DNA of 64,000 nt from Profundicola chukchiensis. Its GTDB lineage: Bacteria > Bacteroidota > Bacteroidia > Flavobacteriales > Weeksellaceae. The notes under the pieces were generated by a model. That model saw only the letters and a list, made by a program, of their open reading frames with translations. It was not told where the DNA came from and did not search any database. Below, piece by piece: positions 1-64,000 of this stretch. The stretch's first letter is position 1, and each line of letters starts with the position of its first letter. The position numbers were made by a program, and so were the translations under genes. Where the stretch lies: positions 434,001 through 498,000 of the forward strand of contig NZ_JANAIE010000001.1 of the NCBI RefSeq assembly GCF_029664245.1, given 5' to 3'.

Positions 1-163
1 CAGCGCTAAAAAAGTGGAAGCTCGTGAGGATTTGAAAGAGAATTTATTAAAAATGTTGAATCACAATGGTCCTTATTTACTGGAAGTCATGGTGGCAAAG
101 GAGGAAAACGTTTTCCCTATGATTTGCACTGGCGCTTCGGTTTCAGAAGTACGATTAAACTAA
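1..163 (+). CDS. ilvB: Acetolactate synthase large subunit, C-terminal end (partial)
   Basis: Only the last 54 codons are present. The frame enters at base 2 and stops at TAA 161-163. The tail reads like the C-terminal part of the ThDP-dependent acetolactate synthase large subunit (a GPYLLEV stretch, then ENVFPMI and a short basic end). The enzyme condenses two pyruvates, or pyruvate and 2-oxobutyrate, in the first committed step of valine, leucine and isoleucine synthesis. The regulatory subunit gene starts seven bases after the stop, so the two are surely co-transcribed. The catalytic domains lie upstream of the window. The call rests on the tail plus the ilvN-ilvC-ilvA context. Confidence 0.9.
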   Translation, partial: SAKKVEAREDLKENLLKMLNHNGPYLLEVMVAKEENVFPMICTGASVSEVRLN

Positions 164-169
164 TAAAAA

Positions 170-682
170 ATGGAAAAAACATATACTGTTTCGGTTTTTA
201 CAGAAAATAGCATTGGAATGATGAATCGTGTGACGATTGTTTTCACGCGTAGACATTTAAACATTGACAGTATTACGGCTTCTGAATCTGAAGTTCCTGG
301 CGTATTTCGCTACACAATTGTTTTAAGAACAACTCGCCAACAGGTAGATAAGGTGGTAGGTCAGCTGGAAAAAGTAATCGATGTAATCAAGGCTTTTGTT
401 CATGAAGAAAATGACATCGTTCATCAAGAAATTGCTTTGTATAAGATTAGGACAGAAACATTAACGAATGGCGATGTCGAAAAAGTGATTCGTGAACATC
501 ATGCGCGAGTGTTAACAGTTGATCCTCAATTTATGGTCATCGAAAAAACAGGACATGTTGAAGAAACGCAATTGCTTTTCGAAAAGCTCAGACCGTATGG
601 AGTGCTCGAATTCGCAAGATCTGGAAGGGTGGCAGTAACGAAACCGATGAAGGAGTTGAGTACGTACTTGGAGGAGATTTAA
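170..682 (+). CDS. ilvN: Acetolactate synthase small (regulatory) subunit
   Basis: 170 residues, a normal length for IlvN/IlvH. Residues 4-75 form an ACT domain with the family pattern FTENSIGMMNRVTIVF and RRHLNIDSI. The rest is the C-terminal domain that activates the catalytic subunit. In this family the ACT domain binds valine and mediates feedback inhibition. The gene lies between the ilvB end and ilvC on the same strand. The ATG at 170 follows an A-rich stretch with no Shine-Dalgarno sequence, as is usual in Bacteroidota. The 59-bp gap to ilvC holds two imperfect copies of ACGAATTAACAAAAA. Confidence 0.95.
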   Translation: MEKTYTVSVFTENSIGMMNRVTIVFTRRHLNIDSITASESEVPGVFRYTIVLRTTRQQVDKVVGQLEKVIDVIKAFVHEENDIVHQEIALYKIRTETLTNGDVEKVIREHHARVLTVDPQFMVIEKTGHVEETQLLFEKLRPYGVLEFARSGRVAVTKPMKELSTYLEEI

Positions 683-741
683 TTACGAATTAACAAAAAA
701 AAGAATTAACGAATTAACAAAAATAAATTAAACAATAAAAA

Positions 742-1785
742 ATGGCAACAATAAATTTTGGAGGCGTATTAGAAAACGTAGTAAAGCGCGATGAATTTCC
801 GTTGGGAAAAGCGCAAGAAGTATTAAAAAATGAAACCGTAGCTGTAATCGGTTATGGAGTTCAAGGACCTGGACAGGCGCTCAATTTAAGAGACAATGGT
901 GTGAATGTCATTGTGGGTCAACGCAAAGGAACTGGAAGTTGGAAAAAAGCTTTGGCAGATGGTTGGGAGGAAGGAAAAACACTTTTCGAAGTGGAGGAAG
1001 CTTGTGAAAAAGCAACTGTAGTGATGAATTTACTTTCTGATGCGGGTCAAATTCAAGCTTGGGAAGGAATGAAAAAACACTTAACCAAAGGGAAAACGCT
1101 TTATTTCTCTCATGGATTTGGAGTAACCTTCCACGAAAAAACAGGAATTGTTCCTCCTACGGATATCGATATTGTTTTAGTTGCACCGAAAGGCTCGGGA
1201 ACTTCGCTCAGAAGTTTATTCTTGAGTGGTCAAGGTTTGAACTCTAGTTATGCCGTTTTTCAAGACGCAACAGGAAAAGCAAAAGAACGCGCTTTGGCTT
1301 TGGGTATCGCCATTGGTTCGGGATATTTATTCGAAACAACGTTCCAAAAAGAAGTGTACAGTGATTTAACAGGAGAACGTGGTGTTTTAATGGGCGCTGT
1401 AGCAGGAATATTTGAAGCACAATTCAATGTTTTACGTCAACGTGGACATTCGCCAAGTGAAGCATTTAACGAAACTGTGGAAGAATTCACACAAAGTTTA
1501 ATGCCACTGATCGCGGAAAACGGAATGGATTGGATGTTTGCCAATTGTTCAACCACTGCACAACGTGGAGCATTGGATTGGAAAGGAAAATTCCGAGACG
1601 CAACAGAACCTGTTTTGAATGAACTATACGACAGTGTGGTTTCAGGAAAAGAAGCGGAAATCGTAATCGAAGCGAATAGTAAACCCGACTACCGAATGAA
1701 ATTAGAAGAAGAACTTAACGAAATGCACAACAGTGAATTATGGCAAACTGGATTGGAAGTACGAAAATTAAGACCCACGAAATAA
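742..1785 (+). CDS. ilvC: Ketol-acid reductoisomerase
   Basis: 347 residues, the length seen in Bacteroidota. The Rossmann fingerprint GYGVQGPGQALNLRDNG lies near residues 37-53, followed by VIVGQRKGTGSW, whose basic residues suit NADPH binding. The C-terminal metal and substrate region includes DLTGERGVLMGA and NGMDWMFANCSTTAQRGALDW. The enzyme isomerises and reduces 2-acetolactate or 2-aceto-2-hydroxybutyrate to the dihydroxy acid, using Mg2+ and NADPH. The TAA stop overlaps the ilvA start by one base (TAATG), which suggests translational coupling. The family is close to certain. Confidence 0.97.
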   Translation: MATINFGGVLENVVKRDEFPLGKAQEVLKNETVAVIGYGVQGPGQALNLRDNGVNVIVGQRKGTGSWKKALADGWEEGKTLFEVEEACEKATVVMNLLSDAGQIQAWEGMKKHLTKGKTLYFSHGFGVTFHEKTGIVPPTDIDIVLVAPKGSGTSLRSLFLSGQGLNSSYAVFQDATGKAKERALALGIAIGSGYLFETTFQKEVYSDLTGERGVLMGAVAGIFEAQFNVLRQRGHSPSEAFNETVEEFTQSLMPLIAENGMDWMFANCSTTAQRGALDWKGKFRDATEPVLNELYDSVVSGKEAEIVIEANSKPDYRMKLEEELNEMHNSELWQTGLEVRKLRPTK

Positions 1786-3029
1786 TGGAATTATTAGGTA
1801 AAGTTTACGAAGCCAGAGAACGTATAAAAAACGTTGCACTGCATACACCTTTGATGAAAAATGAAAACTTGAGCGAGGAATTCTTCGCTCAAGTTCACCT
1901 GAAACGGGAAGATTTACAACCTGTTCGTTCCTATAAATTAAGAGGGGCATACAACAAAATTGTTTCTCTAACTGACCAAGAAAAAACCAAAGGTGTTGTA
2001 TGCGCAAGTGCCGGAAATCATGCTCAAGGAGTTGCGTATGCCTGTTATAAATTAAACATCAAAGCAACGATTTTCATGCCGGTGACCACTCCTCCACAAA
2101 AGACAAAACAAGTCAAGCTCTTCGGAAAAGACAAAGTTGAAGTGATTTTAAAAGGCGACACTTTTGATGAAGCTTATGAAGAAGCCATGCTATTTTGCAA
2201 AGCATCCAAAGCAATTTTCATTCATCCCTTCGACGATGAAAAAGTCATGGCTGGACAAGGAACTATCGCTTTGGAATTATTGGAAGACAGCTCCTCTCCT
2301 ATTGATTATTTATTTGTTCCCATTGGTGGCGGTGGTTTAGCCGCTGGCGTAAGTTCGGTGTTTAAAAAACTGAGTCCGCATACGAAAATCATTGGTGTTG
2401 AACCTGAAGGTGCACCATCCATGAAGAATTCGATTCAAAAAGGAGTCAACACAACTTTAGAAGACATTGATAAATTTGTTGATGGCGCTTCGGTGAAGCG
2501 TGTGGGAGAAAAAACTTTTGAAATCTGCAAAAACAACTTGGAGGACATTATCCTTGTTCCCGAAGGTAAAATTTGTACCACGATTTTACGTTTGTACAAT
2601 GAAGAAGCCATTGTCGTAGAACCTGCTGGAGCATTAACCATTGCTGCACTCGACTTTTACAAAGATCAAATCAAAGGAAAAAACGTAGTTTGTGTGATAA
2701 GTGGCAGCAACAACGACATCACCCGTACGGAAGAAATCAAGGAACGTTCTTTATTGTATGAAGGATTGAAGCATTATTTCCTCTTGAATTTCCCCCAACG
2801 TCCGGGAGCATTAAAGGAATTCGTCAACGATATTTTAGGTCCAAACGACGACATCGCTTATTTCCAATATTCAAAAAAGAACAACCGAGAAACCGGTCCT
2901 GTGGTGGTTGGAATTGAGTTGCAAAACAAAGCCGATTTATCTGGAATTGAAGCCAATTTAAAGGCCAAAAAATTTACCTATCAGTATTTGAATGGGAATA
3001 GGGATTTGTTTACGCATTTGATTGGTTAA
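1785..3029 (+). CDS. ilvA: Threonine ammonia-lyase (threonine dehydratase)
   Basis: 414 residues from the ATG at 1785, chosen over an upstream in-frame start at 1740 because it forms a TAATG overlap with the ilvC stop. It is a PLP fold type II enzyme: the Schiff-base lysine is in SYKLRGA (Lys51), followed by ASAGNHAQGVA and the phosphate-binding loop VPIGGGGLAAG. The last 85 residues look like the short ACT-like regulatory domain (HYFLLNFPQRPGALKEF). It deaminates threonine to 2-oxobutyrate, the isoleucine-specific input to the enzymes encoded just upstream. It ends the ilv operon, and the recombinase remnant starts ten bases later. Confidence 0.95.
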   Translation: MELLGKVYEARERIKNVALHTPLMKNENLSEEFFAQVHLKREDLQPVRSYKLRGAYNKIVSLTDQEKTKGVVCASAGNHAQGVAYACYKLNIKATIFMPVTTPPQKTKQVKLFGKDKVEVILKGDTFDEAYEEAMLFCKASKAIFIHPFDDEKVMAGQGTIALELLEDSSSPIDYLFVPIGGGGLAAGVSSVFKKLSPHTKIIGVEPEGAPSMKNSIQKGVNTTLEDIDKFVDGASVKRVGEKTFEICKNNLEDIILVPEGKICTTILRLYNEEAIVVEPAGALTIAALDFYKDQIKGKNVVCVISGSNNDITRTEEIKERSLLYEGLKHYFLLNFPQRPGALKEFVNDILGPNDDIAYFQYSKKNNRETGPVVVGIELQNKADLSGIEANLKAKKFTYQYLNGNRDLFTHLIG

Positions 3030-3038
3030 TCATTAAAA

Positions 3039-3405
3039 CATAAAAGGAAAGACAGCAAGGATAGATATTCTCTTTGGTTGGTGAAATTACTTAATGATTT
3101 GAGAGCATTTAATTTAACCTACAAACCGACAATCTGTTTATTTGAAGGAATAAATAGTCAACAATACAATGCCAGTAGTGTATTTAGAATTGAGAGAAAT
3201 ATGGGTAAAAAGCTGGTATAAAGTGTAAGGTTTCTCCAGATACTTTGAGACATAGTCTTGATACGCACTTAATGCAGTAAGGTGCAATCAATATATATAG
3301 AGCGCATTAGGGCACTACAGTAGCAAAACAACCGAAGTTTCTACTAAAGTATTAAGTATTAGCAACAAAACCTTAAAAAGTCGATAGGATAATTTAGTTG
3401 AAAAT
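3039..3405 (+). pseudogene. Decayed tyrosine recombinase (integron/XerC-type), C-terminal remnant
   Basis: Pieces of one recombinase are readable in shifting frames: HKRKDSKDRYSLW at 3039; LFEGINSQQYNASSVFRI further on; KVSPDTLRHSLDTHLMQ after a stop and frameshift; then SALGHYSSKTTEVSTKVLS from 3301, with SNKTLKS and DNLV after it. These match, in order, the beta-strand region, box II (RHxxR region), the LGH motif and the TTEIYTKV nucleophile box of flavobacterial integrases. The codon where the nucleophilic Tyr is expected is TCT (Ser) at 3340-3342. With at least three stops or shifts and no N-terminal half, it cannot be active. It sits on the cassette strand just before the attC-like array. 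Confidence 0.85.
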
Positions 3406-3505
3406 TCTATATTTGGTGAAGCGAAGAACTAGTGGTTTTGTCGTACAAGGTGAATATAATAGCCATAATTCCATTAAAACTTCGTTTATAACTATGTTAG
3501 CCACC
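3406..3505 (+). other. Possible primary attachment region (attI-like) ending in the first cassette junction
   Basis: About 90 bp without coding potential separate the recombinase remnant from the first array gene, ending ...ACTATG/TTAGCCACC. The bases TTAGCCACC (3497-3505) are the exact reverse complement of GGTGGCTAA at 4112-4120, so G3496/T3497 is the likely recombination point. Position after an integrase gene fits an attI site. The attI assignment itself is inference from position; no binding repeats were recognised. Confidence 0.35.
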
Positions 3506-3507
3506 AT

Positions 3508-4101
3508 TTGAAAAAAACAACATTCTACATATCATTCATAATTCTGATTTTGAATTTCAGTTGTAAAACGGACAACAAGCTCGATTTGAAAAAATTAGAG
3601 AAATTGGACGCTCAAAAAACGACGGAATTAATAACGCAGATTTTAAAAGAAGAAAGCAAGGGATATTTAATGTCAAGTTGTATTACAGAAAAACCAAGAG
3701 CAGTTTCGCATCCAATGGTTTCGGATTTTAATGACTATGTCAAGGATAATTTGAATATAAAAGATACCATCCATTTAAAATTTCAATCAAGACTATACAA
3801 GAATTTTAAAATCACAGCGGATTTAGTTCCTAACAAAAATATTTTAACCCAAAAACAATTTGAGGAATTTGAACAAAAGTCGGAAAATGGTGGATTTCGA
3901 TTTTGGGATTGGCTTGACACGAATTGTGACAATGGATATTGCTCAATAAGCAAACCAATATTTAATGAAACATTCGATTTAGCATATGTGCAAATCGGAA
4001 CTGTTTGCGGAGGATTATGTGGTGGCGGAGAAGAAAGAATTTACGAACTTGTCAACGGAAAATGGATTGAAAAAGAAAGCCTCGGAAGTTGGGTAAGCTG
4101 A
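3508..4101 (+). CDS. Predicted lipoprotein, first cassette gene
   Basis: 197 residues from a TTG at 3508, eleven bases inside the predicted cassette boundary. A 20-residue signal sequence ends in a lipobox (LNFSC), so the mature protein is predicted to be a membrane lipoprotein. The C-terminal third is rich in Cys and Gly (TVCGGLCGGGEERIYEL). A fold with that end (periplasmic, unknown function) recurs, as I recall, among small flavobacterial proteins. No enzyme motif is visible. The TTG start and missing ribosome site suggest expression from a promoter outside the cassette, as in integrons. Function unknown. Confidence 0.7.
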   Translation: MKKTTFYISFIILILNFSCKTDNKLDLKKLEKLDAQKTTELITQILKEESKGYLMSSCITEKPRAVSHPMVSDFNDYVKDNLNIKDTIHLKFQSRLYKNFKITADLVPNKNILTQKQFEEFEQKSENGGFRFWDWLDTNCDNGYCSISKPIFNETFDLAYVQIGTVCGGLCGGGEERIYELVNGKWIEKESLGSWVS

Positions 4102-4111
4102 ACGAAAAAAC

Positions 4112-4250
4112 GGTGGCTAACAATGTGTATAAGCAATGGCTTGTTCTCGCCTACTTGGAAAATCCTGCGGATTTTCCAATGTTACGTGAGTGTTTGCAAT
4201 TGTCCGTGACGAACCACGCCACTGCTCATACACGAAACGTTACCCAACAT
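4112..4250 (+). repeat. attC-like imperfect inverted repeat, site A
   Basis: The left end GGTGGCTAAC (4112-4121) is followed by GTGTATAAGCAATGGC (4125-4140). The right end has GCCACTGCTCATACAC (4218-4233), its reverse complement at 14 of 16 positions, then GAAACG/TTACCC. Between them is a perfect hairpin, TTGGAAAATCC TGC GGATTTTCCAA at 4155-4179. Cutting at G4239/T4240 and closing on T3497 would restore the outer arm GGTGGCTAAC...GTTAGCCACC. This is the arrangement expected of an integron cassette recombination site, although the core triplet differs from the textbook GTTRRRY. Confidence 0.65.
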
Positions 4251-4268
4251 TAAAAAAAAGAACAAACT

Positions 4269-4878
4269 ATGAAAGCATTTTTTTTTCATTGTCCTAATCA
4301 CAGGACTGCTATTTAGTCAAAATTTATTTGCAGATTCACCTTTGACTTCAACTAATATTAGCGAAGCTTATAAAGATTCAGAGATTATCCAGTTAGCTTC
4401 TAAAACTGGAGGCAGTTTAACAATTGAACTGATGAATTACTTAACTGATACCAAAAACCCAATTGAAATGAAAATAGCTTTAATAAATGCGCTAGGCTGG
4501 GATATTGATGGAAAAAACAATTCAACCCAATTTTATGAATATTTAAAAGTAAAAAACAATCTAAAAGATATAAATGAAGCTAGTGCTGAAATCCTAATTT
4601 GTTATGCATATTTAAAAGCAATGGACAATTACTTTGATGTCGATGATGCCATAAAATATGCACAAAAAGCAAAATCAAAAAATTATAAGAATAGTTATAC
4701 AATAAACATAATTTGCGTTCTTATAGAAGACCAAAAAGCAATGGATTCTGATTGGTGTGAAGTTTATAAATTAACAAATAACGTTCGAGTAAATAATTTG
4801 CTCAATAAAGATATGAAAGAAGATGCAATAAATATTATTTTTGGATATATGGATTTATACAAAGATAATTGTAAATAA
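4269..4878 (+). pseudogene. Secreted protein gene with a +1 frameshift in a poly-T tract
   Basis: The ATG at 4269 opens a signal peptide that shifts frame after a run of nine T (4278-4286). With eight T it would read MKAFFFIVLITGLLFS, then QNLFADSPLTS, and continue into the long frame ending at 4878, about 202 residues. As written, the ATG frame stops after 15 codons. The rest is helical and TPR-like (AEILICYAYLKAMDNYFDVDDAIKYAQKAKSKNYKNS in part), lacks enzyme motifs, and would be exported. This could be a real mutation, slipped-strand phase variation or a homopolymer sequencing error. Translation from an internal start near 4342 would give a cytoplasmic product without export signal. Confidence 0.7.
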
Positions 4879-5043
4879 TAACGTTTTCTAACACTTTGTA
4901 TTAATAGTGATAGAAATAGCGCTAAATATCAAGGGGTCTAAGCTACTCAAATTACATAACGGTTTAGTAGGGAAGCGCCACACAATCTGCAACCAAATAT
5001 AAAATATATCGTAAGCTGTATGCTTCAGAAAAAACAATAACGA
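4879..5043. other. Spacer between cassette genes, possible worn attC-like site
   Basis: No gene is evident on either strand. It begins ACGTTTTCTAACACTTTGTATTAATAG, which resembles the left ends of the other spacers only loosely, and holds a short stem CTACT...AGTAG (about 4941-4972). No convincing right end with CATACAC is present. I see nothing more than a possible degenerate site. Confidence 0.25.
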
Positions 5044-5586
5044 ATGAAACTGTCCGAAAAGAATAAACATATTTTAAAAACATTACTTGTTCTTTCATCA
5101 TCAAGTATTTATTTCTTTTTGGCTTATATTGGTTATGAAAATTCACATATAAATTTAAACCAAATAGATTCCGAAATTGGAATTGTTGATGAAGTTGGAA
5201 TAACTCAAAGAATCGGAACTAAAGGTGAAAGATCAAAAGTATTTTTCATACAATTAGATAATATTGAAAAAAAACTTGGTGTATATAGAAAGTCAAAAAA
5301 TTACTCCGAATTAATTAATAATATCAAACCAGAAGATGAAATTAAAGTTTATTACAAAGCAAAAAGTAACAAAAGAGAAAATGTAAATCTTGATCTGGTC
5401 CAAATTGAAAAAAACGGAAAAATAATATTACCAAAAAATGAATTTGAGAATAAACAAAGTTTTCTAATTTACATTGGATTATTTTTTGGTATCGGAACGA
5501 TAATTTTTTCGTATTTGTATTACTTTAATTCGCAACCTCGCCAAGCGCCGGAACGTAACCAATTTGAGAAACTAAATGAGTCCTGA
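5044..5586 (+). CDS. Membrane protein with extracytoplasmic domain, DUF3592-like
   Basis: 180 residues with a membrane segment at about 10-28, a beta-rich soluble region of some 100 residues, and a second membrane segment at about 140-160. The soluble part has an alternating charged pattern with EDEIKVYYKAKSNKRE, loosely like the DUF3592 architecture (two helices flanking a small beta domain). That resemblance is from memory. The ATG at 5044 has no Shine-Dalgarno. The last 11 bases overlap the next gene (ATGAGTCCTGA), so the two were probably mobilised together as a two-gene unit. Function unknown. Confidence 0.65.
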   Translation: MKLSEKNKHILKTLLVLSSSSIYFFLAYIGYENSHINLNQIDSEIGIVDEVGITQRIGTKGERSKVFFIQLDNIEKKLGVYRKSKNYSELINNIKPEDEIKVYYKAKSNKRENVNLDLVQIEKNGKIILPKNEFENKQSFLIYIGLFFGIGTIIFSYLYYFNSQPRQAPERNQFEKLNES

Positions 5587-6043
5587 AGTACCAATCATAG
5601 TCATTATAATAGCAACTCCTACATTTTTTATTTTACGTTTGATATTAAAGCGATTTATAAAAAATAAGAAAACCAGAAATTGGACTTCAATTTTCGGAAC
5701 AATAATTATTGCACCGATATTATACATCGGACTTGTAATGGCTTTCTTTAGTTATTTATTTTACGAACCTCAATATGATTTTGAAAAAGATAGGTGGTTT
5801 GCTGACAAAAACACAAGATTTGAAATGCGAGACGATTTAGTAAATAGTGGAATTTTAAAAGGAAAATCTAAAAGTGAAGTTATTGAACTGATTGGAAATT
5901 CGGAAAGCGCTGATTCAACTGATATTTGGACTTATGACTTGGGAACATCTGGAGCTGGATTTGGTTGGCAATTTAATAGTTTGATATTAACCTTTGAAAA
6001 CAGAAAAGTTTCTGACGTTAAAAAACAAGAAATAGTTGATTAA
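5576..6043 (+). CDS. Membrane-anchored protein with BamE/SmpA-like C-terminal domain
   Basis: 155 residues. Two N-terminal membrane segments (about 5-22 and 38-62) precede a soluble tail with GILKGKSKSEVIELIGNSE and a WTYDLG strand. The helix-helix-strand pattern, with LKGKSKSEVIELIG as its signature, is typical of the small SmpA/OmlA (BamE-like) fold. Here it hangs from a membrane anchor rather than a lipobox, so a role in outer-membrane assembly should not be assumed. It overlaps the upstream gene by 11 bases and is followed seven bases later by attC-like site C. Confidence 0.65.
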   Translation: MSPEVPIIVIIIATPTFFILRLILKRFIKNKKTRNWTSIFGTIIIAPILYIGLVMAFFSYLFYEPQYDFEKDRWFADKNTRFEMRDDLVNSGILKGKSKSEVIELIGNSESADSTDIWTYDLGTSGAGFGWQFNSLILTFENRKVSDVKKQEIVD

Positions 6044-6049
6044 AAAACT

Positions 6050-6226
6050 GATTACAACACCTTGTATAAATAATGGCTGGTTCTCGCCTACTTGCGAATC
6101 CCGAAAGCTTTCGGGACGCAGATTTTTGCTGCGCACAGTTCGCACTTCGTGCTCGTGTCTATTCGGTTTTTATTTACTAAATTAGGTGCTTAAACACGCC
6201 TCTTCCCATACACGAAGCCTGGATAC
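6050..6226 (+). repeat. attC-like imperfect inverted repeat, site C
   Basis: The left part CTTGTATAAATAATGGC (6061-6077), followed by TTCTCGCCTACTTG, is nearly identical to the left part of site A. The right part is GCCTCTTCCCATACACGAAG (6199-6217). The left and right parts are complementary around GTAT...ATGGC. The interior holds perfect short hairpins, including CCCGAAAGCTTTCGGG (6100-6115), GCAG...CTGC and CACTTCGTG. The terminal core triplet is not recognisable (CCTGGATAC), so this copy is probably worn. Confidence 0.5.
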
Positions 6227-6261
6227 AAAAACACGAAATCAAAAATTCACAATAGAGAATA

Positions 6262-6627
6262 ATGAAAAAATTCATCGGAATTTTAATTTTTACCTTGATT
6301 TTAACTTCTTGTAGCGATAAAGTTGTTGCGGTCTTTGAAATTATGAACAACACGGAATTTAATATAGATTCTCTGAAAATAGAACCAAACATTAGTGATG
6401 TAGGAAAATACATTTCACTAAAAAAAGGAGAAAAAGCCGTATATAAATCTGATATGACGACTATCGCAAAAACTGACGGAGCTTACCAAATATCATTTTT
6501 AGTAAACGGAATCAATAAAACGCAAGTTTTTGGTTATTATACAAATGGATATCCTTTAGAAAGGATAACGAAAATAAATATCGAAAAGGACACGATACTG
6601 ATTGACCAAGTTTTTGAAAAAGATTAA
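6262..6627 (+). CDS. Small predicted lipoprotein
   Basis: 121 residues with a short signal sequence ending in a lipobox (LILTSC, Cys at 17). The mature part is a compact beta-rich domain of about 100 residues with no catalytic motif. It starts at ATG 6262 about 20 bases after site C and ends before another candidate attC-like spacer, so it fits a one-gene cassette. It was not recognised as any named family. The lipoprotein call is secure; the function is unknown. Confidence 0.7.
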   Translation: MKKFIGILIFTLILTSCSDKVVAVFEIMNNTEFNIDSLKIEPNISDVGKYISLKKGEKAVYKSDMTTIAKTDGAYQISFLVNGINKTQVFGYYTNGYPLERITKINIEKDTILIDQVFEKD

Positions 6628-6639
6628 AAACCAATGCAC

Positions 6640-6808
6640 AACAAAGAACTCTACTATAAACTAAACATTTTCTTCATAAAATTTTGACAAAACTTTCTTG
6701 GCTTTGCTTATCTGGAAAAACCTATTTGATTTCCTAGAGGAGTTTTGTACTTTTAATGGTTCGAGCCGAAACATATAATAATTCATACACATAACGTTAG
6801 CGACAAGC
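6640..6808 (+). repeat. attC-like spacer, site D (right end clear, left end weak)
   Basis: The right end CATACACATAACG/TTAGCGACAAGC (cut after G6796) repeats the right-end pattern CATACAC-N-AACG/TTA of site A. Inside, ACAAAACT (near 6688) and AGTTTTGT (near 6741) form an 8-bp stem. The left end is poorly conserved, and no complement of TTAGCGAC is evident at the end of the following unit. The site is inferred from the shared right end and its position between two cassette-like genes. Confidence 0.4.
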
Positions 6809-6812
6809 TAAA

Positions 6813-7355
6813 ATGACGGACGAACAGATAAAATATTCGATTGAAACAGGTGAAATGAAACTTGAAAATTGGGACAAATTCACCCATTATGGAATAGTCT
6901 GTTTTCTATTCTTCATTCCAGCTTTGTTCATCTTCTTTCATGTACGAGACTATTTTCAAGGGATACCGAGACCTTTTCGAGATGCAGAAATATGGTTTAT
7001 AATTGTTACATCAATACTTGGACTTTTGTTTTATCGACTTCAAAGGAATCGATTAAAATTCAAATCAATTGTTACTAAATTGACTCGTGAAGAAATCGAC
7101 CCAATAATTGAGAAAGTCGCTAACGAACTTGAATGGACTCCATATGTAGTAGACAAAAAGATCATTATCGCTAAGACCCACCCAAGTTTCTTTTCAGGAA
7201 GTTGGGGCGAACAAATAACAATCTTGTTCGATAAGGATAAAATCTTGGTTAATAGTATTTGTGACCCAGACAAGAGAAGTTCTGTAGTATCAATGGGACG
7301 TAACAAACAGAATATGAATAGAATAATTGAAGAAATAAAAAAAGCCAGTAACTAA
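6813..7355 (+). CDS. Conserved hypothetical membrane protein
   Basis: 180 residues starting 16 bases inside the predicted cassette boundary. Two membrane helices lie at about 27-48 and 62-78, followed by a cytoplasmic domain of about 95 residues containing FFSGSWGEQITILFDKDKILVNSICDP. As I recall, the same two-helix-plus-domain protein is common in Flavobacteriia, often near other small mobile genes. No catalytic motif is apparent. The reading frame is intact, and the conserved C-terminal part argues that it was functional when acquired. Confidence 0.7.
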   Translation: MTDEQIKYSIETGEMKLENWDKFTHYGIVCFLFFIPALFIFFHVRDYFQGIPRPFRDAEIWFIIVTSILGLLFYRLQRNRLKFKSIVTKLTREEIDPIIEKVANELEWTPYVVDKKIIIAKTHPSFFSGSWGEQITILFDKDKILVNSICDPDKRSSVVSMGRNKQNMNRIIEEIKKASN

Positions 7356-7391
7356 TATCGGATATAGCAAATGCGGATTTGCTGCTTAAAA
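7356..7391 (+). repeat. Left half of an attC-like site (truncated)
   Basis: The bases TCGGATATAGCAAATGCGG are followed by ATTTGCTGC. This is the left-arm pattern seen at 9133 (GGATATAAGCAAAGGTTTGCT), but no matching right arm follows. The sequence passes directly into a short reading frame, so the site seems to have been cut by a deletion or insertion. Confidence 0.35.
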
Positions 7392-7499
7392 ATGAGGAAA
7401 TTAGAACTAAACAAAATCACGGTAGGAGGACTAGAAAGAGATTTCAAAATCCCAAACTTTGAGTACCCAAACCATTGTATTAAAAGAACCAAAACCTGA
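7392..7499 (+). CDS. Mini-ORF with RiPP-leader-like N-terminus, probably a gene fragment
   Basis: 35 codons from ATG 7392 to TGA 7497-7499. The first 14 residues, MRKLELNKITVGGL, resemble the start of Bacteroidota class I lanthipeptide or GG-type natural product leaders (pattern K-L-x-L-N-K-x-T-V). No GG cleavage motif or Cys-rich core follows, because the frame runs into the duplicated segment that begins at 7464. It looks like a leader fragment joined to unrelated DNA. No modification enzyme gene is nearby. Whether it is expressed is unknown. Confidence 0.25.
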   Translation: MRKLELNKITVGGLERDFKIPNFEYPNHCIKRTKT

Positions 7500-7827
7500 A
7501 TTAAACATTTACATCTCGACCACCCATAAGAATTTCATTTGATTGAGTGTAATTGAATGAAACTGAATAATAAAAGAATAAAATTATATGGACACAATAT
7601 TTTGGATATGCGTAAAAATAATGCAAGTAATGAGTGACTTTTTAGGAATCACCTACCAACAATTAAATGTTATATTATTTGTCATAATTCATCCATTAAT
7701 CACGATTATATTATTTCTAAAATACATGAAGTATAAACATCGCTGGAAAAAGAGTCTTGCTAGAGATAAAGTTAACAGCTAATGTCGTCTTCAGTGTATT
7801 GTTATTGATGATCTTTTCACGAATTCT
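7464..7827 (+). repeat. Direct repeat, copy 1 (about 365 bp, contains a 64-codon gene)
   Basis: This segment matches 9236-9604 nearly base for base, with a few substitutions and a short indel near the left edge (CATTGTATT then AAAAGAACC here; TTTAATTAAAAG in copy 2). The match starts at TACCCAA and ends at CACGAATTCT. It carries the small membrane protein gene and about 120 bp upstream. The two copies lie in the same orientation 1.8 kb apart. Confidence 0.9.
7588..7782 (+). CDS. 64-residue membrane protein, copy 1
   Basis: A short protein with one clear hydrophobic helix (about residues 27-46, LNVILFVIIHPLITIILFL) and a basic tail (KYKHRWKKSL), which predicts the C-terminus on the cytoplasmic side. 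It is nearly identical to the product at 9365. Most base changes in the body are silent (GTA/GTT, ATC/ATT, CGC/CGT). Only the last residues differ in sequence (ARDKVNS against AKDKVSN). Small proteins with an FLGxTYxxLNV...IHP motif recur in Flavobacteriia, as I recall. Function unknown; a toxin-like or accessory membrane role is speculation. Confidence 0.7.
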   Translation: MDTIFWICVKIMQVMSDFLGITYQQLNVILFVIIHPLITIILFLKYMKYKHRWKKSLARDKVNS

Positions 7828-7952
7828 AATGAGTAATATAAGCAGATTTTCTATCTGTGATTTATTTGTTAAATTTAGCACTAAACGTCTCTAATAAACA
7901 TACATATGCGTAACCAATAATTTGAAACAAACTCTAATTAAAATTTAATCGA

Positions 7953-8615
7953 ATGAAAATAAAATTTTTACTAATAGGAATCGGATTATTTACACTTTCT
8001 GGATGTGGAGCATTTATGAACAAAAACATGAATCCCTACTATTTTGGAATGAAAACTATTGATCCACAAGTTTACAAAAAAAGCAAAAACGTGAAATTGT
8101 ATAAATACAAAGAAAGTAGTGTCAAGTATTTATTAAAACAAGGATATGTAGTTAAGGCAACATCCGCTTTTAGAGAAAGAAACGTCCATTTATCTTGGGC
8201 TGAATTGGCGGCAAAACAAATGGGAGCCACCGTAATGTTAGCTGACAGAGAGTATGTTGGCACCGTATCTGGAAGAAGAAAATTAGCTTGGACAGTTCCT
8301 GGAGACACTTACAGAATTACATCAAAGACTAATGGGGTTGTCACAAATACAACGATTCAAGGCCCGGACAAGTTGCAGGTTACAGCAGTTCCATATCAAA
8401 ATCATTATTATGACCAATATGCTGTTTTTATGGTAAAAAAATATTATTGGACAATTTCTGATGTGCCTTATTATAGTGATAAAAAACTTCAAAATATTGC
8501 TGGTTACATTAATGCAGGCGAATGGTTTATACTTTCCGAAAAAAAAGGTAAATACCGCAAATTGATTTATAATAACAAATTCGTTTATATTGACAAGAAA
8601 GTTCAAATTTTCTAA
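7953..8615 (+). CDS. Predicted lipoprotein with possible SH3-like C-terminal region
   Basis: 220 residues with a signal sequence and lipobox (LFTLSGC, Cys at 19). The middle part has a GYVVKATSAFRERNVHL segment followed by a small beta region. The last 60 residues (DVPYYSDKKLQNIAGYINAGEWFILSEKKGKYRKL in two blocks) look like a bacterial SH3 repeat, which often binds cell-wall peptides. The SH3 reading rests on the pattern alone. It lies between the two copies of the 365-bp repeat. No enzyme motif was seen. Confidence 0.65.
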   Translation: MKIKFLLIGIGLFTLSGCGAFMNKNMNPYYFGMKTIDPQVYKKSKNVKLYKYKESSVKYLLKQGYVVKATSAFRERNVHLSWAELAAKQMGATVMLADREYVGTVSGRRKLAWTVPGDTYRITSKTNGVVTNTTIQGPDKLQVTAVPYQNHYYDQYAVFMVKKYYWTISDVPYYSDKKLQNIAGYINAGEWFILSEKKGKYRKLIYNNKFVYIDKKVQIF

Positions 8616-8634
8616 AAAACACTATTGTAAGAAT

Positions 8635-9115
8635 ATGGAATATTTTAAAATTTATGGTTTAAAAAAAACTTATTACGATATTAAAAACGAAACCAATTCT
8701 GACTCTAAATTGAAAAAATGCATATTTCCAAGCATTTTCAAATTCAAGTTAGGTAAATAACGGCTATTTAGTTGCGTTTGAATTTAGCGACAATTTATCG
8801 GACGAATTGAAGCGACTTAATCAATCATTTGGAATTGGAATTATTAAATCGAATTCAAATCCTTGTCAAAACAAAATTTTATTTCCAGCAAATTATCGGA
8901 ATTTAGATTTAAAAACAATCGATAAACTTTGTAAAATACCATAAAGAAATTGAACAATTCATTGAATATACAGACATATTAATGACTGCTCATGAGCAAT
9001 ATTACAAATCCAAAGAAAAGAAAAGATACTAGATGAGTTCTAAGGAGATTATTTAGAAAATGCTACTGAAATTGAGAAATATTGTAAAAAACAAAATATA
9101 TTAAATGGAGAATAA
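8635..9115 (+). pseudogene. Remnant of an HrgA-like (COG2958-type) protein
   Basis: Starts at ATG 8635 (MEYFKIYGLKKTYYDIKNE) and breaks at a stop after LGK near 8758. A one-base shift then restores NNGYLVAFEFSDNLSDELK, SFGIGIIKSNSNP and LDLKTIDKLCKIP. Another shift gives HKEIEQFIEYTDILMTAHE, and a third gives GDYLENATEIEKYCKKQN up to TAA 9113-9115. Read together this is one protein with at least three lesions. The GYLVAFEFS and GIGII segments resemble the C-terminal domain of HrgA-type proteins, often found beside restriction-modification genes. The family name is from memory. Confidence 0.65.
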
Positions 9116-9117
9116 TG

Positions 9118-9245
9118 CATTAGCCATTACTTGGATATAAGCAAAGGTTTGCTCTCGCATTATTCTGAAAATCCTATTGGTTTTTCTGTTTGGTGAATAG
9201 TTGCAAAGTTAACTGCTTATCCCAGCAACAAACCATACCCAATCC
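9118..9245 (+). repeat. attC-like imperfect inverted repeat, site H
   Basis: The left arm TTGGATATAAGCAAAGGTTT, followed by GCTCTCGC, pairs loosely with the right arm AGCAACAAACCATACCCAATCC (9224-9245). An inner hairpin GAAAATCC TATT GGTTTTTC (9169-9188) parallels the inner hairpin of site A. The TTGCTCTCGC segment aligns with TTGTTCTCGC in site A. The right end lacks a clear core triplet. It lies between the HrgA-like remnant and the second copy of the small membrane gene. Confidence 0.45.
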
Positions 9246-9604
9246 ATTGTATTTAATTAAAAGAACCAAAACCTGAATTAAACATTTACATCTCGACCAC
9301 CCATAAGAAATTCATTTGATTGAGTGTAATTGAATGAAACTGAATAATAAAAGAATAAATTTATATGGACACAATATTTTGGATATGCGTAAAAATAATG
9401 CAAGTTATGAGTGACTTTTTAGGAATCACCTACCAACAATTAAATGTTATATTATTTGTCATAATTCATCCATTAATTACGATTATATTATTTCTAAAAT
9501 ACATGAAGTATAAACATCGTTGGAAAAAGAGTCTTGCTAAAGATAAAGTTAGCAACTAATGTCGTTTACAGTTTATTGTTATTGATGATCTTTTCACGAA
9601 TTCT
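9236..9604 (+). repeat. Direct repeat, copy 2
   Basis: Matches 7464-7827 closely (see that entry). Its left edge coincides with the right arm of attC-like site H. Beyond the right edge only weak similarity persists (CTATCTGT and a T-rich stretch in both copies), which suggests an older, longer duplication that has decayed. Confidence 0.9.
9365..9559 (+). CDS. 64-residue membrane protein, copy 2
   Basis: Same length and topology as the product at 7588: an N-terminal amphipathic part, one membrane helix and a basic cytoplasmic tail. The two proteins are identical up to residue 59. The tail differs at three positions. The mainly silent changes point to selection on the protein since duplication, or to a very recent copy. 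The gene sits alone between attC-like site H and an unrelated lipoprotein gene. Function unknown. Confidence 0.7.
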   Translation: MDTIFWICVKIMQVMSDFLGITYQQLNVILFVIIHPLITIILFLKYMKYKHRWKKSLAKDKVSN

Positions 9605-9737
9605 GATTGCATTCAACCTGAAGAAATTCGCTCCTCTATTTAACTTAGCTCCTATCTGTTAGATTATTTTTATTAATTTAGTTACTTTATCACACAGCTC
9701 TCGTTCTAAGCAATGTAGACAGTAAAAACTTTTAAAC

Positions 9738-10337
9738 ATGATGAAAAGTTTACTACAAATTTTATTGATAATTATATTATCTGGATGTTCCTCCTCCAAT
9801 AATGTAAAAAGTATAGAAAGTAACTCACCTAATAGCTGGATTAACCAAGAAGCACCTAGCTATACAATAGAAAACTCGGATGGTTCAAAATCTAAGATTA
9901 AGAGCCATTTTATAAGTACCTTAAACGTAGATGATTATGAAACTCTTAAAAATCACTTGAACCATATTTATGATAATAAGATAGACTTTGGTGAGCATAT
10001 AATTATCAATTTCATAGACAATGACCCCAAAAAACATATAGATTCTTATCAAGTTCCTTGGGATATATTTTATGGAAACATCAAAAAAGATTTAGCGAAA
10101 CTAGGAAAGTTAAACCATTTTTGGATCATCAACCCTAGAGTCAGAAACTTAAACTATTATCATGATGATAAAATTCAATGGATTCAAGATAAAGATGATG
10201 TTTTAAGAAAATTGTTTTTCGAATATAATGGTTTGAATGGTGGTTTTGTGATAATTAAACCCAATGCTAATTATTTTATTAAGGTTGGTGAATATAGAAA
10301 ATCTGATATTTTAGAAGCCTTTAAAGAGTTTAAATAA
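9738..10337 (+). CDS. Predicted lipoprotein of unknown function
   Basis: 199 residues starting with two Met codons. The signal sequence ends in a lipobox (IILSGC), followed by a Ser/Asn-rich linker. The mature part contains HIIINFIDND and a C-terminal GGFVIIKPNANYFIKVGEYRKSDILEAFKEF. The alternation of strands and helices, ending in an ...IxxAFKEF helix, could be a thioredoxin-like fold, but no CxxC is present. Expected at a membrane facing the periplasm. No family was recognised with confidence. Confidence 0.65.
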   Translation: MMKSLLQILLIIILSGCSSSNNVKSIESNSPNSWINQEAPSYTIENSDGSKSKIKSHFISTLNVDDYETLKNHLNHIYDNKIDFGEHIIINFIDNDPKKHIDSYQVPWDIFYGNIKKDLAKLGKLNHFWIINPRVRNLNYYHDDKIQWIQDKDDVLRKLFFEYNGLNGGFVIIKPNANYFIKVGEYRKSDILEAFKEFK

Positions 10338-10482
10338 ATACTAGATAGAAAAATTACTTCTCACAAATCACATGACTTATAAAGTTTTAGTTTCTATTCA
10401 TTATATAATATGCTAAAGTCAGGTAACAAAGACATAATGAAGAGCTCAATGATGATTTAATTAAACTTCATTCCAAAATTCT

Positions 10483-11025
10483 ATGACTATATCAGATTTA
10501 ACAGAAACTAAAACCGTTAGACGGCCTTATACGGATAAGTTTGGTAATCGCAAAATGGGTGTACAAGAATTTGAAGTAAAATATAATTATGAAATTGAGA
10601 ATCATTTATTTAGAATCTTAGCGAAAATCATAGATCTAGCACTGGTCGCTTTTTCTATGCACTTCATGGTTTTAAACGAAATAATCAACTCTAATTCAAT
10701 TATTTACACTTTCCCGGTTTGTTTTATTTTATACAACGCAATTATGGAATCAATGCTAGGATCATCCATAGGAAAACTTCTATTTAATATTGCCGTTGTG
10801 AATGAAAAGGCTGAAAATTTATCCTTCGTCAAATCTTTACAAAGAAATATTTTAAGTTTTCTATTTATTTTATTCCATGTCATAAGTCATATAGGTCTAC
10901 ACCATTTTTGGGAATACCTTGATAAAAAATATCTTGACTACAACATCTATATCATCGCACGAAACAAAAGAAAAGAAATAAAACAAATGCTACATCAGCA
11001 TCTTCCGGCAAAACTAGATAAATAG
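10483..11025 (+). CDS. RDD-domain membrane protein
   Basis: 180 residues. The RDD fold is recognisable: RILAKIIDLALVAF (Arg and Asp of the motif at about residues 46-53), a second helix (about 80-95), then the conserved segment ESMLGSSIGKLLFNIAVVNE and SFVKSLQRNIL before the last helix near 125-140. RDD proteins are inner-membrane proteins sometimes linked to solute or Na+/H+ transport. The N-terminal 35 residues are charged and cytoplasmic. There is no operon partner, since the neighbours are 90-150 bp away. Specific function unknown. Confidence 0.75.
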   Translation: MTISDLTETKTVRRPYTDKFGNRKMGVQEFEVKYNYEIENHLFRILAKIIDLALVAFSMHFMVLNEIINSNSIIYTFPVCFILYNAIMESMLGSSIGKLLFNIAVVNEKAENLSFVKSLQRNILSFLFILFHVISHIGLHHFWEYLDKKYLDYNIYIIARNKRKEIKQMLHQHLPAKLDK

Positions 11026-11116
11026 TCAATTTTCAAATATATTTTTACTACCAACAATAAATTACTAGCAATCCCGCTGTATCTTTAATCTTCTAAAAAC
11101 TTTAAACCCTTGGCTC

Positions 11117-11494
11117 ATGAAATCTAATAAAGAATTGGTAACAGCATTTGCAAAAACCTGGAATAACCTTGACTCATCATTCATTCGTGATATATTAGAT
11201 CCAGATTTTCATTACGCTTCTCAATGGGTGTTAGATGAAATTAAAAACAAAGAGGATTATCTAACTTATTTAGATAAAAAATTACGAGCTATTTCAAATT
11301 CCGGTACTCGTTTGGTAGCTGAGTTGGGTGAACATGAAAATAAATATTGCTTGGTACTTAATCAGATTCAGAATGGGCGTGCTAATAAAGTTACTTTTCT
11401 AATTGAAACCAAGGACGGAAAGATTCTAAGGGCAGATACTTGCATGATACCTGATCCAAAGGAAATTAAAATGTTAAACATCATTCCTAAATAA
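11117..11494 (+). CDS. SnoaL/NTF2-like small protein
   Basis: 125 residues, cytoplasmic, no signal sequence. The pattern LVTAFAKTWNNLDSSFIRDILDPDFHYASQWV, split over an N-terminal helix and first strand, followed by mixed strands, is typical of the cone-shaped NTF2/SnoaL fold. The fold serves many roles, from small-molecule isomerisation to dimerisation, and no catalytic set is obvious. The gene ends six bases before the next one, so the pair is probably co-transcribed. The fold call is moderate; function unknown. Confidence 0.6.
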   Translation: MKSNKELVTAFAKTWNNLDSSFIRDILDPDFHYASQWVLDEIKNKEDYLTYLDKKLRAISNSGTRLVAELGEHENKYCLVLNQIQNGRANKVTFLIETKDGKILRADTCMIPDPKEIKMLNIIPK

Positions 11495-11500
11495 AAATAT

Positions 11501-12493
11501 ATGTGGTTTGAACAGCTAACTGGATTCAAAGAAGAATCGCCCGAAAATGTAAGAAATAAGATAGAGCTTAATGGAAACGAAATGATTTCTCTGGTGAATG
11601 AGCGTCGTTTTGTTTTTGGCCAATTAGAGATTCCCAGCCTAGCTGAACTCAAAGCTTTAACTCATAAGATCGATGCTTTTGATGACCAAATTAAAGTTTC
11701 TGAAATCGTTGCCAATGTTCAAGAGTTGCATCGACAACCCGAAAACGCAAATGCATTATTTCAGGCGGCTTCTCAGTTCAATCTCCTTGAAATGATAAGT
11801 CCATCAGTGACACCAGAAGAGGGAATTGCAAGGTATGAATATGACCGAACGCAAGGCCCAGCATGTGCGATTTCATGTGGAGCGGGAACCATTTATAGAA
11901 ATTATTTTGTTGAAGTCAATGGACAAATTGGACAGACCGAAGATAATCAAATAGATTGCTTAGACTTAATAGGTTAATCTTTGGGAAATCATAATTCAGA
12001 GCTATGGACAATGAAAAATGGCTATACTTTAATAGATCCAAAGGGCCTAAAATCCATCAATGAAAAGCTAGCTAGCTTGTCACAACTTGAAAGAGAAGAC
12101 TTGAAGGATAAGCTAAAAACGGGTATACAATGGAATACAGATGTTACCCTACCCGACGCGCAACACCAAGTTTCTCAGATATATTGTTCAGCGCTGCCTG
12201 TAGCTTATAATCACAACATAGAAACTTCTCATTGGGAAGCTTTTTCGAGGATAATTTTAGAGGCAACCTATGAATCCACAATTTTGGCAGCTATTTTAAA
12301 TATGGAAAAAAATAAATCTAATAAAGTTTATCTGACCTTAGTGGGTGGCGGTGCATTCGGCAACGAAGAGCAATGGATTTTAGAATCTCTGCAAAAAGTA
12401 ATTAGAAAGTATAAAAACCTGCCTTTAAATGTTAAGATAGTGAGTTATGGTCGTTCTAATCCAAATTTAGTGCGCTGTATTGATGATATTTAA
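11501..12493 (+). pseudogene. Conserved cytoplasmic protein split by one in-frame stop
   Basis: A single frame from ATG 11501 to the stop at 12491-12493 is interrupted only by TAA at 11975-11977. Up to the stop it reads ...QTEDNQIDCLDLIG, then continues in the same frame with SLGNHNSELWTMKNGY. The full protein would be 330 residues. As I recall, an uninterrupted homologue with these motifs (GPACAISCGAGTIYRNYF; IQWNTDV; LVGGGAFGNEEQWI) occurs in Bacteroidota, with Lys at the stop position, so AAA to TAA is the simplest cause. The GGGAFGN segment resembles a phosphate- or nucleotide-binding loop. A TTG at 11981 could restart the second half. Function unknown. Confidence 0.75.
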
Positions 12494-12669
12494 GCTTTTT
12501 TTGATTTAAAAGGAAAATGCTTACTTATCGATATATTTTCCCTCACTCAATTGATTGAGTTTTAATATAATTCAGTACTTTTAAGTCAGAATTCTAGGTA
12601 GTAAATTGGCAATTTATAGATTAACTATTTATCAAAAGAGTTATAGCTACCAGTCTAAAACAAAAACAC

Positions 12670-13404
12670 ATGCTCAACCATATTCAAAAATTGATATTTC
12701 TCTTAGTTTTGATACTTGTTGGATGTAAGACTGAAGTAAAACCCCATGAAATTCAACCTCAATCTAGCATCCAAACATCTTGTGATAGAGCAAAATTAGA
12801 TGCTAAAACTTCCTTTGAAAACGAAAATTATACATTCACTATTTATGGATTGAATTTAAGTTCATTAAAAAAACAATATCAATATAAATCACTTTACGAT
12901 AGTATTTTGCTAAGCGATTACAAAATAAAATATAAGCAGGGTGGTTGTGTTATAAGCGATTATACGACTTGCTATGAAAAGGAGTTAAAAAGATATGTTG
13001 AAAACAAATATGGTAAAGACTACTTATCTATCGCTAAATCTAAAGCTCTAACTATTTACAGTAAAACCGAAGAATACAAAACAAAGGTATTACCTCTTTT
13101 AAAACGCGATACAATTTTTAACGCTATTGAGCCCTCAGAGTACAATAAAAGAGTAAATAGATCAGAAACGATTACTCACTTTATCAAAAACAAGCTCGGT
13201 GAAGAAATCTCTAATTCTAAAATTTCATTTCAATATATTTTATATAAAAATGGTGAAATTGAAATTATTAAGTTTTATTCCCCAGAGAACATTAAAGAAC
13301 AAGAAAAGATAAAAACTGCTTTAGAAAACCTACCTCAACTTGATCCTGCATACTTTTTTACAGAACCTGTCAACAGCTATCAAAATTATCGTTTAAAAAA
13401 TTAA
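12670..13404 (+). CDS. Predicted lipoprotein with possible TonB-like C-terminus
   Basis: 244 residues. The signal peptide ends in a lipobox (LILVGC, Cys at 19). The C-terminal 65 residues (ISFQYILYKNGEIEIIKFY, then EKIKTALENLPQL and PVNSYQNYRL) follow the strand-helix-strand order of the TonB C-terminal domain common in Bacteroidota lipoproteins. The usual Pro-rich spanning region is missing, so this is not a canonical TonB. A paired-Cys region lies at about residues 96-105 (GGCVISDYTTC). It stands alone. Function unknown; the TonB-like reading is tentative. Confidence 0.6.
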   Translation: MLNHIQKLIFLLVLILVGCKTEVKPHEIQPQSSIQTSCDRAKLDAKTSFENENYTFTIYGLNLSSLKKQYQYKSLYDSILLSDYKIKYKQGGCVISDYTTCYEKELKRYVENKYGKDYLSIAKSKALTIYSKTEEYKTKVLPLLKRDTIFNAIEPSEYNKRVNRSETITHFIKNKLGEEISNSKISFQYILYKNGEIEIIKFYSPENIKEQEKIKTALENLPQLDPAYFFTEPVNSYQNYRLKN

Positions 13405-13539
13405 ATTCTCAATATTTTATTCCAAAATTGAATTCACTCTTTTAAATTATTTCTTCGATTATATTGAAATTTCTAAAAGCAAATAACAATAAAACCGATT
13501 TTTAATCAGACATTTGACTCAACACTCAACTTTTATCAA

Positions 13540-14205
13540 ATGGAAGAAACGATTAAAACCCTGGTCTATATTCACGCTTTTTTTGGTGGAATTGGACTTA
13601 TCTCCGGACTTGGTAGTATTGTCGTTAAAAAAGGGAATTCTTCTCATAAAAAGTTAGGTAAACTTTTCACCTATGCTATGGTCATTAGCTCATTGATATC
13701 TCTTATTGTCGCTAGAATGCCAAATCACGAAAATCTCTTTCTGTTTCTGATTGGAATATTTACCATTTATATGGTTTTAGCAGGAAATAGAGCTTTAACC
13801 TTTAAAAATAAAGCTAAAACTAAAGCTGATCTATTAGATAAAAGCATTTCGGGAACTATGTTTATTGCTTCTATCCTAATGATTATCCTTGGGGTTGTGG
13901 GAATGATTCAAAAAGTTGACAATTCAATTCTGTATTTATTTTTTGGAGCTTTTGGAAGTTTCATGACGTTTAAAGATTTTCAAACTTTCAAAAACTTCAG
14001 ACAAAAGAAAAACGCTTGGTTAATTAGTCATGTAGGACGAATGATAGGAGCTTTAATTGCTTCGTTTACGGCCTTTTTAGTTGCTGGACTACATATTGGG
14101 ACTACTGCTGTTTGGATTCTTCCTACTGTTTTAGGAACAGTTTATATTATTTATTGGAATAGAAAATTAAAATCTAAAAAGGTTTTAAAAAGCATTAAAC
14201 TTTAA
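13540..14205 (+). CDS. DUF2306-like polytopic membrane protein
   Basis: 221 residues with about seven hydrophobic helices. It opens with LVYIHAFFGGIGLISGL and continues with SHKKLGKLFTYAMV, then late ISHVGRMIGALIA. Conserved His residues in the first helix (IHAFFGG) and near the sixth (SHVGRM) resemble the DUF2306 family of small Bacteroidota membrane proteins, in which His pairs could bind heme or a metal. That link is from pattern only. No operon partner. The ATG at 13540 follows an AT-rich leader. Confidence 0.65.
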   Translation: MEETIKTLVYIHAFFGGIGLISGLGSIVVKKGNSSHKKLGKLFTYAMVISSLISLIVARMPNHENLFLFLIGIFTIYMVLAGNRALTFKNKAKTKADLLDKSISGTMFIASILMIILGVVGMIQKVDNSILYLFFGAFGSFMTFKDFQTFKNFRQKKNAWLISHVGRMIGALIASFTAFLVAGLHIGTTAVWILPTVLGTVYIIYWNRKLKSKKVLKSIKL

Positions 14206-14385
14206 ATTCTAAGTACGCTATTAATATGGATTAGAGTGGACATCTCTATCTTTTCAATTAATTATTCAAACCATATCCGAACTATCATCAAGCAATAGAA
14301 TTTCTTAAATTTTGAAAGCTTCCGATAATTTTTATCTTTAAATGAATTGAAATCTTTAACAGATTTCTAAAATCAAATTAGAGAT

Positions 14386-15822
14386 ATGAGTTGGATAGAT
14401 ATATGCATTTTTGTGGTTTATATGTTAACCATGCTGGGCGTAGGCTTTTATTTTATGAAGCGAAATGCTAACCACGAGGATTATTATGTAGGCGGAAGAA
14501 GTATCGGACCATGGTATATAGGACTTTCTGTGGTAGCTACAGATGTGGGCGGTGGTTTTTCTATAGGACTAGGAGGTCTTGGTTTTGTTATGGGACTCTC
14601 TGGTTCTTGGATGTTATTTACGGGCTTGTTAGGTGCATGGTTGGCTGCTGTGGTGTTGATTCCGAGAGTAAAGGGCGATAGTGCCTTTGCGAAATTCTTT
14701 ACTTTTCCTCAAATTATTAATCATCTATACAACTCCTCCACTGCTAAAGTGGCTGCCATCATTTGCTTTATTGGATATCTAGGCTTTGCTTCATCCCAAC
14801 TTTTAGCAGGAGCTAAGTTAGCTTCCGGGACCTTTCCATCTCTAAATTTATCCTATGCCTTATTGGTGATGGGCGCTGTGGCTGTAATTTATACCGTAAT
14901 GGGAGGTTTAAAAGCCGTAATTTATACCGATACGATTCAGTGGATTATTTTACTCGCAGGATTAATCTTCATAGGGATTCCGATGTCCTATAATTATGTT
15001 GGTGGTTGGGAAGGCATCCACACTACTCTACCCCCAGAGTTTTTTAGTTTTACTAATCTTAGTTGGCAAGATTTTGTGAATTGGGCTATTACAATTATTC
15101 CGATTTGGTTTGTGGGAATGACATTATACCAAAGAATATTTGCAGCAAGGGATGTGAAATCGGCTAAAAAAGCTTGGTTTATTGCAGGAATATTCGAGTG
15201 GCCTATTATGGCTATTTTGGGTGTTTCACTAGGATTACTATCTAGAGTTGCGGTTGAACAAGGAGCGCTATCTGGTTTTACAGGAGAAATGGACCCAGAA
15301 ATGGGCTTACCGGTATTATTGAGCCAAATACTGCCCGTTGGGATTTTAGGCTTAATGATGTCTGCTTATTTCTCTGCCGTTCTATCTACAGCAGATTCAT
15401 GTTTAATGGCAGCTTCTGGAAACTTAACAACTGATTTATTAGGTAACTTTTTTAAAGGTAAATCTCTCAAACTTGAGATGAGAATCAGTCAGTTGCTAAC
15501 CTTGGGAATTGGTATTATTGCTATTATCATCGCCTGGCAAATGACAGAAGTATTAAGTTTAATGCTCTACTCTTACGCTTTTATGGTTTCTGGATTATTA
15601 GTACCCGTGGTTGCCGGTTTATTCTTTGGTCAAACCAACGCAACAGCTGCCACCGCTTCTATGGTTGTTGGTGGAAGTACCACGGCTGGTTTAATTGTTT
15701 CAGGGATATCTCTACCCTTAGGACTTGATGCAAATTTATTTGGTCTAACTGCTTCCTTAATCATCTTTTTATCCATCATTTACTTTCAAAACAAAGATCA
15801 AAAGCTTTCAGCGGATGTGTGA
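14386..15822 (+). CDS. Sodium:solute symporter (SSS/SLC5 family)
   Basis: 478 residues with about 13 membrane helices. The family signature EDYYVGGRSIGPWYIGLSVV lies near residues 31-50, preceded by a first helix containing MLGVGFYFMKR. Later landmarks are GGLKAVIYTDTIQWIILL (about 173-190) and SAVLSTADSCLMAASGNLTTDL (about 328-349), the conserved segment that carries Na2-site serines. It couples Na+ influx to uptake of a small solute. Sub-families cannot be told from sequence by eye. No linked enzyme hints at the substrate. Confidence 0.9.
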   Translation: MSWIDICIFVVYMLTMLGVGFYFMKRNANHEDYYVGGRSIGPWYIGLSVVATDVGGGFSIGLGGLGFVMGLSGSWMLFTGLLGAWLAAVVLIPRVKGDSAFAKFFTFPQIINHLYNSSTAKVAAIICFIGYLGFASSQLLAGAKLASGTFPSLNLSYALLVMGAVAVIYTVMGGLKAVIYTDTIQWIILLAGLIFIGIPMSYNYVGGWEGIHTTLPPEFFSFTNLSWQDFVNWAITIIPIWFVGMTLYQRIFAARDVKSAKKAWFIAGIFEWPIMAILGVSLGLLSRVAVEQGALSGFTGEMDPEMGLPVLLSQILPVGILGLMMSAYFSAVLSTADSCLMAASGNLTTDLLGNFFKGKSLKLEMRISQLLTLGIGIIAIIIAWQMTEVLSLMLYSYAFMVSGLLVPVVAGLFFGQTNATAATASMVVGGSTTAGLIVSGISLPLGLDANLFGLTASLIIFLSIIYFQNKDQKLSADV

Positions 15823-15966
15823 ATGAAGTATTTACATTGATAATCAAAAATTATAAAATATCTATTTCAAACTTTCCTATATTTAAAGTTTAAAATCAGA
15901 AAAGCTATCTAGGCAAAACCAGAAGGGAGTTTAGTTGGCTGTTTTATAAAGGTTAGAATATTTTTT

Positions 15967-16611
15967 ATGCATAAAATTATACTTCTTCATTTAACGTTAC
16001 TTTTTACTTTAAGCTTTACGCAAGGGCAGCAAACCATTTTCTCCGATGAGGTGGAAGGCGTTAAATATTTGTTCTTTGATATTTGTCCTAGTGATGTTGA
16101 AGGCAAAACAACTGTAACTCAAAACAAGGAAAAGTCTTCATATAATAATGAAGAATTTGTTCAGTATTTAATTGATCAAATAATTATTAAAGATTTTATT
16201 CCCCATTTGAATTCTTTAGAAGAATGCATTGAGCTAACATTAGATATTGTCAATTCAAAATATCAAAGTTTGAACGAACTTGACACCAATTGTATTGAAA
16301 ATTTTGAAGTAGGAAATTTTCATTATACACAACCTAACTTTCTAGATATTGAGGTTATAAGAACGAAAAATAAACAAATCGAAAAATCCAGCATTATTAA
16401 GCACATTTATCAAATTGATTGGGTAAGTCCTTGCAATTATTTATTGACAACATTAGAGGTATCAGATCCTAAAGAGAAACACTTAATTGGAAATACAATA
16501 GACATTAAAATTATCGATATTCTAGATAATGGAAATTATGTTTGGTTTACTGTTTTATCAAATGGAGCAATTATTTATGGCGAGATGGAAAAAGTGAATG
16601 ATCATTTATAA
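15967..16611 (+). CDS. Secreted hypothetical protein
   Basis: 214 residues with a cleavable signal peptide (MHKIILLHLTLLFTLSFTQG, cleavage expected after GQG or GQQ). The mature protein has five Cys-containing segments (FDICPSDVEGK, EECIEL, TNCIENF, SPCNYLL), so disulfides are possible. No membrane helix, lipobox or enzyme motif is evident. It is predicted periplasmic. No family recognised. Confidence 0.6.
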   Translation: MHKIILLHLTLLFTLSFTQGQQTIFSDEVEGVKYLFFDICPSDVEGKTTVTQNKEKSSYNNEEFVQYLIDQIIIKDFIPHLNSLEECIELTLDIVNSKYQSLNELDTNCIENFEVGNFHYTQPNFLDIEVIRTKNKQIEKSSIIKHIYQIDWVSPCNYLLTTLEVSDPKEKHLIGNTIDIKIIDILDNGNYVWFTVLSNGAIIYGEMEKVNDHL

Positions 16612-16726
16612 AATGCTTATTTTTAGACAGATTAATATTTTTATATTTAATATTTTTCATTAATTTCGGTTCGTTTATAGGCAAAAATCTCTTCTGAGAT
16701 TAAAGGCAATATTTTTTTAGAGATTG

Positions 16727-17080
16727 ATGCAAAGAAATTTAAAAGAGCAAAAAACAGCATTATTAGTAGTATGGATGATAATTACTACTGTCTCGGCTGT
16801 TATTTTAATTCTTCCTTTTTTAGTAGATAGTAAAATCATTCTACAAATTTCTCCAACCTGCACCTATAAAACACAATTCAACTTAGAATGTTTTTTCTGC
16901 GGAATGTCTAGAGCATTTATAGAAATTAGTAAAGGGAACTTGAGCTCAGCCATCAGTTTAAACCGGGGAAGTCTTTTTCTATTTATTTTATTCAGTATTA
17001 ATATTATAATATTTTCTATTTATTTTATTTACAAAACTTTTCAAAAAGGCAAAAACTATCAAATTTCGCGAACTCACTAA
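16727..17080 (+). CDS. DUF2752 membrane protein
   Basis: 117 residues from the ATG at 16727; a TTG one codon upstream is possible but unnecessary. Two membrane helices (about 13-33 and 80-102) flank the diagnostic segment CTYKTQFNLECFFCGMSRAF, which matches the DUF2752 pattern CP...TG..CPGCGxTRA. The family is small, membrane-bound and of unknown role. Its CxxC-like pair ECFFCGM might bind a metal. In many Bacteroidota it lies beside a CCC-motif membrane protein or TM2-type protein, and here another small membrane protein follows 40 bases later. Confidence 0.8.
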   Translation: MQRNLKEQKTALLVVWMIITTVSAVILILPFLVDSKIILQISPTCTYKTQFNLECFFCGMSRAFIEISKGNLSSAISLNRGSLFLFILFSINIIIFSIYFIYKTFQKGKNYQISRTH

Positions 17081-17120
17081 TAAATAAAACAATCATAATT
17101 TTCATCTAAATTTAATTACA

Positions 17121-17381
17121 ATGCAAACAGCAAGTTTAATTTTCGGAATTTTAGCAATCATTGGTATGGTCATAGGGTTTATACCGTGCTTTGGATCACT
17201 TAACTGGATCAATATCCCATTTTCAGCAATTGGAGCAATCTTTTGTGTTGTTGCTATGAATAAAAAAGAAGTAAACCCAGATGGTACACCTAACAAGAAT
17301 GCGACAATAGGTTTAGTTCTTTGCGTAGTTGCTATGTTCTTTGGATTAATACGTCTATTACTTGGAGGCGGAATTTTATAA
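17121..17381 (+). CDS. Small two- to three-helix membrane protein
   Basis: 86 residues, mostly hydrophobic, with helices at about 5-23, 30-44 and 62-82, the last ending in a Gly-rich LLLGGGIL. The loop MNKKEVNPDGTPNKN is soluble. The layout (helix, short loop, helix, NPDGxPNK loop, final helix) occurs in small flavobacterial proteins found beside DUF2752, as it is here. No function is known and no motif suggests one. The ATG at 17121 is the only sensible start. Confidence 0.65.
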   Translation: MQTASLIFGILAIIGMVIGFIPCFGSLNWINIPFSAIGAIFCVVAMNKKEVNPDGTPNKNATIGLVLCVVAMFFGLIRLLLGGGIL

Positions 17382-17412
17382 AAATTTGACTTTATATTAG
17401 TTTACGTTAAAA

Positions 17413-17486
17413 AAGTGGTAGTAAAATCTTTTCTACTCATGAAAAATTTTAAATATTTTCACGTAAATAAGATTTTGCTGCTACTT
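17413..17486 (+). ncRNA. Long stem-loop, candidate structured RNA element
   Basis: AAGTGGTAGTAAAATCTT (17413-17430) pairs along all 18 bases with AAGATTTTGCTGCTACTT (17469-17486). Three of the pairs are G-U in the plus-strand RNA but would be A-C mismatches in minus-strand RNA, so the structure favours a plus-strand transcript. The 38-base loop holds a further weak stem (TGAAAA/TTTTCA). No U-tract follows, so it is not a standard terminator. It lies between two small membrane protein genes. Whether it is an RNA gene, an untranslated-region element or a worn attC-like site is unknown. Confidence 0.35.
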
Positions 17487-17545
17487 ACAAATTAGAAGCA
17501 TTTCAAACTTTAATTTTTAGATTTTTTGAATCAAATTTCAACCGA

Positions 17546-17794
17546 ATGAAAAGTTTGTTGACATATTATATTTTGATTTTAGCACCATTAGCAGTTCTAT
17601 TTGCGTTAAAAGCTTCTGAATTGCTTGGCGGATCATTATTTGTTACACTCCTCTTAGCTTACGCACTTTTGTACAGAACATATACGGACGGTAAAAGATT
17701 GGCTGATAAAAACATCATTCCTTATAAGGACATATGGAAAATAATTATTCCAGGCAGACGAGTTAAATATTTTAGAGATTTATATCTGAAATAA
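17546..17794 (+). CDS. Small membrane protein of unknown function
   Basis: 82 residues with two adjacent hydrophobic segments (about 3-22 and 29-45) and a basic, amphipathic C-terminal half (YRTYTDGKRLADKN, KIIIPGRRVKYFRDLY). Topology suggests both ends in the cytoplasm. It starts at ATG 17546 with no Shine-Dalgarno, and its neighbours are on the same strand but 160-200 bp away. No family was recognised. Confidence 0.6.
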   Translation: MKSLLTYYILILAPLAVLFALKASELLGGSLFVTLLLAYALLYRTYTDGKRLADKNIIPYKDIWKIIIPGRRVKYFRDLYLK

Positions 17795-17993
17795 AATTAA
17801 CCTTAACTTATTTTATTCTTAATAATTAATCTACTCACTCTCTCCTACTACCATCCTCTATATAAATTGAAAGTTCATAATTATTCAATTTTTATTCGTT
17901 ATTTTAATCCTTAAAACACAACATTCGCTGCTAAATTTTAGAACAGGAATTTAAAAGCCTTCCTAATATTTTAGCCTTAACAAGCACGTACAA

Positions 17994-19115
17994 ATGTCCC
18001 AAACCAAAGAATTAAAAGAACTTGCCAAAGTGTTCTTCAAACTTGGAAGCATAGCCTTTGGTGGTCCAGCGGCACATATCGCCATGATGGAAGATGAAGT
18101 GGTTAACAAAAGAAAATGGATGACACAGGAGCACTTTCTTGACCTTGTGGGAGCGACGAATCTGATTCCTGGACCAAATTCCACCGAAATGACCATGCAC
18201 TGTGGTTATGAACGCGCTGGCTGGAAAGGACTTTTAGTAGCTGGTTTTTGTTTTATATTTCCTGCAGTTGTTATCACTGCCATTTTTGCTTGGCTTTATC
18301 AATCCTATGGTCAACTCCCCGAGGTTGAACCTTACATTTATGGAATCAAGCCAGCCGTTATTGCCATTATATTGATGGCTGTAATTAGACTCGGCAAAAA
18401 AGCAATTAAAACTACAGAACTTGCGATTTTAGGAGTACTCACTCTAATCGCGTGTTTATTAGGTGTCAATGAAATCATAGCCCTATTTGGTTGTGGATTA
18501 CTTGGATTAGGAATTTATTTTATAAAGAAGAGTACTAGAAATTTAAACAGTTTATTTCCCATCCTTCTAATACAACTAGCTGAACCTGTAAGGCTTGGAG
18601 CAATTAAAATATTTCTTATTTTCTTGAAAATCGGCGCTATTCTATACGGAAGTGGTTATGTATTATTTGCTTTTCTCGACACCGAATTAGTTGCTAACGG
18701 ATGGTTGACAAGACAAGCTTTGATTGATGCTGTTGCTGTTGGTCAAATTACCCCAGGTCCAGTTTTATCTACTGCCACATTTATCGGTTGGCAAATGAAC
18801 GGTCTATCTGGTGCGGTGGCGGCAACTTTAGGGATTTTTCTACCCTCGTTTATTCTAGTTTGGATATTAAATCCATGGATTCCAAAACTCCGAAATTCGA
18901 AGATGATTTCAGCTATTTTAGACGCTATCAACATCGCCGCTGTAGCATTAATTCTAGCAGTTTGTATAGAAATGGCTCAAGAAGCGATTACCGATTGGCG
19001 AAGCATAGTCATTGCCGTCATAAGTTTGGTGTTGGTTTTCGTATTCAAAAAACTAAATAGTGCCTTTATCGTACTTGGAGGCGCAGTTATTGGTCTTATA
19101 TTGAGCTTTGTTTAA
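17994..19115 (+). CDS. chrA: Chromate efflux transporter, two-domain form
   Basis: 373 residues made of two homologous CHR domains. The first has FFKLGSIAFGGPAAHIAMME, then LVGATNLIPGPNSTEMTMHCGY. The second has FLKIGAILYGSGYVLFAFLD, then AVAVGQITPGPVLSTATFIGW. The paired G-x-F/L-GG and PGP motifs are the family hallmark, and the length suits the long-chain type with about ten helices. The family exports chromate with proton coupling, although many members have not been tested. No chrB regulator lies next to it. Confidence 0.9.
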   Translation: MSQTKELKELAKVFFKLGSIAFGGPAAHIAMMEDEVVNKRKWMTQEHFLDLVGATNLIPGPNSTEMTMHCGYERAGWKGLLVAGFCFIFPAVVITAIFAWLYQSYGQLPEVEPYIYGIKPAVIAIILMAVIRLGKKAIKTTELAILGVLTLIACLLGVNEIIALFGCGLLGLGIYFIKKSTRNLNSLFPILLIQLAEPVRLGAIKIFLIFLKIGAILYGSGYVLFAFLDTELVANGWLTRQALIDAVAVGQITPGPVLSTATFIGWQMNGLSGAVAATLGIFLPSFILVWILNPWIPKLRNSKMISAILDAINIAAVALILAVCIEMAQEAITDWRSIVIAVISLVLVFVFKKLNSAFIVLGGAVIGLILSFV

Positions 19116-19242
19116 GTCTAGAAAGATAATTTTGGTTAAATTAGAGTTTTAATCGAGAAAAAAGATTTTAATTTAAATTCTTTAATTGAAGATAGAAAAA
19201 CTAAGTTCTCACAATTCTAATCTAATCCAAATAAATATAGCC

Positions 19243-19779
19243 ATGAAAATCTTATTAGCTTTCATTTTATCCTCATTTTGCATATTGAATGCATATGCTC
19301 AAACTGATAATTTTAATATCGAAAACGGACAAGTCGTCTGGCAAAAAGTATTCAACACAGATCAATCAAAGGAGGAATTAATTAACAAAATACAGCGTAC
19401 AGGAATATTCAAAAATATCAGTGATAATGGAGAGAGTCTAACTGCTGAAATCCAACAATTATCACTAGATTTTATAGGTTTTGGAGAAACAGAGTTTTCT
19501 ACACCCATCTATATTGCACGAAATTATGTGAATGCATTTACATTAATTGAGTTGAGAGAGGGACGATACCGAGTAACAATTAAAAACATAATGTTAACTC
19601 AAAAGTATGAAGATGCATTATCCAAGGAAGGCGAAGTAACAGCTCTTGAGTTATATGCTTTAAGAAAAAGGAATACTGAGTTCAAACCAGGATTTTTAAA
19701 ACTTCCATCAAAAATTATAAACTATACTTTCCAAAACATAGCTGATTTCACCTTGGAGCTTGAAGAAGATGATTGGTAA
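19243..19779 (+). CDS. Secreted protein with DUF4468-like (TBP-like fold) domain
   Basis: 178 residues from the ATG at 19243. An upstream TTG at 19186 would bury the signal peptide behind 19 extra residues, so it was rejected. The signal sequence (MKILLAFILSSFCILNAYAQ) is cleavable. The mature part begins FNIENGQVVWQKVF and continues with a helix (SKEELINKIQRTG), then FKNISDNG, RNYVNAFTLIEL and GRYRVTIKNI. This order matches the Bacteroidota DUF4468 domain, which adopts a TBP-like fold and is exported. The role is unknown. Confidence 0.7.
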   Translation: MKILLAFILSSFCILNAYAQTDNFNIENGQVVWQKVFNTDQSKEELINKIQRTGIFKNISDNGESLTAEIQQLSLDFIGFGETEFSTPIYIARNYVNAFTLIELREGRYRVTIKNIMLTQKYEDALSKEGEVTALELYALRKRNTEFKPGFLKLPSKIINYTFQNIADFTLELEEDDW

Positions 19780-19829
19780 CTAAATCAGAAATCTTTCGCT
19801 AAACTATATTGTTGTTTACTAAAGCTAAA

Positions 19830-20258
19830 ATGAAAAAATCACTAGTTATTATTCTATCGATTTCTCTCTTGTGTTTATTAGGCTTAGGAGCATATATAAA
19901 TTCAAAACTTAATGAACTTGAAGAAGCTTTCAAGGTAGAACATAACTTACAAGATCCTCATATTATTTTACTTGAGGATTCTATTTCTCCAAATAGAAAA
20001 TTCAAATATTACGCATATCAATTTGATAATGGTGGTTTGGGTTATTCACGTGTATTTTGGTCCGTAATCGAAAACAATGATAGCCTTAAGGATCTTAAAA
20101 ATGGACTAATTCCAATGGGGTATAAAATCAAAGCTTGGAGCAATGAAAATGATTTAATTTTAGAAAAATGGAAACCCTATTACGAATCCGATCCAGCCTA
20201 TAAGCTAGATCGAATTGAAAGGTATAATGGAGTTGATATAATAGTTATTGAGAGATAA
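19830..20258 (+). CDS. Membrane-anchored hypothetical protein
   Basis: 142 residues from the ATG at 19830, preferred to a TTG seven codons upstream. A single N-terminal helix (about 5-24) anchors a soluble domain of about 110 residues (IILLEDSISPNRKFKYYAYQ, then GYSRVFWSVIEN). That order of strands, with a SPNRKFKYY start, resembles small secreted proteins of Bacteroidota that respond to nothing known. There is no catalytic motif. The neighbours give no clue to function. Confidence 0.6.
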   Translation: MKKSLVIILSISLLCLLGLGAYINSKLNELEEAFKVEHNLQDPHIILLEDSISPNRKFKYYAYQFDNGGLGYSRVFWSVIENNDSLKDLKNGLIPMGYKIKAWSNENDLILEKWKPYYESDPAYKLDRIERYNGVDIIVIER

Positions 20259-20399
20259 TGTTTAATTCATATTTGCCCTTAACAGATTAAGTTATTACCA
20301 AATTGTTCTTTTTAGTTTATTATTTAAGGTTTTGACTTTAAATGTTTTAAATTTATCAGACAAAGTCAACCTAATCTTTAATAAATAAACATTAATAAA

Positions 20400-21953
20400 A
20401 TGAATCAGCAAATATGGGATCTTTATAAAACCTCAGAAAGAGGAAAAACCTACATCAATCTATTCAGCTTTGATCCAGAAATTGAAAGGCTAGAAGATAA
20501 AACGGAAAGCATCTTTCATCACTTTCAAGAATATATAGGCTATGAAGAGCACCAAGATATTTTTATTGATATTTGTGAACTAGTTATTCTAAATATTGAA
20601 TATCAAGAAATTTTCTTAAAAGAAAAAGAAACCAAATCTGAGTATTTTAAAAGATTAATTGAAAATCTAGAGATTGCAGATTTTAAACTAAGCCCAGACG
20701 GAAATTCATTAAATAAGGATGATAAAATATTCATTAATAAACAAGATTATAGATCCTTAAATGCAATTGTACCACACATTTCTCTCATTCTATATTTTTA
20801 CGGTGCTGTACCATTTTATCCAATTTTATTTAAGGCACAGTTCGATATCTTAATTAAAATTTTCGATGTGTTAGGGATTCCTTTTCCTGAACTTCCTTCT
20901 AAAGTAGATAAAAAAGAAAGAATCCTCTATTACAATGATCTTAATGAAAAGATAGAAAAATTTGCCAATCAATACAATCTTTCACCTGCAGAAACATGCG
21001 CGTGCTTATATGATTTTTCTTTTATGCTTTTAAATGAAGTGGAAAGTTCAAATGAACTTCCGGAGCCGATGAATGTCTGGTTGACTGGAGGAAGCAAATA
21101 CGATTATTCTGATTTTCTGAAAAACCCAACTGAGGGTAAAAGTTTAATATGGGCAGGAAATGAAAACACAAAACGCGGAGATATAATTGTTGTTTACGTA
21201 ACTTCACCTTATAGCGCTATTCAATCTATATGGAGAGCAGATACGGATGGAAGTATCACTCCTTTTAATTTTTACCAAAGTCGTATTAGAATTACTAAAG
21301 GTATTACAATACCACATATCAAGAATAGAGAACTGAAAGAAGACTCTTATTTTTCTAACGTCTCAATTGTAAAAAGAAATTTCCAAGGCGTTAATGGTGT
21401 AAAACTATCTACAACTGATTATCAGCAACTTCTCAGAATCATCAAAAGTAAAGGTTTTGATACAAATATATTACCTCAACTATACTCACCTGATTTTGAG
21501 AAACATAACAATATTTATTTAGAAAAGGATGTTGAAGAAAAGCTTTTAATTCCCTTGTTAGAAAAGCTAGGCTATACTAGTGCAGATTGGTCACGCCAAC
21601 TTTCACAAAAAGCTGGTAGAAACGTTAAAATTATTCCTGATTTTGTTTTCTTAGCAAAAGGCGAACATCTCTTCCAAAATGCACCAATGATAATCGAAGC
21701 AAAATTGGATTTTACTTCTAATATTGAAAAAACTAAGTCATATAACCAAGCTTTATCCTATGCACGTATGATGAAATCTACAGTATTAGGTATTTGCGAT
21801 AAGCATCGCTTGCTAATATATAAGGAGAAAAACGGTTATTTCGATAGATTCAATCCTAGTTTTGAAAACTATTGGCAGAATTTAAATGATGCAGAGGTAT
21901 TTAGCGAACTAAAGCAATTAATTGGAAAGGACTTCATTAATAAAAATAATTAG
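20400..21953 (+). CDS. Predicted PD-(D/E)XK nuclease with EVE/PUA-like region; candidate modification-dependent restriction enzyme
   Basis: 517 residues in three parts. Residues 1-215 are helical without a known motif. Residues 222-345 run from NVWLTGGSKYDYSDF through RGDIIVVYVTSPYSAIQSIW to FYQSRIRITK, an arrangement that resembles EVE/PUA-like modified-base readers (WL start, GDxxxxYVTSP core). Residues 374-510 are an HsdR N-terminal-like nuclease: EEKLLIPLLEKLGY, then PDFVF (Asp414) and IIEAKLDF (Glu433, Lys435), giving a complete D...ExK site. No methylase, helicase or specificity subunit is adjacent, so it would act alone. A defence role is inference; the nuclease fold is well supported. 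Confidence 0.65.
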   Translation: MNQQIWDLYKTSERGKTYINLFSFDPEIERLEDKTESIFHHFQEYIGYEEHQDIFIDICELVILNIEYQEIFLKEKETKSEYFKRLIENLEIADFKLSPDGNSLNKDDKIFINKQDYRSLNAIVPHISLILYFYGAVPFYPILFKAQFDILIKIFDVLGIPFPELPSKVDKKERILYYNDLNEKIEKFANQYNLSPAETCACLYDFSFMLLNEVESSNELPEPMNVWLTGGSKYDYSDFLKNPTEGKSLIWAGNENTKRGDIIVVYVTSPYSAIQSIWRADTDGSITPFNFYQSRIRITKGITIPHIKNRELKEDSYFSNVSIVKRNFQGVNGVKLSTTDYQQLLRIIKSKGFDTNILPQLYSPDFEKHNNIYLEKDVEEKLLIPLLEKLGYTSADWSRQLSQKAGRNVKIIPDFVFLAKGEHLFQNAPMIIEAKLDFTSNIEKTKSYNQALSYARMMKSTVLGICDKHRLLIYKEKNGYFDRFNPSFENYWQNLNDAEVFSELKQLIGKDFINKNN

Positions 21954-22283
21954 GTATTGTTTTATAGTAGAAAAATCCATCTAATTAAAATCAGATTTCA
22001 AAAGCAAATCACTCAACATTGTTTCATCTAAAAATATATGGATGCAAAATTTTTATTAAATATTAATAATTCATTTGACATCTGGTTTTATCACTTTAGC
22101 CTATAATATTGTTTTAAATTGAATCCATTCCAAAAGATACTTTAAGGACACAAGTCATATCCAATGTTCACATTTAAGACTTAAAAACAAGAATCCCAGC
22201 TCTTAAATTTTTTGATTATATTAGAATCAACTAACTCTTTAAACTTTAAGGAGTTTATTCATTTAATTTTAAACATCACCTTC
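21954..22283. other. 330-bp gene-free interval
   Basis: Highly AT-rich. No reading frame, RNA gene, repeat or terminator was recognised on either strand. Near 22074 TTTGACA and, 21 bases on, TATAATATTG resemble a promoter, but the spacing and the incomplete TAnnTTTG element make it weak. Confidence 0.5.
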
Positions 22284-23444
22284 ATGAAATCAAGAAATCT
22301 TTTAATGATCCCTGGTCCTATTGAGTTTGAGCACGAAGTTCTGCAATCCATGAGTTCTGCTACACCTAGCCATGTTGACCCTAAATTTATTTCGACTTTT
22401 CATCATAGTTTAAATTTTATGAAGGAAGTATGGCAAGCACCTTCTGGTCAGGCATTTATTGTGGCGGGTTCAGGAACTTTTGCTATGGAAATGGCCGCTG
22501 CTAACCTTATAGAGCAAGGAGATAAGGTTCTTGTGATTTCCACTGGATATTTTGGTTTACGTTATGCAGATATTTTAAAGAGATACACTGTAGATGTAGA
22601 TATTTTGGAAGCTGAAGTTGGTGATGTGGTTGCAATAGAAGATATAGAACAACAACTCAAGACTAAATCATATAAACTATTATGTTTTACACACGTAGAT
22701 ACTTCTACAGCTGTATTGAACGACGCTAAAGCCATTGGTAAATTAGCTCAAAAACATAATGTTTTAACTCTAATGGATGCCGTTTGCTCGGTTGCAGGAG
22801 AAGAAATCAAACAAGAAGAATGGGGACTTGATATTGTTGTTTCTGCCTCCCAAAAAGCTATCGGTGTTCCTCCGGGTTTGGCTCTTTTAGTTGCTTCGCC
22901 AAAAGCAATTCAAAGCTTTAAACAACGAAAAACTAAAGTTCAAAACTATTATGCAGATTGGACTAACTGGCTTCCTATAATGAAAGCATACGAAAATAAA
23001 GAAGCTTCTTATTTCGCCACACCACCTGTGAATCTAATCATAGCTTTAGAAAAAAGTTTAGAAATGATTATAGCAGAAGGCTTAGAACAACGTTTTGAGC
23101 GCCACAGAAAAGCCGGAAAAGCCATGCGTGTCGCGCTTAGAGCCTTAGGCTTGGAATTAGTTTCTAAAAATGAAAAACTATCTGCCAATACTTTATCCGC
23201 TCCATTCTATCCCGATAATATAGATGGTACAACTTTCTTAAAAAGCATAAATGAACAAGGTGTGACTTTAGCTGGTGGTCTTTTACCCAACTTGAAGGGT
23301 AAATATTTTAGAATCGGACATATGGGTTCGGTTAATCAAAATGATTTACTCGCCACTGTAGGCGCTATTGAAAAAGCTTTAGAAAAACATAACCATCAAC
23401 AAGATCTTGGAGTTGGAACTAAGAAAATATTAGAGCTGTTTTAA
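22284..23444 (+). CDS. Class V aminotransferase (alanine/serine-glyoxylate type)
   Basis: 386 residues from the ATG at 22284. An upstream in-frame TTG at 22212 adds a non-homologous leader and was rejected. The start LMIPGPIEFEHEVLQSM, the PLP loop GSGTFAMEMAAANL, LMDAVCSVAGEE (the PLP-ring aspartate) and SASQKAIGVPPGLAL (the Schiff-base lysine in SQKAI) are classical for the alanine-glyoxylate / serine-glyoxylate / pyruvate aminotransferase group. It transfers an amino group to glyoxylate or pyruvate with PLP. The exact amino donor cannot be read from sequence. The end of the gene is followed by 120 bp without features. Confidence 0.88.
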   Translation: MKSRNLLMIPGPIEFEHEVLQSMSSATPSHVDPKFISTFHHSLNFMKEVWQAPSGQAFIVAGSGTFAMEMAAANLIEQGDKVLVISTGYFGLRYADILKRYTVDVDILEAEVGDVVAIEDIEQQLKTKSYKLLCFTHVDTSTAVLNDAKAIGKLAQKHNVLTLMDAVCSVAGEEIKQEEWGLDIVVSASQKAIGVPPGLALLVASPKAIQSFKQRKTKVQNYYADWTNWLPIMKAYENKEASYFATPPVNLIIALEKSLEMIIAEGLEQRFERHRKAGKAMRVALRALGLELVSKNEKLSANTLSAPFYPDNIDGTTFLKSINEQGVTLAGGLLPNLKGKYFRIGHMGSVNQNDLLATVGAIEKALEKHNHQQDLGVGTKKILELF

Positions 23445-23567
23445 ATATAATTAATTCAATATCACATCATTACACATCCACCAACCTTGAAAAATGAAAA
23501 TTCACAACGGGTCAGTTTATCCTATCCACTAAAATCGTAAATTAGCTAACATTTAAGTCCTATTCCT

Positions 23568-24734
23568 ATGAACACCAAGCTCATCGAAACTTTAAAAACT
23601 CGACTACCTGAATTAAAACAGTGGCAAGAAAGTATGCACCAATCTCCTGAGTTATCAATGCAGGAAGAAAATACGTCGAAATTTATTGCCGAAAAATTGA
23701 AATCTTTTGGTGAGTTTGAAGTCGTAGAAGGTGTTGGGAAATACGGTATTGTTGCAACTTTAAAAAATGGAAATAGCTCCAAATCTATCGGAATTAGAGC
23801 TGATTTTGATGCTTTACCAATTCAAGAGGATAACAATTTAGCATACAAAAGCACAAAAGATGGAGTTGGGCACTTATGCGGTCACGATGGGCATACGGCG
23901 ATGGCTTTAGGCGCTGCCAAGTATTTAGCTGAAACCAAAAATTTTGACGGTACAGTCCATTTTATCTTTCAACCCGGAGAGGAAACCATGCAAGGTGCTC
24001 CGGCAATGATTGAAGATGGTCTTTTTGAGCGATTTCCTATGGATGAAGTTTATGCCCTACACAATATGCCGACAGGTGAGTTTGGTAAATTTATCTTTAG
24101 AGAAGGCGAAACCATGGCGGCTGTCGATAATTGGGAAATTGAGATTGAAGGAAAAGGAAGTCATGGCGCGATTCCAGAGTTGGGCATCGATCCTATGGTT
24201 TGTGCGTCATCTCTTGTAATGGCCTTACAAAGCATTGTCAGCAGAAACGTCTCTCCATGGAAAGAATGTGTTGTAAATGTGGGTGCTTTTAATGCCGGGA
24301 CCGCGGGAAACATTATTCCTCAAAAAGCACACTTAAAGCTGAGCATCCGAAATATGGACAGCGAAAATAGAAAAATGGTTTTGGAAAGAATTAAAACCAT
24401 GACCAAGGCACAGGCAGAAGCCTTTGGATGCACTTACAGCATTAAAGAAGGCATCATCGGCTCTGTGTTGGTAAATTCTCCTAATCAAACTAGAAAAGCT
24501 CTAGAAATAGCTAAAAACACTTTTGGAGAAGAAAAGGTAACCGATCAAGGTTTTGCTTTTATGGGAAGTGAAGACTTTGCATTTATGTTGGAGAAAAAAC
24601 CAGGAAATTATGTGATGTTGGGCAATGGCGACGGTTATATGTTGCATCATCCAAAATATCAATTTAATCAAGATCTACTACCGATTGGTGCGGCCTATTG
24701 GGTAGCTTTAACAGAGCAATTACTCAAGAAATAA
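23568..24734 (+). CDS. M20-family amidohydrolase (N-acyl amino acid hydrolase type)
   Basis: 388 residues, cytoplasmic. Metal ligands are visible: LCGHDGHTAMAL (Cys and His pairs near residue 103), QPGEETMQGAPAMIEDGLF (Glu pair), HNMP, and the late HHPKYQFNQ (the last His). IRADFDALPIQEDNN is also typical. Lid-domain Gly-rich and SHGAIPE segments (about 198-204) fit the dimerisation domain. The family removes acyl groups from amino acids (hippurate, N-acetyl amino acids, indole-acetyl conjugates) using two metals. It has its own terminator 25 bases downstream. Substrate unknown. Confidence 0.9.
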   Translation: MNTKLIETLKTRLPELKQWQESMHQSPELSMQEENTSKFIAEKLKSFGEFEVVEGVGKYGIVATLKNGNSSKSIGIRADFDALPIQEDNNLAYKSTKDGVGHLCGHDGHTAMALGAAKYLAETKNFDGTVHFIFQPGEETMQGAPAMIEDGLFERFPMDEVYALHNMPTGEFGKFIFREGETMAAVDNWEIEIEGKGSHGAIPELGIDPMVCASSLVMALQSIVSRNVSPWKECVVNVGAFNAGTAGNIIPQKAHLKLSIRNMDSENRKMVLERIKTMTKAQAEAFGCTYSIKEGIIGSVLVNSPNQTRKALEIAKNTFGEEKVTDQGFAFMGSEDFAFMLEKKPGNYVMLGNGDGYMLHHPKYQFNQDLLPIGAAYWVALTEQLLKK

Positions 24735-24758
24735 TTTTTGAGTTTTAAACATAAAAAA

Positions 24759-24783
24759 AGCCTCCGCTCCCGGAGGCTTTTGC
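24759..24783. terminator. Rho-independent terminator, bidirectional
   Basis: AGCCTCCG CTCC CGGAGGCT forms a perfect 8-bp GC-rich stem at 24759-24778, flanked by a run of A on the left and T on the right. It lies between convergent genes (the amidohydrolase and the methyltransferase at 24882-26054), so it could stop transcription in both directions. Confidence 0.9.
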
Positions 24784-24881
24784 GGTATTCTTTCGAACAC
24801 CATGAAAACTCAACTACTCTTTATGAAAAAGATTGAAGCAAATATAAACATATTTTATTCTAATGTGAAAGTAATAATTTG

Positions 24882-26054
24882 TTAAAATTTCACAAATTTC
24901 ATTCTATGAATGATAATCTGATCTAAATTCCTTGCGAAAAGCACTGGTTTTAAACCATCTGTGGTAAATTTATATTTTTTTCGTAATGACACTAAATTGT
25001 CAGGAAAGTTTCGGTGAATCGCCATTATTGATAAGTTTTTAAGTTCCTTCTTAGGAGATTTCACTTTTTCTAAGATTTCAAAAACCCTCCCAGGGTAGTT
25101 TTCATGTAGTTCATCCGAAGTAAAAAGTTGAGTGTTGGGATGTAATTTCTTTAAATTAAACTTGATACCTAGAACTTCATTCCCACCCGACTTTTGAATG
25201 GCTGCACTGGGTTCGTATAAGTATTTTCCAATCTCGCCAAGTGGACAAGAAGCATTATCAATTTCATCTGATTTAAATTCAAAATGAGCCTGGTCGCTCT
25301 CTAAATTTACAGCTGTTATCTTAGTAGTCGAAGAATTTGCTTCTTCTATTTTAACCATGATTTCCTTAACTTCATTCTTAAGTGCAACCACCTGAATTTC
25401 AGAAATTCCATCTAAGGTTTGAAGCAGATAGGATAAATCAATTAATGGAGATAATTTTATTAAAACAAGTTTAGCTTTAGAAGAAATAAGCTCTAAGTGC
25501 TCTAATAAATTCGGTGTCATATCTTCTAATAAAAACACGCGATTCTTTGAATCGTCCCTGCGCGATGGATCAACATACAGCACATCCCAAACTTCATTCG
25601 TGTTCTTAAGGTAGTCAATTCCATCTGTAGCTATAGAAGTAATGTTTTCTAAACCTAATTGCTTAAAGTTTGAAGCGGCTATAGCTTGTAATTCTTTGTT
25701 TTGCTCTAGATGATATACCTGCTCAAAGCTTGATGCAAAAGCAATACAATCAATCCCCAGTCCTCCGGTAATATCAATCACCGACTTCCCTTCTACAATG
25801 CTTGCCTTATGGACTGCAGTTGCTTCGGATGATGTTTGTTCGAGGTTTAATTTAGGTGGAAATAAGATTCCCTTTTGCTCTAAAAGCGGTATTTTTTTCT
25901 TAACTATATTTCGCCCCTGAATTTGTTGAAGCAAATCCTTCATCAAAATTTCTTCAAAGGGAGGTTTCTTAAAGGCCAAATCATGCACATTTTCGTGTTT
26001 GTGCGCCTCAAGCCAATCTTGTACCTTCTCTTCTTTTAATCTTTCTATATCCAA
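24882..26054 (-). CDS. THUMP-like class I SAM-dependent methyltransferase (PG_1098 type)
   Basis: 390 residues on the minus strand. The SAM site is KSVIDITGGLGIDCIAFAS (about 91-109), with the acidic HLEQNKEL and catalytic-site YVDPSRRDD later. An N-terminal helical region and a C-terminal region with HRNFPDNLVSLRKKY suit the Bacteroidota proteins with a PG_1098 ferredoxin-like domain and a THUMP-like end, which are thought to modify RNA. The start is three bases after the stop of the AI-2E-type gene, so it is the last gene of the operon. Substrate unknown. Confidence 0.8.
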   Translation of the reverse strand: MDIERLKEEKVQDWLEAHKHENVHDLAFKKPPFEEILMKDLLQQIQGRNIVKKKIPLLEQKGILFPPKLNLEQTSSEATAVHKASIVEGKSVIDITGGLGIDCIAFASSFEQVYHLEQNKELQAIAASNFKQLGLENITSIATDGIDYLKNTNEVWDVLYVDPSRRDDSKNRVFLLEDMTPNLLEHLELISSKAKLVLIKLSPLIDLSYLLQTLDGISEIQVVALKNEVKEIMVKIEEANSSTTKITAVNLESDQAHFEFKSDEIDNASCPLGEIGKYLYEPSAAIQKSGGNEVLGIKFNLKKLHPNTQLFTSDELHENYPGRVFEILEKVKSPKKELKNLSIMAIHRNFPDNLVSLRKKYKFTTDGLKPVLFARNLDQIIIHRMKFVKF

Positions 26055-26056
26055 GA

Positions 26057-27175
26057 TTAAATGTTTTTGGTTATGCTCTGTACAAACTTAAACTCAGAGA
26101 AAAATTCCTTTAAAATTACTCTTAAAATAGTATAGCTAGGTACTGCCAATATGATTCCTCCAACGCCTGCTAAAAGTCCACCTATTATTAAAATTAAAAA
26201 TATTTCTAACGGATGTGACTTCACACTTCTAGAGTAAATCAACGGCTGATTCACAAAGTTATCTACCAATTGCGCCACGATATACCCCCCTGCAATCCAA
26301 TAAATTCTTGGTAAAATATGTTGGTTAAACATAAAACCTTGTAAGTATAAATTACTCATACTTAATAAGATAAATACAAAAAAACCAACAAACGGCCCAA
26401 GATAGGGTACAATATTACACAAGGCACAAAGAAGCGCTATTATTAATGCTTTATCTGCCTCAATTCCACCAATCGCAAGTAGAATTGTGTAATAAATGGA
26501 GAACATTATAATCACTTGCAACGTCAAACCGATAAAGTAACGTGATAACAAGTTTTTAATATCAGAAATTACTCCAGCAACACGTGGAGTTGCCTTGTCC
26601 GGAATTGGCGACAGCAACATACTGTTGAATAAGTTTCTCTCTTTTAAAAAGAAAAATGATATAAATAAAACCGAAAAACTTCCGATCCCAAAGTTCGTAA
26701 GAACGTTGACAATATTTGAAAACCAATTAGTTATAATACTTAAATCAAAAGTTTTATCTAATCCAGTTTTAAGAAAATCATCAAGTACATTGATTTTATA
26801 ACGCTTCAAACCAGCATTTAAGGCATTCAACTGATCCATAATCACCGCCTGAATTTCGGTGGTATCCATGCTGGTAATAGTCTCGGCTTGTTGTAACAAT
26901 AGAGGCACAAAATAGTAGAGCGAGACGGATAATAAAACAATGAAAATTAGAATTGTAATGGCCGCACTAAAAGTTGAACCAAGACCTAACTTCCGATGGA
27001 GCAGAAACATAAATGGTCTTCCCATCAAGGCGATTACAGCCGCTAAAATTATATAAACAAAAACTACACGAATGGTAAAAATTAACCATAAAAACAAAGC
27101 AAGGATACACAGCGCAATAATGGCTATGATAATACCTTCTGCAATGCTTCTAGAATTTTCGTTAAGTTTTATCAT
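26057..27175 (-). CDS. AI-2E family transporter (TqsA/PerM-like)
   Basis: 372 residues with about eight membrane helices, opening with paired helices (IIIAIIALCILALFLWLIF then VVFVYIILAAVIALMGRP). The central soluble domain lies at about 75-165. The C-terminal GGIILAVPSYTILRVIL ends the last helix, and IPYLGPFVGFFVFILLS is the conserved family motif. Members export autoinducer-2, ions or other small solutes, and the name does not prove quorum sensing here. It overlaps the mutA gene by 14 bases, so it is translated from the same transcript. Confidence 0.88.
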   Translation of the reverse strand: MIKLNENSRSIAEGIIIAIIALCILALFLWLIFTIRVVFVYIILAAVIALMGRPFMFLLHRKLGLGSTFSAAITILIFIVLLSVSLYYFVPLLLQQAETITSMDTTEIQAVIMDQLNALNAGLKRYKINVLDDFLKTGLDKTFDLSIITNWFSNIVNVLTNFGIGSFSVLFISFFFLKERNLFNSMLLSPIPDKATPRVAGVISDIKNLLSRYFIGLTLQVIIMFSIYYTILLAIGGIEADKALIIALLCALCNIVPYLGPFVGFFVFILLSMSNLYLQGFMFNQHILPRIYWIAGGYIVAQLVDNFVNQPLIYSRSVKSHPLEIFLILIIGGLLAGVGGIILAVPSYTILRVILKEFFSEFKFVQSITKNI

Positions 27176-28442
27176 ACTCTTTTTCAGCTCCTTCTGCTAG
27201 TCGTTTTAAAGTTATGGTTTGAAATAATGTTTTACCAACACCTTGATATTTAGGCTTTATGCTATACTTCATAAAGTCATCGTCTTTTTTAGGGAATTTA
27301 TTCACCCCAATAAGACTAATTTCTTGGTTCTCGAATTTATCCTGCTCTTTCTTTGCCGAAGAACTAATCATTTTCTGAATTTTGGCATTTTTCAACCCAG
27401 TAATAAAACCTCCTTCTGATTCTAATCTTTTGAAGATTTCCCAAGCTTTTTCAGCCAATTGATGCGTAAGCGATTCTAAATAAAAAGCTCCTTTTAATGG
27501 ATCAACATAATGATTCAAGAAAGACTCCTCTCTTAAAATAAATTGTTGTTTAAAGCCCAACTCTACCGCTAAGTCCTTTTGTTCAACAAATAACTCATCA
27601 TATGGATGAACCATTACAAAATCAGCTCCTGCCATAATTCCAGCAGCTGCTTCATATGTAGTTCTAATGATATTGTTGTATCTATCTAATACAGATTTAT
27701 TTCTAACAGATGACTCCGCTAAGACTTTCAAGTTTGAAGTTGTTTCGTTAGCTTCAGCTAAATTTGCCCAAAGAATTCTCAAAGCACGAAGTTTAGCAAT
27801 CTCGAAAAAGAAATTACTTCCAACAGCAGTCTTCACCAATACATCAGATAAAATCGCCTTATCTCCTGTCAATTGAACATACTCCTGCCCCACCAACAGC
27901 ATTAATGCTAATTGCTCTGCGTGATTAGCTCCAGCATTTTGATATCTAGAAATATCAATCGAAATTTTGTTTTTATAATTAGATTGAGCAACTTTTTTCA
28001 AGCTCTCAACAGCTGATTCCAATGATTTGTCTGGATAATTACCAAATTGCGCCAAATCACCTAAAAAATCCCAATTGATATAAGTGTTATTATTAATAGC
28101 TTCGGTGGCAGGTTGAACATTCGTGTAATCCACAAAAAGCATTTCGTTGGCACTCGCTTGAAAAGCTTCTGTTTGATCAGAATTTAAAAATACGCCATCT
28201 ACACTACCATAAGAAATGTCTACATCTGGAATAAAAGTAGAAATGATTTTCCAAGTGTTTTCCTTAGACACAAAATTGTCTTGAGCCTTGTCTTTAGATG
28301 TATACAAAGGCTTCACTTGGAATCCTTCTGCTGTGTCCCAGCACAAAGTTTTTGTAAAATCAGCGCCTTTTAATTCGGCTTGCACCTGATTTTTCCATTG
28401 TTGCTCGTCTGTAGCTTCAAAATTTTTAAATAAATCACTCAT
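27162..28442 (-). CDS. mutA: Methylmalonyl-CoA mutase small subunit
   Basis: 426 residues. The family core is visible: KPLYTSKD near the start, DISRYQNAGANHAEQLALML (about 165-184) and FFEIAKLRALRILWANL, then MVHPYDELF. This beta subunit keeps the substrate-barrel fold but, in the family, has no cobalamin-binding histidine; it supports the catalytic large subunit in isomerising methylmalonyl-CoA and succinyl-CoA. The C-terminal cobalamin-like domain appears shortened. The large subunit gene is not next to it, unlike in many relatives, because an AI-2E-type transporter follows instead. It overlaps divIC by 8 bases. Confidence 0.85.
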   Translation of the reverse strand: MSDLFKNFEATDEQQWKNQVQAELKGADFTKTLCWDTAEGFQVKPLYTSKDKAQDNFVSKENTWKIISTFIPDVDISYGSVDGVFLNSDQTEAFQASANEMLFVDYTNVQPATEAINNNTYINWDFLGDLAQFGNYPDKSLESAVESLKKVAQSNYKNKISIDISRYQNAGANHAEQLALMLLVGQEYVQLTGDKAILSDVLVKTAVGSNFFFEIAKLRALRILWANLAEANETTSNLKVLAESSVRNKSVLDRYNNIIRTTYEAAAGIMAGADFVMVHPYDELFVEQKDLAVELGFKQQFILREESFLNHYVDPLKGAFYLESLTHQLAEKAWEIFKRLESEGGFITGLKNAKIQKMISSSAKKEQDKFENQEISLIGVNKFPKKDDDFMKYSIKPKYQGVGKTLFQTITLKRLAEGAEKEYDKT

Positions 28443-28758
28443 ACTCTAGACTATCTTTTTTTTCAATTACAAAAATATCTTCATTCTCTTTTTTCATGAG
28501 ATACTTTTCTCTTGCTAATCGCTCGTACTCTCTTGGATCTTTCTCCATTCGGTCAAGATGATTTTGTTCTTTTTCTATTTCAGCTTTAAAATAAGCTCTC
28601 TCTTCTCTCAAATTTACAATGTCATCATCTAAATCCTTGTGTAATAAATAAGAGTTTTGATCAAAAAAAACCATCCACACAACGAAAGCTAGTCCTACAA
28701 TAAAATATTTATTGAGGAGGTAATTATACCATTTCATTTTAGTGGTTTCTTCTGACAT
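28435..28758 (-). CDS. Septum formation initiator, FtsB/DivIC family
   Basis: 107 residues: a short cytoplasmic start, one membrane helix (about 15-33, YFIVGLAFVVWMVFF), and a coiled coil (about 42-75) rich in heptad Leu, Asp and Glu (LDDDIVNLREERAYFKAEIE). The pattern ends with DPREYERLAREKYLMKKENED, the family motif of FtsB/DivIC. The family bridges FtsL, FtsQ and the divisome core. It lies between udk and mutA with overlaps on both sides (1 and 8 bases), an order I recall from other Flavobacteriia. Confidence 0.88.
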   Translation of the reverse strand: MSEETTKMKWYNYLLNKYFIVGLAFVVWMVFFDQNSYLLHKDLDDDIVNLREERAYFKAEIEKEQNHLDRMEKDPREYERLAREKYLMKKENEDIFVIEKKDSLEYE

Positions 28759-29378
28759 TATTTTTGAGAAATTAATCGATTTTTAATTACGGTTGTCATT
28801 ACATCAATCGCCACATCATTCTTCTTTTTCTCATTCGGAATGATTAAATCTGCATACTTCTTAGTAGGCTCAATAAACTGCTCGTGCATTGGTTTCAATG
28901 TCTTTTTATAACGAGAAATTACTTCTTCTAAATCCCTGCCTCTATCCTGGATATCTCTCTTGATACGTCTGATCAACCTTTCGTCTGAATCTGCATGCAC
29001 ATAGATTTTCAGGTCAAACATCTCTCTAAGTTGAGCATCAGTTAATACCAAGATACCCTCTACAATCACTACATTTTTGGGTGGCGTCACCAATGTTTCA
29101 TCAGTACGAGTGTGAGTTAAAAAAGAGTAAACAGGTTGCTCAATCGTTTCACCTCTTTTCAACTTTTTTAAATCCTCTACCAAAAGTTCAAAATCTATAG
29201 ACCTTGGGTGATCGAAGTTGATTTGAATTCTCTCCTCAAAAGATAAATGACTGCTATCATGATAATAATTATCTTGAGAAATCACGATAACATCATCAGA
29301 TGATAATTGATTTAAAATGTTGTGAACCACAGTGGTTTTACCCGATCCAGTTCCTCCCGCTATTCCAATTATCAGCAT
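28758..29378 (-). CDS. udk: Uridine kinase
   Basis: 206 residues. The P-loop GIAGGTGSGKTTVVHNIL lies at residues 5-22. Other landmarks are SQDNYYHD (about 34-41), NFDHPRSIDFELL and the lid region RRIKRDIQDRGRDLEEVISR. It phosphorylates uridine and cytidine with ATP or GTP in pyrimidine salvage. It heads a minus-strand operon (udk, divIC, mutA, AI-2E-type, methyltransferase) joined by overlaps or a 2-base gap. A CAAAGTTA element 16-23 bases before the start on the plus strand is a plausible promoter. Confidence 0.95.
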   Translation of the reverse strand: MLIIGIAGGTGSGKTTVVHNILNQLSSDDVIVISQDNYYHDSSHLSFEERIQINFDHPRSIDFELLVEDLKKLKRGETIEQPVYSFLTHTRTDETLVTPPKNVVIVEGILVLTDAQLREMFDLKIYVHADSDERLIRRIKRDIQDRGRDLEEVISRYKKTLKPMHEQFIEPTKKYADLIIPNEKKKNDVAIDVMTTVIKNRLISQK

Positions 29379-29393
29379 AAATAAAGATTTTCA

Positions 29394-29401
29394 CAAAGTT
29401 A
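29394..29401 (-). promoter_or_regulatory. Bacteroidota -7 promoter element for the udk operon
   Basis: On the minus strand this reads TAACTTTG, matching the Bacteroidota consensus TAnnTTTG, 16 bases before the udk start codon. No clear -33 TTTG was found. Confidence 0.5.
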
Positions 29402-29519
29402 ATAAAAGCATTTAGTAATTGGGAATGATTTATTCTTAAAACTTTAACAAGTTACAAAAAGAAAATTAGATAACTAATTTCCAATTACTTAATAACATTT
29501 TAAAGGATTTAAATATAAA

Positions 29520-30425
29520 TTATACAGCTGTAGTCATCAGTATTCCAAAGCCAAAAATCAAAGCAAAAGCCAAGGCTAAAAGTGCCATTTTCTTTAATTC
29601 AGCATCTAGCATTTTATACTCTTGGGTATTTCCTACTTTAATCATCAATAAAATAGCAGGAATTAACAATATTAAATAAGCAAACTGAAACCACTCAATC
29701 ACAGGCTGTTGCAGAATATAAATTAAAGCTAAAACAAAAGGGGTAAACATTAAAAATGCATGATAATATTTAGCATAAAATAAACCTAACATCACAGCAA
29801 CCGTGTTTTTGTTGGCACGCTTATCCTGCGGAATATCGCGCATATTATTTAAGTTTAAAACCGCAGTGCTCAACAAACCGATCGCCGCTGCCGGCAAAAG
29901 TAAAATTGCATCAAAGGTTTTTGTAAACAGCATATAGGTTCCAATCACAGAAACCAAACCAAAGAAAATAAATACAAAAACATCACCTAAAGCTCTATAT
30001 CCATAAGCTTTGTCTCCAACGGTGTATGAAATTGCCGCCCAAACCGATGCAATACCTAAAACGAAATAAGTCGCAAATAATTCAATATGATCAGGTAAGT
30101 AGGCCAATGCAATCAAAGCTAAAGCTGAAATTCCAGACAAAACAGCCATAATCTTAACGGCCTTTTTCATGGATTCCGCACTAATATCTCCCGAAGCAAC
30201 AGCTCTTTTCTCACCAGTTCGGTCTTTGTCGGTTCCTTTAATTCCATCGCCATAATCGTTGGCGTAATTAGATAAAACTTGCAACAAAAGCGTGGTTACA
30301 CAAGCCAAAGCAAAAAGTAACCCATCAAATTGACCTTGATATGCAGCCAATAAGCTTCCTAAAAAAATTCCGCTGATAGATAGCGGAAGCGTTCTTAGCC
30401 TTGCGGCACTGATCCAATTTTTCAT
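29520..30425 (-). CDS. menA: 1,4-dihydroxy-2-naphthoate polyprenyltransferase
   Basis: 301 residues with about eight or nine helices. It starts MKNWISAARLRTLPLSISG, then carries the aspartate-rich motif NYANDYGDGIKGTDKDRTG (about 53-71) and the second NNMRDIPQDKRANKNT (about 191-206), both of which bind the prenyl diphosphate through Mg2+. It attaches the isoprenoid tail to DHNA in menaquinone synthesis. It lies apart from the isochorismate synthase and thioesterase genes (32158-33573), which belong to the same pathway. Confidence 0.93.
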   Translation of the reverse strand: MKNWISAARLRTLPLSISGIFLGSLLAAYQGQFDGLLFALACVTTLLLQVLSNYANDYGDGIKGTDKDRTGEKRAVASGDISAESMKKAVKIMAVLSGISALALIALAYLPDHIELFATYFVLGIASVWAAISYTVGDKAYGYRALGDVFVFIFFGLVSVIGTYMLFTKTFDAILLLPAAAIGLLSTAVLNLNNMRDIPQDKRANKNTVAVMLGLFYAKYYHAFLMFTPFVLALIYILQQPVIEWFQFAYLILLIPAILLMIKVGNTQEYKMLDAELKKMALLALAFALIFGFGILMTTAV

Positions 30426-30435
30426 TCAGCAAAAA

Positions 30436-30765
30436 TCATAAATATTTTTCAAATGATAAGCCTGAAACTTGAGAAAGTGGCAAACCATCAAATATCTCTG
30501 ATATAATTTTCTTGCATTTATTTTTAGTAAAATAACCTTGGTACGAGCCACCTAAGTGCGGTTTTGGGATTTCTATCAACCATACATACTTGTTGTATTT
30601 CATGAACTGTAGGGTTTCTTGATGTTCATCTACCAAACCGATATAGCTACCATCGTCTTCAGAAATATTATTAAATATATCTAAAGCCTGCCATACACTA
30701 GCCTCTAGAGGAGCGTTCGTAGGCACACAAATGTTATTAGTATAGTCTTTAAAATAAAGTAGCAT
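30436..30765 (-). CDS. Hypothetical cytoplasmic protein next to menA
   Basis: 109 residues, no signal sequence or membrane helix. It has EDDGSYIGLVDEHQETLQFM and a C-terminal amphipathic helix (CKKIISEIFDGL). No catalytic motif or family was recognised. It starts upstream of menA with a 10-base gap between its stop and the menA ATG, so the two form an operon. The link to menaquinone synthesis is by position only. Confidence 0.6.
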   Translation of the reverse strand: MLLYFKDYTNNICVPTNAPLEASVWQALDIFNNISEDDGSYIGLVDEHQETLQFMKYNKYVWLIEIPKPHLGGSYQGYFTKNKCKKIISEIFDGLPLSQVSGLSFEKYL

Positions 30766-30925
30766 AGAGCTAATTTAGTAAAAAATATTTTTAATTCAAT
30801 ATTTTTTTTTGCCTTAACTTCTGATAAACAATAAATTGTCAGAATCAAGAGCTTTTCATTATGATTTCTTAAACCATCTGCATTTAATTTTAAAGCTAGA
30901 TTTAAGTTAAACAAATTTTAACATG

Positions 30926-30933
30926 TATCTTTG
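30926..30933 (+). promoter_or_regulatory. Bacteroidota -7 promoter element for ackA
   Basis: TATCTTTG matches the TAnnTTTG consensus, 25 bases before the ackA start codon. The -33 region is not obvious. Confidence 0.55.
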
Positions 30934-30958
30934 TCTATCATTTTTTTAAAGTAGTCAC

Positions 30959-32146
30959 ATGAAGGTATTGGTTATCAATTCAGGAAGTTCGTCTATTAAG
31001 TTTCAATTGTTTAAAATGCCCGAACAGGAAGTTATTGCTTCTGGTTTAGTTGAGAAAATTGGTCTTAAAAATGGTGAAATCCATTACAATACCCAGAAGA
31101 AATCCGTAAACATCGAAATGGAAATCCCTGATCACGCAGTGGGATTACGCGAAGTTGTAAATTTATTGATGAGTTCTGCTTCCGGAGTGATTTCAAATGT
31201 TGATGAAATTGAAATGATTGGACATCGTGTGGTACATGGCGGTAAGGAATTTTTGAACACCGTTGAGATTAATCAGGATGCAATAGATAGAATCAAAAGC
31301 TTATTCAACTTGGCTCCGCTGCACAATCCACCAAACCATGTGGGAATTGTAGTAGCTCAAGATATCTTCCCTAATGCGAGACAAATTGCTGTGTTCGACA
31401 CCTCGTTTCACCAAACGATTCCAGAGAAGGCACACACATTTGCTATTCCATTGAAATTCCGAGATGAACATGACATTCGTTTGTATGGATTCCATGGAAT
31501 TTCTCATCATTATGTTTCTCAAAAAGCGATTGAATATTTACACAATCCAAAAGCTAAATTGATAGTAATACATTTAGGTAATGGTTGCTCGATGACAGCA
31601 GTTAAAGATGGAAAAAGTATTGATCACTCATTAGGATTTGGACCTAATCAAGGTTTAATCATGGGAACCAGAAGTGGCGACATCGATCAAGGTGTTATTT
31701 TCTATTTAATGGAGAAATTCAACATGGGCGCTCAAGAGGTTTCTGATTTACTAACCAAAAAGAGTGGAATGCTTGGTCTGACTGGCGACAGTGACTTGCG
31801 CGGCATCGAAGAAAGAGCTAATAATGGAGATGAAACTGCTCAATTAGCCCTGGAAATGAATACTTACAGAATTAAAAAATATATTGGTACTTATACAGCC
31901 GTATTAAATGGTTTAGATGCTATTGTTTTCACAGCGGGAATCGGCGAAAATAGCGAGTTAATTCGCGCTAAAGTATGTGAAGACATGAGCTATTTCGGAA
32001 TTGAATTAGATGCTAACAAAAACAGTATCCGTTCTAAAGAAATCCGCGAAATCTCTACAGAATACAGCAGAACAAAAGTATTGGTAATTCCAACCAACGA
32101 AGAGTTGCAAATTGCCAAGGAGTGTTTCGCGTTTCAGCAGAAATAA
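30959..32146 (+). CDS. ackA: Acetate kinase
   Basis: 395 residues, the usual length. The N-terminal motif VLVINSGSSSIKFQLF (residues 3-18) and HRVVHGG, FDTSFHQTIP (the catalytic Asp), FHGISH and HLGNGCSM match the acetate kinase family. GPNQGLIMGTRSGDIDQG and FTAGIGENS complete the ATP site. It makes ATP from acetyl phosphate or the reverse. The usual partner pta is not adjacent. It ends 11 bases from the stop of the convergent isochorismate synthase gene, and no terminator was recognised between them. Confidence 0.96.
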   Translation: MKVLVINSGSSSIKFQLFKMPEQEVIASGLVEKIGLKNGEIHYNTQKKSVNIEMEIPDHAVGLREVVNLLMSSASGVISNVDEIEMIGHRVVHGGKEFLNTVEINQDAIDRIKSLFNLAPLHNPPNHVGIVVAQDIFPNARQIAVFDTSFHQTIPEKAHTFAIPLKFRDEHDIRLYGFHGISHHYVSQKAIEYLHNPKAKLIVIHLGNGCSMTAVKDGKSIDHSLGFGPNQGLIMGTRSGDIDQGVIFYLMEKFNMGAQEVSDLLTKKSGMLGLTGDSDLRGIEERANNGDETAQLALEMNTYRIKKYIGTYTAVLNGLDAIVFTAGIGENSELIRAKVCEDMSYFGIELDANKNSIRSKEIREISTEYSRTKVLVIPTNEELQIAKECFAFQQK

Positions 32147-32157
32147 TAAATTAAAAA

Positions 32158-33126
32158 CTAAGAAAGTAGCGCCTTAGATTTCCATTCGGTTTCTTGCCAT
32201 TCTTTTTCAGCATCACTTTCAGCTAAAAGTCCGCCGCCAACATAGGCTGCCAACTTATTAGCAAAGACTTGTGCACATCTTAAATTGACATAAACTTCGG
32301 TGTAATCTTTAGATATAACACCAAAATAACCTGTATAAAAACTTCTATCATAGCCCTCATTTTCTAATATAAATTGATGGGCTTTTTCTTTAGGCATACC
32401 ACAAACCGCCGGCGTCGGATGCAACAAGTTACATATTCTCTCTGGATCATGCTCTTGTTTTAACTGCGCCGAAAACTTTGTTTTTAAATGCTGAATCTCA
32501 CCTAAACTAATAGTTTTCGTTTCTCCTTTGTTTGGATTAAAATCTTTTAAATAACTATAGACATAATCCACGACCAATTGATGCTCTTTGTATTCTTTTT
32601 CTGTCCAATCTCTGTTATCAGAAACAGCTTTTGTACTTGCTAAAGCAACAGTAGTCAATTCATTATTATCGATTTGAACAAGTTTTTCTGGACTTGCTCC
32701 CATCCAAGTTTCACCATTAAAATTAGCCAAATAAACCATGGCTTTTGGATATTTATGAGCCAAGTGAACTAATTTCTCACCAAAATCTTCATTAAAATCC
32801 GCATATTTAATTCGACTAAAAATCACCTTATCGAGTTCATCATTTTTTAAAGCTTCAATAAAGTAATTACAGCGCTCGATATATTCATCATGTGACTGCT
32901 CTTTTACCGATTGATCGATGGGCTTTAAATTTAAATCAAACTCCACCTTTGATAATTCATCATAACTCAAACTAGCTTCATCTTTTTTATATAGACGATG
33001 TGTAATTTTGTTATCGAACGAATGAAATACAAAGTAAGTTTCCTCTTCTTTTTCGCCTAAATTCCATAGCTTAAAATGACTTTCGTTGGGCGCTCTAAAA
33101 AGGACAAAATCTTGGGTGATTTTCAT
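32158..33126 (-). CDS. Isochorismate synthase (chorismate-binding enzyme)
   Basis: 322 residues, shorter than typical MenF (about 430), with the missing part at the N-terminus. The chorismate-binding core is intact: KVIFSRIKY, WMGASPEKLVQI (about 155-166), LATAL-type STKA, then HPTPAVCGMPKE (about 230-241) and GGGLLAESDAEKEWQETE (about 296-313) with its Mg-binding glutamates. It converts chorismate to isochorismate for menaquinone. It is downstream of the thioesterase gene on the same strand (12-base gap). MenF is likely because menaquinone genes are nearby; an EntC role is less likely. Confidence 0.85.
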   Translation of the reverse strand: MKITQDFVLFRAPNESHFKLWNLGEKEEETYFVFHSFDNKITHRLYKKDEASLSYDELSKVEFDLNLKPIDQSVKEQSHDEYIERCNYFIEALKNDELDKVIFSRIKYADFNEDFGEKLVHLAHKYPKAMVYLANFNGETWMGASPEKLVQIDNNELTTVALASTKAVSDNRDWTEKEYKEHQLVVDYVYSYLKDFNPNKGETKTISLGEIQHLKTKFSAQLKQEHDPERICNLLHPTPAVCGMPKEKAHQFILENEGYDRSFYTGYFGVISKDYTEVYVNLRCAQVFANKLAAYVGGGLLAESDAEKEWQETEWKSKALLS

Positions 33127-33138
33127 AGATAATTTAGC

Positions 33139-33573
33139 TTAAGATTTAGCTGACTTTCTTTTAATGTCAATAATTTTGGTAGTAAGAATTGCATTTGAAA
33201 TTAAATTATCATTTTCATCATGAACTCTAATATCAATCACATGCATGCCTCTACCTTTTCTAATGAATGATCCTTTGGCAAAAACCTTTCCTTCTCGCAC
33301 AGATTTTAAATGATAAATATTCAAATTAGTCCCCACAGAACCTTCTTCTTTATCAACACATTGCACCGCCGACAAAACACTTCCAACGGTTTCGGCCAAC
33401 ACAGCAGTTGCTCCACCATGCAAAAGACCATAAGGTTGATGAACCTTTGAATTCACTTCCATAGACGCCGTTAATGTATCGCCCGTAAAATCAATATATT
33501 CAATACCAAGTAATTCCATCATGGTATTTTTGTTCGTTGCATTCATCTGCGCTAAAACCTTATCTTTATCCAT
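33139..33573 (-). CDS. Hotdog-fold thioesterase (PaaI/MenI-like)
   Basis: 144 residues, a single hotdog domain. The family pattern HQPYGLLHGGATAVLAETVGS (about 44-64, split around the helix) includes the HGG turn and the catalytic Glu. SVGTNLNIYHLKSVREG follows. As the gene just upstream of isochorismate synthase, the expected substrate is DHNA-CoA in menaquinone synthesis, but PaaI-type enzymes are broad. The name MenI is therefore an inference from context. Confidence 0.8.
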   Translation of the reverse strand: MDKDKVLAQMNATNKNTMMELLGIEYIDFTGDTLTASMEVNSKVHQPYGLLHGGATAVLAETVGSVLSAVQCVDKEEGSVGTNLNIYHLKSVREGKVFAKGSFIRKGRGMHVIDIRVHDENDNLISNAILTTKIIDIKRKSAKS

Positions 33574-33622
33574 CTTTTTTATGTTTCTTTAAACTCAAAA
33601 GTAATCAAAACTAAGCTATTTT

Positions 33623-34171
33623 ATGCCTTACTTTTCAAAATCATTTTATCACACTACCCTCCTATTTTGTCTTTCTATCTTTTTAATTTCTTGTGAACCC
33701 ATCGAACAATTTAATTTTCCGTGGAATCAAAATGAGGTAGCAAAACAAACCAAAGAGGATTATACTTTTTATCCTGTGAAATGGGTTTCTGATGGAGATA
33801 CTTTTTGGATAGACGACGGAAGCGAAAATGGAAAGAAAATAAGATTAATCGGAATTGATGCGCCGGAATCAGTAGATTATGGCAATAAAACCAAGCAAGA
33901 ATTTGGCGAAGAAGCACATAAATTTGCAGATTCTTTATTGAAAAATAAAAAAGTTAGACTTACTTACGATATCGTTAAATACGATAAATACGGACGAACG
34001 TTGGCTTATGCTTATTTAGAAGATGGAACTTTTGTGAATAAGAAAATCATCGAGATGGGCTATGCAGTTGTGTTTAATTATGCTCCCAACCTCAAATACG
34101 CCGACGAGTTTATAGAAGCCGAAGATGCTGCATTTGACAATAATAGAGGTTTATGGGCACTAGAAGACTAA
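33623..34171 (+). CDS. Secreted thermonuclease (SNase) lipoprotein
   Basis: 182 residues. The signal sequence ends in a lipobox (FLISC, Cys at 24). The nuclease domain follows: VSDGDTFWIDDG (Ca2+-binding Asp), RLIGIDAPES (the family Arg and Glu), then the KYDKYGRTLAYAYLEDG segment with the third catalytic Arg. All key residues of staphylococcal nuclease are kept. It would degrade nucleic acids outside the cytoplasm, from the outer membrane or periplasm. The start is divergent from the thioesterase gene, 50 bases apart. Confidence 0.9.
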   Translation: MPYFSKSFYHTTLLFCLSIFLISCEPIEQFNFPWNQNEVAKQTKEDYTFYPVKWVSDGDTFWIDDGSENGKKIRLIGIDAPESVDYGNKTKQEFGEEAHKFADSLLKNKKVRLTYDIVKYDKYGRTLAYAYLEDGTFVNKKIIEMGYAVVFNYAPNLKYADEFIEAEDAAFDNNRGLWALED

Positions 34172-34212
34172 TGAAATATTTATTATTTAAGCTTTATCTT
34201 AATTCATTCCAA

Positions 34213-34956
34213 CTAGCCTATTTTTTTCTTAATATCCTGAATTTCAGAGTAAATTTGATTTAAAGTCACCATATTATTCATCTTTCCAAAGTTCAACTGG
34301 GAATGAAATTTCCAAACTTCTACAACATTCTCATAGGGCACTTGCACAGGAGCATACTCAGGGTTTAAAGAAATGAGATTCAATAGGTTATTTTCGATAT
34401 CTTTTTCAATCATTTTCAATCGGATACTATCCTCCTCTACCACTACATATATATCATTGTCTTTAATTTCTTCTAATTTCTCCACTGCACTACAAATCAC
34501 CCAACTTTTATCTTGAATCAAAGGCATCATACTATCTCCTTTCACCTCAAAACCTCGGTAGCTGCTATTTCTATATTCAGGTAATGGAATTTGAAACATA
34601 GGTAGTTCACCAATCCATTGCGCATCTTCTACATTCTGACCATAACCAGCTGCTGCTTTTTGGCTTACCATAACGATATTCTCGTCACCATCGCCATCAA
34701 TACTAATCACTTTTGGCATAGTTGAAGCCGAACTCATTCTGATTATTTTTTGATCACTCTCACCAAATAACCAAGAAGGATTAATTTGAAATTGTTGGTA
34801 CAATTCTTTTACAACAATTCCACTTAGCTTCACTTTTCCGCGTTCTATATCCACGGTAGAACTTCCCGCCCCAATCATTTTAGCAAATTCAATTTGGGTG
34901 TAACCTAAGTCCTCTCGAACCTCTCTTAAACGCTGATTCTCTATGGGTATCTGCAT
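34213..34956 (-). CDS. LexA-like XRE/S24 repressor
   Basis: 247 residues. An HTH_XRE domain lies at 8-60 (RLREVREDLGYTQIEFAKMIG). Residues 95-230 are an S24 peptidase domain with a self-cleavage site Ala103-Gly104 (QKAAAGYG), nucleophile Ser142 (VKGDSMMPLI) and base Lys181 (SIRLKMI), all as in LexA/UmuD/CI. In this family a DNA-damage signal triggers self-cleavage and releases the target genes. The divergent targets are two translesion polymerases. The N-terminus is CI-like rather than LexA-winged-helix, so it is a separate regulator. Its own promoter (CAAATATA, 35032-35039) is next to operator 1, which suggests autoregulation. Confidence 0.88.
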   Translation of the reverse strand: MQIPIENQRLREVREDLGYTQIEFAKMIGAGSSTVDIERGKVKLSGIVVKELYQQFQINPSWLFGESDQKIIRMSSASTMPKVISIDGDGDENIVMVSQKAAAGYGQNVEDAQWIGELPMFQIPLPEYRNSSYRGFEVKGDSMMPLIQDKSWVICSAVEKLEEIKDNDIYVVVEEDSIRLKMIEKDIENNLLNLISLNPEYAPVQVPYENVVEVWKFHSQLNFGKMNNMVTLNQIYSEIQDIKKKIG

Positions 34957-35031
34957 GTTTTATTTTTTAATATCTGAATAAATTTTAAACTTAAAAACCT
35001 ATAATTAAAGTCTAATCTTCAGCATTTTATA

Positions 35032-35107
35032 CAAATATACACTTTCATTGGAATAATTCCATGATATTGGAGTATTTCCATAAATAAGGAATATTTCCAT
35101 ATCTTTG
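35032..35107. promoter_or_regulatory. Divergent promoter region with three phased operators for the S24 repressor
   Basis: Three near-palindromic 11-mers, GGAATAATTCC (35050-35060), GGAGTATTTCC (35069-35079) and GGAATATTTCC (35088-35098), start exactly 19 bp apart. A -7 element TATCTTTG (35100-35107) for dinB lies just right of the third. A minus-strand -7 element (TATATTTG, read from CAAATATA at 35032-35039) for the repressor gene lies left of the first. Bound repressor should cover both promoters. A half-site GGAAAGG follows near 35118. The sites are read directly; the binding is inferred. Confidence 0.75.
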
Positions 35108-35126
35108 AATCAAATATGGAAAGGAT

Positions 35127-36341
35127 ATGAAGAGGAGTATTTTGCATTTAGATTTAGACACTTTTTTCGTGTCTTGTGAACGATTATTAGACAGCAAGTT
35201 AAACGGCAAACCTATCTTGGTAGGCGGAACAGGAAGCCGTGGTGTAGTATCCGCAGCAAGCTATGAAGCACGTACTTTTGGCGTTCATTCGGGGATGTCT
35301 ATGAAGATGGCGCGCATGATGTGCCCAGAGGCTATTGTGATCCGTGGAAATGCTGGAACTTATAGCAAATTCTCTAAAATGGTGACCGATATTTTGCAAG
35401 AAAATGTTCCTGTTCTAGAGAAAGCAAGCGTAGACGAATTTTATGTGGACATGAGTGGCATGGACAAGTTTTTTGGTTGTTATAAATACGCCGGAGAACT
35501 ACGCCATAAAATCATAAAAGAAACAGGTCTCCCAATCTCATTTGGCCTTTCGGAGAATAAAACTGTCTCTAAAATTGCCACCGGAGAAGCCAAACCCAAC
35601 AACCAACTCAAAATAGACTATGGCATGGAAAAAACATTTCTTTCACCGCTATCTGTGCGTAAAATTCCAGGAGTTGGAGACAAAACTTATCAAACTCTTT
35701 GTCATTTAGGCATTAAAGAGGTTAAGGTTTTACAACAAATGCCGAGAGAAATGGTAGAAAACGTTTTGGGTAAAAATGGAAGTATTCTTTGGCAAAAAGC
35801 TAATGGCATCGACCACTCTCCCGTGATTGAATACCACGAAAGAAAATCGATTTCTAATGAGCGAACCTTCGGTAAAAACACCACCGACATGGACTTGCTA
35901 ACTCGCTATATAACAGCTATGACAGAGAATTTGGCTTATTTACTTCGCAGTGGTAATAAAATGACAGCTTGCATTAGCATTAAGATTAGATACTCTGACT
36001 TTAACACCTATTCTAAACAGGTCAAAATCCCCTACACTTCCGCAGATCATATTTTGATTCCTACGGCTTTGGAGTTATTCCATAAATTATATGACAAGCG
36101 ATTACTCGTTAGATTGGTTGGCGTTAGATTTAGTGATTTAACCAGTGGAAGCTATCAAATCTCAATTTTTGAAGACACTAAGAAAACAACCCAACTCTAC
36201 GAAGCTATGGACAAAATCCGAAGTCGTTATGGCAGTCGTAGTGTGATACGCGCCAATTGCATGGATGTACACAGCATCGGAAATGATTTCAATCCATTTA
36301 ATGGGGAACCTCCGACGGTTTTAGCGCATAGAAATGCTTAA
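35127..36341 (+). CDS. dinB: Y-family DNA polymerase IV (DinB)
   Basis: 404 residues. ILHLDLDTFFVSCERL (the metal-binding Asp pair at 9 and 11), then GVVSAASYEARTFGVHSGM and ASVDEFYVDMSG (Asp-Glu pair) give the complete palm active site. The helix-hairpin-helix region is GVGDKTYQTL, and the little finger is at about 230-345. It performs error-prone translesion synthesis. The ATG at 35127 is 20 bases after a -7 element and downstream of three repressor operators. The dnaE-like gene follows 46 bases after the stop, which suggests co-transcription. Confidence 0.93.
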   Translation: MKRSILHLDLDTFFVSCERLLDSKLNGKPILVGGTGSRGVVSAASYEARTFGVHSGMSMKMARMMCPEAIVIRGNAGTYSKFSKMVTDILQENVPVLEKASVDEFYVDMSGMDKFFGCYKYAGELRHKIIKETGLPISFGLSENKTVSKIATGEAKPNNQLKIDYGMEKTFLSPLSVRKIPGVGDKTYQTLCHLGIKEVKVLQQMPREMVENVLGKNGSILWQKANGIDHSPVIEYHERKSISNERTFGKNTTDMDLLTRYITAMTENLAYLLRSGNKMTACISIKIRYSDFNTYSKQVKIPYTSADHILIPTALELFHKLYDKRLLVRLVGVRFSDLTSGSYQISIFEDTKKTTQLYEAMDKIRSRYGSRSVIRANCMDVHSIGNDFNPFNGEPPTVLAHRNA

Positions 36342-36386
36342 AAAAGATAATCAACCAATCAAAATATTAAGTCTCAAAACCACACT

Positions 36387-39347
36387 TTGTACTTAAACAA
36401 CCACACATATTACAGCCTACGCTACGGAACATTTTCTGAGGAAGATCTTCTGCAAATGGCAGCACAAAATGGTTATGAGAGTTTAGCGATTACAGATATT
36501 AACAATACTTCGGTTACTTTAAATTTCTTTAGACTTGCAAAGAAGTATAACATAAAACCCATTGCTGGCATCGATTTTAGGAACGGAGCTGAATCAATGT
36601 ATGTTGGAATTGCGCACAACAATTCGGCTTATTTAGAGTTAAATAATTTCTTATCCCATCATTTACATCATAAAATCCCTTTTCCAGAAACGGCTCCAGT
36701 TATTCCGGATGTTAGCTTTATTTATAGTTTTGAAACGGTTTTAAAACAAGAAAAAAGCACTTTCCGTCCCAATGAACGTATTGGTGTAGATTTAAAAGAT
36801 TTAAAAAAAATTGCATTTAACCATTTGATTCGTCGGCCAGAATTGTGGGTTTTATGCCTTTCTAATACTTTTAGAAATAAAACAGATTTTAATATCCATC
36901 GATTGTTGCGTGCAGTGGATAACAATACTTTGCTGAGTAAACTTGATCCTCTAGAACAAGCTTCTCCTAATGAAATCATGCTCCCAAAGCAGCAACTATT
37001 AGAACGTGTAAAGGATTTTCCATTTTTAATTCAAAACACACAAAATCTAATTGATTCCTGTGAAACCAGTTTTAGTTTTAATGCAGAACATCAAAACAAG
37101 AAAAAATTTACAGAAAGTAAAGCCAAGGATATTCAATTGTTGAGGCATTTATGTTTAGAAAATTTACCTAAACGCTATCCTGTCGTAACCCCTGAAATTC
37201 AACAAAGACTTGAAAAAGAGCTTAAAACCATAGAAGAAATGGATTTCGTTTCTTTCTTTTTGGTGAATTGGGACATCATCAGTTATGCTCAACGAAAAAA
37301 CTATTTTTATGTAGGTCGAGGAAGTGGTGCGAATTCAATCGTCGCTTATTTACTGCGCATTACGGATGTGGATCCTATTGAGCTAAATCTCTACTTCGAG
37401 CGTTTTATGAATGTCTACCGAACTAGTCCTCCGGATTTTGATATAGATTTTTCTTGGCGAGACCGTGAAGACGTTACCAATTATATTTTTGATCGCTACG
37501 GTAAAAATGGAGAAGTTTCGCTGATTGCTACCTACTCCACTTATCGACATAGTGCGGCGATGCGTGAATTGGGCAAAGTTTTCGGACTTCCTAAACACGA
37601 AATTGATATTTTAAGCGATGGGAAATATGATCCTACTCAACTAGAAAGTTATGCAAAATTAGTTCACCAATATGGGAGATTGATTCATGATTTCCCGAAT
37701 TTAAGAAGTGTACACGCCAGTGGAATTTTAATTTCAGAAAAGCCTATCCACTATTTTTCGGCCACAGATTTACCACCCAAAGGCTTTCCTACCACACATT
37801 TCGATATGATTATAGCCGAGGATGCTGGTTTGTATAAATATGATATTCTCGGACAGCGTGGATTAGGGAAAATTAAAGAAGCCACCGAGATTATTAAGTA
37901 TAATCAGCCTGAAAAAACTTTACCAGACATTCATGATACCAAGCCTATGTTCACCGACGAAAAGGTGAATCATATGATTAAAAAAGGGAATTGCATCGGT
38001 TGTTTTTATGTGGAATCACCTGCCATGCGCATGCTGATTAGAAAACTAGAAGTTGACAATTATTTGCTTTTAGTCGCAGCTAGTTCTATCATCAGACCTG
38101 GCGTTGCCCAAAGCGGCATGATGCGAGAGTATATTATGCGGCATAAATATCCTGAAAAGAGAAAAGATGCACATCCGACTCTTTACGAAATTATGCCGGA
38201 GACTTACGGCGTAATGGTATATCAAGAAGATGTAATTAAGGTGGCGCATCAATTTGCGGATTTAAGTTTAGGCGAAGCTGACGTTTTAAGACGTGGTATG
38301 AGCGGGAAGTTTAGGTCGAGAAATGAAATGCATTTAGTACAACAAAAATTCTTTAATAATTGCTTAAAAAAAGGATATCCAGAGCAACTCGTTAAAGATG
38401 TTTGGCGACAGATTGAAAGCTTTGCTGGTTATGCTTTTGCTAAAGGTCATTCGGCGTCCTATGCAGTTGAAAGTTATCAAAGTTTATTCTTAAAATGCTA
38501 TTATCCGTTAGAATATATGGTTGCCGTAATTAACAATGGTGGCGGCTACTATACACGCGAATTATATTTTCATGAAGCTCGAATGAACGGTGGAATTCTT
38601 CACGCGCCATGCATTAACAAAAGCTTTTCCCAAACTGTTATTTATGGAAAAGATATTTATTTAGGTTTTAATTTATTAAATAACATAGACGAAAAGTCTA
38701 TGGAGCTGATTGAAACTGAAAGAAATGAAAACGGAGAATTCACTTCTTTTCAAGATTTCGTGAATCGAGTTCCTTTGGGCATAGAACAAATGGATATTTT
38801 AATTCGGATTAATGCATTTAGATTTACTCAAATTCCCAAGAGAAATTTACTGTGGCAAATCTATTCCTTACAACCTAAAAACAAGAAAACTCAAACTACC
38901 AAAGAGCTTTTTCCTCCACCTGAAAGGAATTTCGACATGCCGAATCTAACTTCTAATCCGTTAGAAGACGTTTTTGACCAAATAGAATTGTTAGGTTTTG
39001 CGCTTAACGATCCTTTTTCATTGACTGCTGAAAAAGTGCCAGATGGACTTTTGGCGAAAGACTTACCTTTTAATTTAAATAAAACCGTCAGTATTTATGG
39101 TTATTTAGTCACCGCCAAATACACGAAAACGCATAAAAAAGAAGTCATGCACTTTGGAACCTTTTTAGATCGCGCAGGACACTGGATAGACACAGTGCAT
39201 TTTCCTATGGTTGCCAAAAAATATCCATTCCAAGGAAAGGGAATTTATGAACTCACCGGAAAAGTTACCGAGGAATTTGGTTTTTATACGCTTCAAATTT
39301 ATAAAATGCGAAAATTGGCCTTTATGAAGGATCAAAGATTTGTTTAA
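36387..39347 (+). CDS. dnaE2: DNA polymerase III alpha subunit, DnaE2-like (error-prone type)
   Basis: 986 residues from a TTG at 36387, with the N-terminus MYLNNHTYYSLRYGTFS matching the start of the PHP domain. The palm carries GRGSGANSIVAYLLRI and PDFDIDFSWRDREDV (catalytic Asp-x-Asp). A helix-hairpin-helix region (SFQDFVNRVPLGIEQMDI) and a final OB-like domain (VSIYGYLVTAKYT) follow. It is shorter than replicative DnaE (about 1160), and its PHP metal ligands are lost (NNH for HxH; TDIN for TDHG), so exonuclease activity is not expected. The gene follows dinB, so it belongs to a damage-induced translesion module like DnaE2 with ImuB, with DinB in place of ImuB. The symbol follows that reading. 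Confidence 0.88.
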   Translation: MYLNNHTYYSLRYGTFSEEDLLQMAAQNGYESLAITDINNTSVTLNFFRLAKKYNIKPIAGIDFRNGAESMYVGIAHNNSAYLELNNFLSHHLHHKIPFPETAPVIPDVSFIYSFETVLKQEKSTFRPNERIGVDLKDLKKIAFNHLIRRPELWVLCLSNTFRNKTDFNIHRLLRAVDNNTLLSKLDPLEQASPNEIMLPKQQLLERVKDFPFLIQNTQNLIDSCETSFSFNAEHQNKKKFTESKAKDIQLLRHLCLENLPKRYPVVTPEIQQRLEKELKTIEEMDFVSFFLVNWDIISYAQRKNYFYVGRGSGANSIVAYLLRITDVDPIELNLYFERFMNVYRTSPPDFDIDFSWRDREDVTNYIFDRYGKNGEVSLIATYSTYRHSAAMRELGKVFGLPKHEIDILSDGKYDPTQLESYAKLVHQYGRLIHDFPNLRSVHASGILISEKPIHYFSATDLPPKGFPTTHFDMIIAEDAGLYKYDILGQRGLGKIKEATEIIKYNQPEKTLPDIHDTKPMFTDEKVNHMIKKGNCIGCFYVESPAMRMLIRKLEVDNYLLLVAASSIIRPGVAQSGMMREYIMRHKYPEKRKDAHPTLYEIMPETYGVMVYQEDVIKVAHQFADLSLGEADVLRRGMSGKFRSRNEMHLVQQKFFNNCLKKGYPEQLVKDVWRQIESFAGYAFAKGHSASYAVESYQSLFLKCYYPLEYMVAVINNGGGYYTRELYFHEARMNGGILHAPCINKSFSQTVIYGKDIYLGFNLLNNIDEKSMELIETERNENGEFTSFQDFVNRVPLGIEQMDILIRINAFRFTQIPKRNLLWQIYSLQPKNKKTQTTKELFPPPERNFDMPNLTSNPLEDVFDQIELLGFALNDPFSLTAEKVPDGLLAKDLPFNLNKTVSIYGYLVTAKYTKTHKKEVMHFGTFLDRAGHWIDTVHFPMVAKKYPFQGKGIYELTGKVTEEFGFYTLQIYKMRKLAFMKDQRFV

Positions 39348-39648
39348 TCCTCCATTTTGGTGAAATTAAATACTTGAAATTTGAATTTCTCCCTAACTCA
39401 AACTCTAATTTTAGACCTCAATTCTAGTTTGAAATTTGAAATTATAGAAAATCTGACTCAAAATGGAAGTAAAAAAACAACTGTTTCAATCCAATTTCGA
39501 CTGGCTAAAAATCCAAAAAATCTAAAAAACCGAGATTTCCCCACTTTAGACTCAAAAAAGTTTCAAAAATTTTTAAATCGTAACTAATTCATAATAAATG
39601 AGAAGCGAAATAAACGTAAAAAAAATGTAAACTTTTTCTCAAAATAAT
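39348..39648. other. 300-bp gene-free interval before the tRNA pair
   Basis: A run of 68 codons from a TTG at 39381 is present but has low-complexity composition and no family pattern, so it was not called. No terminator or repeat was recognised. The promoter of the tRNAs begins at 39649. Confidence 0.6.
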
Positions 39649-39678
39649 TTTGAAACTTCAAAATAATAGCTACATTTG
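39649..39678 (+). promoter_or_regulatory. Promoter of the tRNA-Ser/tRNA-Pro transcript
   Basis: TTTG (39649-39652) and TACATTTG (39671-39678), 18 bases apart, match the Bacteroidota -33 and -7 elements. The first tRNA begins 56 bases downstream. Confidence 0.75.
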
Positions 39679-39733
39679 CATCGCTGATTAAGACAGAAAC
39701 AGACGTTCTTTCAAACATAATCATCGCAGTGAG

Positions 39734-39817
39734 GGAGAGGTGCCGGAGTGGTAACGGAGCAGATTGCTAATCTGTCGACGGGTAACCGTCGCCAGGGTTC
39801 GAGTCCCTGTCTCTCCG
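39734..39817 (+). tRNA. tRNA-Ser (GCT)
   Basis: The acceptor arms GGAGAGG and TCTCTCC pair (one G-U), the D-arm begins TGCCGGAGTGG, and the long variable arm (GACGGGTAACCGTC) is typical of serine. The anticodon loop TTGCTAA has anticodon GCT (reads AGC and AGT). The T-arm is CAGGGTTCGAGTCCCTG. The 3' CCA is not encoded (GCAA follows). Confidence 0.95.
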
Positions 39818-39835
39818 CAAGAAAAAATTATTACT

Positions 39836-39910
39836 CGGGGCGTAGCGTAGCCCGGTTATCGCGCCGCGTTTGGGACGCGGAGGTCGCAGGTTCGAATCCT
39901 GCCGCCCCGA
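39836..39910 (+). tRNA. tRNA-Pro (TGG)
   Basis: The acceptor CGGGGCG pairs perfectly with CGCCCCG. The anticodon stem-loop CGCGTTTGGGACGCG gives anticodon TGG. The T-arm is GCAGGTTCGAATCCTGC. CCA is not encoded. It is 18 bases after tRNA-Ser, with which it is co-transcribed. Confidence 0.95.
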
Positions 39911-39916
39911 CTATAC

Positions 39917-39953
39917 AAAAACCCACTAGTTATCTAACTGGTGGGTTTTTTGT
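39917..39953 (+). terminator. Rho-independent terminator after the tRNA pair
   Basis: AAAACCCACTAGTT pairs with AACTGGTGGGTTTT (one G-U) around a four-base loop ATCT, and T residues follow. It ends the tRNA transcript before the convergent NAD(P)-binding protein gene. Confidence 0.9.
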
Positions 39954-39974
39954 TTTTAATAATTTCCGAAATAA

Positions 39975-40616
39975 TTATGCTCTGATTATTTCTTCTATTT
40001 TATCATCTCCTTCAAGAATTTCAAACACTTGATTGGTTCTTACTTTATCATCTAAAGCTTCAACTAATGTCTTAGCTACATCGGCTCTAGATATTCTTCC
40101 TTCTAAACTTAAATTCGTTCCTAATGCAATTTTACCTTTAGCTTCATCATTGGTTAAATTACCTGGACGAACTATGACATAATCCAAGTTACTAGACTTT
40201 AGATATTCATCTGCATTTTGCTTTGCCTTAAGATAATCTTCTAACTCTCCTCCAATAGATGGATTGTCTGCGCCCATAGAACTCAACATCACAAATTTAC
40301 TAACCTTGGCCTGCTTGGATGCATCTACCAAACGCTTAGCTCCTTCCTGATCAACTCCCACAACGTTTCTCCCCTTAGATCCCGCCGCAAAGATGACTTT
40401 ATCTATTCCTTCTGTGGCGTGCGTTAAATCCTCTTCTAAATCCGCTAAAACGACTTTAACATTTTGTTCCTCGAAGGCCTTTTTCTGCTCTTCCTTGCGA
40501 AGCATGGCAATGGGTTCATATATCGCTGAATCTTTTAACAATTCAACGATAATTTTCCCTGTTGTACCATTGGCGCCCGCAACTAATACTTTTTGTTTAC
40601 GTTCCATAATTGGCAC
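39975..40616 (-). CDS. NAD(P)-binding protein, NmrA/SDR-type
   Basis: 213 residues. The Rossmann motif is VLVAGANGTTGKIIVELL (residues 10-27), followed by ADLEEDL and FAAGSKGRNVVGVDQEGA (about 76-93). FVMLSSMGADNPS and YVIVRPGNLTN (the PGNLT turn) place it in the atypical SDR5/NmrA group, which often senses NAD(P) redox state or reduces quinones and carbonyls. It is the last gene of a four-gene operon (tetR, oxidoreductase, DJ-1-like, this gene), with its start directly next to the stop of the DJ-1-like gene. Substrate unknown. Confidence 0.85.
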   Translation of the reverse strand: MPIMERKQKVLVAGANGTTGKIIVELLKDSAIYEPIAMLRKEEQKKAFEEQNVKVVLADLEEDLTHATEGIDKVIFAAGSKGRNVVGVDQEGAKRLVDASKQAKVSKFVMLSSMGADNPSIGGELEDYLKAKQNADEYLKSSNLDYVIVRPGNLTNDEAKGKIALGTNLSLEGRISRADVAKTLVEALDDKVRTNQVFEILEGDDKIEEIIRA

Positions 40617-41303
40617 TTAAGCTTTCTTTTCTAATTGTTTTAATAATAACTCAGCTACTTTTTCCGATGAAGCCGGATTTTGCCCTGTAATCAATAAACC
40701 ATCCTCTAAAGCATACTCCTGAAAATCGCCAGCCTTACTATATTCTCCACCATTTTCTTTCAACATATCTTCTACCAAGAAAGGAACCACATCGGTTAAA
40801 CCAGCCAAAGCCTCCTCTGAATTAGTAAAACCTGTTACTTTCTTGCCTTTAACCAAATATTCTCCATTGGCGTCTTTTGCATGTTTTAAAGCTCCTGGAG
40901 CATGACATACAAAGGATACAGGTTTTCCTGATTGATAGAAATCTTCAATTAATTGGGTTGAAACTTTGCTCTCTGCTAAATCCCATAATGGACCGTGACC
41001 TCCTGGATAGAAGACGGCATCGAAATCTTTTGCTGAAATCTCTGATAACGGAAGTGTTTTACTCAATTTTTTTTGTAATTCTTTATCTTCCTTAAATCTC
41101 TTGGTAGATTCTGTTTGATTTTCTGGCTTATCACTCGTAGGATCAATTGGAGGCTGTCCACCTGCTGGTGATGCCAACGTGATTTCTACACCCTGATCTA
41201 ATAAATGATAATAAGGTGTTGCGAATTCTTCAATCCAAAAACCTGTTTTATGTCCTGTATCGCCTAATTTATCGTGCGATGTTAATACGATTAATATTTT
41301 CAT
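40617..41303 (-). CDS. DJ-1/PfpI family protein, Hsp31-like glyoxalase III type
   Basis: 228 residues. The class I glutamine amidotransferase-like fold has FYPGGHGPLWDL (about 92-103), the nucleophile elbow FVCHAPGAL (Cys at about 128) and an acidic residue in the FWIEEFATPYY segment. The cysteine-His pair and the GHKTGFWIEE start match Hsp31-type proteins, which hydrate methylglyoxal to lactate or repair glycated proteins. Within a TetR-regulated operon of oxidoreductases, carbonyl stress is a plausible trigger. The assay-proven substrate of this protein is unknown. Confidence 0.85.
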   Translation of the reverse strand: MKILIVLTSHDKLGDTGHKTGFWIEEFATPYYHLLDQGVEITLASPAGGQPPIDPTSDKPENQTESTKRFKEDKELQKKLSKTLPLSEISAKDFDAVFYPGGHGPLWDLAESKVSTQLIEDFYQSGKPVSFVCHAPGALKHAKDANGEYLVKGKKVTGFTNSEEALAGLTDVVPFLVEDMLKENGGEYSKAGDFQEYALEDGLLITGQNPASSEKVAELLLKQLEKKA

Positions 41304-41330
41304 TTGTGTAATTTTAATGTTTGTTATTTT

Positions 41331-42326
41331 TTAAATCTCAACGATCATTTTTCCTTTATTCCTACCTTCAAATAATTGTAAGAATGCATTTGGAATATTA
41401 TCAAAACCTTGAACTCTAGTTTCTTCGTAAGTCAGTTTTCCTTCTTGCAACCAAGTCACTAATTGCTTCATTCCTTCTGGGAATTTTTCTTGATAATTTC
41501 CTACAATAAATCCTTGCATCAAAGCACTTTGCTTTACTAAGAAACCTTGAACTCTTGGTCCCATCGGCACTTCTGTAGCATTGTACATAGATATTGCACC
41601 ACACACCACTACTCTACCAAAACGATTGATATTGGCATGAACAGCATCTGAAATCTCCCCTCCTACATTATCAAAGTAAACATCAACTCCGTCTGGACTA
41701 GCTTCTGCAATAGCTTTTTGCATATCTTTAGTTGTGTTATAATTGATAGCCTCATCGAACCCGAATTTAGATTTAAGCATTTCTACTTTCTCATCCGTTC
41801 CTGCGATTCCAACGACGCGACAACCTAAAATCTTCCCGATTTGTCCAACTACACTTCCCACAGCTCCCGCCGCTCCAGAAACAACAATAGTTTCGCCTGC
41901 TTTTGGTTTTCCAATTTCTGATAAACCGAAATAAGCCGTTAAGCCTGTCATTCCTAAAACCCCTAAATAAGCTGACAATGAAACTTGAGACCCATCTACT
42001 TTCAATAGATTTTTACCCTCAGAAACTTGATATTCTTGCCAATCTAAATGACCTGAAACAAAATCTCCTACTTTATAATTATCATTTTTAGATTCAACCA
42101 CTTCAGCAATAGCTCCCGAGCTAATAGTTTTATCTAATTCAAATGGTGGAATATAAGATTTAGCATCACTCATTCGTCCGCGTAAATATGGATCTACAGA
42201 AACGAACTTTAACTGAAGCAATACTTCGCCTTCTTTAATTTGAGGCTTTTCAACTTCTTTAAATTCAAAATTGGACAAAGTTGGTTTACCTACCGGTCTA
42301 CTTTTTAAACTAATTGATTTATTCAT
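41331..42326 (-). CDS. Zinc-independent MDR oxidoreductase (CurA/leukotriene B4 reductase-like)
   Basis: 331 residues. It carries VDPYLRGRM (about 49-57), GMTGLTAYFGLSEIG (about 126-140), the nucleotide loop VVSGAAGAVGSVVGQIGK (about 147-164) and VDVYFDNVGGEI. These are hallmarks of NADP-dependent alkenal/one reductases that reduce the double bond of unsaturated ketones and aldehydes. No Zn ligands are seen. It is the second gene of the operon, 21 bases after the tetR stop. It is consistent with detoxifying reactive carbonyls, but the substrate is inferred. Confidence 0.88.
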   Translation of the reverse strand: MNKSISLKSRPVGKPTLSNFEFKEVEKPQIKEGEVLLQLKFVSVDPYLRGRMSDAKSYIPPFELDKTISSGAIAEVVESKNDNYKVGDFVSGHLDWQEYQVSEGKNLLKVDGSQVSLSAYLGVLGMTGLTAYFGLSEIGKPKAGETIVVSGAAGAVGSVVGQIGKILGCRVVGIAGTDEKVEMLKSKFGFDEAINYNTTKDMQKAIAEASPDGVDVYFDNVGGEISDAVHANINRFGRVVVCGAISMYNATEVPMGPRVQGFLVKQSALMQGFIVGNYQEKFPEGMKQLVTWLQEGKLTYEETRVQGFDNIPNAFLQLFEGRNKGKMIVEI

Positions 42327-42347
42327 AATATTATTTTTTCTTAATTT

Positions 42348-42926
42348 TTAAATTTTAATGGCATCCCAAGCGCTTTCAAAGGCTTTTTGTCTGTCTTCTT
42401 CATTCATGACATAAATATCCTTTTCTTGAACTGCCAATAGAAATGATAGAGGATAAATAGCATAAGCATACAGCACATAATTCGAAACGGGCTTCAAGAT
42501 TCCTTCTTCCTTACCTCGTTCCCATAATTCAATTAAAGGTTGAAGATGTTTTAAACCTTTTCCTATAATTTCCGGGGCTATCATCGGCGTATTATCACAT
42601 TGAGATAAAAACGAAGATTCATCTATTTGAGTTAATTTATAATCAGCGATATTATTCCATATGATTTCAAAACCTTGTTTTACAGGCAGCTTTTCATCGT
42701 AATTCTTAAATGCATTATCGCTAAACGAAGCTTTCACCTCTAGATAAAGGGAATTAATCAGATCTTGTTTATTCTCAAAATACAAATAAATGGTAGCGGG
42801 TGCTACGCCGGCTAATTTTGCGATTTTAGACATAGGTGCTGCATGAAATCCGTTATTCGTTACAAGGTTTAATGTAGCCTCCAACAGAGCGGCTCTTTTG
42901 TCTAAAACTTTCTTCTTTTTCATCAC
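42348..42926 (-). CDS. TetR/AcrR-family repressor
   Basis: 192 residues. The N-terminal HTH is canonical: ALLEATLNLVTNNGFHAAPM, then SKIAKLAGVAPATIYLYFENKQDL in two blocks (about 13-60). The C-terminal ligand domain has no family pattern visible. It starts a minus-strand operon with the oxidoreductase, DJ-1-like and NmrA-like genes. A perfect 24-bp palindrome upstream (43001-43024), beside its own -7 element, is the probable operator, so the protein is autoregulatory. The inducer is likely an electrophile or quinone, by analogy with the gene content. Confidence 0.9.
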   Translation of the reverse strand: MMKKKKVLDKRAALLEATLNLVTNNGFHAAPMSKIAKLAGVAPATIYLYFENKQDLINSLYLEVKASFSDNAFKNYDEKLPVKQGFEIIWNNIADYKLTQIDESSFLSQCDNTPMIAPEIIGKGLKHLQPLIELWERGKEEGILKPVSNYVLYAYAIYPLSFLLAVQEKDIYVMNEEDRQKAFESAWDAIKI

Positions 42927-42989
42927 AACTATTTATAATTAAACAAGTTGAATCAGCATTTACACTATTGATTAACTTGTAATTTTATG

Positions 42990-43024
42990 CAAACCTACGA
43001 CAATGAATGAACGTTCATTCATTG
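42990..43024 (-). promoter_or_regulatory. TetR operon promoter and operator
   Basis: A perfect 24-bp palindrome spans 43001-43024: its left half is CAATGAATGAAC, and the right half is the exact reverse complement. Next to it, CAAACCTA (42990-42997; TAGGTTTG on the minus strand) is the -7 element of the tetR operon, about 64 bases before the start codon. Bound repressor would cover the spacer and -33 region. Confidence 0.8.
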
Positions 43025-43142
43025 TTTAATTTTTTTAACACGCTTTTGTGAGTAATTATCACTATAAAGCAATTATAAATTCAAAATCACAACCATTGTA
43101 ACTAATTAATATTAAACCTTCTATAGTAAATAAGCATTATTT

Positions 43143-43185
43143 TAGTGTAAATTTACACTATTTAGTTATATTAAATGTATATTTG
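43143..43185 (+). promoter_or_regulatory. Promoter and operator of the marR-crt operon
   Basis: TAGTGTAAATTTACACTA (43143-43160) is a perfect 18-bp palindrome. The -7 element TATATTTG (43178-43185) follows 17 bases later, and the MarR start codon is 17 bases after that. The palindrome occupies the -33 region, where a bound repressor would block transcription. The palindrome is plain in the sequence; binding by the MarR product is inferred. Confidence 0.75.
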
Positions 43186-43202
43186 TATACTTATTAAAAG
43201 CT

Positions 43203-43865
43203 ATGAACTTCGACTTAGTAAAAGATGTTATGGATCTCGTTAAAGAGTTTCAATCCAAAAACAAAGCAAATCCCGTCTATACCAACGACGTTGATGGCTT
43301 TAAGCTATGGATTAAAAATACCAACGAATCTACTCCCGAATTGAATTGGGAAGGAAAAGAATTTGGGAGAACTCCAGACAGTATCATCAATACTCTAATT
43401 GTTCACATGAATCATTATGCAAAAGCGTATTCCAAATCGGCGATATATGATTCAAAGTTTTCTACGCAAGATGATTTTATCTTTTTAATTAGTCTAAAAG
43501 TTCATGGTCCTATCAAGAAAATGGATCTGGTTAAACTCAATAAACAAGAAAAACCAGTCGGTATTAAAATCATTAATCGTTTGATTGCCAATGAATGGGT
43601 AGAGCAAAAAGATTCTAAAACAGATAAACGAAGTAAAATTATTCAAATTACTCAAGAAGGTTTAAAAGCTCTTGAAAGCCAAATGGATAAGATTCGCAAG
43701 GCTACTCAAATTGTAACGGGTGATTTAAGCGAATTAGAAAAAATAAAATTGATTGAGCTATTGCAAAAATTGAATGAGTTTCACCAACCTATTTATGATG
43801 AGCAACTTGATTCGTCTAAATTATTAGATCATGCTTATGAAACTTATTTGAACAAGCAATCCTAA
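43203..43865 (+). CDS. MarR-family regulator of the carotenoid operon
   Basis: 220 residues. The winged-helix core lies at about 95-160: DDFIFLISLKVHGPIKKMDL, then a recognition helix (VGIKIINRLIANEWVEQKD) and the wing (KTDKRSKIIQITQEG) with the MarR DKRSK motif. The N-terminal 80 residues and C-terminal helix form the dimer part. No cobalamin-binding or flavin domain is visible, so light control, if any, would not be CarH-like. It lies upstream of crtI with a 105-base gap, and a palindrome precedes its own start, so autoregulation is likely. In other Flavobacteriia a MarR gene often heads the crt operon. Confidence 0.85.
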   Translation: MNFDLVKDVMDLVKEFQSKNKANPVYTNDVDGFKLWIKNTNESTPELNWEGKEFGRTPDSIINTLIVHMNHYAKAYSKSAIYDSKFSTQDDFIFLISLKVHGPIKKMDLVKLNKQEKPVGIKIINRLIANEWVEQKDSKTDKRSKIIQITQEGLKALESQMDKIRKATQIVTGDLSELEKIKLIELLQKLNEFHQPIYDEQLDSSKLLDHAYETYLNKQS

Positions 43866-43970
43866 AATTTATTAACTTAGAAGGACTAAATAACTTAGAA
43901 TCAAAAATTTAATTCATTTTAAAACTTCTAAACAACAACCACCAAACTACACTTTCACACTTAAAAATAT

Positions 43971-45461
43971 ATGCCTAAACCCAATCATAAAAATAAAATA
44001 GCCATAATAGGAGCTGGAATTTCCGGATTATCTGCTGCTGCTTACCTAGCGCAAGCGGGCAACGAGGTGCATGTTTTCGAAAAACATCATCAACCTGGTG
44101 GACGTGCTCGACAATTTAAAACAGATAATGGTTTTACATTCGACATGGGACCTAGTTGGTACTGGATGCCTGACATTATGGATGATTTTTTCTCAGATTT
44201 TGGACATAAAACCTCTGATTTTTTTGAATTAGTTTCATTAAATCCTCAATTCGAAATGATTTTTTCTGATATGAAAATTGATGTTCCAGAATCTTTTGAG
44301 GAAATGAAATCCTTATTTGAAAGTTTAGAAAAAGGAGTTGGCCAAAAGTTAGAAGAATTTATGAAGTCGGCCGAATTCAAATACGAAGTTGGCATGAAGG
44401 ATTTTGTTCAAAAACCTTGTCATAGTTGGCTCGAATTCGTTTCGCCTAAAATTGCTCAATCTGCATTAAAGCTTGATTTACTCAGCAACTTTAGATCTTA
44501 TGTTGGAAAATATTTCAAACATCCCAAGCTGAGAACTTTAATGGAATTTCCTGTGATTTTCTTGGGAGCATCGCCCAAAAACATTCCAGCTTTGTATAGT
44601 CTGATGAATTTCGGTGGATATAAAAAAGGTACCTTCTACCCTATGGGCGGATTTTATCAATTGATTTTGGGAATGCAAAAAGTGGCCGAAAATCAAGGAG
44701 CTACTTTTCATTTCAATCAAAATGTTGAGAAAATTAATACAGAAAAAGATAAAGTTAAATCACTATTGATCAATGGTGAAATTCACAATTTCGATGCGGT
44801 TGTAGCATCTTCGGATTATCATCACACCGAGACTTTATTAAATCAAGACGAAAGAAATTACACAGAAGATTATTGGAAAAAGAGAACCTTTGCGCCGTCT
44901 TGTCTGATTTATTATTTAGGTTTAAATAAGAAAATTCCGAACCTTAAACATCATACTTTATTCTTTGAAAATGATTTAGATGAACATATCGATGCGATTT
45001 ATGGTGAGAAAAAATGGCCAGATAATCCACTGTTTTATGTTTGCTGCCCATCTAAAACTGACCCAGGAGTTGCACCAGAAGGTTCTGAGAATTTATTTTT
45101 ATTAATGCCTTTAGCGATTGGTTTAAATGATGAAGAACAAACTAGAGAGAAATATTTAAAAGATATGCTTCTCCGCCTCGAAAAACATACGGGACAAGCT
45201 GATTTAGCCGATAATATAGTATACAAAAGAAGTTTTTGTGTTTCCGATTTCATCAAAGATTATAATGCGTATGGTGGTAATGCTTATGGTTTAGCCAACA
45301 CACTGAAGCAGACCGCCGTTTTAAAACCAAAAATTAAGAACAAGAAAATTAAAAATCTCTATTATACAGGACAACTAACCGTGCCAGGGCCAGGTGTTCC
45401 ACCGTCTATCATTTCAGGTAAAATTGTCGCAAAAGAACTCATTAACTTAAAAAATGCCTAA
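43971..45461 (+). CDS. crtI: Phytoene desaturase
   Basis: 496 residues. The FAD-binding site IAIIGAGISGLSAAAYLAQA (about 9-28) is followed by VFEKHHQPGGRARQF (GGRA motif, about 35-49). The C-terminal FAD-linked motif is LYYTGQLTVPGPGVPPSIIS (about 462-481). The enzyme introduces four double bonds into phytoene to give lycopene, using FAD. It ends three bases before crtB. The length and motifs suit the bacterial CrtI type, not the plant PDS type. Confidence 0.95.
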   Translation: MPKPNHKNKIAIIGAGISGLSAAAYLAQAGNEVHVFEKHHQPGGRARQFKTDNGFTFDMGPSWYWMPDIMDDFFSDFGHKTSDFFELVSLNPQFEMIFSDMKIDVPESFEEMKSLFESLEKGVGQKLEEFMKSAEFKYEVGMKDFVQKPCHSWLEFVSPKIAQSALKLDLLSNFRSYVGKYFKHPKLRTLMEFPVIFLGASPKNIPALYSLMNFGGYKKGTFYPMGGFYQLILGMQKVAENQGATFHFNQNVEKINTEKDKVKSLLINGEIHNFDAVVASSDYHHTETLLNQDERNYTEDYWKKRTFAPSCLIYYLGLNKKIPNLKHHTLFFENDLDEHIDAIYGEKKWPDNPLFYVCCPSKTDPGVAPEGSENLFLLMPLAIGLNDEEQTREKYLKDMLLRLEKHTGQADLADNIVYKRSFCVSDFIKDYNAYGGNAYGLANTLKQTAVLKPKIKNKKIKNLYYTGQLTVPGPGVPPSIISGKIVAKELINLKNA

Positions 45462-45464
45462 GTC

Positions 45465-46301
45465 ATGAAGAAATTATACGACGAATTAGCATTCGATATC
45501 AGCAAAAGCACAACAAGAAAATACAGCACTAGTTTTTCTTTGGGGATTTTAGCATTAAGTCCTAAAATCCGTCCTGCGATTTATGCCATTTATGGATATG
45601 TGCGATTGGCAGATGAAATTGTGGATAGCTTTCACGATTTTGACAAAAAAACGCTTTTAACACGATTTAAAAACGAAACCTACACCGCACTTGACGAAGG
45701 AATTGCGCTTAATCCAATTCTACAATCTTTTCAAGAAACGGTTCGAAAATATGATATCGATAAACACTTGATAGATCAATTTTTGCATAGTATGGAAATG
45801 GATTTACACGACGTTGACTATAATTCTGAGCAATACCAGGAATATATTCACGGTTCGGCGGAAGTTGTTGGATTGATGTGTTTGCAGGTTTTTACGGACG
45901 GAAACAAACAGCAGTATGAAGAATTAAAACCCTATGCCATGAAATTAGGTTCGGCATTTCAAAAGGTAAATTTCTTAAGAGATTTAAAAGATGATTATCA
46001 AATTTTGGGACGAACTTATTTTCCACACATAGAAATGGGCGTTTTTACTGATCAAGTAAAACGAGAAATTGAACAAGAAATTCATCAAGAATTCAAAGAA
46101 GCTTTGGTTGGAATTAAATTACTCCCGAAATCCGCCAAATTCGGGGTTTATTTGGCTTATAAGTATTATTTACGCTTATTTAAAAAGATAAAAGGTATTC
46201 CGGCTGAAAATATTTTACAAAAACGAATTCGAGTGCCTAATGCAGAAAAATTTACTGTAATGATGCGTAGTTATGTTCGATACAAAGCAGCAATGCTTTA
46301 A
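45465..46301 (+). CDS. crtB: Phytoene synthase
   Basis: 278 residues. The two Asp-rich prenyl diphosphate sites are YVRLADEIVDSFHDFD (about 45-60, DxxxD) and QKVNFLRDLKDDYQILGRTY (about 167-186, DxxxD). YIHGSAEVVGLMCLQVF lies between. It joins two geranylgeranyl diphosphates head to head, the first committed carotenoid step. The start is three bases after the crtI stop, so the two are translationally coupled. The SRPBCC gene follows 15 bases later. Confidence 0.95.
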   Translation: MKKLYDELAFDISKSTTRKYSTSFSLGILALSPKIRPAIYAIYGYVRLADEIVDSFHDFDKKTLLTRFKNETYTALDEGIALNPILQSFQETVRKYDIDKHLIDQFLHSMEMDLHDVDYNSEQYQEYIHGSAEVVGLMCLQVFTDGNKQQYEELKPYAMKLGSAFQKVNFLRDLKDDYQILGRTYFPHIEMGVFTDQVKREIEQEIHQEFKEALVGIKLLPKSAKFGVYLAYKYYLRLFKKIKGIPAENILQKRIRVPNAEKFTVMMRSYVRYKAAML

Positions 46302-46316
46302 TTTAAATTTAAGAAA

Positions 46317-46787
46317 ATGAAGTTTCAACTCTACAGAGAGCAACAATTAAATTGTGATATAGAAACGGCTTGGGAGTTTTTCTCAAACCCGCATAACCTA
46401 TCGAAAATAACGCCTAAGGACATGAATTTTGTGGTCTTAACGGATTTACCTAGCACAAAAATCTACGAAGGAATGGAAATCGATTATACGGTTTCTCCTT
46501 TGTTGAATATTCCAATGAAATGGAAAACCAGAATCACTCAGGTGGATGAATTAAGAAGCTTTACAGACTTTCAATTAAAAGGTCCTTACAAGCTTTGGAA
46601 TCATTTTCATGAGTTTATTTCAAATGAAAACGGCGTTTTAGCGAAGGATACGGTGGATTATGAGCTACCTTTAGGATTCTTAGGGAAAATTGCACATTCC
46701 TTGTTTGTTAGATCTAAATTGGAGTCTATTTTTAAACATAGATATCAAGATTTAGAAGAAAAGTTTAATAATAAATCAGTGTCATGA
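46317..46787 (+). CDS. SRPBCC (START-like) family protein in the crt operon
   Basis: 156 residues. The single helix-grip domain opens with FQLYREQQLNCDIETAWEFF and FSNPHNLSKITPKDMNF, and carries FTDFQLKGPYKLWNHFHEF. The first 40 residues match the pattern of the START-like group in Flavobacteriia annotated as cyclase/dehydrase or cell-division inhibitor, without a proven function. The hydrophobic pocket could hold a carotenoid or lipid. It overlaps crtZ by four bases (ATGA) and follows crtB by 15 bases, so it is firmly part of the operon. The role in carotenoid handling is inferred from position. Confidence 0.8.
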   Translation: MKFQLYREQQLNCDIETAWEFFSNPHNLSKITPKDMNFVVLTDLPSTKIYEGMEIDYTVSPLLNIPMKWKTRITQVDELRSFTDFQLKGPYKLWNHFHEFISNENGVLAKDTVDYELPLGFLGKIAHSLFVRSKLESIFKHRYQDLEEKFNNKSVS

Positions 46788-47242
46788 ATTTATTAATTGT
46801 TTTAGCCGTTTTTATCGCTATGGAAGGCGCCACTTGGCTTATTCACAAATATGTAATGCATGGATTTTTGTGGGTTTTACACCGAGATCATCACGATCAT
46901 AGCACAGAAGGTCCTTTTGAGAAAAATGATTATTTCTTTGTGATTTTCGCGATTCCGGCGATTATTTTAATGTATTTTGGAGCTGAGCAAGAATTTAACT
47001 ACTTGTTTTACATAGGTCTTGGCGTGACTTTGTACGGAATGGCTTATTTCTTCATTCATGATATTTTTATTCACCAAAGATTGAAGATATTTTCTCGAAC
47101 AGAAAACCCTTATTTCTTGGCTTTAAGACGTGCTCACAAACAGCATCATAAACATTTAACCAAAGAAAACGGCGAGTGTTTTGGTTTTCTTTACGTTCCT
47201 ATGAAATATTTTAATATGTACTTTAAAAAGGCTAAAAATTGA
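46784..47242 (+). CDS. crtZ: Beta-carotene hydroxylase
   Basis: 152 residues with about four membrane helices. The di-iron His clusters are present: HKYVMHG, HRDHHDHST, FFIHDIFIHQR and RRAHKQHHKHL. It belongs to the fatty acid hydroxylase/CrtZ family and adds hydroxyl groups at C3 and C3' of beta-carotene to make zeaxanthin. The start overlaps the SRPBCC stop, and the stop overlaps the cyclase start (TTGA). With crtI, crtB and the cyclase present, the expected end product is zeaxanthin. Confidence 0.93.
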   Translation: MNLLIVLAVFIAMEGATWLIHKYVMHGFLWVLHRDHHDHSTEGPFEKNDYFFVIFAIPAIILMYFGAEQEFNYLFYIGLGVTLYGMAYFFIHDIFIHQRLKIFSRTENPYFLALRRAHKQHHKHLTKENGECFGFLYVPMKYFNMYFKKAKN

Positions 47243-47937
47243 AATCCTTTACTTATTTACTCGTTTTATTCTTTACGATTATCATCTGTTTTATTGCTTC
47301 ATTTGATAAAAGAATCCGGTTCGACAAACATTTTATATCCTATTTAAAAGCTGGAATTCTTGTCGCAATTCCTTTTATAGCTTGGGATATATGGTTTACA
47401 GCTATGGGCGTTTGGTGGTTTAACCTAGATTATACCACAGAATTGGTCATCGCGGGCTTGCCAATAGAGGAATGGTTGTTTTTTATCTGCATTCCATTTT
47501 CATGTGTTTTCACTTATTTCTGTATCGATAAATTCTTTAACCTTAAATGGTTGGATGGGTTTAATAACATCATTGTTTTTATAAGCATAATTGCAATTTC
47601 GGTAGTTGGTTTACTAAATACTGATAAAATGTACACCCTCGTAACAGCTGTCATTACGGTGCTTTCGCTGATATATTTTCATTTTATTGCCAGAATTCCA
47701 TGGATAAGTAGAGCATCTTTTGTTTTCAGTATCCTTATGATAGGATTCTTTTCTGTGAACGGGGTTTTGACCGGAACAGGTTTAGAAAGTCCTATTGTGA
47801 ATTATAATCCCGAAGAATTTATGGGCATTCGACTATTGACCATTCCTGTTGAAGACGCTGTGTATGGTTATACCCAATTTTTATGGGTTTTATTCTTCTT
47901 TAAATACTTCTCTAGAAGAAAACAAGTGGATATATGA
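47239..47937 (+). CDS. Lycopene beta-cyclase, membrane (CrtYc-Yd / CarR-like) type
   Basis: 232 residues with about seven helices in two homologous halves. The family's PxEE-like motif is visible twice, as LPIEEWLFFICIPF (about 74-87) and IPVEDAVYGYTQF (about 207-219). This is the fused heterodimeric-type cyclase found in Bacteroidota and fungi rather than the FAD-binding CrtY. It closes both ends of lycopene to give beta-carotene. The start is a TTG at 47239 overlapping the crtZ stop, and the gene stop overlaps the photolyase start (ATGA). The product was assigned from the motif and context. Confidence 0.88.
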   Translation: MKSFTYLLVLFFTIIICFIASFDKRIRFDKHFISYLKAGILVAIPFIAWDIWFTAMGVWWFNLDYTTELVIAGLPIEEWLFFICIPFSCVFTYFCIDKFFNLKWLDGFNNIIVFISIIAISVVGLLNTDKMYTLVTAVITVLSLIYFHFIARIPWISRASFVFSILMIGFFSVNGVLTGTGLESPIVNYNPEEFMGIRLLTIPVEDAVYGYTQFLWVLFFFKYFSRRKQVDI

Positions 47938-49241
47938 AGGAAAAAGTCAACCTGTTTTGGTTTAGAAGAGATTTAAGATTAGAAGATAATATTGGATTAT
48001 CCCACGCTTTAAAGGCTGATTTCCCAGTGGTTCCCATCTTCATTTACGATAAAAACATATTAGACCAACTAGAAGATAAATCAGATCGACGAGTTGATTT
48101 TATTCATCAGGTTTTACATCAACTTAATCATGAATTGAAAAAACATAATTCAAGTTTAAAAACTTATTATGGTGATCCTTTATCCATATTTAAAGAGTTG
48201 GAAAAGGAGTTTGAAATTCAACAGATTTATTGCAATCGGGATTATGAACCTTATGCTATTAAAAGAGATAAAAGTATTTATGAATCTTTAAAGCAAAAGG
48301 ACATTGAATTTAAGGCGTTCAAGGACCAAGTTATATTTGATAAAAATGAAATTCTAAAAAAGGATGAAACTCCATATACTGTCTACTCCTACTACGCTAA
48401 AAAGTGGAAAGAAAAACTTAAAAATCAAAATTTAACACCAGCTGAAATTCATTTTAATCAATTTAAAAAGATTGATTTTGAAGAAATTATTAGTTTAGAC
48501 CATCTCGGGTTTCAACCGACAGAAATTATCTTTAAGCAGCCAACTTTAGATGCTGACATAATTGATGAATATGATCAGCACAGAAATTTTCCTACTCTTG
48601 AGCAAACTACGAAATTAGGCATTCATTTACGTTTTGGAACGATTAGCATTAGAAAATGTGTTGCATTTGCTAGGGAACATAATGAGGTTTGGCTTTCTGA
48701 ATTGATTTGGCGAGAGTTTTTTATGCAAATTCTATATCACTTTCCACATGTAGCAAATAGGGCTTTTAAAAACAAATACGATAACATTCCTTGGAGAAAC
48801 AATTTAGATGAATTTGAAAAATGGTGTAACGGAATGACAGGTTACCCAATCGTAGACGCTGGAATGCGACAATTAAATCAAACTGGATTCATGCACAATC
48901 GCGTAAGAATGATTGTGGCGAGTTTCCTATGTAAACATCTATTGATTGATTGGCGCTGGGGAGAGGCCTATTTTGCCCAAAAGTTAGATGATTATGATTT
49001 AGCTGCCAATAACGGGAATTGGCAATGGGCAGCCGGTACAGGATGTGATGCCGCGCCATACTTTAGGGTGTTTAATCCCTATACTCAAACCGAAAGATTC
49101 GATAAAAATTATGAATACATAAAACAATGGGTTCCTGAATATAAATCGAAAGACTATCCAGCACCAATGGTGGAACATAAATTTGCGAGAGAAAGAGCCA
49201 TTTCTACCTATAAGAATGCTTTAAACCCTGAAAATTCATAA
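47934..49241 (+). CDS. phrB: Deoxyribodipyrimidine photolyase, class I type
   Basis: 435 residues. The N-terminal alpha/beta antenna domain begins NLFWFRRDLRLEDNIGLSHA. The FAD domain carries WLSELIWREFFMQILYHFP, GYPIVDAGMRQLNQTGFMHN (about 301-320), RMIVASFLCKHLLIDWRWGE and the tryptophan electron path (NGNWQWAAGTGCDAAPYFRV). It repairs cyclobutane pyrimidine dimers using blue light and FADH-. It overlaps the cyclase gene by four bases, so it is expressed together with carotenoid synthesis. Class I is preferred from motifs; a cryptochrome-like role cannot be ruled out. Confidence 0.93.
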   Translation: MKEKVNLFWFRRDLRLEDNIGLSHALKADFPVVPIFIYDKNILDQLEDKSDRRVDFIHQVLHQLNHELKKHNSSLKTYYGDPLSIFKELEKEFEIQQIYCNRDYEPYAIKRDKSIYESLKQKDIEFKAFKDQVIFDKNEILKKDETPYTVYSYYAKKWKEKLKNQNLTPAEIHFNQFKKIDFEEIISLDHLGFQPTEIIFKQPTLDADIIDEYDQHRNFPTLEQTTKLGIHLRFGTISIRKCVAFAREHNEVWLSELIWREFFMQILYHFPHVANRAFKNKYDNIPWRNNLDEFEKWCNGMTGYPIVDAGMRQLNQTGFMHNRVRMIVASFLCKHLLIDWRWGEAYFAQKLDDYDLAANNGNWQWAAGTGCDAAPYFRVFNPYTQTERFDKNYEYIKQWVPEYKSKDYPAPMVEHKFARERAISTYKNALNPENS

Positions 49242-49366
49242 ATCCTAAAAATAAATTTTAAAATTTTTAAAATTAATATTCCGCTCATTAATTTAAGATT
49301 ATCAAAGACTTAAAACCTTGTAAGCCTTTTTTTAGTTGAAGAAAATTAAAAATTATTTGAATTTTA

Positions 49367-49397
49367 CTTGTGTTATTAAGAATTATATCTAAATTTG
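49367..49397 (+). promoter_or_regulatory. Promoter of tRNA-Arg
   Basis: CTTG (49367-49370) and TAAATTTG (49390-49397), 19 bases apart, fit the -33 and -7 elements. The tRNA starts 22 bases later. Confidence 0.7.
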
Positions 49398-49418
49398 CAC
49401 CACTCAAATAGAAAAACA

Positions 49419-49492
49419 GGTCGCGTAGCTCAGTTGGATAGAGCATCTGCCTTCTAAGCAGACGGTCCCAGGTTCGAATCCTGGCGCGATCA
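49419..49492 (+). tRNA. tRNA-Arg (TCT)
   Basis: The acceptor GGTCGCG pairs with CGCGATC (one G-U). The D-arm is AGCTCAGTTGGATAGAGC, the anticodon loop CTTCTAA gives TCT, and the T-arm is CCAGGTTCGAATCCTGG. CCA is not encoded. Confidence 0.95.
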
Positions 49493-49505
49493 CTCTAAGA
49501 GTCAG

Positions 49506-49538
49506 GCACTTACATTTCAAAATGTAGGTGCTTTTTTT
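49506..49538 (+). terminator. Rho-independent terminator after tRNA-Arg
   Basis: GCACTTACATTT pairs with AAATGTAGGTGC (one G-U) around a two-base loop, followed by seven T. Confidence 0.85.
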
Positions 49539-49641
49539 ATTTAAACTCAGAATAAAATAGTTTCTCCTCTCCACAATCAGATAAATATCATTTCATAAAG
49601 CTTTAAGAATCATTATCTTTAAAGAACTAAAATAAAGATCT

Positions 49642-50109
49642 ATGAAAATTTATAAAGCTATTAAAGACGATCACGACATTCAACGTGATTTAATTGAAAA
49701 GATTTCTAAAACTTCTGGAGATTCAGAAGAAAGAAACCAACTTTGGAAAGAGCTAAAAAAAGAATTGGAAGTTCATGCAGTGGCTGAAGAAAGGTATTTC
49801 TATGCGCCACTCATTGATACAGATGAAATGCAAGAAGACGCCCGTCATGGAATTGCTGAACATCATGAAATGGATGAGTTAATCAAAGAATTAGATCAAA
49901 CGGATATGAGCTCGCCACATTGGAAGGCAACCATGGATAAATTAGGTGAAACTGTCTTACATCATTTAGAAGACGAAGAGGAAGAATTCTTTGAAAAAGC
50001 TAAAGATATTTACAGTCAAAAAGATGCTGAAACCTTAGCTAAGAATTACGAAGATTCAATGAAGGAATATCGTGGCAGTTGGCCAGAAGGAATTCCTGGC
50101 AATGAATAA
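49642..50109 (+). CDS. Hemerythrin-like protein
   Basis: 155 residues, all-helical. The metal ligands expected of the hemerythrin fold are visible: DDHDIQRDLI (His at 11), ELEVHAVAEERYFY (His and Glu, about 46-59), HGIAEHHEMDELI (paired His, about 71-83) and LHHLEDEEEEFFEKA (His-x-x-E-x-x-x, about 110-124). A diiron site is therefore likely. Such single-domain proteins bind O2 or NO, or store iron, in stress conditions. It is followed 100 bases later by a CsbD stress-response gene. The role is inferred from family. Confidence 0.85.
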   Translation: MKIYKAIKDDHDIQRDLIEKISKTSGDSEERNQLWKELKKELEVHAVAEERYFYAPLIDTDEMQEDARHGIAEHHEMDELIKELDQTDMSSPHWKATMDKLGETVLHHLEDEEEEFFEKAKDIYSQKDAETLAKNYEDSMKEYRGSWPEGIPGNE

Positions 50110-50208
50110 ATATTTTAAAGCCAACAACTTAGCATAACATTAACATTTACCATGACTTCTTGGAATAGAAGTTGAACTATTTAAACTACAACTTAAAAAT
50201 TAATTATT

Positions 50209-50421
50209 ATGAGCAGTTTAGAAGACAAATTAAAAGGGAATTGGAATATCGTTAAAGGTAAAGCCAAAGAACAATGGGGTGATCTTACTGATGACGATTT
50301 AACTTTAGCAGAAGGAAAATGGGATCAATTTGTTGGAAACATCCAAAAGAAAACGGGTGAAGCAAAAGAAAACATTGAAGAATTCTTCAATAAAGTTGGA
50401 AAAGATTTCGATAAGAAATAA
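50209..50421 (+). CDS. CsbD-family stress response protein
   Basis: 70 residues, hydrophilic. The CsbD pattern is plain: LKGNWNIVKGKAKEQWGDLT (about 8-27), then EGKWDQFVGNIQKKTGEAKE. The family is small, often strongly induced by general stress, and its molecular role is unknown. A rho-independent terminator follows 24 bases after the stop. Together with the upstream hemerythrin gene it may form a stress-response pair, but the 100-base gap leaves that open. Confidence 0.88.
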   Translation: MSSLEDKLKGNWNIVKGKAKEQWGDLTDDDLTLAEGKWDQFVGNIQKKTGEAKENIEEFFNKVGKDFDKK

Positions 50422-50444
50422 TTAATATTTCTATAGAAATCAGA

Positions 50445-50478
50445 AATCACCTTGGTTTTCCAAGGTGATTTTTTTTTT
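50445..50478 (+). terminator. Rho-independent terminator after the CsbD gene
   Basis: AATCACCTTGG and CCAAGGTGATT pair perfectly around a TTTT loop, then T residues follow to about 50478. Confidence 0.9.
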
Positions 50479-50527
50479 GTTTTATAAAACTGTAAACTTA
50501 TAAGAGCCCATCTCATGAATGAAAATT

Positions 50528-50668
50528 TTATTTCTTCATGAATTTCTTTACTCGGTTTTCATTAGTTTTAATAACATAAACTCCAGGCTTCAAGAAAGAA
50601 ACATCCACTTGTTTGGTAGTAATGTGAGGCCGTCCGCATGAACTTTTGATAGTAAATTTTCGAATTAC
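50528..50668 (-). pseudogene. Orphan type IX secretion C-terminal sorting tail (remnant)
   Basis: Read on the minus strand, this ends ...KQVDVSFLKPGVYVIKTNEN then RVKKFMKK and a TAA stop at 50528-50530. The pattern VDVS-x-L-x-x-GVYVIK...KKFMKK is that of the type A sorting domain, which directs Bacteroidota proteins through the type IX secretion system to the cell surface. The frame is open for only about 46 codons and has no start or upstream domain. It is probably the leftover 3' end of a surface protein gene lost by deletion. The rest of 50479-50774 shows nothing recognisable. Confidence 0.6.
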
Positions 50669-50774
50669 CTACATACCTTTATTAGAATACTAAAACATCT
50701 TGGTTTCATTCGTTGATTTTTTTATTTTGCAAAGAAGTTTTAATTACATTTGAATTCAAATTAACCACCCTCTT

Positions 50775-51686
50775 ATGAAACATATCCTATGGGCTATAAT
50801 GCCGATGATTTTCCTTGCCTCTTGCGCAACCCCACAAATTCAGACAAAAGTTGTTGAGAAAGTGATTAGAGACACCGTTTACCTTGAACATGCTCAAGAT
50901 GCCCAAGGTCATGATATTGAATCTTCTATTCTTAAAAATTATAAAATTTCTAATCAACACTATCCTGCAAAAGGTCAAGATTATCGTCAGAAATTTTTGA
51001 TTATGCATTATACGGCATTACACAACGATAAATCTGCCGAAGTTTTAACCCAACAAGCTGTGAGCTCTCATTATTTAATAAAAGATTATAATGATGACGA
51101 GATTTATGTTTTAGTAGGTGAAAACGAAAGAGCATGGCATGCAGGTGTTAGTTCGTGGTTAGACCGAACTAATATTAATGATTCCTCCATCGGAATTGAG
51201 ATTGTAAACCTTGGATACAGCACCATTAATGGCAAAATGAGATTTTATCCTTACCCAGAGCATCAGTTTAAAAAAGTAGCTGAATTGGCTCAGGACATTG
51301 TTAAGCGATATGAAATTGACCCAACTTTTGTTTTGGGACATAGTGACGTTGCGCCAACCAGAAAAGAAGATCCAGGTGCATTCTTCCCATGGAAAAGATT
51401 GTACGAAGAATACGGTGTTGGAGCTTGGTACAATGACGTAGATAAGTACAAATTCTTACCAAAGTACAACGCGAGTGATTATAACAAAAGTTCTTTTATT
51501 AAATCTGTTCAAGCCGATTTAGCAAAGTACGGATATGGTATAAAACAAACCGGAACTTGGGATGATCAAACTAGGCGAGTAATTATGGCATTCCAGTTAC
51601 ATTTTAGACCTAGCAACTACAGCGGTCAATTGGACGCAGAGACATGGGCTATATTGCAAGCTTTAAATGATAAATATAGAAAGTAA
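50775..51686 (+). CDS. N-acetylmuramoyl-L-alanine amidase, lipoprotein with peptidoglycan-binding domain
   Basis: 303 residues. The signal sequence ends in a lipobox (FLASC, Cys at 18), so the enzyme is membrane-anchored in the periplasm. The Amidase_2 zinc site is LIMHYTALHND (His at about 77), AWHAGVSSW and LGHSDVAPTRKEDPGAFFPW (the second His and the Lys/Asp). The C-terminal 65 residues (FIKSVQADLAKYGYGIKQTG, then RRVIMAFQLHFRP and AILQAL) are a PG_binding_1 domain. It cleaves the bond between muramic acid and the stem peptide, as AmiD does. Confidence 0.92.
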   Translation: MKHILWAIMPMIFLASCATPQIQTKVVEKVIRDTVYLEHAQDAQGHDIESSILKNYKISNQHYPAKGQDYRQKFLIMHYTALHNDKSAEVLTQQAVSSHYLIKDYNDDEIYVLVGENERAWHAGVSSWLDRTNINDSSIGIEIVNLGYSTINGKMRFYPYPEHQFKKVAELAQDIVKRYEIDPTFVLGHSDVAPTRKEDPGAFFPWKRLYEEYGVGAWYNDVDKYKFLPKYNASDYNKSSFIKSVQADLAKYGYGIKQTGTWDDQTRRVIMAFQLHFRPSNYSGQLDAETWAILQALNDKYRK

Positions 51687-51772
51687 TTTCGCGAGATTCC
51701 TTATTTAAAAGTTTTCTGAGAAATGTTAAAACTTGCACGAAATATGCAGGGAATCCAACTAAATATTCAAAT

Positions 51773-52648
51773 ATGACAATTCAAGATATTAGAGATAAAT
51801 TTCAAGAAAGACTTTCTGATTTATATACCAAAGACGAGATAGATACTATTTTCTTCAGCTTGGCAGAAACCCATTTAAGAAAAGATAAAAACATCATTCG
51901 TGCAGGATTACACGAAAGTTGGTCAGAATTAAAAGATGCTGAAAAACACTTTGATTTTGCTCTGACGAATTTAATGACGGGAACACCTTTTCAATATGTG
52001 ATGGGTGAAACTCAGTTTATGGATCATAAGTTGTTTGTGAATCCTAATGTTTTAATTCCACGCCCTGAAACAGAAGAATTAGCTGAGTGGATTATTCAAG
52101 ATTATACCAATCCTAACAATGAATTCGATGGTAACATTTTAGATATCGGAACCGGGAGTGGCGCTTTAGCCATCGCACTAAAAGCTGCTTTTCCAAAAGC
52201 TTCAGTTCACGCTTTGGATGTCAGCCCAGAAGCATTAGAAGTGGCTAAAAACAATGCCATGTACAATCACACGAAAATTAATTTTCATGAGATTGATATC
52301 CTGAATACATTCCTAGACGATTTACCTTATTTTGATATAATTGTAAGCAATCCACCTTACATTCCTAGTTCAGAAAAAGCAGAAATGCAAGAACAAGTTA
52401 GCAAACACGAACCAGAAATTGCTTTATTTGTTCCAGATGAAGATCCAACAGTTTTCTACAATAAGATTAATCAATTAGCCTTAGATAAATTAAAACCCAA
52501 AGGAGCAGTTTATTTAGAGATTCATCAAAACCTTATGGAAGAAACCAAGAAGATTTTTGAGTTTAGTTTTGGGAAGGTAAATGCCAAAAAAGATATTTCT
52601 AATAATTGGAGAATGTTGAAGGTTCAACAACCCTTTACGTGTAAATAG
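51773..52648 (+). CDS. prmC: Peptide chain release factor N5-glutamine methyltransferase
   Basis: 291 residues. The N-terminal helical domain (about 1-85) precedes the SAM fold: NILDIGTGSGALAIALKAAF (about 121-140), and the substrate-binding NPPYIP (about 199-204). PRPETEEL (about 98-105) is also a PrmC signature. It methylates the Gln of the GGQ motif in release factors RF1 and RF2, which speeds termination. The gene stands alone, with a terminator after it. Confidence 0.94.
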   Translation: MTIQDIRDKFQERLSDLYTKDEIDTIFFSLAETHLRKDKNIIRAGLHESWSELKDAEKHFDFALTNLMTGTPFQYVMGETQFMDHKLFVNPNVLIPRPETEELAEWIIQDYTNPNNEFDGNILDIGTGSGALAIALKAAFPKASVHALDVSPEALEVAKNNAMYNHTKINFHEIDILNTFLDDLPYFDIIVSNPPYIPSSEKAEMQEQVSKHEPEIALFVPDEDPTVFYNKINQLALDKLKPKGAVYLEIHQNLMEETKKIFEFSFGKVNAKKDISNNWRMLKVQQPFTCK

Positions 52649-52701
52649 TACACTTATTTACTACATACTTGACGATTGCTGACAAAAATCATAAACTATT
52701 T

Positions 52702-52735
52702 GAAATCCATTACTTTGTAGTGGATTTCTTTTTTT
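52702..52735 (+). terminator. Rho-independent terminator after prmC
   Basis: GAAATCCATTAC and GTAGTGGATTTC pair (one G-U) around a TTT loop, with seven T following. Confidence 0.85.
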
Positions 52736-52871
52736 AAAGTCGATATCAGTCTAATGTTGAATTAAATATGATGTTTTAAAATTAGCAAACTCACATATAA
52801 TCAATGCTTTTTAACAGATTTTAAGAATTAAGATAATTGATATTCATCATATTAAATAGTTTTAAATCCTT

Positions 52872-52879
52872 TATTTTTG
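52872..52879 (+). promoter_or_regulatory. Bacteroidota -7 promoter element for ccsBA
   Basis: TATTTTTG fits TAnnTTTG, 18 bases before the ATG at 52898. No strong -33 was found. Confidence 0.5.
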
Positions 52880-52897
52880 TAGGAATTTTTGAACGAA

Positions 52898-55800
52898 ATG
52901 ATGAAGCTTTTAGATAAATATTTGTTTTCAACGCGAGCTATGACGATGATGTTGTTTTTATATGCTATTTCTATGGCTGTAGCAACATTTATAGAAAATG
53001 ATTTTGGAACTCCTGCTGCCAAAGCGATTGTTTATAATGCCTTATGGTTTGATATACTTCAAATCCTATTGATTGTCAACTTCGCCATCAATATTAAGCG
53101 TTACCGACTTTGGAGAAGAGAGAAATGGGCTGTATTAGCTTTCCATGTTGGATTTATAGTAACTTTTATCGGTGCTGCCATTACTCATATTTTTGCTGTA
53201 GAAGGTATTATGAGTATTAGAGAAGGTGATACTTCTAATGAAATTGTTTCATCACAAACTTATGTGAAGATGAGTATCTTTGACCAAGATAGAGCCTTGG
53301 CATATGAGTCACCTTACACGATGACTTATTTTAATAAAAAAGATGCTCCTTTCCCTCTAAAACGTCAATTCAAACAAAAATATCAATTTAAAGATCGAGT
53401 AATTGCTCTTAAATCCCTAGACTACATTATGTTAGCTAAGGATACCATCATCAGAGGTGAAGGAAAAGAAACTTTAGAGTTGGTGACAACCGGAGAAGGC
53501 GGTAGAAAAAGTGCCTATATCCAATCGGGTGAATTAAAAGAGATTGGTGGAATTATGTTTAGTTTAAACAATCCAATTCCAGGAACAGTTCAGATTTTCT
53601 CAGAAGGCGATAAACTAATGTTTAAATCTCCACTTGAAGGAGAATATGTTCAAATGCAAGGACAAGCTGTAGGTATGATTACCGATTCGGCTACCTTTAA
53701 CCAAGGTAAAGGAAAAGTTGCGGTAGATTCGTTACAAGAATTAAGATTAGCTAGCCTATACTCTATTCAAAATGCTCAGTTTGTTGTTCCAAGTGGAACT
53801 TTCAAAGGAAGACTTGAATTTGTTCAAGGAGATAAAAACAATCCAGAAGAACAAACTAATTCGAACGTTGTTTTAATGGAATACGACGATGGTCAAGTTA
53901 AAGACACGCTAATCCTAAGAGGTGGACAAGGAAGTACATCTTATAGTACAAGAAAGCCTATCAATGGACTTCAAGTTTCTATGGGATTCGGATCTAAAAC
54001 TATTGAGACGCCATTTGGAATTAAGTTAAGAGACTTCCAATTAGATACTTATCCTGGATCTAACAATCCATCTTCTTTTGCGAGTGAAATTTCAATTATA
54101 GATAATGGCGTTGAAAAGGATCATAGAATCTACATGAACAATGTATTAGACTATGGCGGATATCGTTTCTTCCAGGCGAGTTATGACCCAGACGAATTAG
54201 GAACTGTTTTATCTGTTAATCAAGATAGACCAGGTACCATTGTAACCTATATCGGGTATATGATGATGTTCTTTGGGATGACATTCGCACTATTCTGGAG
54301 AGGAACAAGATTCTTGACATTACAAAAAATGTTGAAAAACATGAAAAAATCAGCAAAAGCTATTGTATTAGCATTCTTACTTCTTCCATTGGGCTTATTT
54401 GCTCAAGAAACAGAAGTAGATCCGCATGCAGGTCATGACCACGGTCCTATGGAAACTGTGGATACACTAGCTGCAGCATCCAACCATAAAGCACCTAGAT
54501 CTCATCCTGCTGCAACCGACAACCACGGGCAAAGCATGAAGATGACTTCTTTAGATAGTATTGCAAAAGTTGTAAACTTCAACGAAGAGCATATCATTAA
54601 ACTAGATCATCTACAAGTACAAGATGACCAAGGTAGAATTAAGCCTTTAGGAACACATGCTTTAGAATTATTAAGAAAGATTCATAAAGCAGATAAAATT
54701 GGTGGCGTAAATGCGACTGCTTGGTTTATGTCATTGCAACAAAATCCGGCCTTGTGGGCAGAAGCTCCTATGATTCGTGTGATGGAGAACAAATTAGGTT
54801 CTAAAACAGCGAAAGAATTAGGCGTTGTAGATGGTTATACTTCTTTACTAAACTTAGTAGATCACCGCACAACACAATATAAATTACAGGAAGCTTACAG
54901 TAATGCATTCCGTAAGAAACCTTCTGAGAAAACAGAATACGATAAGGAGGTGATTAATATTACAGAGCGTTTTTCAATTATTGATAACATTACCAAAGGT
55001 TACTACCTTCGTATTATTCCTATGCAAAATGAAATCAAGGAAACTTGGACCAGTTGGATTCGTCCTACAGAAGAGTTAGAAATTGATTCCATTGCATTAG
55101 GACATATTTCTAAATATTTCAACACCCTTGGAGCTGCTCAAAAAACAGGTGATTGGACTCAAGCAAATGAGCAGATTAAAGTAATCGACGATTACCAGCA
55201 TAAATGGGGTAAAAACGTAATTATTTCAGATACGAAAGTTAAGATTGAGGTTTTATATAATCGATTCAATCCTTTCTTATACTCTATGATTGCTTACGCC
55301 ATGTTAGGTGGAATTTTATTATTACTAGCATTCACTAAACTATTCTTAGACAAAAAAGCAATTGATTACATCATCAATGTTTTCTTAGGTTTGTTGATAG
55401 TGGTTTTAATATTCCAGGGAGTCGCACTCGGAATGAGATGGTATATATCTGGACACGCACCTTGGACGAATGGATATGAAGCTGTAATATTTATTTCGTG
55501 GGTAGCTGTATTAGCAGGATTCTCATTATACCGAAACGGAAATGCATTCTTGCCTGCTGCGGGAGCTTTAGTGGCTGTGATTATGATGGGATTCGCTCAC
55601 GGTTCTTCCCTACTCGATCCAGAAATTACACCATTAGTACCAGTATTAAAATCTTATTGGTTAATTATTCACGTGGCGATTATTACCTCTAGTTATGCCT
55701 TCTTTGGTTTAAGTATGGTCATCGCTATATTTAACATGATTCAATTTATGTTGAAACCATCTCATAAGATTGAAAGAAACATTAAAGAATTAACCATTGT

Positions 55801-56209
55801 AAGTGAAATGTCGCTTACCGTAGGTATTTATATGCTAACTATTGGAACATTCTTAGGAGGAATGTGGGCCAACGAAAGTTGGGGACGCTACTGGAGCTGG
55901 GACCCTAAAGAAACTTGGGCTTTCATTTCAGTTATTGTTTATGCTATTGTTTTACACCTTAGATTAGTTCCTGGTTTGAGAGGTAAATTTGTATTTAATA
56001 TTGCTGCCTTATGGGCAACAGCAGCTCCTATTATGACCTATTTTGGAGTGAATTACTACTTAAGTGGTTTACATACCTATGCTGCTGGGGATAGTATTCC
56101 AATTCCGGGATGGGTACCAGGTACGGTGATTTTCTTTACCGTTCTAACAATAATTACTTATTTGTTTAGAAGAAAGTATGCTAAGTCAAATAGTTTCGTT
56201 AAATTCTAA
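52898..56209 (+). CDS. ccsBA: Fused cytochrome c biogenesis protein (CcsB/ResB-CcsA)
   Basis: 1103 residues from the ATG at 52898; a TTG three codons upstream is possible. The first half (to about 470) is the ResB-like part with helices at about 15-70 and a large periplasmic domain. The second half is CcsA-like, with the tryptophan-rich heme motif WGRYWSWDPKETWAF (about 990-1004) and conserved His. It exports heme and attaches it to apocytochromes c (System II). An internal segment at about 480-505 (MKKSAKAIVLAFLLLPLGLFAQ) looks exactly like a signal peptide, and a His-rich stretch (DPHAGHDHGP) follows it, marking the fusion joint. Confidence 0.92.
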   Translation: MMKLLDKYLFSTRAMTMMLFLYAISMAVATFIENDFGTPAAKAIVYNALWFDILQILLIVNFAINIKRYRLWRREKWAVLAFHVGFIVTFIGAAITHIFAVEGIMSIREGDTSNEIVSSQTYVKMSIFDQDRALAYESPYTMTYFNKKDAPFPLKRQFKQKYQFKDRVIALKSLDYIMLAKDTIIRGEGKETLELVTTGEGGRKSAYIQSGELKEIGGIMFSLNNPIPGTVQIFSEGDKLMFKSPLEGEYVQMQGQAVGMITDSATFNQGKGKVAVDSLQELRLASLYSIQNAQFVVPSGTFKGRLEFVQGDKNNPEEQTNSNVVLMEYDDGQVKDTLILRGGQGSTSYSTRKPINGLQVSMGFGSKTIETPFGIKLRDFQLDTYPGSNNPSSFASEISIIDNGVEKDHRIYMNNVLDYGGYRFFQASYDPDELGTVLSVNQDRPGTIVTYIGYMMMFFGMTFALFWRGTRFLTLQKMLKNMKKSAKAIVLAFLLLPLGLFAQETEVDPHAGHDHGPMETVDTLAAASNHKAPRSHPAATDNHGQSMKMTSLDSIAKVVNFNEEHIIKLDHLQVQDDQGRIKPLGTHALELLRKIHKADKIGGVNATAWFMSLQQNPALWAEAPMIRVMENKLGSKTAKELGVVDGYTSLLNLVDHRTTQYKLQEAYSNAFRKKPSEKTEYDKEVINITERFSIIDNITKGYYLRIIPMQNEIKETWTSWIRPTEELEIDSIALGHISKYFNTLGAAQKTGDWTQANEQIKVIDDYQHKWGKNVIISDTKVKIEVLYNRFNPFLYSMIAYAMLGGILLLLAFTKLFLDKKAIDYIINVFLGLLIVVLIFQGVALGMRWYISGHAPWTNGYEAVIFISWVAVLAGFSLYRNGNAFLPAAGALVAVIMMGFAHGSSLLDPEITPLVPVLKSYWLIIHVAIITSSYAFFGLSMVIAIFNMIQFMLKPSHKIERNIKELTIVSEMSLTVGIYMLTIGTFLGGMWANESWGRYWSWDPKETWAFISVIVYAIVLHLRLVPGLRGKFVFNIAALWATAAPIMTYFGVNYYLSGLHTYAAGDSIPIPGWVPGTVIFFTVLTIITYLFRRKYAKSNSFVKF

Positions 56210-56222
56210 AAAATAAGATCTT

Positions 56223-56798
56223 ATGAAAAAATTCTTTTTATCCATCGTTAGTTTAATTACATTAGCTTGTACTAACCAAAAACAAGCTAAAATCGATACA
56301 ACTACCACGAACCCAAAAGGAAGTATTTACCAATATAGCGTACAGGATATTGACGGAAACGACTTTGAAATGTCTGAATTAGAAGGCAAAAAAGTCATGA
56401 TTGTAAATACTGCTTCTAAATGTGGATTTACGCCACAATATGAGCAATTAGAAGAAATTTACCAGAAATACAAGGATGATAATTTTACCATTATTGGATT
56501 TCCTGCTAATAATTTTATGTCTCAAGAACCAGGTTCTAATGAGGACATCAAAGAGTTTTGTACTTTGAATTATGGTGTAACATTTCCTATGATGTCTAAA
56601 ATTTCTGTGAAAGGAGATGACATGCATCCTTTATATCAATACTTAACTAAAAAAGACCAAAATGGTGTTTTGGACAATGAAGTTAAATGGAATTTCCAGA
56701 AGTATTTAATCAATGAAGATGGTACGTTAGCTCATGTGTTTTATTCTAAAACACTTCCAAACGATGAGGAAATCATACGTTGGATTGAAGCCAAATAA
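56223..56798 (+). CDS. Glutathione peroxidase family lipoprotein
   Basis: 191 residues. The signal sequence ends in a lipobox (ITLAC, Cys at 16). The thioredoxin-like domain has VNTASKCGFTPQYEQLEEIY with peroxidatic Cys67 (not selenocysteine), FPANNFMSQEPGS (the Gln) and WNFQKYLI (the Trp-Asn pair), so the catalytic tetrad is complete. In Bacteroidota such enzymes normally use thioredoxin rather than glutathione. It is exported and lies 14 bases after ccsBA and before bshB1, so a thiol-redox grouping is plausible. Confidence 0.9.
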   Translation: MKKFFLSIVSLITLACTNQKQAKIDTTTTNPKGSIYQYSVQDIDGNDFEMSELEGKKVMIVNTASKCGFTPQYEQLEEIYQKYKDDNFTIIGFPANNFMSQEPGSNEDIKEFCTLNYGVTFPMMSKISVKGDDMHPLYQYLTKKDQNGVLDNEVKWNFQKYLINEDGTLAHVFYSKTLPNDEEIIRWIEAK

Positions 56799-56833
56799 AC
56801 AGGTTTTGGGATTAAATTTTAAATGATTTTAGA

Positions 56834-57538
56834 ATGATAAAATTAGATATTTTAGCCATGGGTCCACACCCTGACGATGTAGAGTTAGGATGTGGTGGTA
56901 CTTTGGCAAAGGCTGTAGCTGAAGGTAAGAAAGTAGGCATTATCGACTTAACCAATGGCGAGTTAGGCACTAGAGGCTCAAGAGAGATTAGATTAAAAGA
57001 AGCAGAAGCTGCCAAAAATATTTTAGGCGTACACGCTCGAGAGAATCTAAATATGAGAGATGGTTTCTTTTTAAATGACGAAACCAACCAACTTGAAGTC
57101 ATTAAAGCCATTAGAAAATACAGACCTGAAATTCTAATTACGGGAGCTCCAGAAGACCGTCATCCAGATCACGGTAGAGCAACCGAACTTATTGTTAGAG
57201 CTAGCTTTTTAGCAGGTTTACCAAGAATTGAAACAGGACAAGAAGCTTGGCGTCCTAAGAGAATCTTCCATTATATTCAATGGAAACCATTGACCCCAGA
57301 TTTCGTAGTGGATATAAGTGGCTATTTAGAAACTAAGATTGATTCTTGCTTAGCCTATGCATCACAATTTCATGATCCTAATTCAGATGAGCCAGAAACG
57401 GCTATTTCATCAACCAATTTTAAAGAAAGTATCAACTATAGAGCTAAGGATTGGGGTAGATTAATTTGGAAAGATGCCGGTGAAGCCTTTATTTCTGAAA
57501 GTATTTTAGGGGTTGACTCCATGGAGGCATTTTTATAA
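56834..57538 (+). CDS. bshB1: Bacillithiol biosynthesis deacetylase
   Basis: 234 residues of the LmbE/PIG-L family. The zinc motif GPHPDDVELGCGGTLAKAV (about 11-29; HPDD) and the third ligand PEDRHPDHGRA (about 106-116) are present. NGELGTRGSREIR (about 41-53) is a hallmark of the BshB1 subgroup, which deacetylates GlcNAc-malate in the second step of bacillithiol synthesis. It follows the glutathione peroxidase gene by 35 bases. bshA and bshC are not in the window. Confidence 0.93.
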   Translation: MIKLDILAMGPHPDDVELGCGGTLAKAVAEGKKVGIIDLTNGELGTRGSREIRLKEAEAAKNILGVHARENLNMRDGFFLNDETNQLEVIKAIRKYRPEILITGAPEDRHPDHGRATELIVRASFLAGLPRIETGQEAWRPKRIFHYIQWKPLTPDFVVDISGYLETKIDSCLAYASQFHDPNSDEPETAISSTNFKESINYRAKDWGRLIWKDAGEAFISESILGVDSMEAFL

Positions 57539-57647
57539 ACAAATTGATTATTAAGCTCTTAAATTAATTAAAATTAAAAGCTAAAAAATATTCCTAAAAA
57601 TGATTAAAAAAATTAGCCTTAAAGCTTTCTAATATTAGAAAATTGGC

Positions 57648-57655
57648 TATATTTG
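57648..57655 (+). promoter_or_regulatory. Promoter element of tRNA-His
   Basis: TATATTTG matches the -7 consensus, 17 bases before the tRNA. Confidence 0.6.
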
Positions 57656-57672
57656 CAATCGCAATTTCAAAT

Positions 57673-57747
57673 GGTGGTTGTAGCTCAGTTGGTTAGAGCG
57701 CCGGATTGTGGTTCCGGAGGTCGCGGGTTCGAATCCCGTCTTCCACC
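57673..57747 (+). tRNA. tRNA-His (GTG)
   Basis: The anticodon loop TTGTGGT gives GTG. The extra G-1 of histidine tRNAs is G57673. The D-arm is TAGCTCAGTTGGTTAGAGC and the T-arm is GCGGGTTCGAATCCCGT. The acceptor arms GTGGTTG and CTTCCAC leave two T-T positions (5-68 and 6-67) unpaired, which is unusual. CCA follows at 57748-57750. Confidence 0.9.
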
Positions 57748-57753
57748 CCATTT

Positions 57754-57784
57754 AAAACCTGATACAATGTATCAGGTTTTTTTA
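57754..57784 (+). terminator. Rho-independent terminator after tRNA-His
   Basis: AACCTGATACA and TGTATCAGGTT pair around a two- to three-base loop, followed by seven or eight T. Confidence 0.88.
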
Positions 57785-57927
57785 TTTCATATAATTAAAT
57801 ATAGCTATTAAAGCATAGACCAAATGAGCCATTCAACGAATAGCTTTAGCCTTAAATTTAAATGTATATATTATTTATAGAATCTGAGCGAAAGCTGGAT
57901 TCACCACCCCTCTAGTAATGTAATTGT

Positions 57928-58314
57928 CTACTTATCTATCGAAGCCTCTTTAAAAGCCTTAAAAAACTGCTCCATTTCCTTTTTCTTACGATGTCTATCC
58001 ATCATAAACATTAGAAGAATAAAAATACTGTTGGCCACTACAACTAAGTAGATTTTATGATAAGCAGCAAACAATAAAATACCCAACATTAGAATCATAG
58101 CTACCCACATGAAATAATCGTGTATGGTCTCATTTTTAGCTTTAACCTCAAAATGATTTTTATTTAAAATACCATAGACAGGCATTCTACGAGTACCAAA
58201 GTTACGCTTGAAAATAAAGCCTTTTGTGCCTAAATCTCCAATATAGAGTTTATCATCTAAAAGCTTTTGTAATTTAGCTTGAGTATGAGTTGAGTTTTCT
58301 AAAGTATTTTCCAA
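57928..58314 (-). CDS. Small membrane protein of unknown function
   Basis: 128 residues. Residues 1-60 are soluble and basic (LGTKGFIFKRNFGTRRMPVYG); two helices at about 70-88 and 92-110 follow, and the tail (DRHRKKKEMEQFFKAFKEA) is highly charged. This suggests both ends in the cytoplasm. It starts three bases downstream of the stop of the metallophosphoesterase gene on the same strand, so the two are translated together. No family was recognised. Confidence 0.6.
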   Translation of the reverse strand: MENTLENSTHTQAKLQKLLDDKLYIGDLGTKGFIFKRNFGTRRMPVYGILNKNHFEVKAKNETIHDYFMWVAMILMLGILLFAAYHKIYLVVVANSIFILLMFMMDRHRKKKEMEQFFKAFKEASIDK

Positions 58315-58317
58315 GGT

Positions 58318-59649
58318 TTAGACTTTTTTGCGTAGTTCTAAAACCGTAATCTCTGGCCACATTCCTACACGTCCAGGGAATCCTAAGAATCCAAATCCAC
58401 GATTTACATACAACTTACGACCCTTTTCTTCATAAAGCCCTGCCCAATTGTGATAACGGTATTTCACAGGCGACCATTTAATAATTCCTGGAATTTCAAC
58501 ACCAAACTGCATTCCGTGCGTGTGCCCAGATAAAGTCAAGTGCATTTTCTTTTCAAAATCTATTACGTTATCATGATCTTTTAAATCATGGTCAAAGTGA
58601 GATGGATCATGGGATAACAATACATTGAAATCTCCTTCTTGTACTCCTTCAGATGCTTTTCTAAGATCTCCACGTTTAGGGAAGAAATCAGCATGTCCCC
58701 AATTTTCTACTCCTACAATATTCAATCGCTGACCGTCGCGCTCTATCGTGTGCATGTCATTATTCAACATCTTAAAGCCAATCTCCTTATGCATATTTTG
58801 TAAGTGAGAAACACTTTCAGCTCTTTCTCTATCTGAAATATTAGCATATTCACCATAATCATGGTTTCCAAGAATAGCGAACATACCATCCTTAGCTTCT
58901 AATTGTTTGAAAATATCTACATATGGTTCAAGCTCGTCGGCAATGTCATTCACCATGTCACCGGTGAAAACTAAAACATCTGAATTTTGCTTTAAAGCCA
59001 GCTTTACACCATAATCTACCTTCTCTTTATCATCAAAACTACCTGAATGAATATCAGATAATTGCGTAATGGTAAATCCTTCAAATGCATCTGGTAAATC
59101 ATCGAAAAAGACTGTTTTTCTGATTACTCGGTAACGATATTTACCTCTAAATACACCGTCTAATACACCTATAAATGGAATTGCCGCCAAGCCTAATCCA
59201 ATCCAGGTGGCAACCTTTCTGCGGCTCGGAATGTCAATAGCTTCCGATGTGTCTGCACTTGTGAAGGTATATTGAAACAGCCTAATAAAATCGTCCACCA
59301 TTAAGGTGAGCGTCAAAAATATCTTAGGTACTAAAAATAAAGTTGTTAATACAACAAGTCGTTGAAAATTAGCAAAATTAAACTCACTCAATTTTCGAGT
59401 TGAACTAAAGTAATAAAGCCCTCCGAAAAGTAAGATGTGTACAATAATATATATCCACATCCCAGTTTTGGTGTGGTTTAAGGCTCTAAACGCTTGAAAA
59501 GCATAATATTCAATAGCGATTACAACGATCCAGAAATAAGTTGCTATACCGATGCCTCGCGAGATTTTTAATAAAAATCTAAAAAAAACCATATCCACCA
59601 TGACTAAAAGAATAATCAACGGGATTACGAAAACACGTATAAACTGCAT
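58318..59649 (-). CDS. Membrane-bound metallophosphoesterase
   Basis: 443 residues. About four or five N-terminal helices (to about 150) and then a calcineurin-like domain: QLSDIHSGSFD (D-x-H, about 204-214), VFTGDMVND (about 235-243), LGNHDYG (about 271-277) and SGHTHGMQFG (about 372-381). The complete metal-ligand set is present. The family of membrane-attached phosphoesterases is linked to lipid or phosphodiester cleavage, but the substrate is unknown. It lies between the FabH-like and small membrane protein genes on the minus strand, with gaps of only 4 and 3 bases. Confidence 0.88.
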   Translation of the reverse strand: MQFIRVFVIPLIILLVMVDMVFFRFLLKISRGIGIATYFWIVVIAIEYYAFQAFRALNHTKTGMWIYIIVHILLFGGLYYFSSTRKLSEFNFANFQRLVVLTTLFLVPKIFLTLTLMVDDFIRLFQYTFTSADTSEAIDIPSRRKVATWIGLGLAAIPFIGVLDGVFRGKYRYRVIRKTVFFDDLPDAFEGFTITQLSDIHSGSFDDKEKVDYGVKLALKQNSDVLVFTGDMVNDIADELEPYVDIFKQLEAKDGMFAILGNHDYGEYANISDRERAESVSHLQNMHKEIGFKMLNNDMHTIERDGQRLNIVGVENWGHADFFPKRGDLRKASEGVQEGDFNVLLSHDPSHFDHDLKDHDNVIDFEKKMHLTLSGHTHGMQFGVEIPGIIKWSPVKYRYHNWAGLYEEKGRKLYVNRGFGFLGFPGRVGMWPEITVLELRKKV

Positions 59650-59653
59650 TTAT

Positions 59654-60736
59654 TTATTTTGGAAATTTATATACAATAGCATTGATATTCATTCCTGCAC
59701 CAACACTACCAAAAACGACATTGTCACCGTCATTAAACTTATGATCACCTAACTCTCCTCTACTAATTAAATCAAACATAGTAGGAACTGTTGCCACAGA
59801 TGAATTACCTAATTTTTGAACTGTCATAGGATCAATATCATCTGGAAACTCTCTCTTGCCATATAGTCTAAATAAACGTTGAACCATGGCACGGTCCATT
59901 TTTGCATTTGCTTGATGCAACAGTACTTTATTTACATCTGTAATGTCTAATCCAGCATTATCAAGCACTCGTTTGATGGCTGCAGGAACTTTTCTCAAGG
60001 CATACTCATAAACCTTTCTACCTTTCATAGAAATACTACAAGTTGCTTTAGAGTAACCTGGTTTTAAAGATGGACCATTAGTTAAAAACTCCATTTCCTC
60101 TAAGTTATCACTGATCGTGATGTGCTCTAAAACTCCAAATGCCTCTTCGCCTTCTCGCGCTTCTAAAACAACAGCTCCAGCACCGTCAGCAAAAATCATT
60201 GCCGATCTATCATGTGGATCAATCGCACGAGATAAGGTCTCTGCTCCAATCACTAATATTTTCTTAGCAATTCCAGCTTTAATCAACTGAGATGCTAAAA
60301 TCATCGCCTCAATCCAACCCGGACAACCGAAAGTCATGTCATAAGGCTTACACTGATTATTTTTAATTCCTAGTTTATGCTTAACACGCACAGAAATACT
60401 TGGCATAACATCCGCAAACTGCGTTACTGGGTCAATGTCGCCGTAATTGGTCGCAACCATTACATAGTCCAAATCTTCCTTATCCACACCAGCATCTTCT
60501 AATGCCATTTTACCTGCATAAGTCGCCAAATCAGAATTCATCATGTCATGATTTGCGTAACGCCTCTCCTCGATTTCGGTAATCTCCTTGAACTTCTGAA
60601 TGATTTCTTCATTCGGTTTATCAATAAACTCTCCCTTCTCATCATAGAACTCATGATTCAAAAAGTGTGTGTTTTTCACCACGTTAGGTGGCATAAAATG
60701 ACCCGATCCAGTTATTACGGCATTTATCATATCCAA
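59654..60736 (-). CDS. FabH-like 3-oxoacyl-ACP synthase III family protein
   Basis: 360 residues with the thiolase-like triad: Cys138 (TFGCPGW), His274 (LLHQANAKMD) and Asn311 (LGNSSVATVPTM). The C-terminal GSVGAGMNINAIVYKF resembles FabH and its relatives such as OleA or long-chain beta-ketoacyl synthases. It condenses an acyl thioester with a malonyl group or a second acyl group. The usual FabH motif around the active Cys is altered, so a non-housekeeping role is likely. It heads a minus-strand operon with the metallophosphoesterase gene. A -7 element (CAAATATA) lies just upstream. Confidence 0.85.
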   Translation of the reverse strand: MDMINAVITGSGHFMPPNVVKNTHFLNHEFYDEKGEFIDKPNEEIIQKFKEITEIEERRYANHDMMNSDLATYAGKMALEDAGVDKEDLDYVMVATNYGDIDPVTQFADVMPSISVRVKHKLGIKNNQCKPYDMTFGCPGWIEAMILASQLIKAGIAKKILVIGAETLSRAIDPHDRSAMIFADGAGAVVLEAREGEEAFGVLEHITISDNLEEMEFLTNGPSLKPGYSKATCSISMKGRKVYEYALRKVPAAIKRVLDNAGLDITDVNKVLLHQANAKMDRAMVQRLFRLYGKREFPDDIDPMTVQKLGNSSVATVPTMFDLISRGELGDHKFNDGDNVVFGSVGAGMNINAIVYKFPK

Positions 60737-60747
60737 AAATTATTTTA

Positions 60748-60755
60748 CAAATATA
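60748..60755 (-). promoter_or_regulatory. Bacteroidota -7 promoter element for the FabH-like operon
   Basis: CAAATATA on the plus strand is TATATTTG on the minus strand and lies 12 bases before the start codon. No strong -33 was found. Confidence 0.5.
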
Positions 60756-60907
60756 AAAAATAGATTATGGATTCTCTAACTGATTAATGCATTTAGATTT
60801 TAATTATGATTTAAGTTAAGTTTTTAGCAGCATTGAATGAAAATATTTTAAATTATTAAGTTTTTAGAAGCAAACCTACTTGTCTTGATATTCTTTTAGT
60901 AATTTAG

Positions 60908-61768
60908 ATGAAATTATATTTCATATTTATGAAAAGACACATATTCATATATATACTACTGTTTAACCTTATTTCATTTTTCGGACAGAGCCCTCCAGAA
61001 GAGTTTTTTATTGGAATTGAGCTTTTAGCTGTGGATAAAGAAGCCGCCAAAGAGAAATTTCAATTGGCACAAGAAAAAGATTCATTGTTTCCGGGAACCT
61101 ATCATTTTTTAGGTTTACTTTCTTTAGATGAGAATAAAATTGAAGAAGGCAGAAATTACTTAGAAAAATCTCTATTCTTAAATTTAGAAAATAATAACCG
61201 AACAAGAGAAATGACTTTTACGCGATTGATTGATTCTTATTTACAAGAACATGATTTCGATAAAGCATTTGAATTGGCCTGGGTGGCTTATCAACAGTAT
61301 CCTTATAATAATGTAATCTTACATGCACTTCAGGACATCGGTATGTGGGCATTTTATATTAATCATAATGGATTAGACCCAAGCTACCTCACTACAGAGC
61401 TACAAAAGGAATACACTGTAAATTCCGTGGCTGAAGAATATTTAATTTTAAGAAATATATTAGTGGATGGAAATTTCCTTTTATTCGAAGGTCAACGTCT
61501 AATTAAGAAAAAGCGAAAATATTATGACATCGTAACATGTCGTCTGTCTGATACAGATGAAATCATTGAAGTTAAATTTAGACTTAACTGGGATTTAGAA
61601 ACCTTTTTAGGAGGTAAAGTGGTAGATACAGACGAAGTTTATCAAAACAAAGAATTGCCTATCCAAGAGAGATTTGGAGCCTTGTTTGTTTCTAATGATG
61701 AGATTGATATTAGTCAAGAAATCAAAAAATTATACGACGAGAAAAATGAACTAAAACAGAAATTTTAA
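60908..61768 (+). CDS. Secreted protein with TPR-like repeats
   Basis: 286 residues. A signal sequence (from Met8, ATG 60929, or Met1) ends near FFGQ. Residues 30-150 look like two or three helical repeats (EFFIGIELLAVDKEAAKEKF; YHFLGLLSLDENKIEEGRNY; AFELAWVAYQQYPYNN), typical of TPR or Sel1-like folds. The C-terminal 100 residues are mixed strands and charged helix (EIKKLYDEKNELKQKF). It has no enzyme motif. The next gene is 10 bases downstream, so they are co-transcribed. Function unknown. Confidence 0.65.
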   Translation: MKLYFIFMKRHIFIYILLFNLISFFGQSPPEEFFIGIELLAVDKEAAKEKFQLAQEKDSLFPGTYHFLGLLSLDENKIEEGRNYLEKSLFLNLENNNRTREMTFTRLIDSYLQEHDFDKAFELAWVAYQQYPYNNVILHALQDIGMWAFYINHNGLDPSYLTTELQKEYTVNSVAEEYLILRNILVDGNFLLFEGQRLIKKKRKYYDIVTCRLSDTDEIIEVKFRLNWDLETFLGGKVVDTDEVYQNKELPIQERFGALFVSNDEIDISQEIKKLYDEKNELKQKF

Positions 61769-61778
61769 TAGTTATTTT

Positions 61779-62249
61779 ATGAAAATATATTTGAGTAAAA
61801 AGTCGAACTATGTAAAAGCTGTTACCATATTCTCAGCAGTTTTGCTTGTAAGTCTAGCCACGCTTTCTGTATTAAACAATGAAACCTATAGTTTAATCGG
61901 CGGCATTATCATTAGCCTCATCATGTTCGGAATCATGTTTTACTTTTATTCCAAATCCTTACGAAAAGTCATTATAGATAAAAATGAAATGATTCTTAAA
62001 AAAAACATCGGCAAGATTGTCATCCCAATTTCAGAGATAGAAGCAATTTATCGTTTAGAAAGCTCCAACCTTCCAATGACTTCTGGAAGCATGGGAGTTT
62101 TTGGATTTATTGGCAACACAATGGATAACTCTATATGTATGGTCAATGACCGAAAAAATATGATTAAAGTGGTGACAACAAAAGACGAAAAATATATTTT
62201 TAGCGTGCGAAACCCGAAACATTTGGTTGAGCATTTAGATCTTCCTTAA
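61779..62249 (+). CDS. Membrane protein with PH-like domain
   Basis: 156 residues. Two adjacent helices (about 13-33 and 37-56) are followed by a beta-rich domain (RKVIIDKNEMILKKNIGKIV, then IPISEIEAIYRLE and IFSVRNPKHLVEHL). The order is that of bacterial PH-like (DUF304/bPH) domains, including the closing NPKHLVEHL helix. Such proteins often sense membrane or stress states, but none here is proven. It lies between a TPR-like secreted protein and a serine hydrolase on one strand. Confidence 0.7.
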   Translation: MKIYLSKKSNYVKAVTIFSAVLLVSLATLSVLNNETYSLIGGIIISLIMFGIMFYFYSKSLRKVIIDKNEMILKKNIGKIVIPISEIEAIYRLESSNLPMTSGSMGVFGFIGNTMDNSICMVNDRKNMIKVVTTKDEKYIFSVRNPKHLVEHLDLP

Positions 62250-62271
62250 TTTTAAAGTTTAAATAAAATCT

Positions 62272-63591
62272 ATGTTTCGAATTTATAATTATATCCTATT
62301 TATATTTCTTTTAAGTCAAACTGGGATTGCTCAAGATTTCAATAAAGAAAAACTCGATCAATATTTTAAGTTACTCGAAGAAAATGACAAATTCATGGGA
62401 AGCCTAGCCTTGGCCAAAGATGGAAAACTTATTTATTCCAAAAACATTGGATTTGCAGACATAGAAAAAGGAATCAAAATAAATGATAATTCGAGGTTTA
62501 GCATTGCTTCTATTTCAAAAACCTTTACAGCTAGCCTGGTTTTAAAAGCTGTTGAGCAAAACAAAATCAAACTCGACCAGAAGCTAGCGGACTTTTATCC
62601 AGAAATTACAAACGCCGAAAAAATAAGCATCGAGCAAATGTTGAGACATCAAAGTGGAATTCACAACATTACCGATGATCCAGTTTATGGACTTTATTTC
62701 ACCCAAGCAACTTCACAAAGTGAAATGCTGAAAGTAATTAAAACGGCAGGAAGCGACTTCGAACCTGGCAGCAAAACGGCCTATAGCAATTCAAATTATA
62801 TATTGTTAAGTTTTATTTTAGAGAAAATTTACAAAAAAGAATTCGCTGAAATCCTGAAAGAACAAATTACCAAACCATTAAAACTCACTAAAACTTATTT
62901 CAACTTAAAAACTGGTGAAAACTCAAATGAAGTCAATTCTTACATGAAACTTATGGATTGGCAAATTTCCCCAAAAACTAGCCCTAGCGTATCATTAGGT
63001 GCGGGTGGAATTGTTTCTACGCCAGAGGATCTCATTAAGTTCGCGTATGCACTATTTGGTGGAAAGTTATTACAGGAAAAGAATCTAAAATTAATGATGG
63101 AAATCAAAGATGGATATGGATTAGGCTTATTCCCAGTTCCATTTTACGACAAAGTTGGATACGGACACACAGGTGGTATAGATGGATTTAGATCGATGCT
63201 TTTTCATTTTGAAGATGGCAACTACACCTACGCACTAACTTCAAACGGCTCCGACTTTGATATTAATGAAATCAATATTGCAGTTTTGAGCGCGGTATAT
63301 AATAAAGAATTTGAACTGCCAGACTTTTCTACTTATGCAGTAGATTCAAGTATTTTAGAATCCTATGTTGGAAATTACTCCTCTGAAATGCTACCTTTAA
63401 AAATAAAGGTTTTCACTAAAGATGGAAATCTCATGGCGCAAGCAACTGGTCAATCGGCTTTTCCGTTAAAGGCATTCGAAAAGGATAAATTTAGATTTAT
63501 ACAAGCAGGAATTGAACTAGAGTTTGAAACAAGCAAAAATGAAATGACGCTAAAACAAGGGGGCGCCGCATATTTATTTAAGAAAGATTAA
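62272..63591 (+). CDS. Serine hydrolase, class C beta-lactamase family
   Basis: 439 residues. A cleavable signal peptide (to about 21, ending GIAQ) precedes the penicillin-binding-like domain. Catalytic motifs are SISK (Ser80, Lys83), YSN (Tyr171) and HTGG (about 305-308, in place of KTG), in the usual order. The C-terminal 90 residues form an extra lipocalin-like beta domain (YVGNYSSEMLPLKIKVF). Members are esterases, D-aminopeptidases or peptidases, more often than beta-lactamases. It is exported. Substrate unknown. Confidence 0.9.
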   Translation: MFRIYNYILFIFLLSQTGIAQDFNKEKLDQYFKLLEENDKFMGSLALAKDGKLIYSKNIGFADIEKGIKINDNSRFSIASISKTFTASLVLKAVEQNKIKLDQKLADFYPEITNAEKISIEQMLRHQSGIHNITDDPVYGLYFTQATSQSEMLKVIKTAGSDFEPGSKTAYSNSNYILLSFILEKIYKKEFAEILKEQITKPLKLTKTYFNLKTGENSNEVNSYMKLMDWQISPKTSPSVSLGAGGIVSTPEDLIKFAYALFGGKLLQEKNLKLMMEIKDGYGLGLFPVPFYDKVGYGHTGGIDGFRSMLFHFEDGNYTYALTSNGSDFDINEINIAVLSAVYNKEFELPDFSTYAVDSSILESYVGNYSSEMLPLKIKVFTKDGNLMAQATGQSAFPLKAFEKDKFRFIQAGIELEFETSKNEMTLKQGGAAYLFKKD

Positions 63592-63602
63592 TATTAAAAA
63601 AC

Positions 63603-64000
63603 ATGTCGATTTACGCAATTGGTGATATTCACGGATGCATTACTGCCCTAAAAACAATTTTTAATCAAGGAGTTATAAAGTCAGACGATACAGTTGTTTT
63701 CTTGGGAGATTATGTAGATCGTGGTGTTAATTCAAAAGCCGTAATTGATTGGCTTATTGAACATCAGAAAAACTTCAATTTTGAATTTATTCTTGGCAAT
63801 CATGAAATCATGATGTTAAATGCGAGAGAATCACAAGAGAAGTTTTTAGAATGGCGAAAATATGGTGGTGCAGAAACGCTTGCGTCTTACCAAATAAAAG
63901 AATATTCGAATTGGATTAATAAAGTGGATAGCTCTCATTGGGAATTTTTAGAAGCCTGCCAAGAATATTTGGTAATTGACAACTTTATCTTTGTCCATGC
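63603..64000 (+). CDS. Calcineurin-like phosphoesterase (ApaH/PrpE type), partial
   Basis: The gene runs off the window after 132 codons. It opens with YAIGDIHGC (residues 4-12), then VFLGDYVDRGVNSKAVI (about 32-48) and ILGNHEIMML (about 64-73), the three metal-binding motifs of serine/threonine protein phosphatases and bis(5'-nucleosyl)-tetraphosphatases. The spacing suits small bacterial PrpE/PP1-like proteins. The substrate cannot be decided because the C-terminal part is missing. It starts 11 bases after the serine hydrolase stop. Confidence 0.88.
   Translation, partial: MSIYAIGDIHGCITALKTIFNQGVIKSDDTVVFLGDYVDRGVNSKAVIDWLIEHQKNFNFEFILGNHEIMMLNARESQEKFLEWRKYGGAETLASYQIKEYSNWINKVDSSHWEFLEACQEYLVIDNFIFVH

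Follow-up and report, generated by a model that had tools for sequence, protein, structure and literature searches.

The gene at positions 20400..21953 on the forward strand of the 64,000-nucleotide stretch of DNA analyzed here (the window) encodes a protein of 517 residues, in which an N-terminal helical module is followed by an EVE domain and an HsdR-like PD-(D/E)XK nuclease. We consider it probable that this protein is an anti-phage restriction endonuclease that depends on DNA modification, resembles type IV enzymes and acts as a single protein. The computed evidence, which covers the anatomy of the protein, its folds, its conservation, its distribution and its genomic linkage, supports the anatomy well and the role of a predicted restriction enzyme moderately. 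Like a type IV enzyme, the protein combines a reader with a nuclease and has no partner methylase. We infer that its EVE domain (residues 222–354) would flip a modified base from double-stranded DNA into an aromatic pocket, and that capture of this base would dock and activate the C-terminal nuclease domain. Cutting would then rely on metal ions coordinated by Asp414 and Glu433, and on Lys435. Unmodified host DNA would be spared in this process, so that no methylase would be needed.

The open reading frame starts with ATG and is evidently a real gene, as full-length homologues in other phyla and classes align with its product along its entire length, beginning at the first residues. Its GC content is 30.8%, compared with 33.8% for the whole window. 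A model of the full protein, built from a 21-row alignment, reached a pLDDT of 87.6 and a pTM of 0.78. The original prediction, made from the letters of the window, had proposed both the three-part anatomy, which is now borne out by models, fold matches and conservation, and a stand-alone arrangement with no adjacent methylase. The latter is equally correct: no methylase gene adjoins the reading frame, and its neighbors, judged by eye, are a ChrA-like transporter, two small proteins and an aminotransferase-like protein. The aminotransferase-like gene, which lies downstream, is not conserved within the genus. Screening of the 45 other reading frames in the window, including a search with PADLOC, yielded no credible defense gene; where PADLOC did match, each model, among them desaturase, SspA, DndA and mads, hit a single reading frame. 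A defense island in the window is therefore rejected.

The nuclease domain comprises residues 362–517 (21483..21950, forward strand). In structural comparisons with VIA, this part of the model (residues ~362–517) matched an HsdR fragment (3h1t) with a Z-score of 10.3 and the nuclease DrdV (7lo5) with 9.7. Likewise, the C-terminal columns of the family profile matched one HsdR-like protein in a set of 395 class genomes. Pfam HSDR_N matches were weak and restricted to 14 of 22 members, and the window protein scored 16.7 bits against PF04313 (HSDR_N), for which the curated cut-off is 25.1. As this score lies below the cut-off and the matches are weak, we refer to the nuclease as HsdR-like and do not place it in PF04313. 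Its D...ExK site had been assigned to Asp414, Glu433 and Lys435, and these positions proved right: the codon of the catalytic Asp414 at 21639..21641 and those of Glu433–Ala434–Lys435 (ExK) at 21696..21704, both on the forward strand, frame a site whose three named residues are invariant in 31/31 homologues. The same invariance is seen for Gln450, Ser453 and Tyr454 in the HsdR-like QxxSY motif (Gln450 to Tyr454; 21747..21761, forward strand), and for Glu375, Glu379 and Gln400. The domain hence displays the fold of the HsdR-like PD-(D/E)XK nucleases as well as the complete D...ExK plus QxxxY motif, and from this full, invariant signature we expect an active nuclease. Affiliation with Shedu was also considered; no DUF4263/Shedu match appeared in Pfam or PADLOC (E-values up to 10) or in the family scans.

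The EVE domain (residues 222–354; 21063..21461, forward strand), the predicted modified-base reader, had been anticipated as an EVE/PUA-like layout at residues 222–345, and both homology to known EVE proteins and fold agree with this assignment. In the 395 class genomes, the middle columns of the family profile matched an EVE-McrB protein (L030, E = 1.4e-6) and two standalone EVE proteins (L031, E = 1.7e-4; L033, E = 6.9e-4), all E-values being per genome; the last of these proteins in turn matches EVE structures in the PDB by sequence, with a best E-value of 4.8e-36. A fold search for EVE/PUA and HsdR structures, which had been suggested as a check, matched both. With Foldseek, the full model returned five PDB matches at E < 0.001, namely 2gbs (E = 2.7e-4), 1zce, 2ar1, 2hd9 and 1wmm, the first three of which show sequence matches to a standalone EVE protein as well. 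VIA aligned residues ~224–363 to 1zce (Z = 12.8), 2eve (Z = 11.8), the restriction enzyme VcaM4I (6yex, Z = 11.2) and THYN1 with 5mC DNA (5j3e, Z = 10.8). The Pfam EVE model matched only 1 of 22 members, weakly (0.042), and the window protein does not reach its curated cut-off. Within the domain, W251, G260, D261, P270, P288, G330, G333 and Y341 are invariant. A candidate pocket would comprise Trp251, which is invariant across the 31 homologues, Tyr292, which is found in 29/31, and the conserved Phe328–Gln329 loop; their correspondence to W26/Y82 in 2eve and to W82/Y130/Q128 in VcaM4I is drawn by motif, not from superposed coordinates.

The N-terminal module (residues 1–218; 20400..21053, forward strand) is mostly helical. 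Modeled alone with AlphaFold2 (pLDDT 93.2, pTM 0.89), it consists of helices and a single β-hairpin at residues 92–112. In an alignment of 28 rows, Trp6, Ser128, Pro141, Pro163, Pro166 and Tyr178 are invariant, and the conserved positions, which are Trp, Tyr, Pro and Ser residues, lie dispersed and form no evident catalytic set. The claim that these ~215 helical residues match nothing known held up in searches by fold and by sequence. Foldseek found no match in the PDB at E < 1, and Pfam found no credible one. The best VIA match, to the archaeal 8-oxoguanine glycosylase Ogg of M. jannaschii (3knt; 145 residues at 4.6 Å), has a Z-score of 5.0, which lies below the level that is meaningful for the tool, and all others scored 2.1 or less. 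A sequence profile of the module found no Ogg in the PDB, and its comparison with two Nth-like proteins, which had been picked up by an Ogg-HhH model, gave a probability of 0.1%; an HhH-GPD DNA glycosylase is thus unsupported, the profile comparison referring to Nth-like proteins and not to archaeal Ogg. Across 395 phylum genomes, the module occurred in the family itself and in one weak match within a broken frame. We conclude that it may represent a new regulatory or recognition fold, which probably gates or dimerizes the nuclease or provides a second DNA contact.

So large and conserved a module could also be taken for a sensor of a phage protein or of damage, which would direct the nuclease to degrade host DNA in an abortive infection, with the EVE domain merely aiding DNA binding. 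Such an architecture has a parallel in Shedu-type REases fused to N-terminal sensors, which occur with BREX (PMC12839542), and the stops and frameshifts in some homologues are what costly genes may show. However, Trp251 and other residues in the pocket region of the EVE domain are conserved like the catalytic site, which suggests that base reading is essential, and the fusion of reader and nuclease would confer specificity without a separate trigger. We therefore regard an abortive-infection effector as unlikely.

Still less likely, in our estimate, is a protein that acts on RNA, whose EVE domain would read modified or ordinary RNA and whose nuclease would take part in processing RNA or act as an RNase in abortive infection. 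The PUA superfamily, including EVE, is generally tied to translation and RNA binding (PMC7641849), and YTH RNA readers do match the EVE part, with VIA Z-scores of 7–8.6. Yet they are outscored by the EVE structures, including VcaM4I and THYN1 with 5mC DNA, and the nuclease fold is closest to the DNA-cutting HsdR and DrdV. Moreover, its rarity and its presence in prophages and in a BREX cluster make the gene look unlike one for a housekeeping RNA enzyme.

If the protein is a DNA modification-dependent nuclease, as we favor, the question arises which modification it might read. A reader of generic 5mC, one of the ligands that had earlier been suggested for testing, would lead us to expect that carriers tend to lack cytosine-5 methylases. 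The C5-methylase family PF00145 is absent from the genome of the window, but carriers are not depleted of it: it occurs in 15/21 carrier genomes compared with 95/198 phylum genomes (two-sided Fisher P = 0.06), a rough control in that the carrier set includes a few non-Bacteroidota and MAGs. As this trend runs opposite to the expectation, a generic 5mC reader is disfavored and plain 5mC unlikely to be the ligand; it is likelier that the family reads a rarer, bulky or phage-specific modification or requires a narrow sequence context.

The protein matches PHROG 37753, a family annotated as of unknown function, almost from end to end (E = 2.3e-97); all 31 aligned members match this family too. A scan of 84,980 species genomes for the conserved motifs returned at least 22 loci, mostly in Bacteroidota but also in Geobacter, Chloroflexota and Lachnospiraceae. 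A motif scan also identified 16 IMG/VR contigs with a homologue, and a protein search located homologues on two Deinococcus plasmids. Full-length homologues are thus rare and patchily distributed over several phyla. Only 3 of 395 phylum genomes have a match, one of them over the nuclease part alone, and among 395 class genomes the full protein is found in its own genome only, which leads us to reject a housekeeping gene. The original prediction had named as its refutation a middle region that folds otherwise, together with homologues that are ubiquitous housekeeping genes; we find instead an EVE fold and a rare gene. Several copies are interrupted: two have broken frames (L018, L022), and a third is split (L027) and contains sequence that looks transposase-derived. 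In the phylogenetic tree, whose root is uncertain, the viral copies are united in a single supported clade, and many chromosomal and plasmid lineages lie outside it. The window protein groups with proteins from a Sphingobacteriales MAG, a Prevotellaceae MAG and G269; this grouping points to horizontal spread of the family.

Whether homologues cluster in defense islands had been suggested as a check, and for the most part they do not: some copies are found in defense or prophage contexts, within BREX, near a type IIG enzyme or beside repressor genes, but most are either solitary or prophage-borne. Judged by eye, most chromosomal homologues, including that of the window, stand alone between housekeeping genes. 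One exception is the homologue of Deinococcus sp. QL22, which resides within a BREX cluster (brxL, pglZ, N-6 methylase, brxC, brxB), on the opposite strand and between the pglZ and GTPase genes. It is followed by two genes for GTPases whose LeoA-like matches are weak (L005:10508-12257), and the cluster also encodes a DarT-family protein. The family is nevertheless no part of the BREX core, as only the QL22 homologue lies within BREX and no BREX genes were seen in the other homologue neighborhoods read by eye. On its plasmid, the D. proteolyticus homologue is a few genes away from a type IIG restriction-modification enzyme; the same plasmid carries a gene annotated as CRISPR-associated Csx16 (L004:3285-3569). 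Other neighbors include a Bro-N protein (L023) and, by eye, RhuM-like and Fic-like genes. In two Prevotellaceae loci, the nuclease gene is flanked by genes for small proteins of 157–167 residues (L009:11766-12269, L010:9407-9880), downstream in one and upstream in the other, which look alike by eye and have no Pfam match.

A regular context is that of the prophages. In 12 of the 16 viral contigs (L035–L038, L040–L047), the nuclease gene starts 2–38 nt after the gene of an S24-type repressor; with near-identical contigs counted once, nine arrangements remain. All ten of the upstream proteins that were scanned match Peptidase_S24, most of them also an HTH domain, and those of L038 and L046 are 100% identical to scanned ones. 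In L039, the gene for the S24 protein is instead found downstream of the nuclease. An integrase-type gene follows closely on the other strand in all three contigs scanned for it (L028, L035, L047). The repressors are mostly just 20–36% identical in pairwise comparisons, with the exception of L043 versus L045–L047 (75%) and of copies of the same arrangement (99–100%), whereas the prophage nucleases share 48–84% identity. This contrast between divergent repressors and similar nucleases indicates that the repressor was exchanged repeatedly while the nuclease was kept as cargo. In one contig, the next gene after the nuclease encodes an HSDR_N-type protein (L040:9571-10650; PF04313, E = 5.7e-12), which may be a further restriction gene carried as cargo.

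One would expect a gene beside the repressor to be expressed during lysogeny and to protect the lysogen, and a position next to the repressor, towards the integrase end, is typical of such lysogenic cargo and not of lytic genes. This position, as well as the many chromosomal and plasmid lineages outside the single viral clade, speaks against a function for the phage itself that chromosomes captured later, be it the lytic cutting of host or competitor DNA or a regulatory nuclease of the lysogeny switch, which the tight repressor linkage might otherwise suggest and which we consider very unlikely. By analogy with known lysogenic cargo, we infer that the prophage nuclease is probably expressed in lysogeny and would protect the lysogen by excluding competing phages. 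Tentatively, this can be extended to a more specific proposal for PHROG 37753 as a whole, which is possible although we would not call it probable: a new N-terminal fold would gate an EVE-PD(D/E)XK nuclease directed at a modified phage base that is not 5mC, and temperate phages would keep this nuclease as the fixed companion of interchangeable repressors, such that their lysogens destroy modified competitors.

With these assignments, a family of unknown function gains a prediction that can be tested on specific catalytic residues and on candidate residues of the pocket. Such enzymes also serve as tools to map modified bases. Should our reading of the repressor linkage be true, a temperate phage would retain a modified-DNA restriction enzyme next to its immunity gene even as one repressor is swapped for another. 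Another contig of the genome of the window carries the gene for a second EVE protein (L049; G000:C65 ~157381-157776, reverse strand), which has at least 854 residues and in which the EVE domain (Pfam E = 7.5e-14) is followed, by eye, by a McrB-like AAA/GTPase part. A single bacterium may accordingly run two EVE readers with different specificity.

Among known systems, the closest are the EVE-PD(D/E)XK fusions that have been predicted to be type IV enzymes (Bell, Wolf and Koonin, 2020; PMC7641849), which likewise unite reader and nuclease in one protein and have no partner methylase. Here, by contrast, a helical N-terminal module of ~215 residues precedes these domains, and a prophage clade is linked to repressors; we found no description of either in the open-licence literature searched. 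While the architecture as such is therefore already known as a prediction, the features that may be new are the N-terminal module and the link to repressors. VcaM4I, whose EVE domain flips 5mC and 5hmC bases (PMC7897488), is similarly a single protein with an EVE fold fused to a nuclease and no methylase, but its nuclease is of the HNH type, its EVE domain is located at the N-terminus, and it has no N-terminal helical module. EVE-McrB proteins, of which one was a direct match of our family profile (L030), also employ an EVE reader for a nuclease system; they rely on a GTPase motor and a separate McrC, whereas the nuclease described here is part of the same chain and has no NTPase. The N-terminal nuclease of HsdR (3h1t) and that of DrdV (7lo5) share the PD-(D/E)XK fold and the motif with QxxxY, but unlike type I HsdR and DrdV, the present family has no helicase motor, methylase or target recognition subunit. 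Lastly, a 2026 survey reports that no auxiliary effectors are more prevalent in BREX and related systems than PD-(D/E)XK nucleases (PMC12839542), and BrxU, a single-protein type IV enzyme of the GmrSD family that complements BREX (PMC12409352), shares an island with BREX, as does the QL22 homologue. Its architecture of ParB-like and HNH domains is unrelated, however, and the family described here usually resides outside BREX.
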